Part shown: positions 1-64,000 of the stretch, one piece after another | Layout: each line of letters opens with the position of its first letter | Numbering within the stretch: the stretch's first letter is position 1 | Assembly (NCBI RefSeq): GCF_018324205.1 | Contig: NZ_AP023356.1 | Span: 682,001 to 746,000 of the forward strand | Origin: Actinoplanes ianthinogenes | GTDB taxonomy: Bacteria > Actinomycetota > Actinomycetes > Mycobacteriales > Micromonosporaceae | Reading direction: 5' to 3' | DNA: 64,000 nucleotides | Translations under genes and position numbers: made by a program | Notes under the pieces: generated by a model | What the model was told of the DNA's origin: nothing | Seen by the model: only the letters and a program-made list of their open reading frames with translations | The model's database searches: none

Positions 1-725
1 CGGCGGCCGTGCACCAGGACGCCCGCTCGCTGGCCCGGACCGTGGCGCCGCGCCCGGCCCGGATCAGCCGGCCGCTGCTGGCCGCCCTGACGTTCGCCTC
101 GCTGATCGGTCCCGGTCTGCTGATCGTGCAGGCCACCCAGCACCGGGTGACCGACGTGCTCTCCATCGCGGTGGGGTGCGCCGCCCTGTTCCTGCTCGTG
201 GTCACCCGCATGTCGCAGCTGCTCACCCAGCTCGACGTGCAGACCGAGAAGGCACGCGAGCTGGCCGTCACCGACGAGCTGACCGGCCTGCCGAACCGCC
301 GGGCGTGGAACACCGAGCTGCCCCGCGGGATCGAGCGGGCGCGGCGCAGCGGCTCCCCGGTGACCGTCGCGGTGATCGACATCGACCATTTCAAGAAGTT
401 CAACGACGCGTACGGGCACCCGGCCGGTGACCGCCTGCTCAAGGAGGCGGCGGCGGCGTGGCTGGCACAGTCCCGCGAGGTCGACCACCTGGCCCGTTAC
501 GGCGGCGAGGAGTTCGTGCTGATGCTGCCGGACGCCACCGTCGACCAGGCCCGCGAGATCGTCGACCGGATGCGGCTGGCGACGCCGCTGGGCCAGACGT
601 TCTCGGCCGGCGTGGCGCAGTGGGACGGCACCGAGACCTCCGACGAACTGACCGCTCGTGCCGACTCGGCGCTCTATGTCGCCAAGGCCGACGGCCGGAA
701 CCGGATCGCGGTGCCGGTCCAGTAG
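1..725 (+). CDS. GGDEF diguanylate cyclase, 5' end outside window
   Basis: The C-terminal GGDEF domain would make cyclic-di-GMP from two GTP at the membrane. Counting from the GTG at position 9, two hydrophobic segments (about residues 22-41 and 49-67) precede a DELTGLPNRR motif (89-98), the GGEEF active site (165-169) and an RxxD inhibitory site (REVD, 156-159) placed five residues upstream, so product inhibition is expected. The frame stays open to base 1. The two neighbouring GGDEF genes carry seven or more membrane helices, so the true start probably lies upstream of the window. A perfect hairpin follows the stop. Activity is inferred from motifs. Confidence 0.9.
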   Translation, partial: AAVHQDARSLARTVAPRPARISRPLLAALTFASLIGPGLLIVQATQHRVTDVLSIAVGCAALFLLVVTRMSQLLTQLDVQTEKARELAVTDELTGLPNRRAWNTELPRGIERARRSGSPVTVAVIDIDHFKKFNDAYGHPAGDRLLKEAAAAWLAQSREVDHLARYGGEEFVLMLPDATVDQAREIVDRMRLATPLGQTFSAGVAQWDGTETSDELTARADSALYVAKADGRNRIAVPVQ

Positions 726-766
726 TCAGGGTGCTTCCCGGGCCGACCGGGATCTCGCACGGTCAG

Positions 767-796
767 ACGGCCGCGCCGGCGAGCCGGCGCGGCCGT
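767..796. terminator. Perfect 14-bp hairpin after the GGDEF gene
   Basis: Arms of 14 bases (ACGGCCGCGCCGGC and its exact complement) are separated by only GA, about 40 bases past the stop of the plus-strand GGDEF gene. No T-tract follows, which is common for actinobacterial terminators. It lies between convergent genes and could serve both. Confidence 0.7.
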
Positions 797-936
797 CGCG
801 GCTTTCGCGCTGAGCCGACCTGGAGCCGGGCGCTCACGTGCGCGGCGCTCCTGCGGGGGCGTCGGGCGATGGCCCCACCATGAGACACCGGACTGGTCGC
901 GACGACGCCACACCGGATTACGGCGGCGCCGTGCCG

Positions 937-2469
937 TCAAGCGACCGCGGCCAGTCGGAACGCGCCCTTGCCCGCGCACTTGGCCTCATACATCGCCTGG
1001 TCCGCGGTGTGCAGCAGGGCCAGCGCGTCCCGGCTCGCGTCGAGGGAGACCGCGCCGCCCACGCTGGCACGGACCCGCGCCTCGGCGCCATCGGCGAGCG
1101 GGCACGGCTGGTCGAGAGCCCGGACCACCCGATCCGCCACCGCGGCGAGGTCATCGGCGCCGCACCGGGCGATCAGCACCGCGAACTCGTCGCCGCCGAG
1201 CCGGGCGACCACGTCGGCCGGGCCGACGCAGCCGCGCAGCCGCTCGGCGCTCTGCACCAGCACCGCGTCACCGGCGGCATGCCCGTGGGTGTCGTTGACC
1301 GGCTTGAAGTCGTCGAGATCGATCAGCAGGACACCGACCGGGGTGTCGAGGTCGCCGAGCGCGTCGTCGAGGCGGTCGAGGAACTGCGCGCGATTGGCCA
1401 GGCCGGTGAGGTTGTCGGTGAACGCCATGGTGTGCAGCCGGGCGGCCAGCGCGTCCCGTTCGACCAGGAGTTCCTCGTTCGAGACGAAGGAGATGAGCTG
1501 CCGGGCCACCACGACGCCGGTGATGGCCGCCAGGCCGGCGACGGCCGTCCAGGTGCACGGGCCGGAGCCTCTGACCACCAGGCTGACCACCAGCAGCGCG
1601 AAGGTGAGCCACAGCGCCCCGTAGGGCAGCATGCTGAACGACCGCTTGCGGCTCGTGCCGTGACGTTGCTTTCCGGCGCTGCCCGACCGGTACTGGCCCC
1701 AGGCGGCGGTCATCAGCAACGCGTGCGAAGCCACGGTCATCGTGAAGATGACGCCGGGACGCCCGGCGGCCACCAGATTCGGGCCGAGCGCGCGGGCGAT
1801 GGCCTCCACGACGGCGGCGAACGGGCCGATGACACCGATGTGCCAGTTGAACGGGGCGACGTTGCTCAGATACAACCGCCCGATGGTGAACGCTGTCATG
1901 ATCGCCACGACCGGCCCGGCGATCACGGTGGCGAGGTCGTCCGCCATGATCGTCTGCTGGTCGCTGGCCGACGTCACGCTCCAGTAGACGCCGTACGTGC
2001 CGGCGGCGATCACCACGGTTGCCAGGTCCAGCAGGTAGCAGATCCGTTCCCGGGCCGATCGGTGCGGGATCGGATAGGAGAGCACCACGGCCGTCAGCCC
2101 CAGGCAGCCGAGGGCCAGCGCCGTCGTCCGGGCCGGCCCGGTGCCGGTCAGGGCGGGCAGGCTCAGCGGGCTGACGATCGCGGTGACCACCTGGGCCCAC
2201 TCGCCGGCACCGAACACGGCGGCCGCGATCGCCAGCGCCGACCAGAACCGGCGCTGCTGGTTGCTCGGGTCCATCTGCCGGCTGGCCCGGAAGGCGAAGT
2301 ACGACATCGAGGAGGCGAAGACCGCGACTGCCAGCCAGCAGCAGACCACCTGGAACCGCAGCCCGGCGGTGGTCACGTTGAACCAGCAGGCCAGCACCAC
2401 GGCGACCACGGCCGCGGCGGCGGGCACCGCCGTCCCGGCCCGAAGCTGGGGATTCACGTCGTGGCCCAT
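937..2469 (-). CDS. Multi-TM GGDEF diguanylate cyclase
   Basis: A 510-residue membrane protein. Roughly the first 300 residues form about eight to nine hydrophobic helices with no sensor domain I can name, followed by a GGDEF domain (about 345-505) with DNLTGLANR, DLDDFKPVND and the intact active site RLGGDEF (GGDEF at 425-429). The position of the RxxD inhibitory site reads GPAD, so feedback inhibition is probably absent, unlike the gene at the left edge. The ATG is preceded by GGAGGTGGC. It runs in the same direction as, and 60 bases downstream of, the GGDEF-EAL gene, so the pair may be co-transcribed. Confidence 0.9.
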   Translation of the reverse strand: MGHDVNPQLRAGTAVPAAAAVVAVVLACWFNVTTAGLRFQVVCCWLAVAVFASSMSYFAFRASRQMDPSNQQRRFWSALAIAAAVFGAGEWAQVVTAIVSPLSLPALTGTGPARTTALALGCLGLTAVVLSYPIPHRSARERICYLLDLATVVIAAGTYGVYWSVTSASDQQTIMADDLATVIAGPVVAIMTAFTIGRLYLSNVAPFNWHIGVIGPFAAVVEAIARALGPNLVAAGRPGVIFTMTVASHALLMTAAWGQYRSGSAGKQRHGTSRKRSFSMLPYGALWLTFALLVVSLVVRGSGPCTWTAVAGLAAITGVVVARQLISFVSNEELLVERDALAARLHTMAFTDNLTGLANRAQFLDRLDDALGDLDTPVGVLLIDLDDFKPVNDTHGHAAGDAVLVQSAERLRGCVGPADVVARLGGDEFAVLIARCGADDLAAVADRVVRALDQPCPLADGAEARVRASVGGAVSLDASRDALALLHTADQAMYEAKCAGKGAFRLAAVA

Positions 2470-2529
2470 GCCACCTCCGATCGCTCCTATCGACAGCTCA
2501 CCAGCAGCGCTGAGGCGCCCCGGCCGGGT

Positions 2530-4815
2530 TCACGCGACCGCGGCCCGGCGCTGGCCGGCGAGCAGCTCGGTGATCCGGTCCGCCTCCATCGGCCTGCCCA
2601 GGTGGTAACCCTGCCCGGTGGTGTAGCCCAGCCGGCGCAGCTGCCGTACCTGCTCCTCGTTCTCGATGCCCTCGGCGACCGCCTCCAGGCCGAGCGCGCC
2701 GGCCAGTTGCCGCACCGCGCGGGCCACGGCCTGCCGTGCGTCGGTCTCGGGCGTGCCGGGCCGGCCCACCTCGATGCCGTCGACGAACGACTTGTCGAGC
2801 TTGACCATGGCGGCGGGAAACGCGCGGAGCAGGCTCAGCGACGACTCGCCGGTGCCGAAATCGTCGAGCGCCAGTCGTACGCCGAGATCGTGCACCTCGT
2901 GCAGGACCTGTGACACTCGCGGGCCGCGCAGCACGGCCGACTCGGTCAGCTCCAGGACCAGCCGCTCGGCCGGCAGCCCGCTGTCCGCCAGCGCCGCCCG
3001 GACGTCGGCGACGAAGTCGGGGTCGTGCAGCTGCCGGACCGAGACGTTGGGTTCCACCTTCTCCAGGGCGTCGGGGCCGAACTCGGTGAGCCAGGCCGCC
3101 GCCTGCCGGCAGGTCTCGCGCAGCACGAACCGGCCCAGCGGCACGATGAGACCGGTGCGTTCGGCCGCCGGGATGAACTCGAGCGGCGGGATCATGCCGC
3201 GCTGCGGGTGGTGCCAGCGCACCAGCGCCTCGACGCCGATCACGCGACGGTCCCGCAGGTCGACGATGGGCTGGTACAGCAGGCGGAACTCGCCGGCGTC
3301 GAGTGCCCGGCGCAGGTCGCCGCCGAGCCGGGCGTCGGCGTACACGGGCTGTTCCAGGTCCGTGGTGAACCGCACCCAGTTGCCCTTGCCGCGCTGTTTC
3401 GCGGTGTGGACCGCCATGTCCGCCTCGCGGAGCAGGCCACCCACCGGAGCACCGGCCGGCGCCGTCGCGATGCCCACGCTGGCGTGCACCAGCAACCCGT
3501 GCTCGCTGATCGGGACCTGGATCGCGGTGATGACGCGCTGCGCCACGAGGTCCGCGGTGCCGGCCGGACCGGCGACCAGGACGGCGAACTCGTCCCCGCC
3601 CAGGCGCGCCACCCTGCCGTCGTCCCCGACCGCACCGCACAACGTCTCGGCGAAGGCGACGAGCAGCACGTCACCGACGTCGTGCCCGAGCGAGTCGTTG
3701 ACGGCCTTGAAGTCGTCGACGTCGACCAGCAGCACCTCGACGTCGCCGGTGTGCAGCGCCGCGTCCAGCCAGTCCCGGAAGAGCACGCGGTTCGCCAGGC
3801 CGGTCAGCGGATCATGGGTGGCTTCGTAGCGCAGGCGCAGCTCGGAGGCCTGCCGGTCACGCAGCAGACGGGTGTTCTCCCGGATCACCAGGTACTGCCG
3901 GATCATGACCAGCGCGATGACCAGGACCGCGATCGCGGCGACGACGAGGGGCGACGCGGCAGTCCCGCGCGCGAGCGCGTCCACCACCGGCACCTGGACC
4001 GCCGCCACCGCCAGGTATGGCAGCCAGGTGTTCGGCCGGCGCGACGAGCTACCGGTGGTGACCTGCTGCCGGTAGGCGGCGAACGTGACGAGCACCGGGA
4101 CGACCGGCAGAACCACGGCCTGGGTCACGATCGGCCAGTCGGAACCGGCTTCGATCGCGAGCAGCGCCACCACAGCCCCGGTCAGCCCGGTCGCCGCGAG
4201 CAGCCGCACCGCGATCCGGTCCACCGGGCCGCCGCCGATGTAGGAGACCTTCGTGATGCTGGCCGCCGCCAGCACGAACGCCATCAGGACCATCGCCGTG
4301 AGCGGGAGGTCCCGCGGCCCGGAGCGGTAGATCAGCGGAACCAGCCCGAAGTGGTACAGCACGGCGGCGCAGCCGAGGAAGGCGATGGCGCGATCGAGCC
4401 ACTGCCGGCCCAGCTCCTGCCGGCTGGTGACGCCCAGCGGCACCCGCGCCACCGCGTAGATCGCGGCGAACACGCCGGCGCAGACGCAGAAGGTCGCGGG
4501 GACCGGCATCTCCGGGTAGGCCGGGCTGCTCCGGACCGCCGCGACGGCCAGCAGGCCGTACCCGGCGGTGAGGAACGCGCAGGCGCCGGACAGCCGCATC
4601 CAGAAACGCCGGGCCGCCGGTGCCCGCTGACCGCCGCGCACCACGTTCATGGTCGCGAAGGCGGCGATCGCCATGCCGGCGGGCACGAACAGGTAGGCGG
4701 CCGGCCGGGGACCGGCGCCGGCGGCGCACCACCAGGCGAACCACGCGGTGCCGGCCAGCAGGACGCCGATCGTTGCGCCGAGATGGCGCCACGGCGCTGG
4801 GGCGACGTTCCTCAT
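2530..4815 (-). CDS. Membrane GGDEF-EAL cyclic-di-GMP enzyme
   Basis: A 761-residue protein with about nine membrane helices in residues 10-310, a GGDEF domain (active site RLGGDEF, GGDEF at 406-410) and an EAL phosphodiesterase domain (EALVRW from about 529). Metal and catalytic EAL positions look intact: the EAL glutamate, the Asn of NVSVRQ, ELTES, DDFGTG, the Lys of KLDKSF and AEGIENEEQ. The I-site is absent. Hydrolysis of c-di-GMP is therefore likely; whether the cyclase half is active or regulatory cannot be told. I chose the ATG at 4815; an in-frame start 33 bases upstream (4848) has no better ribosome site. It probably heads a two-gene unit with the GGDEF gene downstream. Confidence 0.9.
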   Translation of the reverse strand: MRNVAPAPWRHLGATIGVLLAGTAWFAWWCAAGAGPRPAAYLFVPAGMAIAAFATMNVVRGGQRAPAARRFWMRLSGACAFLTAGYGLLAVAAVRSSPAYPEMPVPATFCVCAGVFAAIYAVARVPLGVTSRQELGRQWLDRAIAFLGCAAVLYHFGLVPLIYRSGPRDLPLTAMVLMAFVLAAASITKVSYIGGGPVDRIAVRLLAATGLTGAVVALLAIEAGSDWPIVTQAVVLPVVPVLVTFAAYRQQVTTGSSSRRPNTWLPYLAVAAVQVPVVDALARGTAASPLVVAAIAVLVIALVMIRQYLVIRENTRLLRDRQASELRLRYEATHDPLTGLANRVLFRDWLDAALHTGDVEVLLVDVDDFKAVNDSLGHDVGDVLLVAFAETLCGAVGDDGRVARLGGDEFAVLVAGPAGTADLVAQRVITAIQVPISEHGLLVHASVGIATAPAGAPVGGLLREADMAVHTAKQRGKGNWVRFTTDLEQPVYADARLGGDLRRALDAGEFRLLYQPIVDLRDRRVIGVEALVRWHHPQRGMIPPLEFIPAAERTGLIVPLGRFVLRETCRQAAAWLTEFGPDALEKVEPNVSVRQLHDPDFVADVRAALADSGLPAERLVLELTESAVLRGPRVSQVLHEVHDLGVRLALDDFGTGESSLSLLRAFPAAMVKLDKSFVDGIEVGRPGTPETDARQAVARAVRQLAGALGLEAVAEGIENEEQVRQLRRLGYTTGQGYHLGRPMEADRITELLAGQRRAAVA

Positions 4816-4928
4816 GCCAGCTCTTTCGACATCCGTCCGACCGAACAAAGCGGCGGTCCCGCCGTTCCGCTTATCGGCAGATCATGACGGCATCGGAGAA
4901 AAACCGCGGTCCGATGATCGGCTTCTCG

Positions 4929-5960
4929 TCAGCCGCCGGCGCTCGGCGACGGTTTCGGTTTCGGTTTCTGAGCCTTCTCCACCGCGGCGATCGTGGCCGC
5001 GTCCACGGTTCCGGTGGGCTCCACGCCCAGCGAGGTCTGGAACGACGTGAGGGCCGCGGTCAGCTCGTCGGTCCAGGTGCCGTCGACCGGGCCGGTCCAG
5101 AAACCGGCCAGTTTGAGGGTCTGCTGCACGGCGGCCGTGGACGCGATCGCCTCGTCGGCAGCCGCGCCGCCCTTGGCCTTCAGGTCGGCCTGGAGCGCCG
5201 CGTCGGTGGCCTTGTCGACGGTGCCGGTCTCGGGCAACTGGTGGGCCTTCTGCAACGCTTGGACGGCCGCGACCGTCGACGGGCCGTAGACGCCGTCCAC
5301 CTCGTTCTTGTAATAACCGGCCGTGGCCAGCGACTTCTGGACGGCCAGGGTGTAATCGCGAGCCTGGCGGAGCTGGTCCTCGCTCAGGCAGCCACCCTCG
5401 GCGAGCAGGCTCAGCCAGGACATCTCCAGGGCGACGGCCGCGGAGTTGAACCGCTCCGAGGCCTGCTTCAGGGGTGTCTGGTCGGTGACGCCCGCCTGGG
5501 CCGCGGCGAAGTCGGAGTCGGCCTGCTTGACCCGGTTGACGGTGGTGCTCTCGATGGCCGGCGGCGTCTCCTCTCCCGCGGACGCCGACGCGGAGGGGGC
5601 TGTCTCCGCCAGCTCCTTCTCGGCCTGCGCCAGGTCCTTGCGGGCGGTGGTGACCTGCTCGGCGGCGGCGATCACGTCGTCCCGCGGCTCGATCAGGTCG
5701 GCGCCGGCCTGCTTCACGTCACCGACCGTCGGCGTGGTCCGGCTGATCAGGTCGCCGTAACGGTCCAGCGCGGTGACGTAGGAGGCGCCGGTCCGGCAGA
5801 AGGCCTGGATCTGGGCGGTCAGGTTCGCCTGCGCCTCGGCCACCGCCTCCTGCTTGTTCGCCAGCCGCTTCTGGTCCACCCGCTCCTGGGCGTCGCCGTC
5901 GCCGCAGGCCGCGAGCGCGAGCAGCACCGCGATCGGCAGCACGCCGAGCCGGGCCTGCAT
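4929..5960 (-). CDS. Lipoprotein with two peptidoglycan-binding repeats
   Basis: A 343-residue exported lipoprotein (lipobox LAAC, Cys19). The middle (about 25-190) is mostly helical with Ala/Glu/Gln-rich stretches suggesting coiled coil and a Ser/Ala linker. The C-terminus has two PG_binding_1 repeats (about 207-258 and 278-329), each with the typical VDGxYGPxT or VDGTWTDEL turn followed by a ...TGTVD...T end. It ends in a Lys/Pro/Ser tail. It should be anchored in the membrane and touch the cell wall; no enzymatic domain is seen. The start lies one base after the stop of the 31-codon gene upstream, suggesting coupled translation. Confidence 0.85.
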   Translation of the reverse strand: MQARLGVLPIAVLLALAACGDGDAQERVDQKRLANKQEAVAEAQANLTAQIQAFCRTGASYVTALDRYGDLISRTTPTVGDVKQAGADLIEPRDDVIAAAEQVTTARKDLAQAEKELAETAPSASASAGEETPPAIESTTVNRVKQADSDFAAAQAGVTDQTPLKQASERFNSAAVALEMSWLSLLAEGGCLSEDQLRQARDYTLAVQKSLATAGYYKNEVDGVYGPSTVAAVQALQKAHQLPETGTVDKATDAALQADLKAKGGAAADEAIASTAAVQQTLKLAGFWTGPVDGTWTDELTAALTSFQTSLGVEPTGTVDAATIAAVEKAQKPKPKPSPSAGG

Positions 5961-5961
5961 G

Positions 5962-6057
5962 TCAGCGCTGGCCGTTGCGTTTGCGAAGGATCACGATGAT
6001 GCCCGCGACCACCAGCAGCAACGGCAGGAACAGTCCCCACATCAGCCATCCGTTCAT
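5962..6057 (-). CDS. 31-residue single-pass membrane peptide
   Basis: A tiny reading frame of 31 codons: short polar start, one hydrophobic helix (about residues 4-24) and a basic tail RKRNGQR, giving an N-out/C-in or tail-anchored topology by the positive-inside rule. Its stop is one base from the ATG of the peptidoglycan-binding lipoprotein, so the two are probably one transcript. No family recognised. Support is the sensible topology and tight spacing; it could still be a chance frame. Confidence 0.5.
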   Translation of the reverse strand: MNGWLMWGLFLPLLLVVAGIIVILRKRNGQR

Positions 6058-6156
6058 GCGGGCCAGGGTCCCAGCCCTTCCGGCGCCGGGGATCATCCCC
6101 GTCGAATGAAGGTTCGCTCTCAGCCGGTCCACAGTCGACGCGGGCGAGGATGGGGC

Positions 6157-6618
6157 ATGGCTGCTGAGACGAAGGCGCCCTGGGTGCCGCCGCGCTGGTT
6201 CGAGCTGATCGCCTGGAAGATCCACCGCGGGTACTACCGGATCACCGGCGGCCGGCGCGGCCTCTGGCGGCCCAGGCCCGGCCGCTGGGGCGCGTTCCGC
6301 CTGACCACTGTCGGTCGCCGCAGCGGCGAGCCGCGCAGCGTCATCCTCGCCTACTTCGAGGACGGGCCGAACGTGGTCACCCTCGCGATGAACGGCTGGC
6401 AGCCCGGCCAGCCCGCCTGGTGGCTCAACCTCCAGGCGAACCCGGACGCGACGATCGAGCTCAAGGACGGCCCGCGCCGGGTGCACGGGCGCGCCGCGAG
6501 CGACGCGGAGCTGCCACACCTCTGGGACCGCTGGCGCGAGCTGAACGCGGACCTCGACGGTTACGTGCGGAACCGCTCCACCGACACGGTCATCGTGGTC
6601 CTGGAACCGCGCGCCTGA
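6157..6618 (+). CDS. Deazaflavin (F420)-dependent nitroreductase family protein
   Basis: A 153-residue protein of the Ddn/DUF385 split-barrel family. Seen: LTTVGRRSGEPRSV in the first third, matching the family's TxGRKSGxxR signature for F420 or substrate contact, then the NGWQPGQPAWWLNL region corresponding to the family's PxWxxNLxANP segment, and VHGRAASDAEL. Members reduce quinones or nitro compounds with F420H2. Any specific substrate is unknown. The ATG at 6157 gives a family-typical N-terminus; the frame is open further upstream but that part runs through the upstream membrane-peptide gene. Its last 29 bases overlap the convergent amine oxidase gene. Confidence 0.85.
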   Translation: MAAETKAPWVPPRWFELIAWKIHRGYYRITGGRRGLWRPRPGRWGAFRLTTVGRRSGEPRSVILAYFEDGPNVVTLAMNGWQPGQPAWWLNLQANPDATIELKDGPRRVHGRAASDAELPHLWDRWRELNADLDGYVRNRSTDTVIVVLEPRA

Positions 6619-7816
6619 TGATCTCGGCCGCCCGTTCGGCGATCTCCGCATCGGTCCCGGCCCACAGGGTGCCGAGCCAGTGTCCGGCGAAGAGCCCGAC
6701 CAGCGTCGGGGTGCCGTCGGCCTCGGTGGCGTCCAGCCACTCACTGATCGAGGTGCGCTCGGGTCCGTGCACCCGGTAATAGCCGTGCGCCGGCCAGAAC
6801 CGCTGGTCGAACCGGAGGATCACCTTCTCCACCCGCCCGGCGCCGAGGCGGGTGAGCGCGTCCCGATGCGCCGGGGGCAGCGGCGGGTCGAAGGCGATGG
6901 TGCCCGCGGCGAGCACCGGCAGCGGCGCCGTCACGATCACCGCGTCCGCCTCGTGCTCGTCGTTGAGCACCACGCGGTCGTCCTCGATCCGGATCCGCTC
7001 GATCGCTTGGTGAAGCCGGATGTCCAGTCCGCCGGCGAGGTGCTCGGTGAGCAGGCGGTATCCGCCCACGATCCACCGGTCCCCCTCGCCGACGCCGGGC
7101 TCGAAGCCGTACCGCGCGCTGAGCCACCCCAGCGGAGCCCCCGTGTCCATCACGATCTCCGCGTCCACCAGCCGATGAATCTCGTCCGCCGTCCACGGCG
7201 CCGGATCCCGCAGCCAGTCGTCGATCACGTCCGCGATCCCGGCGTCCGGGGCGGCCACGGCCAGCCGCTTCCGGAGCTCGTCCTCGAGGTTCTCGGGAAC
7301 CGGTGGGCCCGCCAGCACCAGCGGATCGTTGAAATCGGTCACCACCACGGTCAGGCCGAGTTGTTCGGCGAGCCGGGCCAGCACGTTCTCGTCGTACTGC
7401 TGCAGCCAGTTGGCGCCCAGGTCGAAGCCGCTTCCGGCCACGTCGACGCCCGCGGTCCGCCCGCCGATCCGGTCCCGCGCCTCGAAGATCCGCGCCTGGA
7501 CGCCACGCTCGGCGAGTGTCCGGGCCGCGCCGAGGCCGGCCATCCCGGCGCCCACCACGGCGACGCGGGAATGCCCCAGGTCCGCTGCCCATCGGGCCGC
7601 TTCGGCACCCTTTTCGTACGCCCCGTGCGTCATGCCGGCCCGCGTCGCGTGCGTCGCCTCCCCGGCGATCCGCAGCCGCTCCCCGGCGGGCGCCCCGAGC
7701 GCGATCCGGTCCTGCGGCGTCCCGTGCCGGCCGATCAGGCTCCACGACCCGCGCGCCCACGGGTCCTCACCCCAGTGGGACACCGCGGAACCGAGCAGAC
7801 GAGCCGTGATCGACAT
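6590..7816 (-). CDS. Flavin amine oxidase family protein, circularly permuted
   Basis: A 408-residue FAD-dependent oxidoreductase of the monoamine-oxidase superfamily with rearranged order. The dinucleotide-binding motif VVGAGMAGLGAARTL, normally at the extreme N-terminus, lies at about 86-100, followed by FEARDRIGGR and DLGANW. The segment that normally ends these enzymes, WxxDPxxxGSxS then an AGEAT...HGAYxxG FAD contact, is instead at residues 15-70 (HWGEDPWARGSWS; AGEATHATRAGMTHGAYEKG). The protein stops just after the helix that normally precedes that segment. The ORF is continuous, so all FAD-contact motifs are present in one chain. Substrate unknown. It converges on, and overlaps by 29 bases, the deazaflavin reductase gene. 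Confidence 0.85.
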   Translation of the reverse strand: MSITARLLGSAVSHWGEDPWARGSWSLIGRHGTPQDRIALGAPAGERLRIAGEATHATRAGMTHGAYEKGAEAARWAADLGHSRVAVVGAGMAGLGAARTLAERGVQARIFEARDRIGGRTAGVDVAGSGFDLGANWLQQYDENVLARLAEQLGLTVVVTDFNDPLVLAGPPVPENLEDELRKRLAVAAPDAGIADVIDDWLRDPAPWTADEIHRLVDAEIVMDTGAPLGWLSARYGFEPGVGEGDRWIVGGYRLLTEHLAGGLDIRLHQAIERIRIEDDRVVLNDEHEADAVIVTAPLPVLAAGTIAFDPPLPPAHRDALTRLGAGRVEKVILRFDQRFWPAHGYYRVHGPERTSISEWLDATEADGTPTLVGLFAGHWLGTLWAGTDAEIAERAAEIIRRAVPGPR

Positions 7817-7949
7817 GCGCGGCAGGTTAGCAGCGCCCCGGCCGCCGCTTCACACCGAATTCCCACGAGGCCACGAGGCGGCTTCCGATCGGGGCGGGGT
7901 GCGGCGGCCGGACGGCGTCGACCGTGCTGTGCGCGTACACAAACAGGGT

Positions 7950-10900
7950 TTATGGGATGGTGAAGGTGCTGGTGTAGGGCTTGCGGATGGGGACGCCGCC
8001 GGGGCCGGTGCTGCTGACCTGGTCGACCGTGAGCGTGTAACCACCGGCCGCGAGCGGAGTGGCCGGCGTCCAGACCAGCGCGCCGGGAGTGGGCTCGGTG
8101 GTGACCCCGGAGACCGGCCCGGCCGGGCCGGCGACCGTTATCGACGCGCTGTAGTCGCTGCCGGTGGGCTGGATGTCGCGCTGGAAGGTGACGGTGACCG
8201 CGGAAGCGGTGGCGGCGGTGTTCACCACGACGGGGTCTCGCCAGTACTGGATGGCCAGGTGGGTGTCGGGGACCCCGGGGACGCCCCACTGGGTGGAGGT
8301 GTCGTCGACCAGCATGGTTTGCGTGATGCCGCCGTCGACGGTGACGCTGCGGTTGTTGGTGCCGGTTATCGAGCCCCAGTCCTCCACCGTCTCCCACCTG
8401 CCCCGGGTGTATTTGTACTGGACATCGGTGCCGTCGAGGACGGTGACGGTGGCTTCGTGGATGCCGTTGCCACGGTTGGTCATCGGTACCTTGCCGGGGT
8501 CCCACGGGCCGAGTTCGGTGATGTTGCCGGGGACGTACAGGGTGGCGTCCGGTGGGGTGCCGGGCGGGGCCAGGACTCGGAACGTGACGGCTACCGGGCG
8601 GACCGGGACGGTCAGGGCGGCGGGCAGGGTCACGGCGCTGCCGTCCGGGTTCCGGTACGCGAGGTGGCCGGTCACCGGGGCGGTGCGCGGGGACGGGCCG
8701 GTCGGGGTGACGTCGTAGGTGACGGTGAAGTCGGCGCCGGGGGCCAGCGAGGTGGCCGGGGTGCGCGGGGTGATCACCCAGCCGTCCGGGGCCGTCACCG
8801 AGCCGGACAGGGCGGTGATGGTCCCCGGGCCGGCGTTGTGGGCGGCCAGGACCAGGCGGCTGGTGGCGCCGGACTGGAGGCCGTCGGGGGCGGTCAGGGT
8901 CAGGTCGACGGCTGGCTGCTGCGCCACGGTGAGCGGGGTCCCGTCGTGCCGCACGGTGATCGCCTTGGCGCCGGTCACCTCGACGCTGAGCAGGTGTTTC
9001 GCCGCGTCGTAGGTGAACGGCACGCGACGACCGGCGGCCGTGACGACGTGCGGGCGGGAGACGCCGGCGAACTGGACCGTGTAGTGGCGGGTGCCGGCGG
9101 CGGGGCCGACGGTGAGCTCGGCACCGCGCTTGTTCTCGTCGTAGCGGACCGGCGTGCGGGTGTACTCGCCGGCCTGGTAGCCGAGGCCGTCGCCCGCGTC
9201 GTCGTAGACCAGCGTGCTGCCGGACGCGTGCGGGTAGGCGGTCAGGATCAGCCGGTCGGCGGGCTGGGCGGCGACGTTCGCGGCCGGCGGGGCGGTGAGC
9301 AGGATGCCGCCGGCGCGGACGTAGACCGGCATGTGATCCGGGGTCGCGGCGACGGTCCTGGTGGCCGGGCCGCGGAAGGTCTCGCCGGTGAAGAAGTCGG
9401 TCCAGGTGCCGGGCGGGAACCAGACCGGGGCGGTGGTGCTCAGGCCGGCCGCGGTCACCGGGGCGACCAGCAGCGAGTCGCCCAGCAGGTACTGGGTGTC
9501 GTGCCGGTACGCCTCGTCCAGCTCGGGCCACTGGAGGTACAGCGCCCGGGCCATCGGCATGCCGGTGTCGTAGTTCTGCCGGGCGGCCGTGTAGAGGTAC
9601 GGCACCAGGGACTCGCGCAGCCGGAGGAAGTCCGCGGCCGGCTTGCCGACCGTGTCGGAGTACTCCCAGGGCAGCCGGTCGCCGTGGTCGGAGTGCAGGC
9701 GCAGGATCGGCTGGAACGCGCCGAGCTGCACCCAGCGCAGGTACAGGTCGTCGGGCAGGTGCTTGCCGGCGAAGCTGCCGATGTCGTGGCTGACGTACGA
9801 CATCCCGATGCTCGCCTCGGCCGGCGTCATCGCGGCGGCGAAGGCGAGGGTGGCCCAGTCCGGGCGGGTGTCCCCGGTGAAGTGGACGGTGCTGCGGTGC
9901 TCGGCCCACGGGCCGGACGGGCCGGGCGTGGTGTAGTCGGGGAACGACGCCCCGATCCGGGAGAGCGAGAAACCGCGCCGGTCACGGGCGTCGCCGTCGC
10001 GGCGGTACAGCTCGTTGACCCAGCTGTCGGCGGTCAGGCCGGGCACCGTGACGCGGCTGTCGTCGCAGCAATAATCCAACCACCATTGGCGTACGCCCTG
10101 GTCTTCGAACGTCTTGTGCAGCGATGCGTAAGCCGCGGCCTGGTCCGGGTCGCTCCAGTCGAAGCGGTACGGGTTCGGCGCGAAACTGCTGGTGGCGGGC
10201 GTCAGTTTGCCTTTCGCGAGCGCCTGCGCGTCGGCGAACCGGGGGTCGTCGCCGGAGATCGCGGCGTGCACGTTGAGGGTGGCGTTGACGCCGAGCTTCG
10301 TCAGGTCGCCGAGGAACTCGTCCGGCTTGGGGAACAGGGTGGTGTTCCAGTTCCAGCCGGCCCACTGGTTCGGGGCCTTCCAGTCGGTGTCGATCACCAG
10401 CGAGTCGAGCGGCACCTTGTGCTCGGCGAACGCCGGGAGCAACCGGGTGCGGTAGTCCTCGGCGCTGTACGCCTGATATTTCGAGAACCAGGTGCCGAAC
10501 GCCCACTTCGGCGGCAGCACCGACGGGCCGGTGAGCGCGCGCAGGTCGGCCAGGCCGCGTGCGTAGTCGTGGCCGTACCCGAAGAGGTATCCGTCCTGGT
10601 AGGCGCCGGTCCGGGCGGGACGGGCGGCGACCCAGTCGCCGTTACGCAGGGCCGTTGCGGTGTCGTCGAGCAGGTACCAGCCGTCCCGGTGCAGCATCCC
10701 GGGGTGCAGTTTCAGATCCTCGACCGGGCCGGCCTGGCCGGCGTAGTAGTCGAGGCCGCGGTACCAGCCGCCGAGCGCGTCGGTCCGGGACGGATCGCCG
10801 AACGCCGGGTGCACGGTGACCGACCGGCCGCCGACGCGCAGGTCCAGGCTGGTGTTCGCGGGCGTGACCGGGCCGCTGTCCAGCCGGTAGCGCAAAGTCA

Positions 10901-11198
10901 CGGCGCTGGTGGTGACCCGCAGCTCGCCGCCGCGGGTGGAGGCGGTGAACCAGGTCTTCGGCGGGTCCCGGTCGACCGCGGTGAAGGTGGGCCGGTCCTC
11001 GAACGCGTCGTCGGCGGCGTATTCCAGCCGCAGCAGCGTGGCACTGAGCACCTGGACCCGCAGGTGACCGGCCCGCACGGTCTGACCGTGGGTCTGCGGC
11101 GCCCGGGGCGCGGCGAGCGCCGCGCCCGGGGTCACCACCAGAAGCAGTAGGAAGGCGAGCCAGGCCGCCGTCCGGGAGACGAAGCTTCGGGTCGACAC
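7950..11198 (-). CDS. Secreted GH31 alpha-glucosidase with NEW3 and CBM20 domains
   Basis: A roughly 1082-residue secreted glycosidase likely acting on alpha-glucans outside the cell. After a signal peptide (FLLLLVVTPGAALAAP) comes a GH31 N-terminal sandwich and barrel: nucleophile region WWLDYCCDD (about 375) and acid/base region HFTGDTRPDW (about 437), plus SHDIGSF and LRLHSDHGDR. Then follow the proximal/distal sandwiches, an NPCBM-associated NEW3-like domain (about 750-830), a CBM20 starch-binding domain (FRVLAPPGTPP; ITELGPWD, about 870-950) and a C-terminal Ig-like domain. I prefer the GTG at 11198, which gives a clean signal peptide; the frame is open to a GTG at 11240 but a promoter-like TTGACA lies inside that stretch. 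Confidence 0.9.
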   Translation of the reverse strand: MSTRSFVSRTAAWLAFLLLLVVTPGAALAAPRAPQTHGQTVRAGHLRVQVLSATLLRLEYAADDAFEDRPTFTAVDRDPPKTWFTASTRGGELRVTTSAVTLRYRLDSGPVTPANTSLDLRVGGRSVTVHPAFGDPSRTDALGGWYRGLDYYAGQAGPVEDLKLHPGMLHRDGWYLLDDTATALRNGDWVAARPARTGAYQDGYLFGYGHDYARGLADLRALTGPSVLPPKWAFGTWFSKYQAYSAEDYRTRLLPAFAEHKVPLDSLVIDTDWKAPNQWAGWNWNTTLFPKPDEFLGDLTKLGVNATLNVHAAISGDDPRFADAQALAKGKLTPATSSFAPNPYRFDWSDPDQAAAYASLHKTFEDQGVRQWWLDYCCDDSRVTVPGLTADSWVNELYRRDGDARDRRGFSLSRIGASFPDYTTPGPSGPWAEHRSTVHFTGDTRPDWATLAFAAAMTPAEASIGMSYVSHDIGSFAGKHLPDDLYLRWVQLGAFQPILRLHSDHGDRLPWEYSDTVGKPAADFLRLRESLVPYLYTAARQNYDTGMPMARALYLQWPELDEAYRHDTQYLLGDSLLVAPVTAAGLSTTAPVWFPPGTWTDFFTGETFRGPATRTVAATPDHMPVYVRAGGILLTAPPAANVAAQPADRLILTAYPHASGSTLVYDDAGDGLGYQAGEYTRTPVRYDENKRGAELTVGPAAGTRHYTVQFAGVSRPHVVTAAGRRVPFTYDAAKHLLSVEVTGAKAITVRHDGTPLTVAQQPAVDLTLTAPDGLQSGATSRLVLAAHNAGPGTITALSGSVTAPDGWVITPRTPATSLAPGADFTVTYDVTPTGPSPRTAPVTGHLAYRNPDGSAVTLPAALTVPVRPVAVTFRVLAPPGTPPDATLYVPGNITELGPWDPGKVPMTNRGNGIHEATVTVLDGTDVQYKYTRGRWETVEDWGSITGTNNRSVTVDGGITQTMLVDDTSTQWGVPGVPDTHLAIQYWRDPVVVNTAATASAVTVTFQRDIQPTGSDYSASITVAGPAGPVSGVTTEPTPGALVWTPATPLAAGGYTLTVDQVSSTGPGGVPIRKPYTSTFTIP

Positions 11199-11204
11199 GG
11201 AGCG

Positions 11205-11263
11205 AGCCTCTCGCCGCGACGAGACCGTGTCAATGGACACTCGTCGATTGCCGGTTCCGGAAC
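11205..11263 (-). promoter_or_regulatory. Putative promoter of the GH31 gene with GTTCCGGAAC palindrome
   Basis: On the minus strand a TTGACA (11228-11233) is followed after 17 bases by GAGGCT (11205-11210), a weak -10. The 10-bp perfect palindrome GTTCCGGAAC (11254-11263) sits 20 bases upstream of the -35. The same palindrome precedes an ATTGAC-type -35 at two other polysaccharide-enzyme genes in this window. Confidence 0.45.
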
Positions 11264-11304
11264 CAGGGGAGTGTGCTCACCTCGTACCAAAATCGGAATT
11301 TGAC

Positions 11305-11991
11305 TTAAATGGCCTGGTAAAGGGTGGTCCAGAAGTCGTGGAAAGCGCGGGTCGAGTCCGGCGTGGACGCGCCGACCTGGGTGAGCAGGATCCCGACCAG
11401 ACGATTCTCCGGGTCGGCGTAGGTGGAGGTGCCGCTGCCGCCGTCCCAGCCGAACTGGCCGACCGGCGCGTAGTCGCCGCGGTAGGTGCGCACCGCCATC
11501 CCGAAGCCCCAGCCGCCGTGCTGACCCTGGCCGAACGAGATGTGCACGTTGTCCCGCGCCATCGCGGTCCGGGCGGCCTCCTGCGCGGGGGTGAGCCGGT
11601 TGGTGGTCATCAGCTCGACGGCGGGCCGGGACAGGATCCGCTCGCCGCGGTGCAGTCCGCCGTCGAGCAGCATCCGGAAATAGGCGAGGTAGTCGTCGGC
11701 GGTGGAGTTGAGCCCGCCGCCACCGCCCGCGAACGCCGGCGGCGCGCTGTGCCGCCCGCCGTCGGCCGGGTCCCAGACGTGGAACTCGCCGGTCTGCGGA
11801 TCCGGGGCGTACAGCGGCGGCAGCCGGTGGAGGTCGGCGGCCGGTACGTGGAAACCGGTGTCCCTCATGCCGAGCGGCTCGAAGATCCGCTCGCGCAGGA
11901 ACTCCTCGAACGGCCGGCCGGTGACCCGCGCGACGAGCACGCCGGCCAGATCGCTGGCGATCTGGTACTGCCAGCGCTCGCCGGGCCAATG
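11305..11991 (-). pseudogene. 5'-truncated serine hydrolase (class C beta-lactamase family)
   Basis: Only the C-terminal half of a beta-lactamase/esterase-type serine hydrolase remains. Recognisable homology starts at HWPGERW (about 11991) and continues through YQIASDLAG, a typical PLGMRDTGF motif and GGSGT near the end. The roughly 150 N-terminal residues with the SxxK nucleophile are missing: upstream the same frame continues without a good start or any family motif until the TetR gene. An internal ATG at 11940 could allow translation of a catalytically dead fragment. It lies between GH31 and the TetR/efflux pair, so a deletion or rearrangement has occurred here. Confidence 0.7.
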
Positions 11992-12039
11992 ACGAGTGCG
12001 GCAACGACGGATAACCCGACGGTTATCGGCCGCCGGCCG

Positions 12040-12612
12040 TCAGCGTTGCAGGACGCTGTGCGCGATGTCGCGGGCGACGCCGGCCAGCTCCGCGTCGGTG
12101 ACCGTGAGCCCGCGCGAGGCCATCAGCACGATGTTGACGCTGAGCAGGGCGGAACGGACCCGCAGCGTCTCCTCGAGGGAGGCGTCCGGCCCGGTCACGA
12201 TGTCGAACAGCTCGGTCATCTTGCCGAACGCGTTCTCCCGCCCCTGCTGCTGGTGCAGGTCACGCACCACGTGCTGGTTGGCCATGGCGAACTTCATGGC
12301 GGCCATCCCGCTGCCGACGCCGAGCTCGACCATCCGGTCGACGACCTGGGCCCGCAGCTCCGGGCCGGGCGGCTGCTCGCGGGCCCAGCCGACGAGCTCG
12401 TCCAGCGCGTCCAGGTGGGCCTGGAAGATCGACAGGACGATGCTCTCCTTGCTGCTGTAGTGGTAGTAGAGCGCCGCCTTGGTGATGCCGAGCCGCTCGG
12501 CGATCTCGCGCAGGGAGGTCGCCTCGTAGCCCCGCTCGGTGAACAGCTCGATGGCCACCTTGCGGATCTCGGCCTTGGTGTCGACGCCTCGCCGCTGTCC
12601 TGCCGCACCCAT
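12040..12612 (-). CDS. TetR-family repressor of the adjacent efflux gene
   Basis: A 190-residue regulator. The N-terminal helix-turn-helix (about residues 15-55) contains the family pattern ATSLREIAERLGITKAALYYHY; the rest is the helical ligand-binding domain. The ATG at 12612 is preceded by AAGGGAAG; a GTG 18 bases upstream overlaps that ribosome site and is less likely. It diverges from a DHA2 efflux pump across about 130 bases that carry two copies of a dyad, so it very probably represses both genes and is released by a pump substrate. Ligand unknown. Confidence 0.9.
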   Translation of the reverse strand: MGAAGQRRGVDTKAEIRKVAIELFTERGYEATSLREIAERLGITKAALYYHYSSKESIVLSIFQAHLDALDELVGWAREQPPGPELRAQVVDRMVELGVGSGMAAMKFAMANQHVVRDLHQQQGRENAFGKMTELFDIVTGPDASLEETLRVRSALLSVNIVLMASRGLTVTDAELAGVARDIAHSVLQR

Positions 12613-12677
12613 CGCTGTTCTTCCCTTCACGCATCCGCCGCCGTGCCGATCCTCACGGTGACCGGCCCGTTTGCCAA

Positions 12678-12716
12678 CTTACCGTGCGGCAAGTAGGCTA
12701 CTAACCGGCCGGTAAG
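12678..12716. promoter_or_regulatory. Twin operator dyads between TetR and efflux genes
   Basis: Two 16-bp dyads of the same form, CTtACCG-NN-CGGtAAG: 12678-12693 (CTTACCGTGCGGCAAG) and 12701-12716 (CTAACCGGCCGGTAAG). Each has six of seven arm pairs and their centres are 23 bp apart. They sit 25-65 bases before the efflux ATG and 66-104 before the TetR ATG, the usual place for a TetR autorepressor site. Confidence 0.75.
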
Positions 12717-12741
12717 TAAGACTACCGAAGGATGCCCTGCC

Positions 12742-14274
12742 GTGACCACACCAACCCGCTTCACTCACCGCGAGATCATGGTGACGATGAGCGGCCTCGT
12801 CATCGCGATGCTGCTCGCCATGCTCGACAACATGATCGTGGCCCCCGCGCTGCCCACGATCGTCGGCGACCTCCACGGCCTGAACCATCTGGCCTGGGTG
12901 ACCACCGGCTACATCCTGGCCTCGACCGTCGCCACCCCGATCTGGGGCAAGCTCGGTGACCTGATGGGCCGCCGGATCACCTTCCTCTCCTCGATCGCGA
13001 TCTTCCTGATCGGCTCGGCGCTCTGCGGCATGTCGCAGAACATGGGCGAGCTGATCGCGTTCCGGGCCGTGCAGGGCCTGGGCGCCGGCGGCCTGATGGT
13101 CGGCGTCATGGCGGTCCTCGCCGACATCGTCCCGCCGCGCGAGCGCGGCAAGTACCAGGGCGTGATGATGGCGGTCATGCCGGTCGCCATGATCGGTGGC
13201 CCGCTGGTCGGCGGCTTCATCACCGACAACCTGAACTGGCGCTGGGCGTTCTACGTCAACCTGCCGCTCGGCGTCGTCGCCCTCGCGGTCTGCTGGTTCG
13301 TGCTGGCCAAGCTGCCCCGCGGCAAGGGTCAGGTCCGCATCGACTGGTTCGGCGCCGGCCTGCTCAGCGCCTGGATCACCACGCTGGTCCTGATCACCAC
13401 CTGGGGCGGCAGCGAGTACGCCTGGTCCTCCCCGCAGATCCTCGGCCTGGCCGCGGTCACCCTGATCGCCTTCGCCGCCTTCGTCGCGGTCGAGCGCCGC
13501 GCCGCCGAGCCGATCATGCCGCTGTCGGTGTTCGCCAACCGCAACTTCACCCTGGCCGGCGTGCTCAGCCTGATCGTCGGGTTCGCCATGTTCGGCGGCA
13601 TCACCCTGCTCCCCCAGTTCCAGCAGTACGTGCAGGGCTCCTCGGCCACCAACAGCGGCCTGCTGCTGATGCCGATGATGCTCTCCGCCATGGTGGTCTC
13701 CCTGGTCGGCGGCCAGGTGATCACCCGCACCGGCAGGTACCGGGCGCTGCCCATCGCCGGCACCGTCCTGATGACCGCCGGGCTGGCCCTGTTCGCCACC
13801 ATGGACACCGGCACCTCGCGGTTCACCACCGGTGTGTTCATGGCGATCCTCGGCGCCGGCATGGGCTGCCTGATGCAGACCACCATGCTGATCGCGCAGA
13901 ACAGCTCGCCGGTCCAGTCGATCGGCGCGGCGACCGGCGCCGCCACCTTCCTGCGCAACATGGGTGGCTCGCTCGGCGTCTCGCTGCTCACCACGCTCTA
14001 CACCAACCACCTGATCGACTCACTCGGCGGCAGCGGGCAGAGCGCGCAGTCGGCGGGCGGCATGACCCCGGCCATGCTGCGCAGTCTGCCTGAGAACGTG
14101 CGGCATGCCTTTTCCGTCGCCGTCAGCGACGGTGTCAGCGCCGCCTTCACCTGGGGCGCCGTCGCGGCCGCGGCCGGCATCGTCGTCGCGCTGTTCATCA
14201 AGCACGTGCCGCTGCGCGGGTTCGCCGACGCACCGAAGCCCGAGCCGGCCGCCGAGGCGCTTCAGAACGCGTAG
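12742..14274 (+). CDS. DHA2-type (14-TMS) MFS efflux transporter
   Basis: A 510-residue EmrB/QacA-type drug:proton antiporter in the membrane. Seen: opening helix with MLDNMIVAPALPTIVGDL (motif D1 of DHA2 proteins), GKLGDLMGRR (motif A), the RAVQGLGAGG loop (motif B) and GGPLVGGFITD (motif C), then helices up to residue 490 for a total of about 14. It is controlled by the divergent TetR gene. Substrate cannot be read from sequence. The last 13 bases overlap the convergent Spl-like gene. Confidence 0.9.
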   Translation: MTTPTRFTHREIMVTMSGLVIAMLLAMLDNMIVAPALPTIVGDLHGLNHLAWVTTGYILASTVATPIWGKLGDLMGRRITFLSSIAIFLIGSALCGMSQNMGELIAFRAVQGLGAGGLMVGVMAVLADIVPPRERGKYQGVMMAVMPVAMIGGPLVGGFITDNLNWRWAFYVNLPLGVVALAVCWFVLAKLPRGKGQVRIDWFGAGLLSAWITTLVLITTWGGSEYAWSSPQILGLAAVTLIAFAAFVAVERRAAEPIMPLSVFANRNFTLAGVLSLIVGFAMFGGITLLPQFQQYVQGSSATNSGLLLMPMMLSAMVVSLVGGQVITRTGRYRALPIAGTVLMTAGLALFATMDTGTSRFTTGVFMAILGAGMGCLMQTTMLIAQNSSPVQSIGAATGAATFLRNMGGSLGVSLLTTLYTNHLIDSLGGSGQSAQSAGGMTPAMLRSLPENVRHAFSVAVSDGVSAAFTWGAVAAAAGIVVALFIKHVPLRGFADAPKPEPAAEALQNA

Positions 14275-15323
14275 CGGACCCGGCAACAGGGGATCACGGT
14301 AGCGATCAGATCGAGGAGGGCCGCCACGTGGCGGCCCTTCTCGCCGGTGCGGTAGCGGACGTTCCAGGAACCGTTCTGCGAGCGTTTCGGCTGCTGGAGG
14401 TCGGGGCGCCAGATCAGCTCCTCGGCCTTCGGATGCCAGCCCAGGTTCACCTCGTGCAGCTCGCGGTTGTGGGTCAGAAAGATGACCTCGGCCGCGAGCT
14501 GCTGTTTTGCGGCCGGCCCGAGGCGAGCGTCGAGCTCGGCGAGCAGGTCCGCCCAGTCGGCGAGCCAGCCGTCCCGGACCACGACCGGGCTGAAGTTGAG
14601 GTGCACCTCGTAACCGGCCGCGACGAAATCGTCGATCGCGCCGATCCGCTCCGCGATCGGGGAGGTGCGGATGTCCAGGATCTTGGCATCTCGCGGCGGC
14701 ATCAGCGAAAACCGGATTCGGGTACGCCCACCCGGCGCCCAGTCGAGCATCTCCCGGTTCACGTGCTTGGTGGCGAACGACGCCTTCGCATTCGGCATCC
14801 AGCGGAACAGTTCCACCAGGTCACGCACGTTGTCGCTGATCCGTGCGTCGACGCTGCAATCCGAGTTCTCCCCGATGTCGTAGACCCAGGCGTACGGATC
14901 GCACTCGTTCGGCGTGGTCTTGGTCCCCTGCCGGGCCGCGTGCCGCTGCACGTACCCGGCGATCTTGTCGATGTTGGCGAACACCGTGATCGGGTTGCTG
15001 TAGCCCTTGTGCCGCGGGACGTAGCAATACGCGCAGGCCATCGCGCACCCGTTCGCGGTGGACGGGGCGATGAAGTCGGCGGACCGCCCGTTCGGCCGCG
15101 CGGTCAGCGTCTTCTTGACCCCGAGGACCAGGGCCTCCCGCTTGATCCGCACCCACCGGTTGACGTTGGTCTCGTCGCCGTACAGCTCCGGGATCCGGTT
15201 GTGGCTCTCCACCTCGACGAGCTGCGCCTGCGGGAAACGCGCCAGGATCTCCTTGCCACGGGGCAGCACGGCCGCGGCGGGCTCGACGTAGATCCGGCGG
15301 ATGTCCAGCAGCTCACCAGTCAT
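14262..15323 (-). CDS. Spore photoproduct lyase-like radical SAM protein
   Basis: A 353-residue member of the actinobacterial spore-photoproduct-lyase family. The radical SAM cluster motif CxxxCxxC is at C93, C97 and C100 (within NGCAMACAYC), followed by YVPRHKGYSNPI, and later INTE-like regions TKHVNREML and IRFSLMPP typical of the family. Bacillus SplB repairs the UV thymine dimer of spores; whether this protein does is not certain, since many actinobacterial homologues are untested. The ATG at 15323 overlaps by four bases the stop of the membrane protein upstream, indicating an operon. Confidence 0.85.
   Translation of the reverse strand: MTGELLDIRRIYVEPAAAVLPRGKEILARFPQAQLVEVESHNRIPELYGDETNVNRWVRIKREALVLGVKKTLTARPNGRSADFIAPSTANGCAMACAYCYVPRHKGYSNPITVFANIDKIAGYVQRHAARQGTKTTPNECDPYAWVYDIGENSDCSVDARISDNVRDLVELFRWMPNAKASFATKHVNREMLDWAPGGRTRIRFSLMPPRDAKILDIRTSPIAERIGAIDDFVAAGYEVHLNFSPVVVRDGWLADWADLLAELDARLGPAAKQQLAAEVIFLTHNRELHEVNLGWHPKAEELIWRPDLQQPKRSQNGSWNVRYRTGEKGRHVAALLDLIATVIPCCRVRYAF
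14317..14338 (+). terminator. Hairpin downstream of efflux gene, inside Spl coding region
   Basis: Nine-base arms (AGGGCCGCC / GGCGGCCCT) around ACGT, followed by TCTC. It begins 43 bases after the efflux stop. It lies inside the antisense Spl-like coding region (its C-terminal codons), so coding sequence would double as terminator. Confidence 0.45.
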
Positions 15324-16057
15324 GGCCTGCGCATATTACTCCCGCGCACGGCGTCGGCCACCTCACACACGCCGTCCGGGTCGTAGACCGGGATCGCGTG
15401 GGCCGCCATGTCCGGCCGGTGGAGGGCCGCGCGGGGCAGATAGTCCGCGCAGGCCACCCGCCACAGCACGGCGAGCTCGGACACCTCCTCGGCGGGCACG
15501 TCCCAGAAGTCCGCCACCTGGGCCGTCGTCCACCAGTGCTCGATGGTGACGTGCGACTTGACGACGACCTTCGCCGTGGTGACCGGCACCTCGATCTCGC
15601 GGAACTCCTCGGCCACCCGGTCCGCGGACTGGCGTCCCAGCGGGGTGTGCTCGTCCGCCTCGCACCGGATCTCGCCGCTCTCCGCGGTCACCACGACCGC
15701 GACGCCGATCTGCCGGCCCAGCTTCCACCGCTCCTCGACCGCGATGGCGCGTACCTCGTCCCACGGCACCAGGTGCCTGCGCCAGCCGCGGGTGAGAGCC
15801 AGGCCGCCCGGCTCCAGGTCCAGGCGGCGCACCGCGCGGAAGTCGCCGGCCACCATCGCCACCATGCCGCTCGCCGCCGCCACGGCCGCCAGCGCGAGGA
15901 TCACCCCGGCGGTCCGCCACATCGCCGGGGCGCCGAACACCAACCCGATCACCGGAAGGATGACGACGCCTGCGGCGAGCGCGAGATAGCCCGCACAGCC
16001 CAGGGAACCGACGAGCCTGCCGGCGGTGGCCTTCCACAAACTCGGCACGAACACCAT
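15320..16057 (-). CDS. Membrane protein with PH-like domain, unknown function
   Basis: A 245-residue protein with two or three N-terminal hydrophobic helices (about residues 12-75) and then a segment resembling bacterial PH-like domains (LDLEPGGLALTRG, LVPWDEVRAIAVEE), where a beta-rich fold follows membrane helices. The C-terminal third (about 160-245) contains WWTTAQVADFWDVPAEEV, which looks helix-turn-helix-like but is not assigned. It overlaps the Spl-like gene by four bases (stop/start), so the two are co-translated. Function not known. Confidence 0.7.
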   Translation of the reverse strand: MVFVPSLWKATAGRLVGSLGCAGYLALAAGVVILPVIGLVFGAPAMWRTAGVILALAAVAAASGMVAMVAGDFRAVRRLDLEPGGLALTRGWRRHLVPWDEVRAIAVEERWKLGRQIGVAVVVTAESGEIRCEADEHTPLGRQSADRVAEEFREIEVPVTTAKVVVKSHVTIEHWWTTAQVADFWDVPAEEVSELAVLWRVACADYLPRAALHRPDMAAHAIPVYDPDGVCEVADAVRGSNMRRP

Positions 16058-16103
16058 GAGGACACCCTAAGCGCCACTGACCAACGAGCGGTTCTGCGAC
16101 ATC

Positions 16104-16739
16104 ATGGCGAACATGCGTCGATGGGTCGCGCCGGCCGTCGCCGGCGGGTTGCTCGTGTGGACCGCGCTGGCGACGCCGCTGAGTGTCGCGATCGGGGAGT
16201 ACTTCGCGTACTACGACCCGCAGTCGGACCCGGAACGGCTGGAGTACCACCGCGACCTGGCGGCGCACGTGTACACGGCCGGGCACTGGTTCGGGCAGTT
16301 CGTCGCGGCGTTCGCCGGCGCCTGGGTGGTCACCCGCTCGGGGTCCTACCGCCGGGCGGCTCTCGCCGGCCTGTTGCTCGGCCTGGGCACCGGGGCGGTG
16401 GCGATCGCCGCCGGGGTGGGCGCGATGCGGACACACGGTTACCCGAGTGTGGCGCCGGACCCGACCATGCTGTCGGTGCCGTCGGTGCGCTGGTGCCTGC
16501 TGGCCAGCCTCGCGTGTTTTCCCTTGTGGGCGGTGATCGGCGCGGCGATCGCCAGGATGACCCGCGGCGGAGCGCCGCTCGCGATCACGGCGACGTTCCT
16601 GGTCGTGCCCGCGACCAGCCATCCGGTGGCGATCTGGCTGATCGCCACCTACTCCCGGGCGGCGCCGCTGATGCCGGCGTTGCTGCTCGTCCTGGCCACG
16701 GTGCTGGTCGCGGTGAGTCGACGGGCTCGACCACACTGA
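16104..16739 (+). CDS. Uncharacterised membrane protein
   Basis: A 211-residue protein with five or six hydrophobic helices (about 8-30, 57-75, 82-105, 133-155, 160-175, 185-205) and one extracytoplasmic loop EYFAYYDPQSDPERLEYHRD rich in acidic and aromatic residues. No family recognised. It starts at ATG 16104 (an alternative ATG is nine bases on) and diverges from the PH-like gene. The next gene, a lipoprotein hydrolase, follows after 24 bases in the same direction. Confidence 0.6.
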   Translation: MANMRRWVAPAVAGGLLVWTALATPLSVAIGEYFAYYDPQSDPERLEYHRDLAAHVYTAGHWFGQFVAAFAGAWVVTRSGSYRRAALAGLLLGLGTGAVAIAAGVGAMRTHGYPSVAPDPTMLSVPSVRWCLLASLACFPLWAVIGAAIARMTRGGAPLAITATFLVVPATSHPVAIWLIATYSRAAPLMPALLLVLATVLVAVSRRARPH

Positions 16740-16763
16740 ACGAAGCCGACCGAGGGGAGCCCC

Positions 16764-17534
16764 GTGCCACGCCGTGCGACCGTGTCCGTCCTTACCTTCA
16801 TGATCCTGCTGACCGGCGCCTGCACCGGCGAACCCGCATGGGGCACGGTCCAGGAGGCGGCCGGTGAGCGGCAGCGCGTCCTCTGCCAGGGCACCGCCGG
16901 CCCGGCCGTGGTGCTCGTGCACGGCATCGGCGACCACGCCGGCTCGGCCTCGTTCGCCGACCTGATCGACCGGCTTCCCGATGACCGCCGGGTGTGCCGT
17001 TACGACCGGCCGGGCACCGGGGACAGCCCCGCCCCGTCCCGATCCGGCCGCGACGCCACGCAGCTCTCCGCCGAGCTGGACAGCGTGGTCCGGCAGGCCG
17101 ATCCGGACCACCCGGTGGTGCTGCTCGGGCATTCGTTCGGCAGTTATCCGGTGCTGCACTACACCGCTCAGCACCGCGACCGGGTCTGCGGGGTGGTCCT
17201 CGCCGACGGCGTCGACCCGCAGCTCGGACTGCTCGCCGCGCTCGGCGCGCCGGCCTGGGACAAGGTGTCGATGGCCGCGGAGAGTCTGGACCTGCCCGCC
17301 GTGCAGGAGCAGACCGCCGCCGCGGTGACCGGTGCGCGGCAGGCCTTCGCCACCCTGCCGCTGACCGTGATCCGCCGGGAGAAGAACGTGAGCGGTCCAT
17401 GGCTGGCGGCGCAGGAACGCCTTGCCGGGCTGGCCGCCGGGGGCCGGCTCGTCGTCGCGGCGGGCGCCGGGCACGAGGTGCCGCGGGACGCTCCCGCGGT
17501 GGTCGCCGACGAGATCGGCCGGCTGTCCTGCTGA
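16764..17534 (+). CDS. Alpha/beta-hydrolase lipoprotein
   Basis: A 256-residue exported hydrolase. Residues 1-20 form a lipoprotein signal (LTGAC, Cys20). The alpha/beta-hydrolase signatures are clear: HGIGDHAGS (oxyanion loop, about 53-61), DRPGTGDS, the nucleophile elbow GHSFGS (Ser124), an acidic residue in LADGVDPQ and the histidine in GAGHEVPRDAP near the end. Substrate unknown; esterase or lipase-like activity is inferred. The GTG start follows GAGGGGAGCC. It may be co-transcribed with the membrane protein upstream; the STAND gene starts 88 bases downstream. Confidence 0.85.
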   Translation: MPRRATVSVLTFMILLTGACTGEPAWGTVQEAAGERQRVLCQGTAGPAVVLVHGIGDHAGSASFADLIDRLPDDRRVCRYDRPGTGDSPAPSRSGRDATQLSAELDSVVRQADPDHPVVLLGHSFGSYPVLHYTAQHRDRVCGVVLADGVDPQLGLLAALGAPAWDKVSMAAESLDLPAVQEQTAAAVTGARQAFATLPLTVIRREKNVSGPWLAAQERLAGLAAGGRLVVAAGAGHEVPRDAPAVVADEIGRLSC

Positions 17535-17622
17535 CGGACGGACAGATCTAGGACACCGCGCGGCGGCACCGGGACCGACGATGAGGCGGCACACCAAGGG
17601 CCGCTCGTCGCTGGGAGTCCCG

Positions 17623-20600
17623 ATGATCGATCCGGCTGAGATCAGCACCCGGCAGGACTTCGCGGCGGGACTGACCCGGCTGCGCGAGGAGGCCGGCCGT
17701 ACCGTCCGCGACGTGGCGCGCGACGCGAAACTGGAGCCGGGCACGGCGGGCGGCTACTTCGCCGGGCGGCACCTGCCCCCGCCGGGGCGCCCGGAGGTGC
17801 TGCGGCGCCTGCTCGGGGCGTGCGGGGTCATCGACGAGGAGACGCTCGACTGCTGGGCGGATGCCCTCGTCCGGGTCCGGGTGAGCCCGGGACGCCGTCC
17901 CGCGAACGCTCCGGTGCCCTACCGCGGGCTGGCCGGCTTCACGGCCGGGGACGCCGAGTGGTTCTTCGGGCGGGAGGCGCTCACCGCCCGGCTGCTCGAC
18001 GAGGTGGACACCTGCCGGCGCGACGGCGGCGGCTGGATCGTGGTGGTCGGGCCGTCCGGGTCCGGGAAGTCGTCGCTGATCCAGGCCGGCGCGGTGGCGG
18101 CCCGCCCCGGCCTGCTCGTCGTCGACCAGCTCGAACAACACCTCGACGACGCGGCGTTCCTCGACGGCATCCCGGACGGGGTCGTGGTGATGGGCCTGCG
18201 GGCCGACTTCTACGGTCGCGCCCTGCGCGTTCCCCGGCTGGCCGGAGCACTCCAGGAGCACCAGATCGTCGTCGGGCCGATGGACACCGGGGACGTGCGG
18301 CGGGCCATCGTCGAACCGGCTCGCCGTGCCCGCCTCGACGTCGAGGACGGCCTGGTCGCACTGTTGCTGCGCGACTATGCCGGCAGCCTGCCGCTGCTCT
18401 CCCACGCCCTGCGCGCCACCTGGGAGAACAGCCGCCGGGGCCGGCTCACGGTCGCGGCCTACCAGGCGACCGGCGGGGTACACGACGCGGTCGCGCGCAG
18501 CGCCGAGGAGGTCTACCACGACCTCGGCGACGACCAGCGGGAGGCGGCCCGGCACCTGTTCCTGCGGCTGGTGCACGCGGACGACGACGTACGGCGGAAG
18601 GTGCCGCGGGCCGAGCTGCCGCCCGACGAGGTCGCCGAGCGATTCGTCGCGGCGCGGCTGCTCACCGCCGGCGACGACCACCTGGAGATCGCGCACGAGG
18701 CGCTGATCGAAGCCTGGCCGCGACTGCGCGGATGGGTCGACACCGACCGCGACGGCCGCCGGGTCCACCGCCGCATCACCGAGGCGGCCGCGCGCTGGGC
18801 GGAAGCCGATCACGACCCGGACCTGCTGCTGCGCGGTGCGAGCCTGACCGCGGCCGGCAGTGCCCGGCTACGGCTGAACGACCTGGAACGCTCCTTCGTG
18901 ACCGCGAGCCGGGAGCGTGCCGAGGCCGAGCAGGTGGCGCTGCGGAAACGCACCCGGCGCATGCAGCGGCTGGCCGTGCTGCTCGCCGTCCTGGCCCTGA
19001 CCGCCTCCGCTCTGGCCGTGGTCGCCTATCGCCAGCAGCGAGCCGCCGCCACCGAACGCGACCGTGCGGTCTCTCGCCAGATCGCCGTCGAGTCCGAGCA
19101 GCTGCGGGTGACCGACCCGGGGCTGGGCCTGCAGCTCGCGGTCGCCGGTTATCGCACCGCGCGCACCCCCGAGGCGCTGTCCGGCCTGCTCAGCGCGTTC
19201 AGCGCGGCACCGGAGAGCCGGCTGGCCGGGCCGAAGGGCGTGATGCAGGCGGCCGCGATCAGCCCGGACGAGCACGTCGTCGCGGGCGCCGGCGCCGACA
19301 ACGCGGTTCACCTGTGGACGGACGGGCGGCCCGGGACGCCGCTGGCCGGGCACACCGGCACCATCTTCGGGCTCGCGTTCAGCCCGGACGGGCGCCTGCT
19401 CGCGAGCGCCGGCGCGGATCGCACGGTACGGCTGTGGGACCTGCCGACGCGGACACTGAAGGCCGTGCTGAACGGCCCGGCCAACACCGTCTACGCGATC
19501 GCCTTCAGCCCGGACGGCCGCCGGATCGCCGCCGGCAGCGCGGACCACACGGTTCAGGTCTGGGATCTGACGAAGCCGCGGGAGCGGCCGATGGTGCTGC
19601 GGTCCGGGGACTACGTGCAGGCGGTGGCGTTCTCGCCGGACGGCCGCACGATCGCGGCGGGCTCGAAGGACCGGACCGTGCGGCTGTGGGACGAGCACGG
19701 CGGCCCGATCGGCCGGCCACTGACCGGACCGGCGAAAACCGTCTTCGCGGTGGCGTTCTCGCCGGACGGCCACACGCTCGCGGCCGGCTCGGCCGACAAG
19801 ACCGTGTGGCTGTGGCGGGTCGACGACCGGAAAGTCACCGCCGTGCCGTCGCTGACCGGCCCGACCGGCTGGGTCAACGGTGTCACCTTCGATCCGGCCG
19901 GCCGGACGGTGGCGGCCGCGAGCTCGGACGGCAAGACGTGGCTGTGGGACCTGACCACGCACCAACCGGTGTCGGTGCTGGCGCATCCCGCGCCGGTCAC
20001 CGCCGTCTCCTTCGCCCGCGGCACCGGCCGGCTGGTCACCAGCGCCGCGGACGGCGCCGCACGGATCTGGGACCTGCCCGGCCCGGTGCTCGGCGGCGCC
20101 ACCCAGGGCGTCTTCAACGCCATCTTCGGCGGCACCCGGCTCGCCGTCACCAGCATCGACGATTCGGTACGGCTGTGGGACACCACCGACCCGCGCCGCG
20201 CCCGTGCGCTCGGCCCGGCGCTGCCGCACGCGGTCGGCCCGGGACTGCAACCGTCCGGGGCGGGCACGCTGAGCCCGGACGGCGGCACGCTCGCGGTCGG
20301 TGCGATGGACGGCACGGTACGCCTGTGGGACGTGCGCGACCCGGCGCGCCCGGTGCTCGTCCCGGCCCGGCTGCGACGGCAGCGGGACGTGATCCAGGCG
20401 TTGTCGTTCAGCGCGGACGGCAGGCTGCTGGCGGCCGCGAGCAATGACCGGACCGGCGCGTTGTGGGACGTCTCGGACCCCTACCACCCGCGCGACGGCG
20501 GCCTGCTGACCGGCCCGGCGAACTACGCCTACTCCCCCACCTTCCGGCCGGACGGCCGCGTCTTCGCGATGGCCGGGGCGGACGGCGTGGTGCGCCTCTG

Positions 20601-21126
20601 GGACATCGCGGACATCCGGCGGCCGGTCGCGCTCGGCAAGCCGCTGACCGCCGGGTCGAGCTACGTCTTCTCGCTCGGGTTCAGCCCGGACGGGCGCCTG
20701 CTCGCGGCGGGCGCGACCGACGACGCCGTCCATCTGTGGGACGTCAGCGACCCGAGCCGGCCGGTGCCGGTCGGCGTGCCGCTCACCGGTCCGCACAACT
20801 ACGTCTACTCGGTCGCGGTCAGCGGCGACGGCCGGATGGTCGCGGCCGGCGGCGGCGACGGGCAGATCTGGTTGTGGAGCATCGCCGATCCGCGCCGGCC
20901 CGTCCATTACGCGACACTGACCGGGCACGCCGGTGCGGTCTACACGGTCGAGTTCGACCCGCGACGGCCGGTGCTGGTCAGCGGCGGGGCCGACGGCTAC
21001 GCCCGGATGTGGCTCCTCGATCCGGCCGAGGTGATCCGGCAGGCGTGCGCGGGCGCCGGGGACCCGATGACCGAGCAGGAGTGGCACCGCTACGTGCCGG
21101 GCCGGGCGTACCTGAAGCCGTGCTGA
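17623..21126 (+). CDS. HTH-STAND NTPase with 14 WD40 repeats
   Basis: A 1167-residue signal-transduction ATPase. Order: an N-terminal helix-turn-helix (about 10-65), the nSTAND1-type entry motif PYRGLAGF...DAEWFFGRE (about 99-117), Walker A GPSGSGKS (143-150), Walker B-like LLVVDQLEQ, a helical sensor region, one transmembrane helix near 450, and from about 540 fourteen WD40 units ending in RLWD-like motifs, enough for two seven-bladed propellers. Such proteins oligomerise when a ligand is sensed by the repeats; the effector here may be the HTH. I chose ATG 17623, preceded by GGGAG; ATG 17581 is also in frame. Partner and signal unknown. Confidence 0.88.
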   Translation: MIDPAEISTRQDFAAGLTRLREEAGRTVRDVARDAKLEPGTAGGYFAGRHLPPPGRPEVLRRLLGACGVIDEETLDCWADALVRVRVSPGRRPANAPVPYRGLAGFTAGDAEWFFGREALTARLLDEVDTCRRDGGGWIVVVGPSGSGKSSLIQAGAVAARPGLLVVDQLEQHLDDAAFLDGIPDGVVVMGLRADFYGRALRVPRLAGALQEHQIVVGPMDTGDVRRAIVEPARRARLDVEDGLVALLLRDYAGSLPLLSHALRATWENSRRGRLTVAAYQATGGVHDAVARSAEEVYHDLGDDQREAARHLFLRLVHADDDVRRKVPRAELPPDEVAERFVAARLLTAGDDHLEIAHEALIEAWPRLRGWVDTDRDGRRVHRRITEAAARWAEADHDPDLLLRGASLTAAGSARLRLNDLERSFVTASRERAEAEQVALRKRTRRMQRLAVLLAVLALTASALAVVAYRQQRAAATERDRAVSRQIAVESEQLRVTDPGLGLQLAVAGYRTARTPEALSGLLSAFSAAPESRLAGPKGVMQAAAISPDEHVVAGAGADNAVHLWTDGRPGTPLAGHTGTIFGLAFSPDGRLLASAGADRTVRLWDLPTRTLKAVLNGPANTVYAIAFSPDGRRIAAGSADHTVQVWDLTKPRERPMVLRSGDYVQAVAFSPDGRTIAAGSKDRTVRLWDEHGGPIGRPLTGPAKTVFAVAFSPDGHTLAAGSADKTVWLWRVDDRKVTAVPSLTGPTGWVNGVTFDPAGRTVAAASSDGKTWLWDLTTHQPVSVLAHPAPVTAVSFARGTGRLVTSAADGAARIWDLPGPVLGGATQGVFNAIFGGTRLAVTSIDDSVRLWDTTDPRRARALGPALPHAVGPGLQPSGAGTLSPDGGTLAVGAMDGTVRLWDVRDPARPVLVPARLRRQRDVIQALSFSADGRLLAAASNDRTGALWDVSDPYHPRDGGLLTGPANYAYSPTFRPDGRVFAMAGADGVVRLWDIADIRRPVALGKPLTAGSSYVFSLGFSPDGRLLAAGATDDAVHLWDVSDPSRPVPVGVPLTGPHNYVYSVAVSGDGRMVAAGGGDGQIWLWSIADPRRPVHYATLTGHAGAVYTVEFDPRRPVLVSGGADGYARMWLLDPAEVIRQACAGAGDPMTEQEWHRYVPGRAYLKPC

Positions 21127-21221
21127 GGCTGTACGGCCTTGTACGGGCATTTCCCGGCGCGTTTACCCACCCGGCCGGACCTGGGTCTCCTGGTGGAAAA
21201 GCGCCGAAGGGAGACCCTGCC

Positions 21222-21737
21222 ATGTCCGCACGCCGCCTCCTGCCCCTGGTCGTGATCGCCGCCCTCCTGCCGCTCACCGCCTGCGCCGACGGCACCGACC
21301 TGGAACACACCGACTGGGTCGCGGCCGCGGGCCGCGATCTCAACTGCGAACAGGGTGCTCGGCTCATCGGCGTGGAACATCGCAACATCGTCGGCGACGG
21401 CAAGGACGACTATCTCGTGGTCATGCGCTGCAAGGACCCGAAGATCAGCGCGGACCAACTGGAGGTCTTCGAGGGCGGTAAGAAGGCCACGGATCCTCCC
21501 TTCGCCGTCCTGACCAGGAATTGGCCGGACCCGGAGACCTCTCCGATGATCATGGAACACGGCTGCGTCACCTTCCCGAAAGACCAGGTCGTCATCCACG
21601 GCGTGCTCGCGCAGAACCCTGACGAGGATCAGAAGAAGATCTGGACCAGGACGAAGGACGGGCGGCTGGTGTACAGCGGGGCCTCCGCCGACACTCGGAC
21701 GACCATGGTCACTTCGGTGTGTTTCAACCAGAACTAG
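21222..21737 (+). CDS. Small lipoprotein, unknown function
   Basis: A 171-residue lipoprotein: signal with lipobox LTAC (Cys20 or 21), then a soluble domain with four further cysteines (CEQG, MRCKD, HGCVT, VCFNQN) that could form two disulfides outside the cell. Motifs GDGKDDYLVVMRC resemble secreted VCBS/FG-GAP-like or LppP/LprE-type sequences but I cannot assign a family. A good ribosome site GAAGGGAG precedes the ATG. It stands alone, closed by a strong hairpin. Confidence 0.7.
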   Translation: MSARRLLPLVVIAALLPLTACADGTDLEHTDWVAAAGRDLNCEQGARLIGVEHRNIVGDGKDDYLVVMRCKDPKISADQLEVFEGGKKATDPPFAVLTRNWPDPETSPMIMEHGCVTFPKDQVVIHGVLAQNPDEDQKKIWTRTKDGRLVYSGASADTRTTMVTSVCFNQN

Positions 21738-21739
21738 AA

Positions 21740-21766
21740 ACGCGCCCGGCCTGAGGCCGGGCGCGT
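21740..21766. terminator. Bidirectional hairpin between convergent genes
   Basis: Perfect 12-bp arms (ACGCGCCCGGCC and complement) with a TGA loop, three bases after the lipoprotein stop and 13 before the end of the convergent CBM32/GH gene. It can terminate both transcripts. Confidence 0.8.
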
Positions 21767-21778
21767 CCCTGCTCGCGG

Positions 21779-24700
21779 TTACTGGCGGTAGACGCCGAAT
21801 TCGTAGAGCGAGTATCCGTACGCCGTGGCCCGCGCCGTGTTGTTCACCCGGACGTATCGGCCGGAGCCGTTGATCGCCAGGTTGTCGAACCCGCCGTCAC
21901 CGGCCGTCGTCGAGTACACGGTGGTCCAGTTGGTCCCGTCGTTCGACGTCTGCACCTGGTACGACGTTGCGTACGCCGCCTCCCACGCCAGTGACACGTG
22001 GTCGAACGACTGCACCGAGCCGAGGTCCACCTGGAGCCACGCCGAGTCGACCCACTCGCTCGCCCACCGGGTGCCGTAATCGCCGTCCACCGCGTACGAC
22101 GGCAGTTGCGGCCCGTTGGTGCCGGTCGGCTGGTAGGTGGACGCGGTGGTGGTCTTCCCGCGGGCCAGGTTGGTGCCGGGCAGGGTCGGCGGGACGACCT
22201 TGAACGAGCGCTGCTCGATGCCGACGTTGCCCTGGCCGTCGTAGGCGTACACGTAGACCTTCCACACGCCGAGCGTCTCCGGCGCGCGTACCGTGAACTT
22301 GCCGTCCGCGGTCTGGGTGTAGGTCAGGTACCGCAACCCCTTGTTGCCGTTGATGTGCTTGTCGCTGGCCATCAGGTTGTAGCGGATCGCGTCACCCTGC
22401 GGGTCGGACGTGGTCGTGCTGATCGTGAACGTCCCACCGGCCGGCACCGCGGTCGCGTTGTCGACGGTCATCGCGGAGATCTCCGGCGCGGTGTTCGGCA
22501 CCGGCTGACCGGTGTACGCCTCCCGCAGCGCCGCGTACCCGAGCCGCCGCCAGCCACCGGTGGTGGTGTTCAGCCACACGCCGCCGAAGTCGTTCTCCAG
22601 GCCGTAGTGGAACTCGGTCGCGCCGAGCGCCACACCCGCGTGCCCCTTGATCGCGTTCCAGCTGTACGTGTACCCGGCCTTCTTCGCCAGGTCGGACGGC
22701 TCGGTCGGCACCCCGTTCGCGTCGTTGGGCACCTCCCACTCACCGGCCGGGCCACCCTCGGTGAGGATGTACGGCTTGGTGTAACCGCCCGCGATCCAGT
22801 CCCGCTTGACCGTGTCGATCGCCCCGTACGAGTTGACCGCGAGCAGGTCGAGCGCCGGCGAGTACTGCTTGTAGTACGTCCACGCGTACGTGTAGGCGTC
22901 CGTCGAGGTCACCGGGTGGTTCGGGTCGGCCGCGTGGATCGCCTCGGCCAGCTCGTTGACGAACTTGGCGTAACCGACCCGGCGCGCCTCCACCTCGGCC
23001 GCGGAGAGCCCGTAGTTCTGCATCTCCAGGATGACCTCGTTGCCGACGTCCCAGAGCAGCACGCCCTGCCGGCCCTTGAGCTGGTTCACCCAGTTCAGCA
23101 CGTCGGTCTTGGCCGACGTCTTGTACGCCGTGTCGTTCACGTAGTCGGCGCCGTGGTTCAGCCAGAGCCCGACGATCACCTTGATCCCGAACCGGGCCGC
23201 GGTGTCCAGCAGGACCGGCGTGTTGGCGTCCGGTCCCCAGATCCTGATCGTGTTGACGCCCATGTTCTTCAGGTCCCGCATGTACCCGTCCGCGGCGGCC
23301 TGCGGCGGGCCGTACGTCATGCCCTTGACCTGCCACGGCGTGCCGTTCACGGTCAGCGTCCAGTTGCCCTGGGTACCGGTGACCTTGACGACGCTGGGCC
23401 CCGCCGGGACGGCCGGATCGGTCATCGCGGCCGGCGTGGTGCCGGTCGACTTGGACACGGTCACCGAGTCGACGCTGAGCACGCCGCCACTGGTCGTGTC
23501 CGCGGTCGGTGTGGTGAAGCCGGCCACCGCGTTCGGCAGCGAGCCGCCGATCGCCAGGTCGAGCCGCAGGTAGAAGCCGTGGTGCACGGCCGCGTTCCAG
23601 GCCGTGACGCCGACCTGCGACTCGCGGACCACCCAGGTCTGCTTGCCGTCGAGGTAGAAGCGGATCTCCTCGTCGGTCTTGGTCCGGTCGATGACCTGCG
23701 AGTATTCGTGGTACCCGGTCTGGCAGCCGACGCAGGACGCGAACCCGGAGGACCGGCCGGTGTACTCGGCGCACGGGCCGTCCGGGGCGGTGCCGCAGTG
23801 CAGCGTCTGGGCGAGCTGGTCGCGGCCGTTGACGTCGGTCATGATGTCGGTCTCGCCGATCGACGGCCAGTTGGTGTAGTTGCCGCGGTAAGCGGCGCCG
23901 GTCGCCCGGAAGCCCGGCCAGTAACCGGCGCCGTTGGCGACGCCCGGCTGCTTGAGCACGGCGCTGAACTTGAGCTGCTCGCCCGGCTGCGGGGTGAAGT
24001 CGGTGCGCTGGGTCTCCAGGCGGCCCGAGGTCCACTTGCCGCTGCCGTCCCGGATGGCCTTGATGCTCAGCTTGCCGCTGCCGTCGAGGGCGACGTTGGC
24101 GGTGGAGTCACTGGCGGTCTCGACCGAGCCGGTGCCCCAGTTCGCGGCGCCGCCGGGGTACTGGGTGCCGGTGCGCAGCAGCCAGTTGGCGCTGCTCGGG
24201 GAGGTGCCGGCCGTACCGTCGAAGTTCTCCTGCCAGACGGTGGTGAAGTTGGGGTCCTGGGTCGGCGGGGTGGTCGGGGTGGTCGTCGTTCCGCCGCTGG
24301 TCAGGACCTTGAACTCCCACAGGGAGTAGCCGTAGCCGGAGGCACGGGCGGTTCCGTAGAGCCGGACATATCGGGCGTTCGCCGAAACAGCGATGTTTTC
24401 CGTGCCGCCTGCGCCGGTGGTGGTGGAGTAGGCGTTGGTCCAGGTGGTCCCATCAGGACTTGTCTGGATTTGGTACGCCTTGCCGTACGCGCCCTCCCAC
24501 TGGAGGACCACACCACAGATCGCCTTGGTGGCGCCCAGGTCCACCCGGATCCACTGCGGGTCGGAGAAGACGCTGGACCAGCGCGTCCCGGTGTTCCCGT
24601 CGAACGCCTTGTCGGCGCTCACGTCCGCGCCCTCCTGCGAGGAGGCGGTGGCGGGCTGCCCCTGGGCCGCGTTGGTCGTGCACTCGCCGGCCGGGGTCCC

Positions 24701-25186
24701 GCCGGTCGAGCCGTAGACCTTGAACTCGTAGAGCGAGTAGCCGTAGCCGCTGCTCCGGGCGGTCCCGTAGAGCCGGACGTAGCGGCCGCTGCCGCTGACG
24801 GTCAGGTCCTCGGTGCCCCCGGCGCCGGTCGTGGTCGAGTAGACGTCGGTCCAGGCGGTCCCGTCCGGGCTGGTCTGGATCTTGTAAGCCTTGCCGTACG
24901 CCCCCTCCCACTGAAGTGTGACCTTGCTGATCGTGGCGGTGGCGCCCAGGTCCACGCGGATCCACTGCGGATCGGCGAACTGGCTGGACCAGCGGGTGCC
25001 GGCGTCGCCGTCGAAGGCCTTGTCGGCGCTCACGTCGGCACCCTCGACCGAGGAGGCGAGGGCCGGCTTGCCCTGGGAGAGGAGCGTGTCAGCGGCGCTC
25101 GCCACGGTCGTCACGGCGACCGTGGCCAGGCCCAGCAGCACGGCGAGAACACTCGCCAGCACAGCCGGTCTTGGTTTCTGTTTCAT
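21779..25186 (-). CDS. Secreted multidomain glycoside hydrolase (CBM32-CBM32-GH16-like-GH5-like-CBM32)
   Basis: About 1135 residues. Signal peptide (VTTVASAA), then two F5/8-type (CBM32) domains (about 35-160, 170-295), a GH16 laminarinase-like domain (about 320-590), a TIM-barrel hydrolase of GH5/GH2 type (about 605-900) with acid/base in WDVGNEV and nucleophile in LTEGGP, an Ig-like linker, and a third F5/8 domain. The GH16 motif reads GETDIMTD: the usual last catalytic Glu is Thr, so this domain may only bind glycan. The barrel looks intact. A LacI-type operator and promoter lie directly upstream. ATG 25186 is preferred to a GTG two codons earlier. Confidence 0.88.
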   Translation of the reverse strand: MKQKPRPAVLASVLAVLLGLATVAVTTVASAADTLLSQGKPALASSVEGADVSADKAFDGDAGTRWSSQFADPQWIRVDLGATATISKVTLQWEGAYGKAYKIQTSPDGTAWTDVYSTTTGAGGTEDLTVSGSGRYVRLYGTARSSGYGYSLYEFKVYGSTGGTPAGECTTNAAQGQPATASSQEGADVSADKAFDGNTGTRWSSVFSDPQWIRVDLGATKAICGVVLQWEGAYGKAYQIQTSPDGTTWTNAYSTTTGAGGTENIAVSANARYVRLYGTARASGYGYSLWEFKVLTSGGTTTTPTTPPTQDPNFTTVWQENFDGTAGTSPSSANWLLRTGTQYPGGAANWGTGSVETASDSTANVALDGSGKLSIKAIRDGSGKWTSGRLETQRTDFTPQPGEQLKFSAVLKQPGVANGAGYWPGFRATGAAYRGNYTNWPSIGETDIMTDVNGRDQLAQTLHCGTAPDGPCAEYTGRSSGFASCVGCQTGYHEYSQVIDRTKTDEEIRFYLDGKQTWVVRESQVGVTAWNAAVHHGFYLRLDLAIGGSLPNAVAGFTTPTADTTSGGVLSVDSVTVSKSTGTTPAAMTDPAVPAGPSVVKVTGTQGNWTLTVNGTPWQVKGMTYGPPQAAADGYMRDLKNMGVNTIRIWGPDANTPVLLDTAARFGIKVIVGLWLNHGADYVNDTAYKTSAKTDVLNWVNQLKGRQGVLLWDVGNEVILEMQNYGLSAAEVEARRVGYAKFVNELAEAIHAADPNHPVTSTDAYTYAWTYYKQYSPALDLLAVNSYGAIDTVKRDWIAGGYTKPYILTEGGPAGEWEVPNDANGVPTEPSDLAKKAGYTYSWNAIKGHAGVALGATEFHYGLENDFGGVWLNTTTGGWRRLGYAALREAYTGQPVPNTAPEISAMTVDNATAVPAGGTFTISTTTSDPQGDAIRYNLMASDKHINGNKGLRYLTYTQTADGKFTVRAPETLGVWKVYVYAYDGQGNVGIEQRSFKVVPPTLPGTNLARGKTTTASTYQPTGTNGPQLPSYAVDGDYGTRWASEWVDSAWLQVDLGSVQSFDHVSLAWEAAYATSYQVQTSNDGTNWTTVYSTTAGDGGFDNLAINGSGRYVRVNNTARATAYGYSLYEFGVYRQ

Positions 25187-25223
25187 GATCACACCCCAAG
25201 GGGGACGGCATTCAGGGATACAG

Positions 25224-25237
25224 GGAAAGCGCTCTCC
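25224..25237. promoter_or_regulatory. LacI-type operator A
   Basis: GGAAAGCGCTCTCC on the plus strand, around the central AGCGCT of LacI-family sites. It starts a few bases after the predicted transcription start of the CBM32/GH gene, where a bound repressor would block initiation. Identical in sequence (either strand) to sites at 28373 and 28466. Confidence 0.75.
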
Positions 25238-25248
25238 AAGCGAACGCG

Positions 25249-25308
25249 ATTGTTTCGCTCATGTTGCCGGAGGTCAATACTTCCCATTGACATACCCGGT
25301 TCCGGAAC
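25249..25308 (-). promoter_or_regulatory. Promoter of the CBM32/GH gene with GTTCCGGAAC palindrome
   Basis: Minus strand TTGACC (25272-25277), 17-base spacer, AACAAT (25249-25254). The perfect palindrome GTTCCGGAAC (25299-25308) is 21 bases upstream of the -35. The start would be near 25242, placing operator A just downstream. Confidence 0.6.
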
Positions 25309-25322
25309 TGCAAGCTCCGCCC

Positions 25323-25877
25323 GTGAAACCGAATCCCCGCCTGCTCGCCGCGGCTCTGCTGCTCGGCGTGGCCGCCTGCGGCTCCCCCGCCGCGGCACCC
25401 GCGCCCGCCCCGCCCTCGGCGCCGCCTCCGGCCGTTTTCGGCGGCACCGACCTCGCCTGGATCGAGATCAACATCGCGATGGACGAGGAGCTGCTCCCGC
25501 TGCTCGCGCTGACCCCGGCGAACGGCGCCTCGCCCTCGCTCAAGGACCTGTCCGCCCAGGTCAAGGCGTTCACTGACGAGGAGTTGGCGACGCTGCGGCA
25601 GCTCGGCGAGGAGGCCGGGATCCCGGCCGAGAACCAGCACAAGGGCATGCCGATGCCCGGGATGGTCACGCCGTCCCTGCTCGCCTCGGCCACCGGGGCG
25701 CGCGGCGCCGGCTTCGACACGATGCTCACCAAGGCGCTCCGCGAGCACCTGGAGCAGGGGCACAAGCTGGCCACCAGCGAGCAGACCGCCGGGGCGGAAA
25801 GCCGGACCAAGGCGCTCGCTACGAGCATTCTGAAAACTCGCGCGGACGCCCTGAGGAAGCTACAAAAAGATTTCTGA
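25323..25877 (+). CDS. DUF305-like lipoprotein, degenerate
   Basis: A 184-residue lipoprotein: lipobox VAAC (about residues 16-19), an Ala/Pro linker, then a helical domain. The arrangement GMPMPGM...LLASATGARGAGFDTML...EHLEQGHKLA...TRADALRKLQ follows DUF305 proteins, which often have paired histidines for metal; here those positions are largely replaced, leaving single His residues. It begins at GTG and diverges from the CBM32/GH gene. Function unknown; copper or metal binding, known for some relatives, cannot be assumed. Confidence 0.6.
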   Translation: MKPNPRLLAAALLLGVAACGSPAAAPAPAPPSAPPPAVFGGTDLAWIEINIAMDEELLPLLALTPANGASPSLKDLSAQVKAFTDEELATLRQLGEEAGIPAENQHKGMPMPGMVTPSLLASATGARGAGFDTMLTKALREHLEQGHKLATSEQTAGAESRTKALATSILKTRADALRKLQKDF

Positions 25878-26206
25878 ATTCCTCGCCGGAAAACTGTTAT
25901 CGGGTGCCACGGCGCTCGTCACGCCGGTTCCGGAACAACAAATCCTCCCGTAGGGTCCGCTCAAGGGCGATCCGGCCGGTGGCACCTCGTCCCGGAGTCC
26001 CGTCCAGCGGTCGTGCGTGCCCCCAGGCCACAAATCTGGTGGCCGAGGTTGCGGCCGCCAGTCGCGGTCAGCCGATGACCCGGTCAGATCCGACCCCGCG
26101 ACCGTCCCGGCCCGCAGCCCACCTATCCGCCATACCCCGACATTTCCGGTACGCCCGGAGCCCCGAACCCGGAGCAGCACCACCCCCGCCCCGCCGTGCA
26201 GTGTCC
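25878..26206. other. Gene-free spacer before the 64-bp repeat array
   Basis: About 330 bases after the DUF305-like gene without a convincing reading frame. The only element I recognise is another perfect GTTCCGGAAC palindrome (25927-25936), here without an ATTGAC-type -35 next to it. Codon-position GC bias does not support a gene on either strand. Confidence 0.5.
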
Positions 26207-26789
26207 AGCTGGCCCTGGTAGCCCTACCCGGGTACGCGATAGGGCCGTGAGCGCCAGCCTGACGGTTACGGGCTGGCCTTGGTGGCCCTATCCGAGCACG
26301 CAATAGGGCCATGAGCACCAGCCCGACGGTCACGGGCTGGCCCTGGCGGCCCCATCCGAGCACGCAATAGGGCCATGAGCACCAGCCCGACGGTCACGGG
26401 CTGGCCCTGGCGGCCCCATCCGAGCACGCGATAGGGCCATGAGCACCAGCCCGACCGTTACGGGCTGGCCCTGGCGGCCCCATCCGAGCACGCGATAGGG
26501 CCGTGAGCACCAGCCCGACGCTGGTGGGCTGTGAGCTGGCCCTGGCGGCCCCATCCGAGCACGCGATAGGGCCATGAGCACCAGCCCGACGGTCACGGGC
26601 TGGCGCTGGTGGCCCTATCCGAGCGCACGATAGGGCCGTGAGCACCAGCCCGACGGTCACGGGCTGGCCCTGGCGGCCCTACCCGAGCACGCGATGGGGC
26701 CATGAGCGCCAGCCCGACGGTTACGGGCTGGCCCTGGCAGCCCTGCCCGAGCACGTGATAGGGCCACCAGGACCAGCCCGGGGGTTCGC
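26207..26789. repeat. Nine-unit tandem array, 64-bp period, paired hairpins
   Basis: Anchor ATAGGGCC (once ATGGGGCC) recurs at 26239, 26303, 26367, 26431, 26495, 26566, 26630, 26694 and 26758: seven steps of exactly 64 bp and one of 71 (a seven-base insertion). Each unit carries CCAGCCCG-N7-CGGGCTGG, a perfect 8-bp stem, and a second weaker dyad CCCTAT/CCCCAT...ATAGGG. Units are contiguous and about 90 % alike, so it is not a CRISPR array. Open frames running through it reflect the repeat and are not genes. Confidence 0.85.
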
Positions 26790-26892
26790 TCCGCGCTCCG
26801 GGCACTGCGAGCACGGGCGGGTGCGGGTGAGGAGGAGGGGAATGCGTGGGAGCGGTGCTCAGGGCGTACCGGAAATGGGTTTGGATGTGGAA

Positions 26893-26935
26893 ACTGCCTG
26901 CCCGGAGGGGTCCCCAGCGCCCCCGGGCAGGCAGT
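26893..26935 (-). terminator. Hairpin after the DUF1996 gene
   Basis: Perfect 13-bp arms (ACTGCCTGCCCGG / complement) around a 17-base loop, 10 bases beyond the stop of the minus-strand DUF1996 gene. A run of TTTCC follows on the minus strand. Confidence 0.75.
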
Positions 26936-26944
26936 GATCAGGGG

Positions 26945-28333
26945 TTACGGCAGCTCGTAGTTCTCGTTGAGCGCCGCACCACGGTCCGGCTTGTACTGGT
27001 CGAAGCCGCGCGGGTTGCACTGCAGACCGCCGTTGATGCAGTGGCGGACCAGCGCGGCCAGCACGGCCGGGTCCCAGGCGTTGAAGACGTCGTAGTGGAA
27101 CGAGTACCCACGCCCGCTGGCGAAGTGGACGTTGGCCATGTTGCCGCTGACCGGCCACGCCATCTTGAACTCGATCATCGGGACGGCGACCGGGTGGTCG
27201 GCCGGGCAGACGCCGACGATCGGGTACGCCATGTGGCTCTTGTGGTCCGGGGTGTCCAGGTGGATGCCGTCCCAGCAGCTCGGGGCCTGGAGACGGACGT
27301 TGAGCTGGGAGCCGGCCACACAGTTCGCCGGGATGTCCCACTGGCGGGTCAGGTCGCCGCACTCGAAGCCCTCGACCGCGCCCGGGTGGTTGCGGAACTC
27401 GTCGATGGTCGAGGACGGGCTGCCGACGACGTAGCGCAGACCCGGCGGGAACGGGCGGACGCTGGTGTAGTCGATCACGCCGCTCTTGTAGTAGATGACC
27501 TGGGGGCCGTCCGGCTGCACGGCGGTGGTGCCGTTGAGCAGGGTCGGCATCCAGTAACCGGTCTTGTCACCGGGGGTGATGCAGGACGTCGTGCCGGCCT
27601 GCAACGACGCCAGGGTGGTCGCGGCGTTGGTGGTGCGGTTGCCCATGAAGGTGTGCGAGTGCGAGGCGCCGGGCAGGTTCGGGAAGACGATCGGGTCGTC
27701 GCCGAGGTTGGTCCGGCTGACCGAGCAGTTCGCCTGGAACTCGCGGTGGGTGACCGGCGGGTTCTGCGCGGGCGGGGTCGCGGTGGACGGGACCACGCCG
27801 GTGACCGGCGGATTCGCGTAGACGTAGCCGGGGCCGTCGGTGGGCGGCGGCGTGGCGGTCGACGTTCCGTACACCTGGAACTCGTACAGCGAGTAGCCGT
27901 AGCCGGTGCCCCGCTGGGTGCCGTACATCCGGACGTAGCGGCCGGAGCCGTTGACGCTCAGGGTCTGCTTGCCGCCGGTGGCGTTCGTGGTGCTGTAGAT
28001 GCTGGTCCAGGTGTTGCCGTCGGGCGAGGTCTGGATCTGGAAGGCTTTCGCGTACGCGGCCTCCCACTCCAGCTTGACCTGCGTGATCGTGGCGGTGGCG
28101 CCCAGATCGACGCGCAGCCACTGCGGGTCGGACCACTGGCTGCCCCAGCGGGTGTCGGAGCGGCCGTCGACGGCCGCGATGGCCGGGGACTCGCCGTTCT
28201 CGGTGGAGGAGGCGAGCGCCGGACGGCCCTGGGACAGCAGCGAGTCGGCGGCGTAGGCGGATTGGGTGACGGTCAGCACGGTACTGACCAGGGCCAGCGC
28301 CGCTAAGGGCGCCAGCAGCTTCTTTTTCTGCAC
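26945..28333 (-). CDS. Secreted discoidin (CBM32)-DUF1996 protein
   Basis: A 462-residue secreted protein. Signal peptide (LVSTVLTVTQSAYAA), F5/8-type domain (about 30-155) ending in GYGYSLYEFQVYG, a Thr/Pro linker, then a DUF1996 domain (about 195-460) with its typical DPIVFPN...SHSHTFMGN start, CWDGIHLD and HKSHMAYP. DUF1996 occurs in secreted fungal and actinobacterial proteins; function is unproven. The GTG at 28333 follows TTGGGAG; longer in-frame starts would run through the operator. It is divergent from the LacI gene and shares its operators, so it belongs to the same polysaccharide regulon. Confidence 0.88.
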   Translation of the reverse strand: MQKKKLLAPLAALALVSTVLTVTQSAYAADSLLSQGRPALASSTENGESPAIAAVDGRSDTRWGSQWSDPQWLRVDLGATATITQVKLEWEAAYAKAFQIQTSPDGNTWTSIYSTTNATGGKQTLSVNGSGRYVRMYGTQRGTGYGYSLYEFQVYGTSTATPPPTDGPGYVYANPPVTGVVPSTATPPAQNPPVTHREFQANCSVSRTNLGDDPIVFPNLPGASHSHTFMGNRTTNAATTLASLQAGTTSCITPGDKTGYWMPTLLNGTTAVQPDGPQVIYYKSGVIDYTSVRPFPPGLRYVVGSPSSTIDEFRNHPGAVEGFECGDLTRQWDIPANCVAGSQLNVRLQAPSCWDGIHLDTPDHKSHMAYPIVGVCPADHPVAVPMIEFKMAWPVSGNMANVHFASGRGYSFHYDVFNAWDPAVLAALVRHCINGGLQCNPRGFDQYKPDRGAALNENYELP

Positions 28334-28372
28334 GGGGGATCTCCCAAGGTTCGGAGGACGGTACGTACGCTT

Positions 28373-28435
28373 GGAGAGCGCTTTCCAGTCAACGAGGCCG
28401 AACCGACTCCCGTCAATGGTTTGAGGTTCCGGAAC
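28373..28435 (-). promoter_or_regulatory. DUF1996 promoter region with LacI operator B and GTTCCGGAAC
   Basis: Operator B is GGAGAGCGCTTTCC (28373-28386), the exact reverse complement of operator A. Upstream on the minus strand are TTGACT (28387-28392) and TTGACG (28411-28416); no good -10 stands out for either. The palindrome GTTCCGGAAC (28426-28435) is nine bases above the TTGACG, the same element order as at 25.3 kb. Confidence 0.6.
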
Positions 28436-28465
28436 GTGGCGAACCACGCATCCCGCGCCGAGAGC

Positions 28466-28500
28466 GGAAAGCGCTCTCCATCCCGTGCTATAAACACCGC
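28466..28500 (+). promoter_or_regulatory. LacI operator C and apparent leaderless promoter
   Basis: Operator C, GGAAAGCGCTCTCC (28466-28479), is followed by TATAAA (28489-28494), which puts the transcription start at or within a base of the ATG at 28501. The lacI-type mRNA would be leaderless and the operator would cover the -35 position, a simple autorepression layout. Confidence 0.6.
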
Positions 28501-29532
28501 ATGCAGAGCCACCGGCTACCAACGCTCGAGGACGTGGCCCGAGTGGCGGGCGTCTCGCGGGCCACCGTCTCGCGGGTCGTCAACGGCATCCGCAACGTCG
28601 ACCCGCAGCTGCACGAGCTGGTGTGGAGCGCCGTCGAGCAGACCGGCTACGTGCCGAACAGGATGGCCCGCTCCCTGGTCACCCGCCGCACCGGCACGGT
28701 GGCCCTGGTCGTCTCCGACTCCGAGACGCACGACGACGACCCGTTCATGAGCCGGTTCTTCGCCGATCCCTATTTCGGCCGCATCGTCGGTGGCCTGATG
28801 AGCGTGCTCCGCCCCGCCACCGCCCAGCTGGCGTTGCAGATGGTCGGCGCCGACGGCCACAAACGCCTGGTCGGCGACCTGCGCAACGGTCAGGCCGACG
28901 GCGCCGTGGTGCTCTCCCTGCCCGCCCGCGATCCGCTGCCCGGCCTGCTCGCCGAGGCCGGCATCCCGGCCGTGCTGATCGGCCGCCCACCGTCGCCGGT
29001 CCCGATCAGTTACGTCGACCTGGCCAACGAGACCGGCGCCGCCCTCGCCGCCGACCGCCTCGTCTCCCGCGGCTGCCAGCGGATCGGCATGATCTCCGGC
29101 CCGGCCGACGTGCCCGCCAGCCAGGACCGGATCACCGGTTTCCAGCGCGCGATGGCCCGGCACGGGCACGCCTGGGTCCCGACCGTCAGCGGCAACTTCA
29201 CCCAGGAGAGCGGCGAGCAGGCGATGCGCGCCCTGCTCGCGTCCCACCCCCAGCTGGACGGCGTCTTCGTCGCCAACGACCTGATGGCCCTCGGCGCCCT
29301 CCTGGTCCTGCGTGACGCCGGCAAGCAGTCCCCCGCCGACGTCGCGGTGGTCGGCTTCGACGACAGCAGCGCGGCGCTGGCCGCCCGCCCGGCCCTGACC
29401 ACGGTCCGCCACCCCCTCGAGGACATGGCCGCCGAGGCCGCGAAACTCCTGCTCCTGCGCATCGAGGAGCCGCAGTCGCGGATCAGCTCGGTCATCTACG
29501 AGCCTTCCCTGGTGGTCCGCCAGTCCGGCTGA
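28501..29532 (+). CDS. LacI-family repressor of the polysaccharide locus
   Basis: A 343-residue regulator: N-terminal LacI helix-turn-helix (LEDVARVAGVSRATVSRVVNG, in two halves about residues 7-28), hinge, and a periplasmic-binding-like sugar domain (VALVVSD, GVFVANDLMALGAL, VVGFDDSSAAL). No ribosome site precedes the ATG, in keeping with leaderless start. The operators at 28373 and 28466 flank its promoter, another lies before the CBM32/GH gene and a variant before the pectate lyase at 59.6 kb. The inducer is likely a plant- or cell-wall-derived sugar; that is inference. Confidence 0.9.
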   Translation: MQSHRLPTLEDVARVAGVSRATVSRVVNGIRNVDPQLHELVWSAVEQTGYVPNRMARSLVTRRTGTVALVVSDSETHDDDPFMSRFFADPYFGRIVGGLMSVLRPATAQLALQMVGADGHKRLVGDLRNGQADGAVVLSLPARDPLPGLLAEAGIPAVLIGRPPSPVPISYVDLANETGAALAADRLVSRGCQRIGMISGPADVPASQDRITGFQRAMARHGHAWVPTVSGNFTQESGEQAMRALLASHPQLDGVFVANDLMALGALLVLRDAGKQSPADVAVVGFDDSSAALAARPALTTVRHPLEDMAAEAAKLLLLRIEEPQSRISSVIYEPSLVVRQSG

Positions 29533-29698
29533 GCTTCTCACCGGCACCCCAAAGATCAAATTCTTTGTTTACGCAGGTCCGCTGGGGTGCGGATCGCATG
29601 CTCCCGCGCGGGCCGGGCACGGAGATCTGGCCGCTGGCGCGTCCAGGGCGATCTCCGTGCCCTTCAATGTCCGCGGGTGGTTCCGGAGATCAACCCCC
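29533..29698. other. Spacer with two inverted repeats after the LacI gene
   Basis: No gene seen. A weak AT-rich dyad CAAAGA...TCTTTG followed by TTT (29550-29570) lies 18 bases after the LacI stop and may terminate it. A much stronger stem has perfect 13-bp arms GGGCACGGAGATC (29615-29627) and complement (29650-29662) around a 22-base loop; its right arm is part of a dispersed 41-bp repeat. Confidence 0.5.
29641..29681 (-). repeat. Dispersed 41-bp repeat, copy 1
   Basis: Read on the minus strand, 37 of 41 bases match 62534-62574 on the plus strand, including ACCACCCGCGGACATTGAAG exactly. Both copies are intergenic and 33 kb apart. No reading frame or terminal repeat of an insertion sequence is attached. 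Confidence 0.75.
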
Positions 29699-29825
29699 GG
29701 CTGGCCCCCAGCGCCCTATCCCATCCCCGGATAGGGCCACCAGAACCAGCCGGACACCCCCCGGCTGGCCCCCAGCGCCCTATCCGGTTCCCGGATAGGG
29801 CCACCAGGACCAGCTGGACACCCTC
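29699..29825. repeat. Two-unit array of the 64-bp repeat family
   Basis: GGCTGGCCCCCAGCGCCCTATCC recurs in near identical form at 29699 and 29763, again 64 bp apart. The linking hairpin is CCAGCCGG-N7-CCGGCTGG, against CCAGCCCG-N7-CGGGCTGG in the large array: both arms changed together so pairing is kept. The second dyad is stronger here: CCCTATCCGG-TTC-CCGGATAGGG. Clearly the same family as the array at 26.2-26.8 kb. Confidence 0.8.
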
Positions 29826-29915
29826 GGCGGGTTTCGAGGTGACGGGCCTGGCCGGGGCGAGATGGGGTAAGGGGAGGCGAAGCGGACTGTGATGGTGCCG
29901 ATACTTCCTAAAGCC

Positions 29916-30053
29916 TATAGGGTGAATATAGATTGAGGCTGGTCGTCGGGACGGACGGCTGGAAACGCAAGTGCTGTCCGGCCCGTCGTCGTGGCCGCCT
30001 GACCTGACTGTCTAGCCTCTCAAGCGCACGCCCCACGGTAAGGAACCCCGCGC
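29916..30053 (+). promoter_or_regulatory. Possible structured mRNA leader of the flavin reductase operon
   Basis: An AT-rich patch with TATAGG (29916) and TATAGA (29927) may be a -10. After it GAGGCT (29935-29940) can pair with AGCCTC (30014-30019), closing about 75 bases that hold an 11-of-13-pair stem (29944-29956 with 29976-29988) and a 19-base loop. I do not recognise a known riboswitch; the FMN aptamer consensus is not there. Confidence 0.35.
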
Positions 30054-30584
30054 ATGACCATCTCGCAGACCCCCGCCTCGTTCGCCACCAACCAGGACCT
30101 GGATCCGATTCGGCTGCGGCAGGCGTTCGGTGTCTTCCCCAGTGGGGTCGTCGCCGTCGCGGCATCGGTCGACGGGCGGCTCGTCGGGCTCGCGGCCAGC
30201 TCGTTCACGTCGGTCAGCATCGATCCGCCGCTGGTGTCGTTCTCCATCGCGAACACGTCGAAGACCTGGCCGGACCTGCGCCGCGCCGACCACCTCGGGG
30301 TGACCGTGCTGGCCGCGCACCACGACCAGGTCTGCCGTCAGCTGGCCGGCACGGTGGAGCACCGCTTCGACGGGGTGGCCGCATCGGTGAGCGACGATGG
30401 GGCGGTGACCATCGACGACGGGCTGGCCCGGTTCGACACCACGATCTACCGGGAGGTGGAGGCCGGCGACCACACGATCGTGCTGCTGCGCCTGCACGCC
30501 GTCGACCACCCGGTGGACCAGGAGAGCCTGCTGTCCCCGCTGGTGTTCCACCGCTCCGCGTTCGGCCGAGTCGCCGCCGAGTGA
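30054..30584 (+). CDS. Flavin reductase (FMN-binding split barrel)
   Basis: A 176-residue NAD(P)H:flavin oxidoreductase of the HpaC/ActVB type. Seen: FPSGVVAVAA near residue 28, GLAASSFTSVSIDPPLVSF (the flavin-binding strand pair), then ...DHLGVTVLA and a closing GDHTIVLLRLHAV and PLVFHRSAFGR. These enzymes supply reduced FMN/FAD to a partner monooxygenase, but no monooxygenase is adjacent. The stop overlaps the GTG of the MFS gene (GTGA), so the two form an operon. SD-like GGTAAGGAA precedes the ATG. Confidence 0.88.
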   Translation: MTISQTPASFATNQDLDPIRLRQAFGVFPSGVVAVAASVDGRLVGLAASSFTSVSIDPPLVSFSIANTSKTWPDLRRADHLGVTVLAAHHDQVCRQLAGTVEHRFDGVAASVSDDGAVTIDDGLARFDTTIYREVEAGDHTIVLLRLHAVDHPVDQESLLSPLVFHRSAFGRVAAE

Positions 30585-31861
30585 CGCGACTCGACCAGGG
30601 TGGGCTGACCCTGCGCCAATTGGGGCCGACGGTCTACCTGCCGTCGGCGGTGTACTCCACCGGCTTCGGCGCGGTCGCCCCCGTGGTGGTGCTCTCCGCG
30701 ACCGGGCTCGGCGCCTCTCCCGCCGTCGCGGCGCTGGTGGCCGGGCTGGTCGGCGTCGGTCAGATCGGCGGTGGCCTGCCCGCGGGCGTGCTGGTCGACC
30801 GGTTCGGCGAGCAGCGGACCATGCTCGCGGCCGCCGGTCTCGGGCTGCCCGCGCTGATCGCCTGCATGCTGGTCCGGGACGTCCGCCTCCTCGCCGTGGC
30901 GGTCTTCCTCCTCGGCATCACCGGGGCGGCCTGGGGACTGGCCCGGCACGCCTACCTCACCGAGGCGGTCCGGCCGGAGCTCCGCGCCCGCGCGATGTCG
31001 ACACTCGGCGGGGTGGGCAGGGTCGGCACCTTCGCCGGACCGTTCCTCGGCGCGCCGGTCGTGCACGTGCTGGGCGTGTCCGGGGCCTATCTGGTGGCCG
31101 CGGTGGCGGTCGCGGTGGCCGCGACATTGGTGGCGTTGCTGCCGCCGGTCCCCCACGACCGGCCGCACGCGAGCACACCCGGCCATCCGGGCCTCTGGTC
31201 GGTGCTCCGGGAGAACGCCCGGACACTCCGCACGCTGGGCTCCGCGATCCTCCTGGTCGGCGCGCTGCGGGCGGCCCGGCAGACGATCCTGCCGCTGTGG
31301 GGCGTGGGACTCGGGCTGTCGCCGGCCACGATCGGGATCATCTACGGGATCTCCGGCGGCGTCGACATGCTGTTGTTCTACCCGGCCGGGCGGCTGATGG
31401 ACCGGCACGGGCGCAAGTGGGCCGCGGTCCCGGCGATGGCCCTGCTCGGCCTGGCCCACGCGCTGCTGCCGCTCGCCGGCGGCGCGGCCGGGCTGACCGT
31501 GATCGGCCTGATCATGGGCGTCGGGAACGGCCTGAGCGCCGGCCTGGTGATGACCATCGGGGCCGACGTGTCCCCGGCGGCCGGGCGGGCCCGGTTCCTG
31601 GGCGCCTGGCGGATGTGCTCCGACCTGGGAAACGGCGGCGGCCCGCTGCTGATCGGAGCGGTGACGGCGGCCGCCTCCCTGACGGCCGCCGCGGTGACCG
31701 TGGCGGGCGCCGGAGCGCTGGCCGCGGTGCTGTTGGGCCGGTGGGTGCCGTCCGGCTGGGCGTCACGGTCGTCTCGGCAGCATCGAGACCACCGTGACAG
31801 CCAGCCGGAACCGGGAGTCGGTGCTGCCCCGGGACGGCACGGCGGCACCGAGCCGGGTTAG
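30581..31861 (+). CDS. MFS transporter (12-TMS type)
   Basis: A 426-residue transporter with about twelve helices. Motif A appears as GGLPAGVLVDRFGEQRTM and its second-half counterpart as YPAGRLMDRHGRKWA. The last about 30 residues (after GRWVPSGW) are hydrophilic, Ser/His/Arg-rich and run into the repeat region that follows, so the C-terminus may be recently extended. Co-translated with the flavin reductase, suggesting uptake or export of a substrate or product of a flavin-dependent oxidation. Substrate unknown. Confidence 0.88.
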   Translation: MTRLDQGGLTLRQLGPTVYLPSAVYSTGFGAVAPVVVLSATGLGASPAVAALVAGLVGVGQIGGGLPAGVLVDRFGEQRTMLAAAGLGLPALIACMLVRDVRLLAVAVFLLGITGAAWGLARHAYLTEAVRPELRARAMSTLGGVGRVGTFAGPFLGAPVVHVLGVSGAYLVAAVAVAVAATLVALLPPVPHDRPHASTPGHPGLWSVLRENARTLRTLGSAILLVGALRAARQTILPLWGVGLGLSPATIGIIYGISGGVDMLLFYPAGRLMDRHGRKWAAVPAMALLGLAHALLPLAGGAAGLTVIGLIMGVGNGLSAGLVMTIGADVSPAAGRARFLGAWRMCSDLGNGGGPLLIGAVTAAASLTAAAVTVAGAGALAAVLLGRWVPSGWASRSSRQHRDHRDSQPEPGVGAAPGRHGGTEPG

Positions 31862-32183
31862 ACCGAGCCGGCCGAGACCATCGCCGCGGGCGACGATCGG
31901 GCACGCCAAGGCCGACCGAGACCGACCGAGACCGAGACCGACCGAGCCCGAAGCCAACCGAGACCGAAGCCGACCGAGACCGAAGCCGACCGAGACCGAG
32001 TCGCCGCCGGCCCCGACGGCGCTGCGGCCGGCCTGGCCAGCAGCACAGCGGCCGCCGCGAGCTGGGCTGGACGGTGGTCACGGGATGAGGCACAGCGATC
32101 GCCGCAGGCTGAGGCGCAACGGCCTCCACCGAGCCGGGGCGCAACGGCCTCCACCGAGCCGGGGCGCAACGGCCTCCACCGGG
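31862..32183. repeat. Gene-free stretch of short tandem repeats
   Basis: No gene is supported. 31905-31995 is built from CGAGAC/CGAAGC-type six-base units (GACCGAGACCGA...). From 32111 a 25-bp unit, G(A/G)GGCGCAACGGCC..., is repeated three times (32111, 32136, 32161), the last overlapping the stop codon of the DUF2267 gene. The downstream coding region is itself repetitive, so the expansion spans the gene boundary. Confidence 0.65.
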
Positions 32184-32867
32184 CTAGGTTTGCACGGTTG
32201 CGGCGGGCGCGGATTGCGCGGTTACGGCGGGCGCGGACTGCACGGTTACGGCGGGCAGCGATTGCACGGCTGCGGCGGGACGAGGCTGGGACATCACAGC
32301 GGGCAGCGGTTGCACGGCTGCGACCGGCGCGGGTTGCACGGTTGCGGCGGGCAGGCGTTGCACGGTTGCGACGGGACGAGGCTGGGACATCACAACGGGC
32401 TGCGGTTCCACGGTCGCGACGGGCTGGAGCGGGGAGGTCACGGCGGGCCGCGGTTGCGGGAGGGCGGCGGACCAGGGCTGAGCGGGGCGGGAACGGAACA
32501 GCGGGCGCAGGTCGGCCGGGACCAGGTGGGCCAGCTGGGCCGGGCGGACACCCTGGTCGGTGGCGTTGAGCTCGGACAGCACCACCCGGGCCAGGAACGC
32601 GGCGTCGGCGCTGTCCGCGTAGAGGCGCTCGGTGACCCGGCTGAGGAACCGGCGGACATCGAGGATCTCGATGATGCCTCCGGGCTCCGGGATGGGCAAC
32701 CGTTGTCGCAACTCTTCCGGCAGCGCCGCGGTCAACCGGCGGTAGGCCGGCGCCGGGAGCAGCTCGCTCAGCACGCCGAGCACGGTCGTGGTGACGCGGC
32801 GGGACTCGTTGCGGCCGTGCAGCCGGCCGTTCCGCTGAATGCGGATGAGGAGATCGTCGTGGTTCAT
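32184..32867 (-). CDS. DUF2267 protein with octapeptide-repeat tail
   Basis: A 227-residue protein. Residues 1-115 fit DUF2267 (HDDLLIRIQRNGRLHGRNESRRVTTTVL-like start; LPAPAYRRLTAALPEEL; FLSRVTERLYADSADAAFLARVVL). Residues about 135-227 are low-complexity: units of eight such as LPAATVQP, APVAAVQP, LPAVMSQP, APAVTAQS. The tail is probably an unfolded, Pro/Ala/Val/Gln-rich extension. The ATG at 32867 follows AGGGAGGCGCC. A SigB-like promoter match is 50 bases upstream. DUF2267 function is not established. Confidence 0.8.
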   Translation of the reverse strand: MNHDDLLIRIQRNGRLHGRNESRRVTTTVLGVLSELLPAPAYRRLTAALPEELRQRLPIPEPGGIIEILDVRRFLSRVTERLYADSADAAFLARVVLSELNATDQGVRPAQLAHLVPADLRPLFRSRPAQPWSAALPQPRPAVTSPLQPVATVEPQPVVMSQPRPVATVQRLPAATVQPAPVAAVQPLPAVMSQPRPAAAVQSLPAVTVQSAPAVTAQSAPAATVQT

Positions 32868-32918
32868 CTGGCGCCTCCCTGAACCCCGCACGGCGCGCCC
32901 GTGCCGGGGGCGGGAGGG

Positions 32919-32943
32919 TTACCCGGCCGTTTCAGATCCAAAC
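32919..32943 (-). promoter_or_regulatory. SigB-like promoter before the DUF2267 gene
   Basis: On the minus strand GTTT (32940-32943), 15 bases, then GGGTAA (32919-32924), against GTTT-N14/16-GGGTAT of the actinobacterial SigB/SigH general-stress consensus. It leaves a leader of about 45 bases to the ATG. Confidence 0.5.
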
Positions 32944-32988
32944 CGGACTGTCAGCTACTTAACCGATCAGGACCGACATGGTCCGCGG

Positions 32989-33663
32989 CTAGCCTTCGAC
33001 GCCGGTGGCGGTGTGCGCGGCGCCGACCGGCTTGGATTGCGACGAGCCACGCTGGCGCAGGTAGATCGCCAGGATCGCCATCGAGGCGACGGCCAGCAAT
33101 TCGGACTGCCAGTTCTGGAGCGTGCGGTTCCAGAAGTCCGGCCCGGTGACGTAGTCCGGCCAGGTCACCGGGTCCTGGAGGTTCCCGAGCTGCTCCTCGT
33201 TGAACGCGGCCCAGCCGGCGACCGACTGCCCGAGCCAGGAGAGCACGAAGATCAGGCCCATCACCAGGCCGAGCGAGTTGGAGAACAGCCAGAGGCGCAA
33301 GCCGCGGGTCCGGGCCCACTTCGGCGAGCCGTCGTCGGCGAAGGCGCCGACCTTCTGGTCCCGGTCGGACTCGCGGCCCGCCTTGTCCAGCTCCTTGGAC
33401 TCCGGCGAGCCTTTCTGCAACAGCCAGACGGTGAACCAGATGTAGAGGAAGAACTGGAGGTACTCGGACTGCCAGTTCTCCAGCACGTCGACGCCGAAGC
33501 TGGCCGAGGTGAGGTAGCGGCCGAGACCGATCGGCGCGAGGCCCTCGGTGAGCTGCTGCTGGTTGAAGTCGGCGTGCCCGGCGATCGCCTGCCCGACGAG
33601 CACGAGCAGGAACAGGATGCCGAAGACGAGGCCGAGCGAGTTCTCCCGGAGGAACCGTCTCAT
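32989..33663 (-). CDS. DUF6766-like membrane protein with internal duplication
   Basis: A 224-residue protein made of two homologous halves. Each begins ENSLGLVFGI or SNSLGLVMGL, has a helix, GQ(A/S)(I/V)AG, FN, then (E/Q)NWQSE and a second helix, for four membrane helices in total. The halves are joined by a charged cytoplasmic linker (about 95-120). I believe this is DUF6766; function unknown. Its ATG overlaps by four bases the stop of a 27-codon gene, and the lipoprotein gene precedes that. Confidence 0.75.
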   Translation of the reverse strand: MRRFLRENSLGLVFGILFLLVLVGQAIAGHADFNQQQLTEGLAPIGLGRYLTSASFGVDVLENWQSEYLQFFLYIWFTVWLLQKGSPESKELDKAGRESDRDQKVGAFADDGSPKWARTRGLRLWLFSNSLGLVMGLIFVLSWLGQSVAGWAAFNEEQLGNLQDPVTWPDYVTGPDFWNRTLQNWQSELLAVASMAILAIYLRQRGSSQSKPVGAAHTATGVEG

Positions 33664-33743
33664 CGTTGCAGCACCCCCAGCGCGGTGAAATAGATCAGGC
33701 CGGCCGCGACGACCAGCAGGAGCAGGACGAACAGGGCGCGCAT
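33660..33743 (-). CDS. 27-residue membrane peptide
   Basis: Twenty-seven codons: MRAL, then one hydrophobic helix (about 4-24) and a short LQR end. The stop overlaps the start of the DUF6766-like gene (TCAT on the plus strand, i.e. ATGA), and its own ATG is three bases from the stop of the lipoprotein gene. The tight packing argues for a real translated peptide. No family recognised. Confidence 0.55.
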   Translation of the reverse strand: MRALFVLLLLVVAAGLIYFTALGVLQR

Positions 33744-33745
33744 GG

Positions 33746-34141
33746 TCAGCTCCCGGAGAGCGTGCAGTCGTAGGGACGGTCGCCGCGCGGGGTGCAGCCG
33801 GCCGCGACCACCCGCCAGCCGTCGTCGACGACCGCCAGGAACAGGGTGTCGTCGGTGAACCGCACCTGCGCCCACTGCCCGAAGACCGAGGCGCCGACCA
33901 GCTGCCCGGGCCGGGGCAGGTCCTCGTCGAGGATCGCTTCCGGACACGGCTTGTCGGCTGACTTCTCCAGCTCCTCGGTGGTGTCCGGGGCGAGGGTGGC
34001 ACAGGCTTGCGCGCCGTCCCGGCCGGCGACCGCGGTCAGCAGGCGGGTCGCGACCGCGGAGGCCGCCTCTTCACGGCCCCCGACCGAACCACAGCCCGCC
34101 AGCGGAAGAAGCGCGGCGGCGATGATCAAGGTCCGTTTCAT
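33746..34141 (-). CDS. Small lipoprotein
   Basis: About 131 residues: lipobox LAGC (about 14-17), then a domain with ACATLAPDTTEELEKS, a second Cys (KPCPEAIL), AQVRFTDDTLFLAVVDDGWRVVAAGC and YDCTL. This resembles the low-level-identified group of actinobacterial lipoproteins with a SnoaL/NTF2-like fold (cysteine at ACxxL, W in DDGWRV), which I cannot name further. Start ATG 34141; another ATG lies four codons upstream. First gene of a three-gene unit with the 27-residue peptide and the DUF6766-like protein. Confidence 0.65.
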   Translation of the reverse strand: MKRTLIIAAALLPLAGCGSVGGREEAASAVATRLLTAVAGRDGAQACATLAPDTTEELEKSADKPCPEAILDEDLPRPGQLVGASVFGQWAQVRFTDDTLFLAVVDDGWRVVAAGCTPRGDRPYDCTLSGS

Positions 34142-34180
34142 GGTGTGCTGCATGCCCGGGACCGGGCGCTCTCAATCGCA

Positions 34181-34219
34181 CGGCGGCGCCGGACCACCTG
34201 TGGTGATCCGGCGCCGCCG
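34181..34219. terminator. Hairpin downstream of the CBS gene
   Basis: Perfect 13-bp arms (CGGCGGCGCCGGA / complement) around 13 bases, nine bases past the stop of the minus-strand CBS gene. Separates it from the lipoprotein unit. Confidence 0.7.
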
Positions 34220-34227
34220 ACCTTTGC

Positions 34228-34644
34228 TCAGCTCTTGGAGATGGCGTCCACCAGGTCGCCGACCGGGCGGTCCGGCAGTGCCCGGGCCACGTCGGCCAGG
34301 GCGACCATGCCGATCAGCTCGTGCCCGTCGATGACCGGGAGCCGGCGCACCTGGTAGCGGCCCATGGTGCGCAGGATCTCGGCGGCGTCGTCGTCGGCGC
34401 CGATCGTGACCGGCTTGCCCTCGGCCAGGTCACCGGCCGGGACGTCGGCCGGATTACGGCCCTTGGCGATCGCTTTCACCACGATGTCGCGATCGGTCAC
34501 CACGCCCTTGAGGCGATTGTCCTCGCCGCAGATGGGCAGTGATCCGATATCGAGATCGGCCATTTTCTGAGCGGCGTCGGCCAGCGTTTCCCGTTCACTC
34601 ACACAAACCGCGCCGGGAGTCATGATCTCGCGTGCGCTGGGCAT
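34228..34644 (-). CDS. Twin CBS-domain protein
   Basis: A 138-residue protein consisting of two CBS motifs (about 8-60 and 72-130), with the classic GVVTDRDIVVKAI and GMVALADVARAL ends and REIMTPGAV start. Such stand-alone pairs bind adenine nucleotides and are common in stress and hypoxia regulons of actinobacteria. The ATG is backed by a perfect AGGAGGAG at seven bases. A GGGTAT motif occurs 41 bases upstream but without a matching -35. Function inferred from family only. Confidence 0.88.
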   Translation of the reverse strand: MPSAREIMTPGAVCVSERETLADAAQKMADLDIGSLPICGEDNRLKGVVTDRDIVVKAIAKGRNPADVPAGDLAEGKPVTIGADDDAAEILRTMGRYQVRRLPVIDGHELIGMVALADVARALPDRPVGDLVDAISKS

Positions 34645-34721
34645 TTCTCCTCCTGACGAATTCATCGTGCGGATATGAACTCGCATACCCGGCACCGGCG
34701 CGTTCATGCGACCGTTACGGA

Positions 34722-35351
34722 TCAGCCGTGGGCGGCCTGCCGGGTCTGCTCGGTGGCGTGCTGGGCGGAGTCCTGAGCCTGCGCCTTGGTGGTCTGCGCC
34801 GCGTCCTGGGCGGTCTCCTTGAACTGCGCGGCGGCGTGCTGCACCGTGCCGGTCAGTTCGTCCTTCACCTCGGCGGCCAGGTCCTTGACCTGGTCGGTGA
34901 GGTCGCCGCTGTTCTCCTTGAGCTGCCGCCCGGCGCGACGCTCGGCCTCGGTGACCGGGATCAGGCCGGCGGCGAGCAGGCCGACGCCGAAGGCGATCAC
35001 GCCGGCCGCCAGCGGGTTGCCCTGGGTCTGGGTGGCCACCGCCTGCGGGGCGCTGCGCACCGCGTCCGCGGCGTCGTGCGCCTTCTCGCTCGCGGTGTCG
35101 CCCAGCCGGGACGCCTTGTCACCGACCGAGTCGGTCAGCCGGGACGCCTTGTCGTGCACCGTGCCCACCGCTGACGACGTGGAGTCGCCCACCTGGGAAG
35201 CGCTGCCCATCACCTTCTCCTTCACCGTGTTCCACCGCCGCTTGGCGACCCTGCTCGGGCTGGTCTTCTCGGCGAGCAGGTCGACGTCGCGGGTCAGCGA
35301 CGCGCGGGTCTGCTCGATGTTCTGCCTCAGCCGGTCGGGTTCTTCAGCCAT
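34722..35351 (-). CDS. DUF3618 envelope protein
   Basis: A 209-residue protein. The N-terminus (PDRLRQNIEQTRASLTRDVDLLAEKTSPSR, split) is the DUF3618 signature; next comes a helical stretch of SRLTDSVGDKASRLGDTASEKA-type repeats, one membrane helix (about 112-132, AAGVIAFGVGLLAAGL), then a long amphipathic Ala/Gln/Lys helix resembling LEA or apolipoprotein-like coils. The start has AAGGAGG and overlaps the holin gene by 25 bases. Third gene of an operon with the holin and the 255-residue coil protein. Stress role inferred. Confidence 0.85.
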   Translation of the reverse strand: MAEEPDRLRQNIEQTRASLTRDVDLLAEKTSPSRVAKRRWNTVKEKVMGSASQVGDSTSSAVGTVHDKASRLTDSVGDKASRLGDTASEKAHDAADAVRSAPQAVATQTQGNPLAAGVIAFGVGLLAAGLIPVTEAERRAGRQLKENSGDLTDQVKDLAAEVKDELTGTVQHAAAQFKETAQDAAQTTKAQAQDSAQHATEQTRQAAHG

Positions 35352-35743
35352 TGCGCGTCCTCCTTGAGGGTGTCGACGGTGCGCCGTGGCATCGGGTCCA
35401 CGGTCTTGAGACGGTTCTTGCCGGTCACGTAGAGGACGGCCGCGACGATCGCCCAGATCACGGCGACGATCAGGGCGGCCCAGCCGGCCGGCATGACGGC
35501 GTCCAGGCCGAACACGGCGGCGAAGCTGAGCAGCAGCACGGCCAGGTAGCCGGCGAACCCGGCGCCGCCGAGCATCCCGGCGGCCTTGCCCGCCTTGGTC
35601 GCCTCCTGCTTGATCTCCGCCTTGGCCAGTTCGACCTCCTGGCGGAACAGTTGCGACAGGTCGTCGCTGATGTTGCCGATCAGCTCACCGATCGACGTCT
35701 GCGCGACCCGGTCCGTCTGGTCCGGGGGAAGCGAGCTGGTCAC
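35327..35743 (-). CDS. Phage holin family III-like protein (PF07332 type)
   Basis: A 138-residue protein with a soluble N-terminal helix (GELIGNISDDLSQLFRQE; VELAKAEIKQEA) and two membrane helices (about 60-82, 86-108). The family is called actinobacterial holin superfamily III but is chromosomal in most actinobacteria and tied to envelope stress, not lysis. No phage genes surround it. Starts at GTG overlapping the upstream stop (GTGA); its end overlaps DUF3618. Confidence 0.85.
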   Translation of the reverse strand: MTSSLPPDQTDRVAQTSIGELIGNISDDLSQLFRQEVELAKAEIKQEATKAGKAAGMLGGAGFAGYLAVLLLSFAAVFGLDAVMPAGWAALIVAVIWAIVAAVLYVTGKNRLKTVDPMPRRTVDTLKEDAQWLKNPTG

Positions 35744-36507
35744 GGCCGCGGCTCCCGGGTGCCGAGCGGGTACTCCTCGGGCAGCACCACCGGGGTGCCG
35801 GTGCCGGTCGAGGCGTACTCGGTGCCGGCGGCGCCGGCCGTGGCGGGGGTCGGCGTGTAGCCGGTGCCGGCGTAATCGGCGGTGCCGGCGTAGTCGGCCC
35901 CGGCGCCGGTCGTGGTGGCGTAGTCACCGGCCGGCGGCACCGACGTGGACACCGTGCTGTAGCTGTCGGAGACCGGCTTGCGATCGGTCCCGGCCGTGGT
36001 TCCGGAGTCGGCCTTGGCCACGCTCTTGCCGAGCCGGCCGACCACGAAGCCGGCCGCCAGCGCGGTCGCCAGGAACGCGCCGGGGCGGCGGCGGGCGAAG
36101 TCCTGCACCTCGGCGAGGACCCCCTCGGGGCCGTTGCGGTCCAGGTAGTCGGCCAGCTGCCGGCCACCGTCGGCGACCCGGGACACCACCGTCGCGGCCG
36201 GCGTGTCGGGCCGGTCGCCGCGCATCTCGTCGAGGTGGTCCGCGGTCTGCCGGATCGTGCCGACCAGCCGGTCGTTCTGCGCCCGGGCATGCTCACCGAG
36301 CTTGTCGCGCACCTCGCCGGCCACGTTGCGGGCCTGCGCCCCGGCCTCGTGGCCGACGCGCCGCACCTGCTCGGCCGCGGTGTCCTTCACCTCGGACACG
36401 GCCTGGCCCGCCGCCTGCTTGCCTTCCACGGCGACGTGCTTGGCCTTCGCGGAAGTGTCACCGGAAGAATCATCCGGCGCATAGGCGCCGGTCGGTAGCT
36501 CACTCAC
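35740..36507 (-). CDS. Membrane-anchored helical/coil protein, first gene of stress operon
   Basis: A 255-residue protein. Residues 20-110 are a long charged Ala/Lys/Glu/Arg helix (KAKHVAVEGKQAAGQAV, VKDTAAEQVRRVGHEAG), then LADYLDRNGPEGVL, a helix GAFLATALAAGFVVGRL that probably enters the membrane (about 143-160), and a Tyr/Thr/Gly-rich tail with repeated DYAGT and GTG(T) units. Similar proteins accompany DUF3618 and holin III genes in actinobacteria. GTG start after GGGAGG. A SigB-like promoter match lies upstream. Confidence 0.75.
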   Translation of the reverse strand: MSELPTGAYAPDDSSGDTSAKAKHVAVEGKQAAGQAVSEVKDTAAEQVRRVGHEAGAQARNVAGEVRDKLGEHARAQNDRLVGTIRQTADHLDEMRGDRPDTPAATVVSRVADGGRQLADYLDRNGPEGVLAEVQDFARRRPGAFLATALAAGFVVGRLGKSVAKADSGTTAGTDRKPVSDSYSTVSTSVPPAGDYATTTGAGADYAGTADYAGTGYTPTPATAGAAGTEYASTGTGTPVVLPEEYPLGTREPRP

Positions 36508-36543
36508 GTTGCCTCCCTGTCAGCGGGTCATTCGCCGACCCCA

Positions 36544-36568
36544 ATGCCCGCTGGCGGGAAATCAAATC
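36544..36568 (-). promoter_or_regulatory. SigB-like promoter before the holin/DUF3618 operon
   Basis: On the minus strand GATT (36565-36568), 15 bases, GGGCAT (36544-36549): one mismatch in each half to GTTT-N15-GGGTAT, with the same spacer as the site before the DUF2267 gene. The -10 is 37 bases from the GTG. Confidence 0.4.
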
Positions 36569-36693
36569 CAACGATTTTCTGCGAATGATCTGGAAAGCGC
36601 CGGGTATTTCCCTGAGGTTTGTTTACCGGCACTACTCCGCGAATGGATCGCATCGCATGTCTAACCGGGCGCGGCCGGGGGAACAGGCGCAGC

Positions 36694-38127
36694 GTGACAA
36701 CCGAAACCACGCCGAGGACCCGCTGGCACGCGACGAGCGTCGCTCTGGTGGCCGGCTTCATGACCCTGCTCGACATCAGCATCGTGAACGTGGCACTGCC
36801 GTCCATCCGGGCTGATCTGCACCTGGGCTCCGGTGAGTTGCAGTGGGTGCTGTCCGGCTACGCGTTGACGTTCGGGCTGCTGCTGGTCCCGGCCGGGCGG
36901 TACGGGGACGCCCGGGGCCGCCGGTCCGTGTTCATCTTCGGCGTTGCGCTGTTCACGCTGGCCAGCGCCGCGGCCGGGCTGGCCGGCAGCGCGCTGTGGC
37001 TGGTGATCGCCCGGCTCGTCCAGGGCGCCGCGGGCGGCATCGTGAACCCGCAGGTCTCCGGGCTGATCCAGGAGCTGTTCGAGCCCGCCGAGCGGGGGAA
37101 GCCGTTCGGGCTGCTGGGGGCGACCATCGGGGTGTCGACGGCGATCGGGCCGCTGCTCGGTGGGCTGCTCATCGCGGTGTTCGGGGCGGCGGAGGGCTGG
37201 CGGTGGATCTTCTACATCAACGTGCCGATCGGGGTGCTGGCGATCGCGCTCGGGGCGCGGTGGATCCCGGTCCGGGAACGGTCGGCCGCCCGGTCGTCGG
37301 ACAGCCTGGACCCGGTCGGCGTGGCGCTGCTCGGGGCCGGCGTGTTCCTGCTGCTGTTGCCGCTGGTGCAGGAGCGGGAGTGGGGCGGCTCCGGCAAGTG
37401 GCTGCTGGTGGTCGCCGGGGCGGCGGTGCTGGCCGGTTTCTGGGCGTGGGAGCGGCGGTTCAGCCGGCGGGCCACCTCGGTGATCGACCTGGAACTGTTC
37501 CGGGTGCGGTCGTACTCGCTGGGGACGCTGGTCGGGGTGCTGTACTTCGGCGGGTTCACGTCGATCTTCTTCACCTACACGCTGTTCTTGCAGAACGGGC
37601 TGCACTACTCGGCGCTGGAGGCCGGGCTGGCGATCACGCCGTTCGCGCTCGGGTCGGCGGTGACTTCGGCGGTCGGTGGGCGCAAGGTGGGCTCGGCGGG
37701 TCGTGCGCTGGTCGTGGCGGGGCTGGCGACGGTCGCGGCCGGGCTTGTCGGCACGATCGTGGCGCTGTCCGTGGTGTCCGGGGCGGCGGCCGGGTGGGCC
37801 ACGGTGTTTCCGCTGTTCATCGCGGGGTTGGGTAGTGGTCTGGTGATCAGCCCGAATCAGACGATCACGCTGTCCGAGGTGCCCGTCCGGCGGGCCGGGA
37901 GCGCGGCCGCGGTGTTGCAGACCGGGCAGCGGATCGGGACCGCGGTGGGGATCGCCGGGGTGGGGGCGGTGTTCTTCAACCGGCTCGCCCATCACGGCGG
38001 TGACTGGGGGCTGGCGTTTCGCACCTCGCTGGCGGTGACGGTGGCGTTCGTCGGGGCCGCGCTGGTGGCGGCGGTGGTCGACGTACGGGCCGGGTCGGAC
38101 CGCTCGTCCTCGCCGCAGCGGGCCTGA
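36694..38127 (+). CDS. DHA2-type MFS transporter
   Basis: A 477-residue, about 14-helix proton-driven exporter: LLDISIVNVALPSIRADL (DHA2 opening), GRYGDARGRRSV (motif A), RLVQGAAGGIVNPQ (motif B) and GVSTAIGPLLGGLL (motif C). The GTG at 36694 gives the family-typical short N-terminus; the frame is open upstream but lacks support. No regulator is adjacent. Substrate unknown. Codon use becomes noticeably less strict (more GGG, CGG) than in its neighbours, possibly a more recent arrival. Confidence 0.88.
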   Translation: MTTETTPRTRWHATSVALVAGFMTLLDISIVNVALPSIRADLHLGSGELQWVLSGYALTFGLLLVPAGRYGDARGRRSVFIFGVALFTLASAAAGLAGSALWLVIARLVQGAAGGIVNPQVSGLIQELFEPAERGKPFGLLGATIGVSTAIGPLLGGLLIAVFGAAEGWRWIFYINVPIGVLAIALGARWIPVRERSAARSSDSLDPVGVALLGAGVFLLLLPLVQEREWGGSGKWLLVVAGAAVLAGFWAWERRFSRRATSVIDLELFRVRSYSLGTLVGVLYFGGFTSIFFTYTLFLQNGLHYSALEAGLAITPFALGSAVTSAVGGRKVGSAGRALVVAGLATVAAGLVGTIVALSVVSGAAAGWATVFPLFIAGLGSGLVISPNQTITLSEVPVRRAGSAAAVLQTGQRIGTAVGIAGVGAVFFNRLAHHGGDWGLAFRTSLAVTVAFVGAALVAAVVDVRAGSDRSSSPQRA

Positions 38128-38213
38128 GCGGTGTGAGCCGAGCTGGACGATGGCATATGGGAGGCGGACTCCTGGCCATGGTTCGTCCACCGTGAGTCGG
38201 GTGGACTAGTGAC

Positions 38214-39026
38214 ATGACAGAGACGATGAGCACTTTGGTGCTGGGTGGTACGGGCAAGACCGGGCGACGGGTGGCGGGGCTGCTCGCCGCTCAGGGGGTG
38301 CCGGTGCGGATCGGGTCCCGTGGCGCCACGCCCCGGTTCGACTGGGAGGACTCCGGGACGTGGTCCGGCGCGCTCGACGGGATGGCGGCCGTCTATCTCT
38401 CCTATCAGCCGGATCTGGCGTTCCCCGGGGCCACCGCGACCGTGCGGGCGTTCGTGGAGCAGGCCGTCAAGCACGGGGTGAGCCGGATCGTGCTGCTCGC
38501 CGGGCGCGGCGAGCCGGCCGCCGAGGCCGCGGAGGACGTGGTCAAGGAGTCCGGGGTGGAGTGGACCGTCGTGCGGGCGAGCTTCTTCGACCAGAACTTC
38601 AGTGAGGATCTCTTCCAGCCGGCGGTGGTGGCCGGGGAGATCGCACTGCCGGTCGGGGAGGCCGCCGAGCCGTTCGTGGACGCCGATGACATCGCCGAGG
38701 TGGCGGCCGCGGCGCTGACCGACGGGCGGCACCATGGGCGTACCTATGACCTGACCGGACCGCGTCTGCTCACCTTCGCCGAGGTGGCCGCGGAGATCTC
38801 CGCGGCCACCGGGCGGGAGATCCGGTTCATCCCGGTCAGCAAGGCCGACTATGCCGCGGCGCTGCGCGCCGAGGGGCTTCCGGAGGATCTGGCCGAGCTG
38901 TTCGCCGCGGTGACCGATGGGCGCAATGCCTATCTGGGGTACGGCGTGCAGCAGGCCCTGGGCCGTCCGGCCCGCGACTTCGCCGACTACGCCCGCGCGG
39001 CCGCCGCGACCGGGGTCTGGTCGTGA
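38214..39026 (+). CDS. NmrA-like NAD(P)-binding protein
   Basis: A 270-residue Rossmann protein of the atypical short-chain dehydrogenase (NmrA/quinone oxidoreductase QorB-like) group. Nucleotide-binding GGTGKTG is at residues 11-17, RIGSRG follows strand 2, and SRIVLLAGRGEPA and TVVRASFFDQNF correspond to strands 4-5. It could reduce a quinone or sense NADP. First gene of an operon: its stop overlaps the GTG of the DUF1772 gene by four bases. Confidence 0.85.
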   Translation: MTETMSTLVLGGTGKTGRRVAGLLAAQGVPVRIGSRGATPRFDWEDSGTWSGALDGMAAVYLSYQPDLAFPGATATVRAFVEQAVKHGVSRIVLLAGRGEPAAEAAEDVVKESGVEWTVVRASFFDQNFSEDLFQPAVVAGEIALPVGEAAEPFVDADDIAEVAAAALTDGRHHGRTYDLTGPRLLTFAEVAAEISAATGREIRFIPVSKADYAAALRAEGLPEDLAELFAAVTDGRNAYLGYGVQQALGRPARDFADYARAAAATGVWS

Positions 39027-39535
39027 CCGTGACCGCGGCCCGGCCGCGAACGGGTGTGCTCACCGGCGTGCTGACCGCCGCCCTGGTCTGCACCGGCCTG
39101 ATGGCCGGGATCTTCTTCGCCTTCACCGTGTCGGTGATGCCGGGCCTGGCGAACACCGACGACCGGACGTTCGTGACGGCCATGCGGCAGATCAACGCCG
39201 CCATCGAGAACGGCCTGTTCGGACTGGTCTTCGTCGGGGCGCTGGCCCTGCCGGCGCTGGCCGCGGTGCTGCTGGCCCGGTCGGGCCGGCGGGCCGCGGC
39301 CTGGTGGGCGGGTGCGGCGGCGGTGCTGTACCTGCTCGTGCTGATCCTGACCATGGCGGTCGAGGTGCCGCTCAACGACCAGCTCGCTCAGGCCGGCACG
39401 GACTTCGCGCGGGCCCGGCACGACTTCGAGGGCACCTGGGTGCCGGTCAACAACCTGCGAACGGTCCTGAACACCCTGGCCCTGGCCTGCCTGGGCCCCG
39501 CGCTGGCCCGCCGCACGGGTGGCGTGTCAGGGTGA
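39023..39535 (+). CDS. DUF1772 (anthrone-oxygenase-like) membrane protein
   Basis: A 170-residue protein with four helices and family features GIFFAFTVSVMPGL near residue 30, FV..MRQIN.AI, VEVPLND, and a final W..V/NN motif (GTWVPVNNLRTVLN). The family includes fungal anthrone oxygenases; in bacteria the function is unproven. It is sandwiched between the NmrA-like and AraC genes with overlaps at both ends (GTGA; TGATG), so the three are co-expressed. Confidence 0.85.
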   Translation: MTVTAARPRTGVLTGVLTAALVCTGLMAGIFFAFTVSVMPGLANTDDRTFVTAMRQINAAIENGLFGLVFVGALALPALAAVLLARSGRRAAAWWAGAAAVLYLLVLILTMAVEVPLNDQLAQAGTDFARARHDFEGTWVPVNNLRTVLNTLALACLGPALARRTGGVSG

Positions 39536-40515
39536 TGGACGTGGACACGCTGACCGGGCTGCTGGACGGGACTCGCGCGCGCGGCGCCTTTCTGCTGCGG
39601 ACGGTGGTGGAGCCGCCGTTCGCCCTGCGGATCCAGGACGAGGCGCCGTTGACGCTGGTCACCGTGATCCGCGGGACGGCCCAGGTGATCCGCGAGTCGG
39701 CGGTGGAGCTGAAGCCGGGGGACGTGGCGGTGATCCGGGGGCCGGAGCCGTACACGGTGGCCGACGCTCCGGGGACGCCCTGGCAGACGATCATCCATCC
39801 CGGTCAGGTGTGCACCACGGTGGACGGGGTGCCGCGCGAGCAGCTGGGGGTGCGCAGCTGGGGTGACCGGGTGGACGGCGGGACCGAGATGCTCACCGGG
39901 ACCTACCAGCTGCGCAGCGAGGTCAGCCGGCGGCTGCTCGGGGTGCTGCCCGCGATGGTGGTGCAGCCGGCCGCCGCCACCGACCGGACCCTGGTCGGCC
40001 TGCTGGTCACCGAGATGGCCGGCACCGCACCGGGTCAGGAGCTGGTCCTCGACCGGCTGCTCGACCTGCTGCTGGTGTCGGTGCTGCGGGCCTGGCTGGC
40101 CAGCCCGTCGGCCGGGTCCCGGCAGCACGCCCCGCACGACCCGGTGGTCGGCCCGGCACTGCGGCTGCTGCACACGGCGCCGGAGGAGCAGTGGACGGTG
40201 GCCGCGCTGGCGGCGAAGGCCGGGGTGTCCCGCTCGGCGCTGGCCCGGCGGTTCACCGATCTGGTCGGCGAGCCGCCGATGGCCTATCTGACCGGCTGGC
40301 GGCTGGCGCTCGCCGCGGACCTGCTGCGCGAGCCGGACGCGACGATCGGCGCGGTGGCGCGGCGGGTCGGTTACGGCAGCGCTTTCGCGCTGAGCGCGGC
40401 GTTCAAGCGCGAGCGCGGGCAGAGCCCGCAGGAGTATCGGCGCGAGACCGCTGCCGGTCAGGAGAAACACTTTACGACGTACGATCCCAGCGTGGTCCTT
40501 CTCGGTCAGGCTTAG
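39535..40515 (+). CDS. AraC-family regulator with cupin domain
   Basis: A 326-residue regulator: N-terminal cupin-type sensor (LKPGDVAVIRGPEPYTV, about 60-80) and C-terminal double helix-turn-helix (about 225-310) with WTVAALAAKAGVSRSALARR and the second-helix signature IGAVARRVGYGSAFALSAAF. The ATG overlaps the upstream stop (TGATG). It likely controls its own operon, which is the usual relation with NmrA-like/DUF1772 genes. Ligand unknown. Confidence 0.88.
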   Translation: MDVDTLTGLLDGTRARGAFLLRTVVEPPFALRIQDEAPLTLVTVIRGTAQVIRESAVELKPGDVAVIRGPEPYTVADAPGTPWQTIIHPGQVCTTVDGVPREQLGVRSWGDRVDGGTEMLTGTYQLRSEVSRRLLGVLPAMVVQPAAATDRTLVGLLVTEMAGTAPGQELVLDRLLDLLLVSVLRAWLASPSAGSRQHAPHDPVVGPALRLLHTAPEEQWTVAALAAKAGVSRSALARRFTDLVGEPPMAYLTGWRLALAADLLREPDATIGAVARRVGYGSAFALSAAFKRERGQSPQEYRRETAAGQEKHFTTYDPSVVLLGQA

Positions 40516-41166
40516 ATGAGCAACTCCACCGCCTATCCGATCGCGCACCTGGACTCGGCCGACGCGGTGATGCGGCTCGTCGACCGGCTGATCGCCGTGG
40601 CCGGCATCGCGCCGGCAAGCGTCGATGTGCGGATCCTGACCGACAGCCACGAGGCCGCCCGATACTCCTCACTCGTCCCGGAGGCCATGCTCGTCGCCGA
40701 CCTGTCCGCCGAGATGGCGCAGCGGTTGCCGGACGCGGACGTCGTCCGCGGGCGGAATTACTTCAGCCTGATCGCGCCGGCCACCCCGGGCCTCCTGGAG
40801 ACGCTGCGTGCCCTGCCCGCGGTGCCCATCGAGGTCGATGCCGACGAGCTGCCCGCGGATCGCGTCGGCGTGTCCGTCCTGACGGCGATCGGGGCAGCCC
40901 GCGGCACGGTGATCTGGGACCTCCCCCGGTGGCCGGGAGTCGAGGAGCTGTCCCTGGCCGGACAGGCCAAACACGCGATGATCCAGGTGACCCTGAACAG
41001 CTCGGACATCGACGCGCTCACCCCGGCGGACGGCCATCTCGTCTACGTCCACGTCGGCTCCGGACCCGCCGAGCGCGAACGCGCCGCCTGGCTGGCCCGC
41101 CAGGTGGGCTGCGTGTTCCAGGGGCCCCGGAACACGGATGGTGACGCTCGGTCGCCGGGTCCGTGA
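40516..41166 (+). CDS. Unknown protein downstream of AraC regulator
   Basis: A 216-residue soluble protein whose ATG touches the AraC stop (TAGATG), so probably the fourth gene of the operon. No family recognised. Visible: no signal or membrane helix; alternating predicted helices and strands, with DVRILTDSHEAARYSS and VPEAMLVADLSAEMAQRLPDA. The C-terminal GPRNTDGDARSPGP is unstructured. Composition is like that of neighbours. Confidence 0.6.
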   Translation: MSNSTAYPIAHLDSADAVMRLVDRLIAVAGIAPASVDVRILTDSHEAARYSSLVPEAMLVADLSAEMAQRLPDADVVRGRNYFSLIAPATPGLLETLRALPAVPIEVDADELPADRVGVSVLTAIGAARGTVIWDLPRWPGVEELSLAGQAKHAMIQVTLNSSDIDALTPADGHLVYVHVGSGPAERERAAWLARQVGCVFQGPRNTDGDARSPGP

Positions 41167-41195
41167 GGGTGGGAACGGGCTCGTAGGGTGGCGGC

Positions 41196-41489
41196 ATGGA
41201 TGGTGGGGAGTCGCTGGCCGCGGTGCGGCGGGAGATCGACGCGATCGACGGGGAGATGGTTCGGCTGCTGGCCGCGCGGGAGGGTCTGGTGCGGCGGGCC
41301 GGGGCGTTGAAGAAGGACGAGCAGGCGGTGCGGGCACCCGGGCGGGTCGAGGAGGTGATCGCCAAGGTGCGCGGGCTGGCCGGGGAGGCCGGGGCCTCCC
41401 CGGAGGTGGTGGAGCGGGTCTACCGGGCGATGATCGGCGCGTTCATCGAGCTTGAGCTGAACCAGCATCGAGGTAACCGGCAGCCTTGA
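41196..41489 (+). CDS. Chorismate mutase, AroQ type
   Basis: A 97-residue all-helical protein of the AroQ class: helix 1 with RREIDAIDGEMVRLLAAR, a Lys-containing turn (ALKKDEQAV), APGRVEEVIAKV and the last helix VVERVYRAMIGAFIELEL. It would convert chorismate to prephenate for Phe/Tyr synthesis or a specialised pathway; members of this small type also act as isochorismate-pyruvate lyases, which motifs alone cannot exclude. Its 3' end overlaps the convergent MazG gene by 47 bases. Confidence 0.8.
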   Translation: MDGGESLAAVRREIDAIDGEMVRLLAAREGLVRRAGALKKDEQAVRAPGRVEEVIAKVRGLAGEAGASPEVVERVYRAMIGAFIELELNQHRGNRQP

Positions 41490-41778
41490 CCACGCAGTCG
41501 GTGACCGCCTGCCGCGGGTCGGCGCCGAGGCTGGCGATCGCGACCAGGCTGGTGAACACGACGTCGGCGAGTTCGGCGACCACGTCGTCGACGGTGTGGG
41601 TGACGCCCTTGCGCGGGTTCTGGCCCTGCACGCCGATCCAGGCCTGCGCCACCTCGCCGGCCTCCTCGGTGAGTTTGAGCAGGCGCAGGGTCAGCTCGGC
41701 CGGGCCGGCGCCGTTCCGGGCGTCGAGGTGGGTGCGCCAGCGCTGGGCTTCGGACCAGATGAACTCGTCGTCGGGCAT
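41443..41778 (-). CDS. MazG-like NTP pyrophosphohydrolase
   Basis: A 111-residue all-alpha NTP-PPase: metal-binding E..EE in LLKLTEEAGEVAQAW (about 31-45) and ExxD in VVAELADVVFTSL (about 69-81). It would hydrolyse non-canonical or excess NTP/dNTP to monophosphate. The ATG at 41778 is preferred; the open frame upstream is Arg/Pro-rich and unlike the family. Convergent with chorismate mutase. Confidence 0.85.
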   Translation of the reverse strand: MPDDEFIWSEAQRWRTHLDARNGAGPAELTLRLLKLTEEAGEVAQAWIGVQGQNPRKGVTHTVDDVVAELADVVFTSLVAIASLGADPRQAVTDCVVKAAGYLDAGSAQAR

Positions 41779-42017
41779 GCCGAGATCATGCCTGCTCGGT
41801 GGCGCGGTGGTAGCGGCCCGGGGACGGCGGGTCCGTGTGTCGCGGTGCGGCCCGGTGGCCGGACCGCCTCGCGACACACGGCGGGTGGGCGGTGCGGTCG
41901 TACCAGAAAATCGACGCGGTCGGAAGCGGGCCGGGCCGCTCCGGTTTCGTCACACCCGGTGGGCATCGTGATCGGGGCGGGCATAGCCTGGCGGGGTAGC
42001 GACCAGCAGGAGGAAAG

Positions 42018-43325
42018 ATGCAGCGCAGGACCGACCTCATCGAGGACTTGATGAGCCGCTTCCCGAACGTTCCGCGGGAAGCGGTGATCAAGGAGGATCT
42101 GCTGCGTGGCGGCCTGGCGTTCGACGACGCGGCACTGACCGACAACGAGAACGGGGACGTGAAGCCGAAGTCGTACTTCATCTTCTCGTTCGACCACCGG
42201 ACGCTTCCGGAGCTCGGCGAGGCGGCGCTGCGGCGGCCGCCGGAGGAGATCGTGCTGACCGGCGGGCCCTATGACCTGCGTCGCACGGTCGTGTCGGTGC
42301 GGACGAACCCCGAGTCGCCGTATCGGGTTAAACCCGACGCCGACGGCCGCCTGATGCTCTTCCTGGACGACCGGCCGATCGCCGAGGTGGGGCTGCCGCC
42401 GATGCCGGACTACTACCGGCACACGCTGGCCAACGGCAAGCAGGTGATGGAGGTCGCGCCGACGATCCAGTGGGGCTACCTGGTCTACCTGACGGTGTTC
42501 CGGGTGTGTCAGTACTTCGGCGCCAAGGAGGAGTGCCAGTACTGCGACATCAACCACAACTGGCGGCAGCACAAGGCGGCGGGCCGGCCGTACACCGGGG
42601 TGAAACCGGTGGACGAGGTGCTCGAGGCGCTCGCGATCATCGACAAGCACGACACGCTGAAGACGTCGCACGCCTACACGCTCACCGGCGGCAGCGTCAC
42701 CTCGCAGGTCGGCGGCAAGGCGGAGGCCGACTTCTACGGCCAGTACGCGCAGGCGATCGAGGAGCGTTTCCCCGGCCGGTGGATCGGCAAGGTGGTCGCT
42801 CAGGCGCTGCCCCGGGCCGACGTGCAGCGCTTCAAGGACTACGGCATCCAGATCTACCACCCGAACTACGAGGTGTGGGACAAGCGACTGTTCGAGCTGT
42901 ACTGCCCCGGTAAGGAGCGGTATGTCGGCCGTGAGGAGTGGCACCGCCGCATCCTCGAGTCGGCCGAGGTGTTCGGGCCGCGCAACGTGATCCCGAACTT
43001 CGTGGCCGGGATCGAGATGGCCGAGCCGTTCGGCTTCACCACGGTCAACGAGGCGATCGACTCGACCACCGAGGGCCTGGAGTACTTCATGTCCCGGGGC
43101 ATCACGCCGCGCTTCACCACCTGGTGCCCGGAGCCGACCACGCCGCTGGGCAAGACCAACCCGAACGGCGCCCCGCTGGAGTACCACATCCGGCTGCTCG
43201 AGGCGTATCGCGCGACGATGGAGTCGAACGGCCTGACCAGCCCGCCGGGGTACGGTCCGGCCGGCGCCGGGCGCGCGGTCTTCTCCGTCAGCTCGTTCAT
43301 GGACAGCCTGCCCGCCGAGGACTGA
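42018..43325 (+). CDS. Radical SAM protein with CX8CX2C cluster motif
   Basis: A 435-residue protein. Cysteines that would bind the 4Fe-4S cluster are C164, C173 and C176 (VCQYFGAKEECQYCD), i.e. CX8CX2C where most of the family has CX3CX2C. After it come TLTGGSVTSQ, resembling the GGE/SAM-contact loop, and further barrel strands (WIGKVVAQ, IQIYHPNYEVWD). The N-terminal about 150 residues and the C-terminal region are unassigned. A ribosome site AGCAGGAGGAAAG precedes the ATG. No partner gene is adjacent and it has its own terminator. Reaction unknown. Confidence 0.85.
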   Translation: MQRRTDLIEDLMSRFPNVPREAVIKEDLLRGGLAFDDAALTDNENGDVKPKSYFIFSFDHRTLPELGEAALRRPPEEIVLTGGPYDLRRTVVSVRTNPESPYRVKPDADGRLMLFLDDRPIAEVGLPPMPDYYRHTLANGKQVMEVAPTIQWGYLVYLTVFRVCQYFGAKEECQYCDINHNWRQHKAAGRPYTGVKPVDEVLEALAIIDKHDTLKTSHAYTLTGGSVTSQVGGKAEADFYGQYAQAIEERFPGRWIGKVVAQALPRADVQRFKDYGIQIYHPNYEVWDKRLFELYCPGKERYVGREEWHRRILESAEVFGPRNVIPNFVAGIEMAEPFGFTTVNEAIDSTTEGLEYFMSRGITPRFTTWCPEPTTPLGKTNPNGAPLEYHIRLLEAYRATMESNGLTSPPGYGPAGAGRAVFSVSSFMDSLPAED

Positions 43326-43340
43326 ACCCGACCACTCTCC

Positions 43341-43377
43341 GGGGTGGCCGCCCGCCATGGGTGGCCACCCCGTTTTT
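43341..43377 (+). terminator. Rho-independent terminator of the radical SAM gene
   Basis: Nine-base arms GGGGTGGCC / GGCCACCCC, 13-base loop, then GTTTTTG. It is the one clear stem plus T-tract terminator in the window. Confidence 0.85.
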
Positions 43378-43585
43378 GCGTACCGTCAAGCCCTCTGATC
43401 CGCCCGGGGACGGTCACAACCGGCCGGCAACCGGCCGCCCGTCCGGTGTGCTGATTGTCCGGATCAGGCGGTAGTCACGCACCCGACCTGCAACCTCATT
43501 GCCCTCAGTCAAGGTCTGCACCCCGGATGAAACCTGCCGATCGAAGCAGGCACCCCCGAAAAGCAACTTGGCGAGAGGTCAGCAC
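43378..43585 (+). other. Upstream region of the GH5-like gene, self-complementary
   Basis: About 210 bases without a gene. CTGATCCG (43395-43402) can pair with CGGATCAG (43460-43467), enclosing GGCCGG-CAA-CCGGCC; a further CCTGC/GCAGG hairpin lies near 43542. I see no LacI operator, no good -35/-10 pair and no known riboswitch consensus. Confidence 0.4.
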
Positions 43586-45076
43586 ATGAGCATCCGGAAC
43601 CGCGCGACCGCCCTGGCGTCCACGATTCTTGCTTCCTCTCTCCTGTTCGGCTCGGTGCTCGCCGCCTCCCCGGCTCGGGCGGACGACGGCACCGCGGTCG
43701 AGGCCGTCGCGCCGACCCTGGCGAGCCGGCTGGCCGCGGTGAAGGTCGCCAAGACGATCAACTACTACCCGTCGAACGCCGGCTGGTCGGCGATGTGGAC
43801 CGGCTTCGACCCGGTCGCGATCGACGCGGACCTGGCCAAGGCCGCCGCGCTCGGCGCCGACAACGTGCGGGTCATCGTCTTCCCGGACGCGTTCGGCTAC
43901 CCGGCCCCGAAGGTCGAGTACACCGAGAAGCTGCGCAAGTTCGTCAGCATCGCCGACTCCTACGGGATGACCGTGAAGTTCACCCTCTTCGACTGGTGGG
44001 CCGGTTACAGCGACGCGGCCCGCAGCATCGCGTGGGCCAAGGCGATCCTCGACCCCTACAAGGACGACCCGCGGGTGCTCGCGGTCGAGCTGAAGAACGA
44101 GTTCCAGCCGTCCGACGCCGACGCGGTCACCTGGGTCCGCCAGGTCATCCCGGCCGTCCGCGCCGCCGCCCCGGCCATGCCGCTGACCCTGTCGGTCGAC
44201 GGCGGCACCGGCGCCACAGGCATGGCGAGCATCAAGGCCGCGCTGGTCAGCACGCCGCTCGACTACTACGACTTCCACTTCTACGGCAACTCGGAGCGCT
44301 CGCTGGCCGAGATCCGCAAGGCACAGTCCGCGGTCTCCCCGGCCCCGATCGTGATCGGCGAGACCGGCGTCAGCAGCGGCGCCACCAGCGAGGGCGAGCA
44401 GGCGCTGTACCTGGCCCGGGTGTTCCGCGCGGCGACCGAGGCCGGCGTGGGCTCGGTGGCTCCGTGGACGCTGAACGACTTCTCGGACGGCGCGATCCCG
44501 TCGAACTCGACCGTCTCGACGATCCCGGCGCAGTACACCTTCGGCCTGTACCACGCGGACGGCTCGGCCAAGCTGGCCGCCTCCGTGGTCCGCACCGCCT
44601 GGACCACCGGCACCATGCCGAACACCTTCCTGAACCTCGGCTTCGAGTCCGCCGACGTCGACTCGCCGTGGAAGCAGAACCTCCCGCAGGCCGGCGCCGG
44701 CGTGGTGACCAGCGAGATGCCGCGTCTCGGGTCGCGGTCCCTCAAGTTCACCGGCACCACCCGGACCAGCGCGGGCCTGCCCTCGATGCGCGTCGCCCCG
44801 ATCACGCCGGTGCAGCCGGGCTACAAGTGGCGGGCCGAGGCGTTCGCCCGCGGGTTCAACGCGACCGGGATCACCGAGATCTCGCTGAGCTGGTTCGACG
44901 CCAACGGCAAGTGGATCAGCGAGAGCACCTCCAACCGGCTGCCGGTCGGTAACACCACCTGGACCAAGCTCGTTGTGGACACCGTGGCTCCGGCCGGTGC
45001 GGCCGCGGTCCAGCTGCACCTGAAGAACGCGGACAACAGCGGCACCGTCTACTTCGACGACGTCGCGATCTCCTGA
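43586..45076 (+). CDS. Secreted GH5-like glycoside hydrolase with C-terminal CBM
   Basis: A 496-residue secreted enzyme: signal peptide (LLFGSVLAASPARA), TIM barrel about 50-345 with acid/base Glu172 in ELKNEFQ, DFHFYGN, and nucleophile Glu259 in VIGETGVSS, the two-glutamate plan of clan A (GH5 and relatives). The C-terminal about 145 residues (from FLNLGFESADV) form a beta-sandwich like CBM4/CBM_4_9 with YFDDVAIS at the end. A beta-mannanase or glucanase-type activity is likely but not assignable. ATG 43586 follows GAGAGG; the open frame upstream is not supported. Confidence 0.85.
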   Translation: MSIRNRATALASTILASSLLFGSVLAASPARADDGTAVEAVAPTLASRLAAVKVAKTINYYPSNAGWSAMWTGFDPVAIDADLAKAAALGADNVRVIVFPDAFGYPAPKVEYTEKLRKFVSIADSYGMTVKFTLFDWWAGYSDAARSIAWAKAILDPYKDDPRVLAVELKNEFQPSDADAVTWVRQVIPAVRAAAPAMPLTLSVDGGTGATGMASIKAALVSTPLDYYDFHFYGNSERSLAEIRKAQSAVSPAPIVIGETGVSSGATSEGEQALYLARVFRAATEAGVGSVAPWTLNDFSDGAIPSNSTVSTIPAQYTFGLYHADGSAKLAASVVRTAWTTGTMPNTFLNLGFESADVDSPWKQNLPQAGAGVVTSEMPRLGSRSLKFTGTTRTSAGLPSMRVAPITPVQPGYKWRAEAFARGFNATGITEISLSWFDANGKWISESTSNRLPVGNTTWTKLVVDTVAPAGAAAVQLHLKNADNSGTVYFDDVAIS

Positions 45077-45086
45077 ATCACCTCGG

Positions 45087-45171
45087 TCCGCTGGGTGCCC
45101 GGCTCCGCTGGGTGCCCGGCTCCGCTGGGTGCCCGGCTCCGCTGGGCGCCCGGCTCCGCTAGATGCCCGGC
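45087..45171. repeat. Five tandem 17-bp repeats between convergent genes
   Basis: TCCGCTGGGTGCCCGGC at 45087, 45104 and 45121, then variants at 45138 (one change) and 45155 (two changes). The fifth unit supplies the TAG stop and last codons (PGI) of the minus-strand sorbosone-dehydrogenase-like gene, so the array probably grew out of that gene's end. Confidence 0.8.
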
Positions 45172-46421
45172 CAGGAGACGCGGTAGATGGCGCCGGCCAG
45201 GTCGTCGCTGACATAGATGGCCTGGTCCGGGCCCTGCACCGCCATCACCGGGCGGCCCCAGCGGTTGCCCTGCTCGTCCTGGAAGCCGGTCAGCAGGGTC
45301 TGCTGCGGCCCGAGCCCGCCGTCCTTCCAGGCGAAGAAGGACACCTCGGGGGCCCGGGGCGGTTTCCTGTTCCACGAACCGTGGATCCCGACCAGGGCAC
45401 CCTTTCCGTACGGCGCGGGCAGCCCGGGCGCGGTCGCGAAGCTCAAGCCGAGCGGGGCGGAGTGCGCACCCATCGCCTGCTCGACCGGCGCCAGCGTGGC
45501 GCAGTCCAGCTTCGTCCCGTCCGGGTTGAGCTGCACGTCCCGGTCGAACGCCCGGTCGGTGTCCGGGTTGCAGAACGGCCAGCCCAGGTCCCGTCCCTGA
45601 GTCAGTTTCGCCAGCGGCTCGACGGGGTGGTCGTTGACATAGTCGACCTTGACCTTGCCGTCGGCCGGGTCGGCGATGTTGTCCCGGTTGTTGACGGCGG
45701 TCCAGACCGCGCCGTCCGGGGCGACCGCCAGCCCGGTCCCGTTGCGCACGCCCCGCGCGAAGGTGGTCGGGGTGCCCCCGCCGGGCGGGGCCTTGAGGAT
45801 GGTGGCCCGCTCCGGGGAAGCGTCCCGGTCCTCGACCGAGACGTTGCCGGTCGAGCCGACCGAGATGTAGATGGCGCCGTCCGCGCCGATCGCGACGCTC
45901 TTCAGCGCGTGCGCGTAGGCGCCACGCAGCTCGGAACTCTTGGCGTCGGGCAGGCCGTCGACCACGACCTTGCGCCCGGACACCTTGCCGTTCGCGTACT
46001 GAAAGGTGTTGATCTGGTCGCTTTCGGCCACGTAGAGGGTGTTGCCGGCGAAGGCGAGGCCGTGCGGCTCGTTCAGCCCGCTCAGCAGGGTGCGCTGGAC
46101 GGTGGCGCCGCCGGCCCGGGCCGGGGTCAGGGCCAGCACGTCGCCGAACTTGGGGCGGGACACCAGCAGCCGGCGATCCGGGGTCCAGGCCAGCAGCCGG
46201 GCCTTGGGCACCCGGGCGAAGAGCGAGACCGACCAGCCGGCCGGCACCTTCATCTCGTGCCCGTCGAGCTGGACGGTGGTGGCGACCAGGCCGCCGGCCT
46301 CGAGGGGTTGCGCGGCGGGCTGTTCCGACGTCCCGGCCGAAGGCTTGTCCGGCGTGGACGAGCACGCGGTCAGGGCCAAGCCCAGGACACCGGCCATCAG
46401 CGCACGCACCGCTCTCGTCAC
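45159..46421 (-). CDS. Sorbosone dehydrogenase-like lipoprotein (PQQ-type propeller)
   Basis: A 420-residue lipoprotein (LTAC, Cys17 from the GTG at 46421). The body is a soluble glucose/L-sorbosone dehydrogenase-type beta-propeller: GLNEPHGLAFAGNTLYVAE, YAHALKSVAIGADGAIYISVGS, FARGVRNGTGLAVAPDG, QGRDLGWPFCNP, HSAPLGLSF, HGSWNRKPP and MAVQGPDQAIYVSDD. It probably oxidises a sugar or binds one outside the cell; PQQ supply is not evident in the window. Frame is open upstream of 46421 but lacks a signal. Diverges from the AbfB gene. Confidence 0.88.
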   Translation of the reverse strand: MTRAVRALMAGVLGLALTACSSTPDKPSAGTSEQPAAQPLEAGGLVATTVQLDGHEMKVPAGWSVSLFARVPKARLLAWTPDRRLLVSRPKFGDVLALTPARAGGATVQRTLLSGLNEPHGLAFAGNTLYVAESDQINTFQYANGKVSGRKVVVDGLPDAKSSELRGAYAHALKSVAIGADGAIYISVGSTGNVSVEDRDASPERATILKAPPGGGTPTTFARGVRNGTGLAVAPDGAVWTAVNNRDNIADPADGKVKVDYVNDHPVEPLAKLTQGRDLGWPFCNPDTDRAFDRDVQLNPDGTKLDCATLAPVEQAMGAHSAPLGLSFATAPGLPAPYGKGALVGIHGSWNRKPPRAPEVSFFAWKDGGLGPQQTLLTGFQDEQGNRWGRPVMAVQGPDQAIYVSDDLAGAIYRVSWPGI

Positions 46422-46512
46422 GCCCGCGACCTTACCCGCCGGACGCATCCGGTGGCGGGACCCGGTGATCGCGTAAGGTTGGCGGTTGCGCTCGCACCAG
46501 GAGGAACACTCG

Positions 46513-47163
46513 ATGACCATCTACGGCCCCGGCGGCGTCGACGTCCGGGATCGCCGCCGTCTGCATCCCGGCGTGCTCGCGCTCGTCGCCGTCGCGGGGG
46601 TCATCGTGGTCGCGGCGCTCGGCTACTTCGTGTTCCGCTCGCCCGCCGACCCAGCGCCGCAGGTCCCGGCCGCGGCATCGCTGCCCGCCGTGCAGGTCAC
46701 CTCCTCGCCTGCGCCGCCGTCCGAGTCGCCCAGCCCGACCGCGCCGGCCGGAATCACCACCGGCACCTGGCTGGTCACCCCGGCCGACGACAAGGACAGT
46801 TACCTGGTCGCCGACGACGAATACGCCGCGATGTCCGACGAGGCGGCGCCGCTCACGGTCGTCGCCGGCCTGGCCGACGACTCGTGTGTCTCGTTCCGCG
46901 ACGAGGACGGCGACTACCTGCGGCACTTCGATTACCGCCTGCGCTTCGACGCCCAGGACGACTCGGACCTGTTCCGCAAGGACGCCACCTTCTGCCCCGA
47001 GGACGACCAGCCGGCCGGCACCGTCCGCCTGCGGTCCAAGAACTACCCGGACTACTTCCTGCACCGCCGCGACGACGACTCGCTGTACATCGACAAGCCC
47101 GAGGACTCGGACGACTTCGTCGAGGAAAGCTCCTTCAGCCTCCGCTCCCCGACCGACTCCTGA
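46513..47163 (+). CDS. Membrane-anchored AbfB (CBM42-like) domain protein
   Basis: A 216-residue protein with a cytoplasmic N-terminus, one membrane helix (about 20-42), a Pro/Ser linker and an extracytoplasmic AbfB fold (about 85-212): SFRDEDGDYLRHFDYRLRF, FRKDATFCP, VRLRSKNYPDYFLHRR. AbfB modules bind arabinofuranose side chains; here no catalytic domain is attached, so it may be a surface sugar-binding or sensor protein. Strong ribosome site CAGGAGGAA. The stop is 10 bases from that of the convergent deazaflavin reductase. Confidence 0.85.
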   Translation: MTIYGPGGVDVRDRRRLHPGVLALVAVAGVIVVAALGYFVFRSPADPAPQVPAAASLPAVQVTSSPAPPSESPSPTAPAGITTGTWLVTPADDKDSYLVADDEYAAMSDEAAPLTVVAGLADDSCVSFRDEDGDYLRHFDYRLRFDAQDDSDLFRKDATFCPEDDQPAGTVRLRSKNYPDYFLHRRDDDSLYIDKPEDSDDFVEESSFSLRSPTDS

Positions 47164-47173
47164 GAGCTCCCGG

Positions 47174-47641
47174 TCACGACGGATACTCGGTCAGACGGAT
47201 GATGGGCAGCTCCCGGTCGGTCTTCTTCTGATAGCCGGCGAAGCGCGGGGCGGTCGCGATGATCCGCTGCCAGGCCCTGTCCCGCTCGGCGCCGTGCAGC
47301 TGCTCGGCGCGGACCTCGAGGCTCTGCTCGCCGATCTGGATGAACACCCGGTCGGGGTGGGCGGCGAGGTTGTAATACCAGGCCGGGTTGCCACGTGCGC
47401 CGGCCGCCGAGGCCACGATCAGGCGGCTGCCGTCCTCGGCGCGGAACCAGACGACCGGGGTCTGCCGCTCCATGCTGGACTTGCGGCCGATCGTGATCAG
47501 GATCAGGGAGCCGGTCTCGGCGTCGGCGGCGCCCCTCCCCGATCGGCGGATCCGGCGCATCGCCAGGCCGTTGAAGAACTTCAGGAACGAGCCTCCCGGC
47601 TGCCGAGCCCCTCGGGTGCCGGTCCTGGTGTCGAAGGCCAT
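47174..47641 (-). CDS. Deazaflavin-dependent nitroreductase family protein
   Basis: A 155-residue F420-type split-barrel protein, second of its family here. Motifs: LITIGRKSSMERQTPVVWF (family TxGRKSG... signature), SAAGARGNPAWYYNLAAHP and VRAEQLHGAERDRAW, a good match to the family core. The RKS rather than RKSG is a small change. Likely F420H2-dependent quinone/nitro reduction. Start ATG 47641. Confidence 0.88.
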   Translation of the reverse strand: MAFDTRTGTRGARQPGGSFLKFFNGLAMRRIRRSGRGAADAETGSLILITIGRKSSMERQTPVVWFRAEDGSRLIVASAAGARGNPAWYYNLAAHPDRVFIQIGEQSLEVRAEQLHGAERDRAWQRIIATAPRFAGYQKKTDRELPIIRLTEYPS

Positions 47642-47682
47642 GCTGTCTCCTCACTGCTCGTCGGCCGGTCTCACACCGCTGG

Positions 47683-49107
47683 TCAGACCAGGCGGCGGAT
47701 CTCACCGTACGCACGGTAGAAGCCGCCCCGGGCGGCCTCCCGGACCCCGGTGACCACGAACCGGCTGCCCGGCTCGCGGATGCCCTTGGGGAACTGGACC
47801 TGCCAGTCCGTGTGGTAACCCGAGGACAGCACCCGGACCCGCACCCGGCCGCCGACGTCGACGCACTCGACCAGCACACCGTCGGTGGCGTCATGGACGA
47901 TCTCGACCGTGGTGGACGGGGCGACCTCGGGCATCTGCGGCGGCGCCTTGACGTCGACCGCCTGCGGGACGGTGCCGTCCACCGCCGACCGGACCGCCGC
48001 CTCGCTGGCGTCGATGCAGGCCAGCGAGCCGTCGGTGGTGACGATGTAGAGGCGCTCGTCGTGGTACTGCATCGAGTAGGCCGAGCCGCAGCCGGTCGCC
48101 AGTTTCCACAAGCGGGTGCCGTTGGTGTCGAAGCAGTAGATCGACGACGCACTGTCGCCGGCGAAGACGTAGCGCCCGTCCTCGGCGGTGGCGCAGGAAT
48201 AGACAGCCGCGTCACATCGATAAGCCTGCCGGTGGGACCCGTCTTTGCCCAGCTCGACCACCTCGCGGGTGGAGGTGCCGGCGTAGAGGGTGTCCCGCTC
48301 CTGCCAGCCGAACAGCACCGGCCCGGTCTTGGTGTGCCACAGCTCCCGCCCGGTCCGCCAGTCGAAACTGGTCACTCCGGCCGAGTGCCCGTGGTGCACG
48401 GCGGTCGCGTCGCACCGCACCATCCACGCCGACCTGCCCCGCCCGGGCCGCTGCCAGAGGAACTCGTCCTCGTGGTCGATCGCGGAGATCCCGCCGTTGG
48501 CGTCGGAGACCCCGAGCACACCGTCGTGGATGTCCAGCCAGTAGATGTCGATCTCCGGGGCGATCCGGTAAGCCAGCCGGGGCACCTTGCCGGACAAGTC
48601 GTAGACGTTGCCGTCGTCGCAGCCCGCGTAGATCCAGCCGTCGTCGGCGACGATGCATTTCACGCCGTCGGGCAGCCGGAACTGCTGCCGCACCGTGGCA
48701 TCGTGGCCGAGCGTGGTGATCAGGCCGCGCTCGTTGCCGACCATGCACACGTCGTCGTCCACGAAGATGCCGAACGCCGGGCTGCCCGACGCGTAACGCC
48801 AGAGGATCGGCGCGCGGGTGGTGGCGGTGGAGCGGGTGCTGGTGATCTGGCGGCGGGACACCGACCGCTTCTGCCGGCCGCCGAGGACCGCCGGGGCATA
48901 CCCTTTGCGGACTTTTTCGCCGATCTTCTTCGACGCCTCGGCCTTCGCCTTCTCCGGGGTGGTAAACGACGACTGCTTGACCTGGCCGCGATCGCCGATC
49001 CGGCCATAGCGGACGGTCAGGTCGGTGCCGTCGACAGTCACCTCGTAGAACTTGTGCGCACTCCCGCTGTCCTCGGAGAGTTCGAGGTACGTCGTGTCGG
49101 CAGGCAT
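47683..49107 (-). CDS. WGR domain fused to a PQQ/WD-like beta-propeller
   Basis: A 474-residue protein. Residues 1-80 are a WGR domain (YLELSEDSGSAHKFYEV; TVRYGRIGDRGQ, where the eponymous WGR triplet reads YGR; FTTPEKAKAEA). From about 105 to 390 there are some seven blades of PQQ/quinoprotein type (GIFVDDDVCMVGNERG, DDGWIYAGCDDGNVYDL, TLYAGTSTREVVELG, RYVFAGDSASSIYCFDTNG, RLYIVTTDGSLACID). The C-terminal 80 residues are unassigned. No signal peptide, so it acts in the cytoplasm. WGR domains are linked to DNA/ADP-ribosylation contexts; role here unknown. ATG 49107 is spaced eight bases from AAAGG. Confidence 0.8.
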   Translation of the reverse strand: MPADTTYLELSEDSGSAHKFYEVTVDGTDLTVRYGRIGDRGQVKQSSFTTPEKAKAEASKKIGEKVRKGYAPAVLGGRQKRSVSRRQITSTRSTATTRAPILWRYASGSPAFGIFVDDDVCMVGNERGLITTLGHDATVRQQFRLPDGVKCIVADDGWIYAGCDDGNVYDLSGKVPRLAYRIAPEIDIYWLDIHDGVLGVSDANGGISAIDHEDEFLWQRPGRGRSAWMVRCDATAVHHGHSAGVTSFDWRTGRELWHTKTGPVLFGWQERDTLYAGTSTREVVELGKDGSHRQAYRCDAAVYSCATAEDGRYVFAGDSASSIYCFDTNGTRLWKLATGCGSAYSMQYHDERLYIVTTDGSLACIDASEAAVRSAVDGTVPQAVDVKAPPQMPEVAPSTTVEIVHDATDGVLVECVDVGGRVRVRVLSSGYHTDWQVQFPKGIREPGSRFVVTGVREAARGGFYRAYGEIRRLV

Positions 49108-49188
49108 CACAGCCACCTTTCGCCTTGCGGTCCGTCAGGAGATGCGAGGAACCTAGCGGCCGGGTACGACAAAAACATGAGGGCCTGA

Positions 49189-49806
49189 TCAGGACGGGTA
49201 CGGCAGGGAGCGGGCCCGGCTCTCGGCGACGCCGGCGAGGCGGACCAACTCGGCCGTGCCGATCGCCGGGTCGGCACTGGACAGCCAGATCACCGAGCCG
49301 GGTGCCATGTAGACCACCTCGCTCGACCCGCCGCCGGTGCGCTGCATGGTGACCGGCCGGCCGTCGAGCACGGTGAGGTTGGCGAACCCGCAGCCGCCGG
49401 CGGCCTGCTCATAGGTGGCGGCGAAGGAGCTGTCCGGGGCGTAGAGCACCACCTGCTCCCGCACCTTTCCCACCGTGACCGAGAGCCAGGCGCGGCCACC
49501 GAGCGCATACAACCCGTTCTCGGCGACCCAGGGGAAGGTGTCGCAGCGGTCCGGCTGGACGGCGACGCCGCCGCAGCGCTCGGCGGTCAGCACCACGAAC
49601 CGGCTGGAGGTGACGCCGCCGGCCGGCCCGACGTCCGCGGCGCGCAGCGTGGCACCGGCCGGTGTGGAGCTCGCGAGGCCGCAGGGTGCGGCCGGGGCCG
49701 GCGACACGGCGGCACTCGCCGGCGCCTCCGGGCGTGCCGCCTGGTCAGCGCACGCGGTCAGCAGCAGGACGGCCAGCACGGGCACTGCCGTGTACCTGCC
49801 TGACAT
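49189..49806 (-). CDS. Lipoprotein of unknown function
   Basis: A 205-residue lipoprotein: lipobox LTAC (about 16-19), Ala/Pro-rich linker, then a domain with paired cysteines (APCGLA, ERCGG, DRCDTF, GGCGFA) and WVAENGLYALGGRAWLSVTVG. The form resembles secreted actinobacterial lipoproteins of the LpqN/LppX size class but I cannot assign a family. ATG 49806 gives the correct signal; upstream start rejected. Divergent from the ArsR gene. Confidence 0.65.
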   Translation of the reverse strand: MSGRYTAVPVLAVLLLTACADQAARPEAPASAAVSPAPAAPCGLASSTPAGATLRAADVGPAGGVTSSRFVVLTAERCGGVAVQPDRCDTFPWVAENGLYALGGRAWLSVTVGKVREQVVLYAPDSSFAATYEQAAGGCGFANLTVLDGRPVTMQRTGGGSSEVVYMAPGSVIWLSSADPAIGTAELVRLAGVAESRARSLPYPS

Positions 49807-49910
49807 GCGATTTCCTGACCCCGGTCCGATGAACCAGCAGAGCGTACCGGCTGTCCTTCCGGGCTCCGCGGACATCCCCGATGGTCAATATCGGACAGGC
49901 GCCGAGGTAT

Positions 49911-49942
49911 TGCAGAGCTGGTTATGCATTAGCTACTCTGCA
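49911..49942. promoter_or_regulatory. Candidate ArsR operator
   Basis: TGCAGAG (49911-49917) and CTCTGCA (49936-49942) form a perfect inverted repeat around an 18-base AT-rich spacer, 20 bases before the ArsR ATG, a common place for autorepression. Confidence 0.45.
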
Positions 49943-49962
49943 TTGGCGGAACGGAGGCGAGC

Positions 49963-50544
49963 ATGACCGTGAGACCGACCACGGAGATCGAGGCGCTGCG
50001 CGCCCTGGCCCATCCCCTGCGCATGCGGATCCTCGGTTCGCTGCGGGTCGAGGGCCCGGCCACCTCGGCGATCCTCGCCCGCCGCCTGTCCACCGACTCC
50101 GGCCAGACCAGTCACCACCTGCGGATGCTGCACCGGCACGGCTTCATCGACGAGGCACCCGAGCTCGGCAAGGGTGACCGCGGCCGCGAGCGCTGGTGGA
50201 AAGCCGCCCAGACCGCCAGCTCCTGGCCCAATCGAGGCGACGACCTCGGCCCCGGTGGCCCCGAGGTGGTGGCCGCCCTCGATCACGCCGCCCATCTGGT
50301 GTGGAACCAGGTGGCCGACAACTTCCGGGTTCAGGTGGACCGCGGCATGTGGTCACACGAGTGGCAGGACGCGGCCGGCTTCGCCGATCACGCGATCCGC
50401 ACCACGCCCGAGCGCCTGGCGTCGCTGCGGGAGGCGCTGCGTCAGGTGATCGCCGAGCACGATCTGGGGGTGGACCCGGAGGAGCCCGACGCCGACACGG
50501 TCGTCGTGGTCGTCCAGGCGTTCCCCTATCGAGAAACCCGATGA
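49963..50544 (+). CDS. ArsR-type (HTH_20) regulator
   Basis: A 193-residue regulator with a winged helix-turn-helix (about 5-65): LRALAHPLRMRILGSL, ...ARRLSTDSGQTSHHLRMLHRHGFI..., the ArsR pattern. The C-terminal 120 residues hold a helical region with no metal-binding CxC motif, so the signal is probably not a metal. It overlaps the MFS gene by ATGA, so repressor and exporter are one operon. Confidence 0.88.
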   Translation: MTVRPTTEIEALRALAHPLRMRILGSLRVEGPATSAILARRLSTDSGQTSHHLRMLHRHGFIDEAPELGKGDRGRERWWKAAQTASSWPNRGDDLGPGGPEVVAALDHAAHLVWNQVADNFRVQVDRGMWSHEWQDAAGFADHAIRTTPERLASLREALRQVIAEHDLGVDPEEPDADTVVVVVQAFPYRETR

Positions 50545-51764
50545 CCTCCCTCTGGCGCAACCGGGAGTTCAACCTGCTGTGGGGCGGGCAGTGCCTTTCC
50601 GAGCTGGGCGACGCCATCGCCCGCTTCGCCCTTCCGCTGCTGGTCCTGATCCTCACCGGCTCGCCGGTCCAGGCCGGCCTGGTCGGCACGATCGCCCAGG
50701 TCACCGGCCTGGTCTGCCGCCTGCCCGTGGGCGTGCTGGTCGACCGGGTTAACCGGCGCCACGCCATGCTGGCCGCCGACGCGGTCCGGGTCGTCGCGTT
50801 CGCCGGTCTCGCCGCGATGATCGTCGCGGGCCGGGCGAGCCTCCCACTGATCATCGTCGTGGCCGTGGTGGAGACGGCCGCGGGCACGCTGTTCGGCACC
50901 ACTGAGCACGCCGTGCTGCGCGGCATCGTCCCGGCCGAGCAGCTGCCCGATGCGGTCGCTCGCAACGAGGCGCGGGGTTACGGGGTCTCGCTGGTCGGCC
51001 CACCGCTCGGCGGCCTGCTGTTCGGCATCGCGCACACGCTGCCGTTCGTCGCCAATGTGTTCTCCTACCTCGGGTCGATGATCGGCGTCGCCCTGATCCG
51101 CCGTCCGATGCGGCCGGCTCGAGAGGCGACGCCGGAGAAATACGGCGCCGCGCTGGCCGAGGGCGTGCGCTTCGTGGCCGGCGAGCCGTTCCTGCGCGCG
51201 GTGCTGTTCATCGCCGCGCCACTCAACTTCGCGATCAACGGCGTCATCTTCACCATCGTGGTGTCCCTCCAGCGGCACGGCACCGCGCCCGCGGTCATCG
51301 GTCTCACCGAGACGGTGATCGGTGTCGGCGGCCTGATCGGCGCGTTCGCCGCCCCGATGATGCAGCGACGCTGGCGGCCGGCCACCCTGACCCGGTTGAT
51401 CTGCCTGGTGGCCACGGCACTGCTGCTGCTCAGCGCGGTGCTGATGACCGGTGTGGCGGCAGCCGTGCCGATCGCGGTGACACTGTTCCTGGCGCCGGCC
51501 TGCAACGCCGCGCTCTTCGGCCGCCTGGCCGCGACCACCCCGGACCGGTTGCAGGGCCGGGTGCTCAGCGTCATCTTCCTGGCCGCAGGCTCGGCGTCCG
51601 CGGCCGCTCCGCTGCTCGCCGGTCTGCTGACCACGGTCTGGAGCGGCACCGCCACCATGCTGATCTTCGCGGCGGCCGTGGCGGTCTCCGCCGTCGTCGC
51701 CACGGTGAGTCACGGCCTCCGCCAGCCGGCTCCGGAGCTGACGACCACGCGGCAGGCACCGTGA
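50541..51764 (+). CDS. MFS exporter (enterobactin-exporter-like)
   Basis: A 407-residue, about twelve-helix transporter: opening WRNREFNLLWGGQCLSELGD is typical of EntS/tetracycline-type MFS members; motif A reads RLPVGVLVDRVNRRHAM. Co-translated with the ArsR-type regulator that precedes it. The usual partner arrangement suggests export of a toxic compound or metabolite that releases the repressor. Substrate not readable. Confidence 0.88.
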   Translation: MTSLWRNREFNLLWGGQCLSELGDAIARFALPLLVLILTGSPVQAGLVGTIAQVTGLVCRLPVGVLVDRVNRRHAMLAADAVRVVAFAGLAAMIVAGRASLPLIIVVAVVETAAGTLFGTTEHAVLRGIVPAEQLPDAVARNEARGYGVSLVGPPLGGLLFGIAHTLPFVANVFSYLGSMIGVALIRRPMRPAREATPEKYGAALAEGVRFVAGEPFLRAVLFIAAPLNFAINGVIFTIVVSLQRHGTAPAVIGLTETVIGVGGLIGAFAAPMMQRRWRPATLTRLICLVATALLLLSAVLMTGVAAAVPIAVTLFLAPACNAALFGRLAATTPDRLQGRVLSVIFLAAGSASAAAPLLAGLLTTVWSGTATMLIFAAAVAVSAVVATVSHGLRQPAPELTTTRQAP

Positions 51765-51874
51765 TGTTCGGACGGATGACCCCGGCCTGGTGCACAACGG
51801 CACCTTTTGTTCATTCAGGGCGTCTAGCCTCGCGCGGATCACCTCGAACCCCGACGGAGCACCGCGCACCCACC

Positions 51875-53440
51875 ATGCCATCACGCCCGCACCGCACCCT
51901 CAGCCGCCTCGCCACCGTCCTGCTCCTGCTGGTCACGACGGGCTGCGCGACGGCGAAGGCCCCGGTCACCGGTCCGAGCGCGCGGGAGTCCGCCGCCGTC
52001 CCGAGCGCGCCGGTCCTCCCGGCCGCCGCCCCGGACACCGAGTCCGCGACCAGGAAGAAGCCGAACATCGTCGTCGTGCTCACCGACGACCTGTCGAGCG
52101 ATCTCGTGCCGTACATGCCGAGCGTGCTGGCCCTGCAGCGAGACGGCGCCACGTTCACCAACTACACCGTCACCGACTCGCTCTGCTGTCCGTCCCGGGC
52201 GTCCATCTTCAGCGGCAACTATCCGCACAACACCGGCATCGTGAAGAACAACGGCGCCGACGGCGGGTTCAAGCTGTTCCACAAGCGCGGCGAGGAGAAC
52301 TCCACGCTCGCCACCGATCTCAAGTCCGCCGGTTACCGGACGGCTTTCTACGGCAAGTACCTGAACGAGTACTGGCCGCGGGCGTCCTTCGACGGCGGCA
52401 AGTCGTTCTACGTCCCGCCGGGCTGGGACGAGTGGGCCGTCGGCGGTGACGCCTACAAGGGCTTCGACTACGAGTTGAACGAGGACGGAAAGGTCCGTAG
52501 GTACGGCAACCGGCCGCAGGACTATCTGACCGACGTGCTCTCCGCGAAAGCGCAGGACTTCATCACCACCTCGGCCGCCGCGGGGCAGCCGTTCATGGTG
52601 GAGGTGGCCACGTTCACGCCGCATCTGCCGTACACGCCGGCGCCGCAGGACGCGCCGTCGTTCCCGGGATTGACCGCGCCGAAAAGCCCGGCCTGGGACA
52701 CCGTGCCGACCGACGCGCCGCGGTGGCTGGCCCACCACTCCCCCATGCCCGCGTGGGAGAGAAAGATGATCGACAGCAGCTTCCGCAAGCGGGTCCAGTC
52801 GGTCCAGGCGATCGACCGGATGCTGGCGGCGCTGCGGGCCACCCTCACCAAGGCCGGGGTGGCCGGCGACACCATGGTGATCTTCAGTTCCGACAACGGC
52901 TACCACATGGGCGAGCACCGGCTGAACCCCGGCAAGATGACCGCCTTCGAGACCGACATCAGGGTGCCGCTGATCGCCGCCGGCGCCGGGGTGAAACCCG
53001 GCCACACGGTCGAGGCGCCGGCGGAGAACGTCGACCTGCGCCCCACCTTCGCCGACCTGGCCGGTCTCCCGGCGAACCCGCGGGTCGACGGCCGCAGCCT
53101 CAAGCCCCTGCTCGCCGGGACATCCCCGCACCAGTGGCGGACCACCGCGCTGATCGAGCACAGCGACCCGGCCACCGACCCGAAAGACCCGGACTACAAC
53201 CGCTACTCGGAGAACATCCCGCCGTCCTACGACGCCGTGCGCACGCCCGCGTTCACCTACGTCGAATACGTGGACGGCAGTAAGGAGTACTACGACCTGC
53301 GCTCCGACCCCCACCAGATGCACAACCTGGCGAACGGCCTGGACCCGGAACGCCTCACCGAGTTGCACGACGCCCTGCACGCCCTGAACACCTGCACCGG
53401 TGCTCAGTCCTGCTGGGCCGCCGGCCGCCTGCTCACGTGA
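51875..53440 (+). CDS. Sulfatase lipoprotein
   Basis: A 521-residue exported arylsulfatase-type enzyme. Signal ends with TTGC (Cys24, weak lipobox), linker, then the sulfatase domain: metal-binding LTDDLSSD (Asp71-72), the formylglycine motif CCPSR (Cys104 of CxPSR) in SLCCPSRASIFSGNYPHNTG, KYLNEY and SSDNGYHMGEHR with the later metal ligands and His. It should cleave sulfate esters from a polysaccharide or aryl sulfate. No formylglycine-generating enzyme is in the window. Starts at ATG 51875; upstream frame not supported. Confidence 0.9.
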   Translation: MPSRPHRTLSRLATVLLLLVTTGCATAKAPVTGPSARESAAVPSAPVLPAAAPDTESATRKKPNIVVVLTDDLSSDLVPYMPSVLALQRDGATFTNYTVTDSLCCPSRASIFSGNYPHNTGIVKNNGADGGFKLFHKRGEENSTLATDLKSAGYRTAFYGKYLNEYWPRASFDGGKSFYVPPGWDEWAVGGDAYKGFDYELNEDGKVRRYGNRPQDYLTDVLSAKAQDFITTSAAAGQPFMVEVATFTPHLPYTPAPQDAPSFPGLTAPKSPAWDTVPTDAPRWLAHHSPMPAWERKMIDSSFRKRVQSVQAIDRMLAALRATLTKAGVAGDTMVIFSSDNGYHMGEHRLNPGKMTAFETDIRVPLIAAGAGVKPGHTVEAPAENVDLRPTFADLAGLPANPRVDGRSLKPLLAGTSPHQWRTTALIEHSDPATDPKDPDYNRYSENIPPSYDAVRTPAFTYVEYVDGSKEYYDLRSDPHQMHNLANGLDPERLTELHDALHALNTCTGAQSCWAAGRLLT

Positions 53441-53487
53441 TGCGGCTTTGCCGGGACGGGCTGTGGCAGGATGCGAAAGCAGAGGTG

Positions 53488-53916
53488 ATGAATATGCGGA
53501 CTCGACTGCGGCACCTACGAATCGGCTCACGGATATTCACCTGGCGGGCTGAGATCCACCACCTCCAGGGCAGCGCCGACTGCCACCGGTGCATCCGCGT
53601 GCGAGCCTGGGGCGCGGGCAAGAACGGGCAGGCGCTCCAGGGTGATCTACTGTCGACCTTTGTCGGGCCGTGGGGCGCGTGCACCACCGACGGGTCCCAT
53701 CCCACCTCGGGCGACGTCCGTGCGCTGATCCTCTACGGCCTGCGGCACGGCTGGCAGCCGGAGCGCCGCGGTGGGACCTTTGCGCTCGCCGAGATGCGGC
53801 ATGCCGAGACGTTCGCGCTGCCGGGCTTCCTGCTCACTGATCGCTTGCGGACACCGCACGGGGGCGACCCGTCCGAGCGGGTGTACGCCGCCTTCCACTC
53901 CGACCAGAGCAACTGA
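53488..53916 (+). CDS. Conserved small soluble protein, unknown function
   Basis: A 142-residue protein: RIGSRIFTWRAEI, then DCHRCIRVRAWGAGKNGQAL (two cysteines, CxxC-like spacing of DCHRC), GPWGACTTD, DVRALILYGLRHGWQPERRGG. The basic and aromatic residues and WRAEI pattern look like a family I have seen in actinobacteria but cannot name. ATG 53488 follows AGAGGTG. The APH-type gene starts right after its stop. Confidence 0.6.
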   Translation: MNMRTRLRHLRIGSRIFTWRAEIHHLQGSADCHRCIRVRAWGAGKNGQALQGDLLSTFVGPWGACTTDGSHPTSGDVRALILYGLRHGWQPERRGGTFALAEMRHAETFALPGFLLTDRLRTPHGGDPSERVYAAFHSDQSN

Positions 53917-53926
53917 CGGGAGGTGG

Positions 53927-55474
53927 ATCACGGCCTATCCGACCAAGCCGCTGCCGACCGACGTTCTGGGGAAGATCGTCGACCACTTTCGGCTGGGACG
54001 GGTCGCGGCCTGCCGGCCGGTGCCGACCGGGGTGATGAACCTCAACTGGCGGGTCACCACCGACGCCGGGGACTTCGCGGTCAAGCGGCTCACCGATCGG
54101 TCTCCGGAGGCGTTCCGGGCCGCTCAGGATTTGCTGCCGCGGCTGGCCGAGCTGGGCTTTCCGGTTCCGGCGCCGCGGCGCACCGCCGAGGGCTCCGCCC
54201 TCTTGAAGATCAATGGCTTTCGGTACGGCGTGAGCGAGTGGCTGCCCGGCGCCCACCCGTCCGGTGCCGCCCTGGACCCGGAGACCTGCACGGCACTCGG
54301 TGATCTGGTCGGTCGCCTGCATCTGGCGCTGGCCGACCTGTGCCCACCGGCGCCGGCCCGGCTGCTCGACGTGCCGGCGAGCGCTGAGCAGACATGCGCC
54401 GACCTCAAGCGCTACGCCGGTCTCGCGGCAGCTCGCCTGGCGGGGATCGCGTGCCCGGCGGCAGCAACGGCGGACGCGGCCGAACGGGCCGCACATCCGC
54501 CGACAGGAATCGGGGGCACCCCCGCACGGGCCGCACATCCGCCGACCGGAATCGGGGGCACCCCCGCACGGGCGGCACAACCGCCGACCGGAATCGCGGA
54601 GACGGCCACACGAGCGGCACAACCACCAACAGGCATCACGGACACGGCCACACGAGCAGCACAACCACCAACAGGCATCACGGACACAGCCGCACGAGCG
54701 GCACAACCACCGACAGGAATCACGGACACGGCCACACGAGCGGCACAACCACCGACAGGAATCGCAGAGACGGCCACACGAACGGCACATCCACCGACCG
54801 GAATCGCGGAGACGGCCGGACGAGCGGCGAGCTCTTTGGCAGGCGCACCGGCCGAAACGCTGATCGGGGCCGTAAGTGACCATCTACCGGCGCAACGATC
54901 CGCACAGGCGGCGGGGGTGTCCCGCGGGGCGGTAGACCCCGGTGGGGTTCTGGAGGGGTCGCCCCGCTCGAGTGATGACTTTGATCGGCTCGCCGGGGCT
55001 GAGATCGGGCGGCGGCTGGCGCTGTTGGAGCGGGTCGGCGATCAGCGGCCGCCGGCGTCGGAGGTCGAGCCCTGTGGGTGGACGCACGGGGACCTGCAAC
55101 CGCTCAACCTGTTGATGGATCGGGGGCGGGTGACCGGGATTCTGGACTGGGATCGGCTGGACGTTCGGCCCTACGGGCTCGAGGTGCTGCGGACGGCGAC
55201 GATCCTGTTCAGTGGCGGCGGGCGGACCGCGCTCGACCTGGGGCGGACGGCCTGTTTCGTGCGGGGGTACCGGGGACGGGTGCCGATCACGGGCGCGCAG
55301 CTCGTCGACGCGGCGGATCGCCGGTGGTGGACCTTGGCTTGTGAGACGTGGCACCTCAAGCGGCACTACGACGAGGGGGACAACCGGTGCGACTCGTTGT
55401 TCACCACGCGCAGCACGTTCTTGCACTGGTGGACTCGGCATCGGGCTGACGTACGGAAAATTCTGGATTCATGA
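53927..55474 (+). CDS. Aminoglycoside phosphotransferase-family kinase, repeat-invaded, start unclear
   Basis: About 515 residues. N-lobe: GVMNLNWRVTTDAGDFAVKRL (nucleotide loop and Lys). C-lobe: catalytic WTHGDLQPLNLLMD and metal-binding ILDWD; both intact. Between lobes, at residues about 187-298, eight 14-residue repeats (RAAQPPTGITDTAT type) are inserted, followed by about 60 residues of non-family sequence. No ATG, GTG or TTG lies in frame between 53801 and the ATG at 54036; a good GGGAGGTG sits at 53918-53925 but the codon after it in frame is ATC. A frameshift, sequencing error or rare start is likely. A choline/aminoglycoside-type kinase; substrate unknown. Confidence 0.7.
   Translation: MTAYPTKPLPTDVLGKIVDHFRLGRVAACRPVPTGVMNLNWRVTTDAGDFAVKRLTDRSPEAFRAAQDLLPRLAELGFPVPAPRRTAEGSALLKINGFRYGVSEWLPGAHPSGAALDPETCTALGDLVGRLHLALADLCPPAPARLLDVPASAEQTCADLKRYAGLAAARLAGIACPAAATADAAERAAHPPTGIGGTPARAAHPPTGIGGTPARAAQPPTGIAETATRAAQPPTGITDTATRAAQPPTGITDTAARAAQPPTGITDTATRAAQPPTGIAETATRTAHPPTGIAETAGRAASSLAGAPAETLIGAVSDHLPAQRSAQAAGVSRGAVDPGGVLEGSPRSSDDFDRLAGAEIGRRLALLERVGDQRPPASEVEPCGWTHGDLQPLNLLMDRGRVTGILDWDRLDVRPYGLEVLRTATILFSGGGRTALDLGRTACFVRGYRGRVPITGAQLVDAADRRWWTLACETWHLKRHYDEGDNRCDSLFTTRSTFLHWWTRHRADVRKILDS
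54485..54820 (+). repeat. Eight 42-bp (14-codon) tandem repeats inside the APH gene
   Basis: Units begin at 54485 and then every 42 bases to 54779. Protein units: RAAHPPTGIGGTPA (twice), RAAQPPTGIAETAT, RAAQPPTGITDTAT, RAAQPPTGITDTAA, RAAQPPTGITDTAT, RAAQPPTGIAETAT, RTAHPPTGIAETAG. Length is a multiple of three so the kinase frame is kept. All other frames also stay open through it. Confidence 0.9.
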
Positions 55475-55927
55475 AGGGACGGCGGGGAGGGGTTTGCGGA
55501 GGATGTAGTTGAGGCCGAAATCGGTCTCGCTCACTCGGACGTCGGTGTAGCCGAGCCGGTGGTAGAAGCCGTGGCCGGTGATGCTGGCGCCGGTTTCCAT
55601 GTGGTCGAAGCCCTCGGCTGCGGCGAGGTTCTCGATGTGGGTCATCAGCTTTCGGCCGATGCCCCGGCCGTGTGCCCTCGGGTCGATGAACATGGTGTAG
55701 ACCTTGTTGCCGTCCCGGGAGACGGTTCCGACGAGGGTGGTCTGTTCGGCGACGAACATCTGACGCTGACCGGCGAGTTCGAGGATGCGGGTCGGGTCGA
55801 AGTGGGCACACATCCGGTCGATGAGGTCGGGTGGGTAGTCGCGGCTGTTCACTTTGCGGAGACAGCGTTCGATCACATCGGACACGATTGGGGCGTCGGT
55901 TGCCCGGAACAAGCGGATCGTCGTCAC
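55469..55927 (-). CDS. GNAT-family N-acetyltransferase
   Basis: A 152-residue acyl-CoA-dependent N-acetyltransferase. Motif A (acetyl-CoA loop) reads FIDPRAHGRGIGRKLMTH (R/QxxGxG/A as RGIGRK); the start IRLFRATDAPIVSDVIERC and end GFYHRLGYT fit the fold. Starts with GTG. Its stop overlaps the end of the convergent APH gene by six bases. Substrate unknown. Confidence 0.88.
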   Translation of the reverse strand: MTTIRLFRATDAPIVSDVIERCLRKVNSRDYPPDLIDRMCAHFDPTRILELAGQRQMFVAEQTTLVGTVSRDGNKVYTMFIDPRAHGRGIGRKLMTHIENLAAAEGFDHMETGASITGHGFYHRLGYTDVRVSETDFGLNYILRKPLPAVPS

Positions 55928-56004
55928 CGGGACATCATGACGGACACCGACTCGGGCACCGGTGCGAGCGGACACCGGGCCGCCGCGGATTGCGGTGGAA
56001 GTGG

Positions 56005-56376
56005 TCACCGGGGTGAGGTGGTCACCGGGTCGAAGTCGTCGTGGGACTCGGCGTAGTGCTCCTCGAAGGCGGCCGGGATCATCAGGCCGTCCGGGTCGAG
56101 GTCGTGGTATTCGTCGTCGAGGCGCTGTTCGTCGTGGCGGGAGATGGCGGCGGCGGGGATCTCGCGTAGCAGGCGGGCCAGGCTGTGCAGGCCGAAGTAC
56201 TCGGCGGAGGCGGCGGCGGTGAGCAGCTCGGCTGGGGGGAAGCGGCCCGCGGTGACGGCTGCGCCGCTGTTCAGCAGGACGCCGTGCACCTGGAGGAGCG
56301 TGCTCAGATGGCGGTCACCCGGTCCGGTCCCCTCGTTGCGGCAGGCTCGGCTCCACACCCTGTCGACGTCCCGCAT
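56005..56376 (-). CDS. Small DUF4375 (DMP19)-like protein
   Basis: About 123 residues, soluble and acidic. LLQVHGVLLNSGAAV and LLTAAASAEYFGLHSLARLLREIP followed by RLDDEYHDLDPDGLMIPAAFEEHYAES resemble DMP19-like DUF4375 proteins, which bind p53-like DNA mimics in phage but are of unknown role in actinobacteria. Assignment is tentative. ATG 56376 follows GGGGA. Confidence 0.5.
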   Translation of the reverse strand: MRDVDRVWSRACRNEGTGPGDRHLSTLLQVHGVLLNSGAAVTAGRFPPAELLTAAASAEYFGLHSLARLLREIPAAAISRHDEQRLDDEYHDLDPDGLMIPAAFEEHYAESHDDFDPVTTSPR

Positions 56377-56476
56377 TCCCCGATGATCTCGCGCCCCGGC
56401 GCACGGTGGCGGCGAAATCGGCGCAGACCATCGGCGGCACCGCGGCAGACCGCCGCCCGGCTGCATTGCGCCCGGC

Positions 56477-57865
56477 TCATGGCGGCGGGGAGGTGGGGGT
56501 GGGCTGCTGGGCGGAGTGGGGGCGGCGGGGCAGAGCCTTCCGGCCGGACGCGGTGAGCAGGCGGGCGAGGCGGACGAGGACCAGCAGGGCGCCCAGGGCG
56601 ATCACCGCGATGATTCCCCAGCCCAGGTCTGGGGTCCAGAGCAGGGCCTGCTGGAGGTTGCCGCCGAGCAGACCCGGGACGGTGGTGGCGGCAGCGGCTA
56701 CGGCCAGGCCGGCGGTGACCCAGCCGAGCGTTGCGGCGACAGTGGGGCGGCGGCGGGGGCGGATCAGGAACACGCCGAGCACCACCACGATGGTCACCGC
56801 GGCGAATGGGGCGGCGTCGAGCAACCGATCGGCAGGGACCGGCTCCGGGGCGGCGCCCTGGGTCAGGCGCAGGACGTTGAAGGCCGCGGCGGCGAGCGCC
56901 CCGTCGCGTAGCGGGCTGTAGACATCAGCCAGCAGCACCACGCCGACACCGGCCTCCGGAGCCAGCACCACGTGAGCGAAATATCCCGGCGTCGCGCCCG
57001 CGTGCCAGACCGTGCGCAGGCCGTCGACGCGGCTCTCCCGCCAGCCCAGCCCATATCGGGAACCGCCGCCGATGTCGACCCAGCCGGTGCAACCCGGGCA
57101 GTCTCCCAGGGTGGCACTGGCGAAGCGGGTCATCGACTCGAGGTCCGCTCCGAGGTAGCCGTAGGGGACACCGGACGTGTCGTAGCCTCGGTCGAAGGGG
57201 CGTGGATGGCCGAACCAGTAGCGGTGACCCGGCGGCAGGCCGGTCCGCGACGCCTCGGCGGGCGTGGTGACCACCCGGCGCATGCCGAGCGGGTCCAGCA
57301 CCGCCTGATGCAGGTACTCGCCGAACGACTGCCCGGTGACCTGCTCGATCATCGCGCCCAGGACCATGTAGTTCGCGTCGCTGTATTCGTGGGCGGCCCC
57401 GGGAGCGTGCTGTGGGCGTACCGAAGAAAGGTCCTGGACCGAACGGGCCAGGCCCTCGCGGGAGTTGTCGAAACGGTCGGTGCGGCTGGCCCACTGCGCC
57501 AGACCGCTGGTGTGGGTGAGCAGCTGGCGGACCGTGATCCGCGCCGCGGCGGTCTGGTCGGCGAGGCGGAACCAGGGCAGGTACGTGCGGACCGGCTCGT
57601 CGAGTCGGATCCGGCCGGTCTCGGCGAGGCGCAGGACCGCGGTGGCGGTGAACGGCTTGGAGACCGAGCCGATCAGGAACGGCGTCTGCGCGGTGGTGCC
57701 CCAGGCGCCCTGCCGCACGACGCCGTCGCGGGTCACGACCGCCCAGGCGAGGCCGGGGATGCGGTTGTCGGATCGGTATTCGCGCAGGTAGGAGTCGATG
57801 TCCGCGGTGGCCGGCGGTGCCGGGACCGGAAGCAGGAAGGCGAGCAGGAGTGCCAGGAGCCGCAT
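56477..57865 (-). CDS. Serine beta-lactamase-family hydrolase with C-terminal membrane domain
   Basis: A 462-residue class C beta-lactamase/esterase relative: signal peptide, SxxK as SVSK (Ser67, Lys70), second motif EYSDANY (YSD in place of YxN), and WHAGATPGY (H-A-G replacing KTG). Residues about 365-440 add three membrane helices. It is more likely a peptidase or esterase on the cell surface than a drug-inactivating lactamase. It diverges from a TetR regulator with two operators between. Confidence 0.85.
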   Translation of the reverse strand: MRLLALLLAFLLPVPAPPATADIDSYLREYRSDNRIPGLAWAVVTRDGVVRQGAWGTTAQTPFLIGSVSKPFTATAVLRLAETGRIRLDEPVRTYLPWFRLADQTAAARITVRQLLTHTSGLAQWASRTDRFDNSREGLARSVQDLSSVRPQHAPGAAHEYSDANYMVLGAMIEQVTGQSFGEYLHQAVLDPLGMRRVVTTPAEASRTGLPPGHRYWFGHPRPFDRGYDTSGVPYGYLGADLESMTRFASATLGDCPGCTGWVDIGGGSRYGLGWRESRVDGLRTVWHAGATPGYFAHVVLAPEAGVGVVLLADVYSPLRDGALAAAAFNVLRLTQGAAPEPVPADRLLDAAPFAAVTIVVVLGVFLIRPRRRPTVAATLGWVTAGLAVAAAATTVPGLLGGNLQQALLWTPDLGWGIIAVIALGALLVLVRLARLLTASGRKALPRRPHSAQQPTPTSPPP

Positions 57866-57876
57866 ACGTGATCCCC

Positions 57877-57926
57877 CATAACCGTATGACGATACGATTA
57901 TGAGGAAACCATATGGGTATATGGTT
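57877..57926. promoter_or_regulatory. Two related dyads between the beta-lactamase-family and TetR genes
   Basis: Site 1, 57877-57902: CATAACCGTAT-GACG-ATACGATTATG, ten of eleven arm pairs. Site 2, 57907-57926: AACCATAT-GGGT-ATATGGTT, perfect. Read on the minus strand site 2 continues to CATAACCATAT, so both share the half-site CATAACC(G/A)TAT. The AT-rich dyads contrast with the 70 % GC around them. Confidence 0.7.
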
Positions 57927-57931
57927 ATGCA

Positions 57932-58546
57932 ATGCCTCGCACCGCGGACCACGACGCCCGCCGCCGCCAAGTCACCGACGCCGTGGAGCGGCTCGTCGCC
58001 GACGAGGGGTTCGGCGCGGTGACCGTGGCGCGGACGGCGGCCCTGGCCGGGATCTCGGTCGGGCTGGTGCAGCACTACTTCCCGAGCAAGGACGAGATGC
58101 TGCGGCACGCGTTCACCCGGCTGCGGGATCGGCTCGACGAGCGGGTGCAGGCCCAGGTGAAACGGGACGATCAGGCCGGTGCCCGGATCGAGGAGATCCT
58201 GCTGCGGGCGCTGACCGAGCTGCTGCCGCTGGACGAGCGCCGCCGCCGGGAGTATCGGGTGGAGCTGGCCTTCACCGGCCGGATCGCCGACAACCCGCGG
58301 CTGGCCGAGGTGCTGGCGCAGAGCAATGCCCAGGTGCGGGCGGCACTCGCGCAGGCCGTGCACAACGGCAAGGAGTGCGGCGAGGTGCTCGCCGAGACCG
58401 ACGAGGTGGCCGCCGCCGGACGCCTGCTGGCGCTGCTCGATGGGCTCAAGCTGCACGTCTACGGCGATCCGGCGGCGGTGGCGGCGAGCGACGCGCTGGC
58501 CGCCGAGCTGAGCCGGATCTTCCCCGGCCCATGCATCAAGCCGTGA
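57932..58546 (+). CDS. TetR-family regulator
   Basis: A 204-residue TetR protein: DNA-binding helices (about 10-55) with GAVTVARTAALAGISVGLVQHYFPSK and a helical C-terminal domain. ATG 57932 is six bases downstream of the second dyad, so it must be autoregulated. It should also control the divergent beta-lactamase-family gene. The ligand is unknown. Confidence 0.9.
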   Translation: MPRTADHDARRRQVTDAVERLVADEGFGAVTVARTAALAGISVGLVQHYFPSKDEMLRHAFTRLRDRLDERVQAQVKRDDQAGARIEEILLRALTELLPLDERRRREYRVELAFTGRIADNPRLAEVLAQSNAQVRAALAQAVHNGKECGEVLAETDEVAAAGRLLALLDGLKLHVYGDPAAVAASDALAAELSRIFPGPCIKP

Positions 58547-58553
58547 AGATCCG

Positions 58554-58606
58554 GAACGGCGAAACCCGGCCGCCCGGTCCTGCGGCTCCCGAACGGCGAA
58601 ACCCGG
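58554..58606. repeat. Short direct repeat between TetR and nucleoside hydrolase genes
   Basis: GAACGGCGAAACCCGG occurs at 58554 and 58591, spaced 37 bp. The wider units (about 27 bases) remain similar. No hairpin of use as a terminator is formed. Confidence 0.5.
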
Positions 58607-58615
58607 GCCGCGCGG

Positions 58616-59491
58616 TCAGGCGGTGAGGATCCGGTTCAGCAGGACCGGGCCGGCCGGGGCGGTCAGCGAGAGGACCGTCCGGACGGTGCCGGGACCCGCC
58701 TCAATCGTCCGCCCATCAGCCTCCACCCGGATCGACAGCATCGGCGCGTCCGCCGGCTCCACGTCGCCGACCATGATCGCCGCGGCGAGCGGATCGTGCA
58801 GCGGAATCTCCCGCACCCCGAGCCGATCCACATACCCGTTGAAGTAGGTCGGCAGCATCTCCGCGAGCGCGATCTGCAACGGAGATCCCCCGGCCCGCAG
58901 CGCGTCACCGTCCGCGACCGTCCAGCGATGCCGCATGGTCACGTCGAGCGGAACGAGCGTCACCGGCCAGGGCGCGGCCAGCACGGCGGCCGCCGCGGCC
59001 GGATCGTGGATGATGTTCGCCTCGGCGTGCGGGGTGCGGTTGCCCGGGACCCGGACCGCTCCGCCCATCACGGTGACCGAGGCGAGCATCTCGGGCAGGC
59101 GCTCCTCGGCGCGCAGGGCGGCGGCCAGGTTGCCGCACGGCCCGGTGGCCAGCACGTGCAGGTCACCCGGGTGCTGGCGGGCTAGCTCCACGAGCAGCTC
59201 CACGGCCGTACGGAAATCGGGGTCTTTTCCGGAGGGAAGCTGGACCTCGCCGATGCCGTTGCCACCGTGCACCGAGGCGGCGTAGGGATGCTCGCCGGAA
59301 CCGACCGCGACCGGGATGTCGTCGCGGCCGGCCAGCGCGAGCAGACCGAGGGTGTTCGCGGCGGCCTGGGGCGCGGTGGTGTTGCCGTTGACCGTGCCGA
59401 TCCCGGCGAGCGTCACGTCCGGGTGGGCCAGCAGATACCCGATGGCGAGCGCGTCGTCGATGCCGGTGTCGCAGTCCAGATAGATGAGCAT
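58616..59491 (-). CDS. Nucleoside hydrolase
   Basis: A 291-residue inosine-uridine-preferring nucleoside hydrolase family protein. The calcium/ribose motif DxDxGxDD is at residues 6-13 (DCDTGIDD), followed by GTVNGNT, GPCGNLAAAL, VMGGAVRVPGN, AEANIIHDP and the closing HDPLAAA, all in order. It releases the base from a ribonucleoside. Starts at ATG 59491. It stands alone, 70 bases after the TetR stop. Confidence 0.9.
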   Translation of the reverse strand: MLIYLDCDTGIDDALAIGYLLAHPDVTLAGIGTVNGNTTAPQAAANTLGLLALAGRDDIPVAVGSGEHPYAASVHGGNGIGEVQLPSGKDPDFRTAVELLVELARQHPGDLHVLATGPCGNLAAALRAEERLPEMLASVTVMGGAVRVPGNRTPHAEANIIHDPAAAAAVLAAPWPVTLVPLDVTMRHRWTVADGDALRAGGSPLQIALAEMLPTYFNGYVDRLGVREIPLHDPLAAAIMVGDVEPADAPMLSIRVEADGRTIEAGPGTVRTVLSLTAPAGPVLLNRILTA

Positions 59492-59541
59492 GTTCCTGTT
59501 CTACAGATGTTGCACGGCCTCGCGCGATCCCGCCGAAGTTA

Positions 59542-59593
59542 TTGACAGATATGGATGGCAGGCCTAGCTTCGGCGGTCAGGAAAGCGCTTACC
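59542..59593 (+). promoter_or_regulatory. Pectate lyase promoter with LacI-type operator D
   Basis: TTGACA (59542-59547), 17-base spacer, TAGCTT (59565-59570). Operator D, GGAAAGCGCTTACC (59580-59593), starts a few bases after the predicted transcription start; it differs at two bases from operators A-C. It ties the pectin genes to the LacI regulator at 28.5 kb. Confidence 0.65.
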
Positions 59594-59637
59594 TGCTGTA
59601 CGAGACATCCTCATCCGTCCCCCTCGGAGGAATCCCC

Positions 59638-60606
59638 ATGTCTCCATCGCGTCGCACCGTCCTCGCCGCGGCGACCGCGGGCCTGCTGGCTGCCGGCGGC
59701 ACCCTGACCGTCACCCAGCTCACCGCGGTCGCCGCCTTCGCCGCCGAGTCCAGTCCGGTCGGCTTCGCCGGCATGAACGGCGGCACCAGCGGCGGCTCGT
59801 CGAGCACCGTCGTCACGGTGACCACCGCGTCCGCGCTGAAGTCGGCGCTCAGCTCCAGCACCTCGCAGACCGTCAAGGTGTCCGGGATGATCTCGATCTC
59901 CGGCATGTACAGCGTCGCCTCGAACAAGACGATCCTCGGCGTCGGCTCCGCCTCCGGCGTCACCGGCGGCGGCTTCAACCTCTCCGGCGTGCGCAACGTG
60001 ATCATCCGGAACCTGGTGTTCAAGAACGCCTCCGACGACTCGATCAACGTCCAGGAGGGCACCACCAACGTCTGGATCGACCACAACGACCTGTCCAACG
60101 GGTACGACGGGCTGATCGACATCAAGCGTGGCTCGGACTTCATCACGGTGTCCTGGAACCACCTGCACCACCACGACAAGTCGATGCTGCTCGGGCACAG
60201 TGACGACAACGGTGCCCAGGACCTGGGCCATCTGCGGGTCACCTACGTCCACAACTGGTTCGACGGGACGAACCAGCGGCACCCACGGGTCCGGTTCGCG
60301 AACCCGGTGCACGTGCTGAACAACTACTACAGCAACATCGGCTCCTACGGCGTCGCCTCGACCGAGAACGCGGGCGTCTACGTCGAGCGCAACTACTTCG
60401 AGAACGTCGCGAAACCGACCGTCACCCAGACCGGCGACTCGGACTCCGGCAACCTCAAGGTGCTGAACAACTACCGGGTCAACTCGGGCACGGAACAGGT
60501 TCGGAACGGCGCGAGCGTCGCGGCGATCCCCTACTCGTACACGCCTGAGGCGAACAGCTCGGTGAAGGCGACCGTCACGGCGGGTGCTGGTACCGGCAAG
60601 ATCTGA
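59638..60606 (+). CDS. Secreted pectate lyase, PL1
   Basis: A 322-residue polysaccharide lyase 1 enzyme: twin-arginine-type signal (SRRTVLAAATAGLLAAGG), beta-helix core with vWiDH motif (VWIDHNDLS), SWNHLHHHDKSMLLGHSD, and RHPRVRFANPVHVLNNYYS with the catalytic Arg/His region. It cleaves polygalacturonate by beta-elimination with Ca2+. The ATG is preceded by CGGAGGAA. Promoter and LacI-type operator lie directly upstream and the pectinesterase is downstream. Confidence 0.92.
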   Translation: MSPSRRTVLAAATAGLLAAGGTLTVTQLTAVAAFAAESSPVGFAGMNGGTSGGSSSTVVTVTTASALKSALSSSTSQTVKVSGMISISGMYSVASNKTILGVGSASGVTGGGFNLSGVRNVIIRNLVFKNASDDSINVQEGTTNVWIDHNDLSNGYDGLIDIKRGSDFITVSWNHLHHHDKSMLLGHSDDNGAQDLGHLRVTYVHNWFDGTNQRHPRVRFANPVHVLNNYYSNIGSYGVASTENAGVYVERNYFENVAKPTVTQTGDSDSGNLKVLNNYRVNSGTEQVRNGASVAAIPYSYTPEANSSVKATVTAGAGTGKI

Positions 60607-60614
60607 CCGATGCC

Positions 60615-60650
60615 GCCGGCGGCGCCGGGCAACCTTTCCGCGCCGCCGGC
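60615..60650. terminator. Hairpin between pectate lyase and pectinesterase
   Basis: Perfect 11-bp arms GCCGGCGGCGC / GCGCCGCCGGC around a 14-base loop (60615-60625 with 60640-60650), nine bases past the lyase stop. No second promoter is evident before the esterase, so it may partly stop or stabilise transcripts inside a two-gene operon. Confidence 0.5.
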
Positions 60651-60693
60651 ACACCTTCTGGACGACCCCCATCCCCCGGAAGGAACGCCCCCG

Positions 60694-61713
60694 ATGTCCC
60701 TGTCTCTCACCAGCCGCGGCCGCACGGTCGCGGGCGTCGCCGCGGTCGCCGCCGCTGCCGCCCTGGTCGGCACCGCACTGACCGGAACCGGTCAGGCCGC
60801 CACGGCGATCACGGTCGCCGCCGACGGCTCCGGCAACTACACCACGATCCAGGCCGCCATCGCCGCCGCCTCCGCCGGCACGGTCATCACGATCAAGGCG
60901 GGCACGTATTACGGCCAGGTGCAGATCCCGGCGAGCAAGTCCGGCATCACCCTGCAAGGCGCCACCGGCACCTCCTCGGACGTGATCATCACCGGCAGCA
61001 CCCCGGCGTCGACCGCCGGGACGGCCGGCAGCGCCACCGTCCACAACCTCGCCCCGAACAGCACGATCAAGGGCCTGACCATGCAGAACACGTATGGCAA
61101 GGGCAGCCAGGCGCTGGCACTCTATGCGGCCGGCGACCGGCAGGTCTATCGCAACGTGCAGATGAAGGGTTACCAGGACACCTTCCTGTCCTGGGGCGGC
61201 ACCGGCAGCTCGCAGGTCCGCCAGTATGTCTACAAGTCCTACATCTCCGGGGCGGTCGACTTCATCTACGGCAACGGCGCGGTGGTCATCGACAGCACCA
61301 CGATCGAATCGCTGAACATCGGCTCCACCTCGAACAACGGGTACATCACCGCCGCCGCCACGGACGACAGCAACGCTTACGGCATCCTGATCACCCGGTC
61401 GACGCTGAAGAGCTCGGCGGCCGCGCAGACGGTCGCGCTCGGGCGGTGCTGGCACGCCGGCAACGCCGCCGACGCGATCGGGCAGGTGGTGATCCGGGAC
61501 TCGGCGCTGGGCAGCCACGTCCGGCAGACCGGGGCGTGGCAGGACATGGGCGGTTTCTCCTGGAAGACGTGCCGCTTCAAGGAGTACGACAACTCCGGCG
61601 CGGGCGCCACGAACGGCACCTCGGACCGGCCGCAGCTGACCGCTTCGGCGGCGGCGAACTACACGGCGCAGAAGTATCTGGCCGGCTCGGACGGCTGGAA
61701 CCCGGTCCAGTAG
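60694..61713 (+). CDS. Secreted pectinesterase, CE8
   Basis: A 339-residue carbohydrate-esterase family 8 enzyme: signal peptide (AVAAAAALVGTALTGTGQAA), beta-helix core and the family motifs GYQDTFLSW (first catalytic Asp/Gln region), SGAVDFIYGNGA (second Asp) and LGRCW (Arg/Trp). It demethylates pectin so that the upstream pectate lyase can act. ATG 60694 is preceded by GGAAGGAAC. Likely in the same transcript as the lyase. Confidence 0.92.
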   Translation: MSLSLTSRGRTVAGVAAVAAAAALVGTALTGTGQAATAITVAADGSGNYTTIQAAIAAASAGTVITIKAGTYYGQVQIPASKSGITLQGATGTSSDVIITGSTPASTAGTAGSATVHNLAPNSTIKGLTMQNTYGKGSQALALYAAGDRQVYRNVQMKGYQDTFLSWGGTGSSQVRQYVYKSYISGAVDFIYGNGAVVIDSTTIESLNIGSTSNNGYITAAATDDSNAYGILITRSTLKSSAAAQTVALGRCWHAGNAADAIGQVVIRDSALGSHVRQTGAWQDMGGFSWKTCRFKEYDNSGAGATNGTSDRPQLTASAAANYTAQKYLAGSDGWNPVQ

Positions 61714-61716
61714 GGG

Positions 61717-61752
61717 TCGGCCGGGCCGAGGCGCCGCTTACGGCCCGGCCGA
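61717..61752. terminator. Terminator hairpin after the pectinesterase gene
   Basis: Perfect 12-bp arms TCGGCCGGGCCG / CGGCCCGGCCGA around 12 bases (61717-61728 with 61741-61752), three bases after the stop. It separates the pectin genes from the convergent kinase-like gene. Confidence 0.75.
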
Positions 61753-61824
61753 TCACTTCCGGTCAGCTTGGCGATCTGGCCGCGGTCCGCATCTCGAGCC
61801 GCGATCGACAATGCGGTCGCGGCG

Positions 61825-62487
61825 TCAGGGTGTGACGATGCGGGGTGCGTCCAGGTGTTCGTTGTCGATGAGGATGTCGGCTCGGCGGTGCGGGGAGCAG
61901 GCGGCGAAGTAGATGCGCTGGGCCTCGACGTAGCGACGCATACTCGGATGCTCCGGATCAGGCGAACTCCCGTCGCGGCGCGCCATGCGGTGCGCGGTCG
62001 CCCGGAACGGCACGTCGAGGAAGACCGACAGGTCCCACACCTCGCCGATCTCGTCGCGGTGCAGGAAGAGGCCGTCGACGATGACGACCGTGCCGGGCAG
62101 GGCGAGCCGCCACGGCGGGTGCACGATCGCGTCGCTGCCCAGATCGTGAGCGGCCGGGCGATACCGTCGGCTGCCGCCCGGCGCGAACGGTTCCAGCACG
62201 TCGCCACGGAACCGCTCGTAGTTGTAGGAGTCCTCCCAGAAGCCGACCGGCGACTCCCGCCCCTGCCGGTACCGCACCGCCCGCACGTGGTGGAAGTCGT
62301 CGATCGACACCCGCACGACCGGACGGCCGATCACCTGCACGGCGGCGGCAAGCTCGTCGGCGAACGTGGTCTTCCCGGACCCGTCCGGCCCGTCGACCGC
62401 CACCCGCAGACAGGCGCCGCCCACGGAGCCGGGGATGCGACGCGCCACGTGTTCGATGACGTCCTGCCGGTGCGTGGAGGCGAGCAT
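61825..62487 (-). CDS. Uridine kinase-like P-loop kinase
   Basis: A 220-residue P-loop protein: Walker A DGPDGSGKTT (about 31-40), SIDDFHHVRAVRY with the substrate Asp, VIVDGLFLHRDEI (Walker B-like), then RRDGSSPDPEHPSMRRYVEAQRIYF. Features fit uridine kinase/UDK-like proteins. ATG 62487 is preferred; the frame is open 51 bases further upstream. Downstream end faces the pectinesterase terminator. Substrate not certain. Confidence 0.82.
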   Translation of the reverse strand: MLASTHRQDVIEHVARRIPGSVGGACLRVAVDGPDGSGKTTFADELAAAVQVIGRPVVRVSIDDFHHVRAVRYRQGRESPVGFWEDSYNYERFRGDVLEPFAPGGSRRYRPAAHDLGSDAIVHPPWRLALPGTVVIVDGLFLHRDEIGEVWDLSVFLDVPFRATAHRMARRDGSSPDPEHPSMRRYVEAQRIYFAACSPHRRADILIDNEHLDAPRIVTP

Positions 62488-62533
62488 CGAGCCAGCATGC
62501 CACGCCGCTGTCCCCGGGTTTCGCTTCTCGGTG

Positions 62534-62574
62534 ACCACCCGCGGACATTGAAGGGTGCGGAGATCGCTATGGAC
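62534..62574 (+). repeat. Dispersed 41-bp repeat, copy 2
   Basis: ACCACCCGCGGACATTGAAG...GGAGATCGC, 37 of 41 bases identical to the minus-strand copy at 29641-29681. It lies in the 130-base gap between the uridine-kinase-like and Ser/Thr-kinase genes. Confidence 0.75.
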
Positions 62575-62617
62575 CCTGAGCTGACTGGCTCCGCTTCGCT
62601 CCGCGGCTGTGAAGGTA

Positions 62618-63988
62618 TCAGGCTTTGTACGCCGAGCCCGTCGACACGTGGGCTTTCGGCTGAGCCAGGCAGTGCAGCAGCCACACCCCGTCCGTCTCGA
62701 TCGGCCACAGCTCGATCAGCCAGTTCTTCGTCGCCTTCGGCTTGAGGCTGTGCTTGCCGATCGTGGTGTGCGAGCACGCCTTCGCGTATTCCGGCCGCTT
62801 GATCAGCGGCGCGTCCTCGCTGACCTTCGGTGGCGGCCCGGCCGGTAGCGGAATCGCCAGGAACGTCTCCCAGATGTGCGAGCCGGGACAGAACGCCGAC
62901 ACCGGCGGCGACGCCACCTGGCTGATCGCGGTGAGCCCGTTCCAGCACATCGGAGCGGTCGGGCAGAGCACTTCACCGCACGCCTGGAACCCGGCCGGGA
63001 CCCTGGCCGTCGCGCTCGCGGAGGCTTTCGGCGCGGCCACCGCAGGCGACTTCGCCTTGTCGCGCTGCAAGGCAATTCCCGTCACGACCGCGGCGGCCAC
63101 CAGCACGGCCAGGACTCCGGCCAGCACCTTCTTCCGCTCGGGCCGCTTCGTCTCGGACGAAGCCGGCGCGGCCGTCAGCGAAACATGCCGGGCCGCCTCG
63201 GCGAACGAGAGCGCGGACGGGAAACGCCTCTCCGGATCGACCGCCAGCGCCCGCTCCACCAGGGCCAGCACGGTCGGCGGCACGGTCACGCCGATCGTTT
63301 TCGGGGCCTGCTGGACGCGTTGCAGGGCGACCGCGTACGGGTTGTCGCCGACGAACGGCCGCTCCCCGGCCAGGCACTCGTAGGCGACCAGGCCGAGCGC
63401 GTACACATCGCTGCGCCGGTCGACCGGCTGTCCCAGCACCTGCTCCGGCGACAGGTAGCTGGGCGTCCCGAGAATCGCCCCGGAAGCGGTCACCCGGCTG
63501 GCGTCCTCGTGCCGGGCGATCCCGAAGTCGGTGATCACCACGCTGCCGTCGCGGCGCAGCAGCATGTTCGCCGGTTTGATGTCGCGGTGCACGATGCCCT
63601 GGTCGTGCACCGCTTGCAGGCCCTCGGCGGCCTGCGCCACGATCCGTATGGTCTCGGCCGCGTCGAGCCGCCCGTCGCGCCGCAACCGCTGCGCCAGCGA
63701 CTCGCCGTCGACGAACTCCATCACCAGGAAGGTGACCCCGTCGGCCCGCACGAAGTCGTGGATCGACGCCACCGCGGGATGGTTGACCCGGGCCATCACG
63801 GTCGCCTCGGCGGCGAACCGCCGGACGAAATCCGGGTCGGCGGCGGCTGCGGGCAGCATCGTCTTGACCGCGACGCTGCGCCCGAGGGACTCGTCGACGG
63901 CCCGCCAGACCTCGCCCATCCCGCCGGCGCCGAGCCGGTCCTCCAGGCGGTACCGGCCGCCCAGCCGCATCCCGGCCCGCAGGCCCAT
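62618..63988 (-). CDS. PknB-type membrane Ser/Thr protein kinase
   Basis: About 456 residues. Kinase domain (1-265): GAGGMGEVW glycine loop, AVKTM Lys, VHRDIKPANML catalytic loop, ITDFGIA, GTPSYLSPEQ and SDVYALG. Then a basic segment and one membrane helix (about 290-312), and an extracellular domain of about 130 residues with Cys/Pro (CGEVLCPTAPMCWN, FCPGSHIWETF) and no PASTA repeats. It should phosphorylate proteins in response to an external signal. ATG 63988 is close to the window edge; GTG 64000 or a start outside is possible, so the 5' end is uncertain. Confidence 0.9.
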   Translation of the reverse strand: MGLRAGMRLGGRYRLEDRLGAGGMGEVWRAVDESLGRSVAVKTMLPAAAADPDFVRRFAAEATVMARVNHPAVASIHDFVRADGVTFLVMEFVDGESLAQRLRRDGRLDAAETIRIVAQAAEGLQAVHDQGIVHRDIKPANMLLRRDGSVVITDFGIARHEDASRVTASGAILGTPSYLSPEQVLGQPVDRRSDVYALGLVAYECLAGERPFVGDNPYAVALQRVQQAPKTIGVTVPPTVLALVERALAVDPERRFPSALSFAEAARHVSLTAAPASSETKRPERKKVLAGVLAVLVAAAVVTGIALQRDKAKSPAVAAPKASASATARVPAGFQACGEVLCPTAPMCWNGLTAISQVASPPVSAFCPGSHIWETFLAIPLPAGPPPKVSEDAPLIKRPEYAKACSHTTIGKHSLKPKATKNWLIELWPIETDGVWLLHCLAQPKAHVSTGSAYKA

Positions 63989-64000
63989 GTCAGAGTGCAC

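Follow-up and report, generated by a model that had tools for sequence, protein, structure and literature searches.

Probable natural circular permutation of a flavin amine oxidase in Actinoplanes ianthinogenes and other actinobacteria

A 408-residue protein encoded in a 64,000-nucleotide stretch of the Actinoplanes ianthinogenes genome (contig NZ_AP023356.1, positions 682,001 to 746,000; the whole analysed stretch is termed the window) is best explained as a conserved natural circular permutation of a flavin amine oxidase, a reading considered highly probable (about 0.87). The C-terminal approximately 79 residues of conventional enzymes stand ahead of the Rossmann domain, the conventional fold is predicted to be rebuilt, and the product is likely a working FAD-dependent amine oxidase. 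All conventional segments are present once each, in rotated order (Table 1), and the conventional linear order, with the Rossmann domain first and the AGEA and HGAY motifs last, is not the order of this protein. The first-pass annotation, made from the sequence alone, had placed the closing motifs at residues 15–70 ahead of the Rossmann motif, and this was upheld, as the GxGxxG glycines G89, G91 and G94 all lie C-terminal to W15, G52-E53-A-T and HGAY (64–67). The Rossmann motif that it reported at residues 86–100 is also present, but its numbering was one residue low.

Gene and order of segments

The open frame around the gene comprises 419 codons and extends just 11 codons beyond the ATG on the upstream side, so no conventional N-terminus is concealed there. 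Third-position G+C is 0.90 for the whole gene and 0.89 for its first 79 codons. The oxidase gene and the convergent PF04075 open reading frame overlap at their 3′ ends by 29 bases (window 6590–6618). When the neighbourhoods of 28 orthologue loci were surveyed, extending at most 10 kb in either direction, a conserved partner gene was not found; the commonest neighbour cluster (transporter-like by eye) occurred at 10 of the 28 loci and others at no more than five, counts obtained with a simple gene caller that recovered the oxidase itself at only 22 of the loci. These recurring neighbours are consistent with local synteny.

Table 1. Coordinates of the permuted gene, its segments and motifs, and adjacent genes in the window
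Feature	Position	Strand	Basis or remark
Peptidoglycan-binding protein	4929–5960	-	Neighbour of oxidase gene
F420H2-dependent quinone reductase	6160–6618	+	Match to PF04075; neighbour of oxidase gene
Whole ORF, permuted flavin amine oxidase	6590–7816	-	ATG start, 408 aa
Residues 84–408, FAD and substrate domains, ending past helix 389–403	6593–7567	-	
Lys331 of EKV motif, active-site lysine position	6824–6826	-	Invariant in 69 members; aligns with EK lysine of LSD2
Residues 85–95, first Rossmann strand and GxGxxG	7532–7564	-	NAD_binding_8 at 87–151; strand 84–88
Residues 71–83, junction of old C-terminus and old N-terminus	7568–7606	-	GAYxxG-to-VVGAG distance
Residues 63–70, THGAYEKG, start of helix ending conventional chains	7607–7630	-	H64, A66, G70 invariant; helix 63–79
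Residues 51–54, AGEA motif, predicted FAD contact	7655–7666	-	G52 and E53 invariant in 69 members
Trp15 of WxxDPxxxGSxS motif	7772–7774	-	Invariant in 69 aligned members
Residues 1–79, segment closing the chain in conventional enzymes	7580–7816	-	PDB C-terminal matches 32/32; PF01593 375–440
GH31 glycosidase	7950–11240	-	Neighbour of oxidase gene

A Pfam search with the 408-residue protein returned PF01593 (Amino_oxidase) in three stretches (1.5e-51; 176.5 bits against a curated cut-off of 19.8), together with NAD_binding_8 at residues 87–151. Nothing over the NCBIfam cut-offs was present among the 25 of 102 matches listed for this protein, nor for four further permuted proteins (E<=1e-20). 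Along the coding strand, the PF01593 matches to the permuted gene correspond to profile positions 375–440, then 1–70, then 193–366. The same profile gave 14 matches in this genome, of which five, at other loci, were single runs (1–442, 1–442, 1–440, 1–443 and 2–442) and six were partial. Used as the sole query, residues 1–79 matched 32 distinct PDB sequences at E<=0.1 and all 32 matches lay near the C-terminus, for example at 436–500 of 513 in FMS1 and 414–478 of 494 in spermine oxidase. The protein is therefore a permuted variant of PF01593 rather than an ordinary member, since the profile order is rotated and residues 1–79 match only the C-termini of PDB sequences. Likewise, in a phmmer comparison with LSD2, query residues 12–74 fall behind 248–343 along the target. 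LSD2/KDM1B, LSD1, yeast FMS1 and the plant polyamine oxidases, all PF01593 proteins, have the conventional order, and in these the equivalent of residues 1–79 closes the chain.

The first-pass annotation had suggested alignment to the profile in restored order, and the outcome agreed with its proposal: placing residues 77–408 ahead of 2–76 raised the PF01593 score from 176.5 to 192.1 bits and reduced the match from three stretches to two. A search of 296 genomes of the class with the rejoined query aligned the four best conventional relatives in a single run (1–395 of 399, 38–42% identity), whereas the protein's own gene was matched in two pieces (1–341 and 323–399). The closest conventional relatives found, at this identity over the rejoined length, belong to the actinobacterial 'flavin monoamine oxidase family' (L017 and the Mycolicibacterium proteins P0121–P0240); identity to one of these, P0188, is 39.6% over 376 columns.

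The spacing from GAYxxG to VVGAG is 22 residues in the 408-residue protein and 22–24 in 17 of 18 rows, with 27 in the other, the count covering rows with both motifs located by script (the pattern misplaced the motifs in L054 and L104). Chains in the rows read begin directly ahead of the strand leading to the Trp motif.

Homologues, distribution and selection

Two protein searches listed 240 homologues, the best 120 of 1147 for the 408-residue query and the best 120 of 5375 for a query of ten exported-type members; of these, 238 were permuted, none was conventional and two were unassigned. All 120 relatives listed for the conventional protein L017, the Mycolicibacterium proteins P0121–P0240, had the conventional order. 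Among loci on genome contigs 27 of 31 were permuted, 24 of them from Actinoplanes, Winogradskya, Symbioplanes, Kineosporia, Nucisporomicrobium or Catenuloplanes. The first-pass annotation had named a conventional C-terminus in orthologues as a finding against permutation, and the 238 permuted homologues and 24 named loci do not have one. Permuted proteins form a broad class in actinobacteria, some of its members being of exported type, which goes beyond the original proposal. Occurrence of this form is patchy, with strong matches in 15 of 35 genomes of the same genus and, family-wide, matches at E<=1e-40 in 43 of 354 genomes and three of 44 genera. When 396 genomes of the phylum were searched with P0108, full-length permuted matches at 35–37% identity appeared in other actinobacterial families (L093–L097), and the rejoined query identified additional permuted proteins (L078, L083 and L091). 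A permuted and a conventional amine oxidase of this superfamily occur together in one genome (G174; C1:892388-893503 and C1:2803504-2804769).

Several loci depart from this general picture. Permuted genes with 46–49% identity (L054, L055 and L056) were found on metagenome-assembled contigs with the labels Gammaproteobacteria, Klebsiella pneumoniae and Alphaproteobacteria, and these may reflect either mis-binning or transfer. Four cyanobacterial candidates (L058–L061) appeared full length by query range, yet on inspection were in conventional order. In Actinoplanes sp. TFC3 (G006; L014 and L051) the orthologue is broken: query 7–319 lies on one strand and 293–404 on the opposite strand at a distance of approximately 8 kb, an arrangement that an inversion would leave. 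In the 349-residue protein of Luedemannella flava (P0046) the Rossmann motif starts as early as residue 26, so most of the moved segment is lacking, through a start-site error or truncation. In G001, G014, G371 and G388 (L015, L016 and L057) matches are broken at query 172–175 with extra coding sequence between, representing a variable-length insert past the start of the FAD domain.

An alignment of 69 members (45–84% identity to the 408-residue protein) contains invariant columns in both pieces, among them W15, G52, E53, H64, A66 and G70 in the moved segment and G89, G91, G94 and K331 in the rest. Nine orthologues were used for dN/dS estimation and values were obtained for eight (L032 gave none); in all eight, dN was below dS both in residues 1–79 and in residues 80–408. 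For orthologue L002, dN was 0.045 against a dS of 0.204 in the former and 0.112 against 0.413 in the latter. With 238 of the 240 listed homologues permuted, the rotated order is conserved across species under selection. Chance is excluded as a source of the order seen in this gene.

Predicted fold and function

The AlphaFold2 model of the 408-residue protein has a pLDDT of 93.2 and a pTM of 0.92, with ten-residue mean pLDDT values of 82–98 across residues 1–80. Detachment of residues 1–75, which the first-pass annotation had held to be incompatible with a functional permutation, is not apparent, the model giving no sign of it. The moved segment is predicted to contain strands at residues 7–12, 26–29 and 48–50 and helices at 34–41 and 63–79, and to pack where the conventional chain end packs; its AGEA and HGAY elements would therefore line the FAD, the former being a contact that we assign by family analogy. 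Helix 63–79 would run across the junction into the first Rossmann strand. The model of the conventional relative P0128, built from 30 sequences, was poor (pLDDT 63.3) and was therefore used solely for the order of strands and helices. Co-variation between residues 1–80 and 84–408 was noisy and was set aside (235 sequences, Neff 136, five permuted fragments or proteins of odd length having been left out).

Judged from its sequence, the 408-residue protein is likely an FAD-dependent amine oxidase. Amine oxidation would proceed via FAD with Lys331, which aligns with the EK-motif lysine of LSD2, the catalytic active-site lysine of the family. The first-pass annotation had proposed a functional permuted enzyme; the rotated order, the completeness of both pieces and selection on each bear out the permutation, while function is inferred from selection on both pieces and from the invariant lysine in the 69 aligned members. 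The substrate may differ from that of conventional relatives, since the protein's own permuted group has an invariant GANWLQQ (NWLQQ) where the aligned conventional relatives, including those of Mycolicibacterium, have SWIHG.

Other interpretations of the locus were weighed against this evidence. Presence of the same order in many species and assemblies rules out an assembly error, a chance frame or a fragment fused at one locus, and a second copy of the segment is absent from the C-terminus; the probability of such an artefact is negligible. It is very improbable that the N-terminal segment is a leftover lying outside the fold of a protein that works, if at all, without it. Structure aligners that keep sequence order do cover just residues 79–408 (listed TM-scores 0.60–0.70 by query length), but dN is below dS in residues 1–79 in every orthologue with values, W15, G52, E53 and H64 are invariant, and the segment is modelled with the confidence given above. 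Loss of amine oxidase activity, with the same flavin fold kept for another oxidation or a non-catalytic role, is a more substantial but still unlikely alternative. The replacement of SWIHG by an invariant GANWLQQ, the lack of conserved gene neighbours and the missing lysine in four of ten exported-type members (see below) would fit such a loss, whereas Lys331 is invariant in the 69 members of the protein's own group and the FAD motifs are kept.

Exported-type members, origin and significance

In ten exported-type proteins (alignment A3) a twin-arginine motif, present in all ten, and a lipobox-like Cys, present in eight (by eye), stand ahead of the moved segment, which the Rossmann domain follows. 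The best 120 matches to this alignment were all permuted and, by simple patterns, 84 had a twin-arginine-like sequence ahead of the segment and 88 a lipobox-like one; source names among the matches listed include Acidimicrobiales, Cryobacterium and Actinobacteria bacterium IMCC26207. Four of the ten members inspected have another residue in place of the active-site lysine (Arg in L078, Thr in L097, Val in L098 and Thr in L104), so some members may not be oxidases, and part of the exported branch may have another chemistry or none. Among the best 120 matches a pattern search assigned Lys to this position in 86 and Thr in two, and did not locate the position in 32.

The permuted gene probably arose when a conventional gene was duplicated in tandem and the two copies fused in frame, after which a new start would have formed in copy one, just ahead of the strand leading to the Trp motif, and a new stop in copy two, past the helix preceding the moved segment. 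The expected intermediate, with the segment at both chain ends, was not flagged among the 240 homologues listed. With the segments in common register, a quick method was used to infer trees of 79, 74 and 67 rows, the second without five long-branch conventional rows (L018, L019, L020, L023 and L077) and the third with 13 of 80 representatives left out (five conventional and eight permuted).

A single old event within Actinomycetota is favoured because cytosolic-type and Tat/lipoprotein-type members share the cut and a near-constant linker. We give somewhat better than even odds to the fuller proposal that one ancient permutation gave rise to a large class of flavin amine oxidases, spread across Actinomycetota but so far unrecognised, carried in databases as 'monoamine oxidase' and now comprising a cytosolic branch in Actinoplanes and its kin and a Tat-exported lipoprotein branch with the old C-terminal FAD-binding piece between signal peptide and Rossmann domain. 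That the rotated order instead arose at least twice independently in actinobacterial amine oxidases is possible but doubtful; in that case the proximity of the conventional ends and a loop tolerant of a break would account for it. The free trees need five, four and four changes of order (79, 74 and 67 rows), starred branches force two, one and two of these, and a conventional group adjoins the cytosolic permuted clade with an SH-aLRT of 97, all of which point to several origins. However, a single clade of all permuted rows was not rejected, with a p-AU of 0.661 and a likelihood 8.48 above the free tree for 74 rows, and a p-AU of 0.439 and a likelihood 3.70 below it for 67 rows; the identical cut and near-constant junction distance across groups also argue against repeated origin.

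Natural circular permutation is well known in other proteins, and MAO, LSD1 and the polyamine oxidases are among the best-studied flavoenzymes. None of the papers listed by a full-text literature search describes a permuted amine oxidase, a weak absence given that most subscription papers and bioRxiv lay outside its scope; the available part of PMC4432964 has a reference-list mention only and describes no such protein. According to PMC4408115, engineered circular permutants of LucY, like the predicted 408-residue flavoprotein, are forms of an FAD protein with rotated chain order, and cofactor fluorescence was kept; unlike it, they were laboratory-made from a tandem gene with a six-residue linker.

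If the natural permutation holds, the annotation 'monoamine oxidase' conceals a topological class. The permutation would then show which loop of the amine oxidase fold accepts new ends and offer a template from nature for permuted biocatalysts and sensors. It would also let the effect of chain order on FAD loading or Tat export be tested, and the presence of permuted and conventional relatives within one genome makes direct comparison possible.
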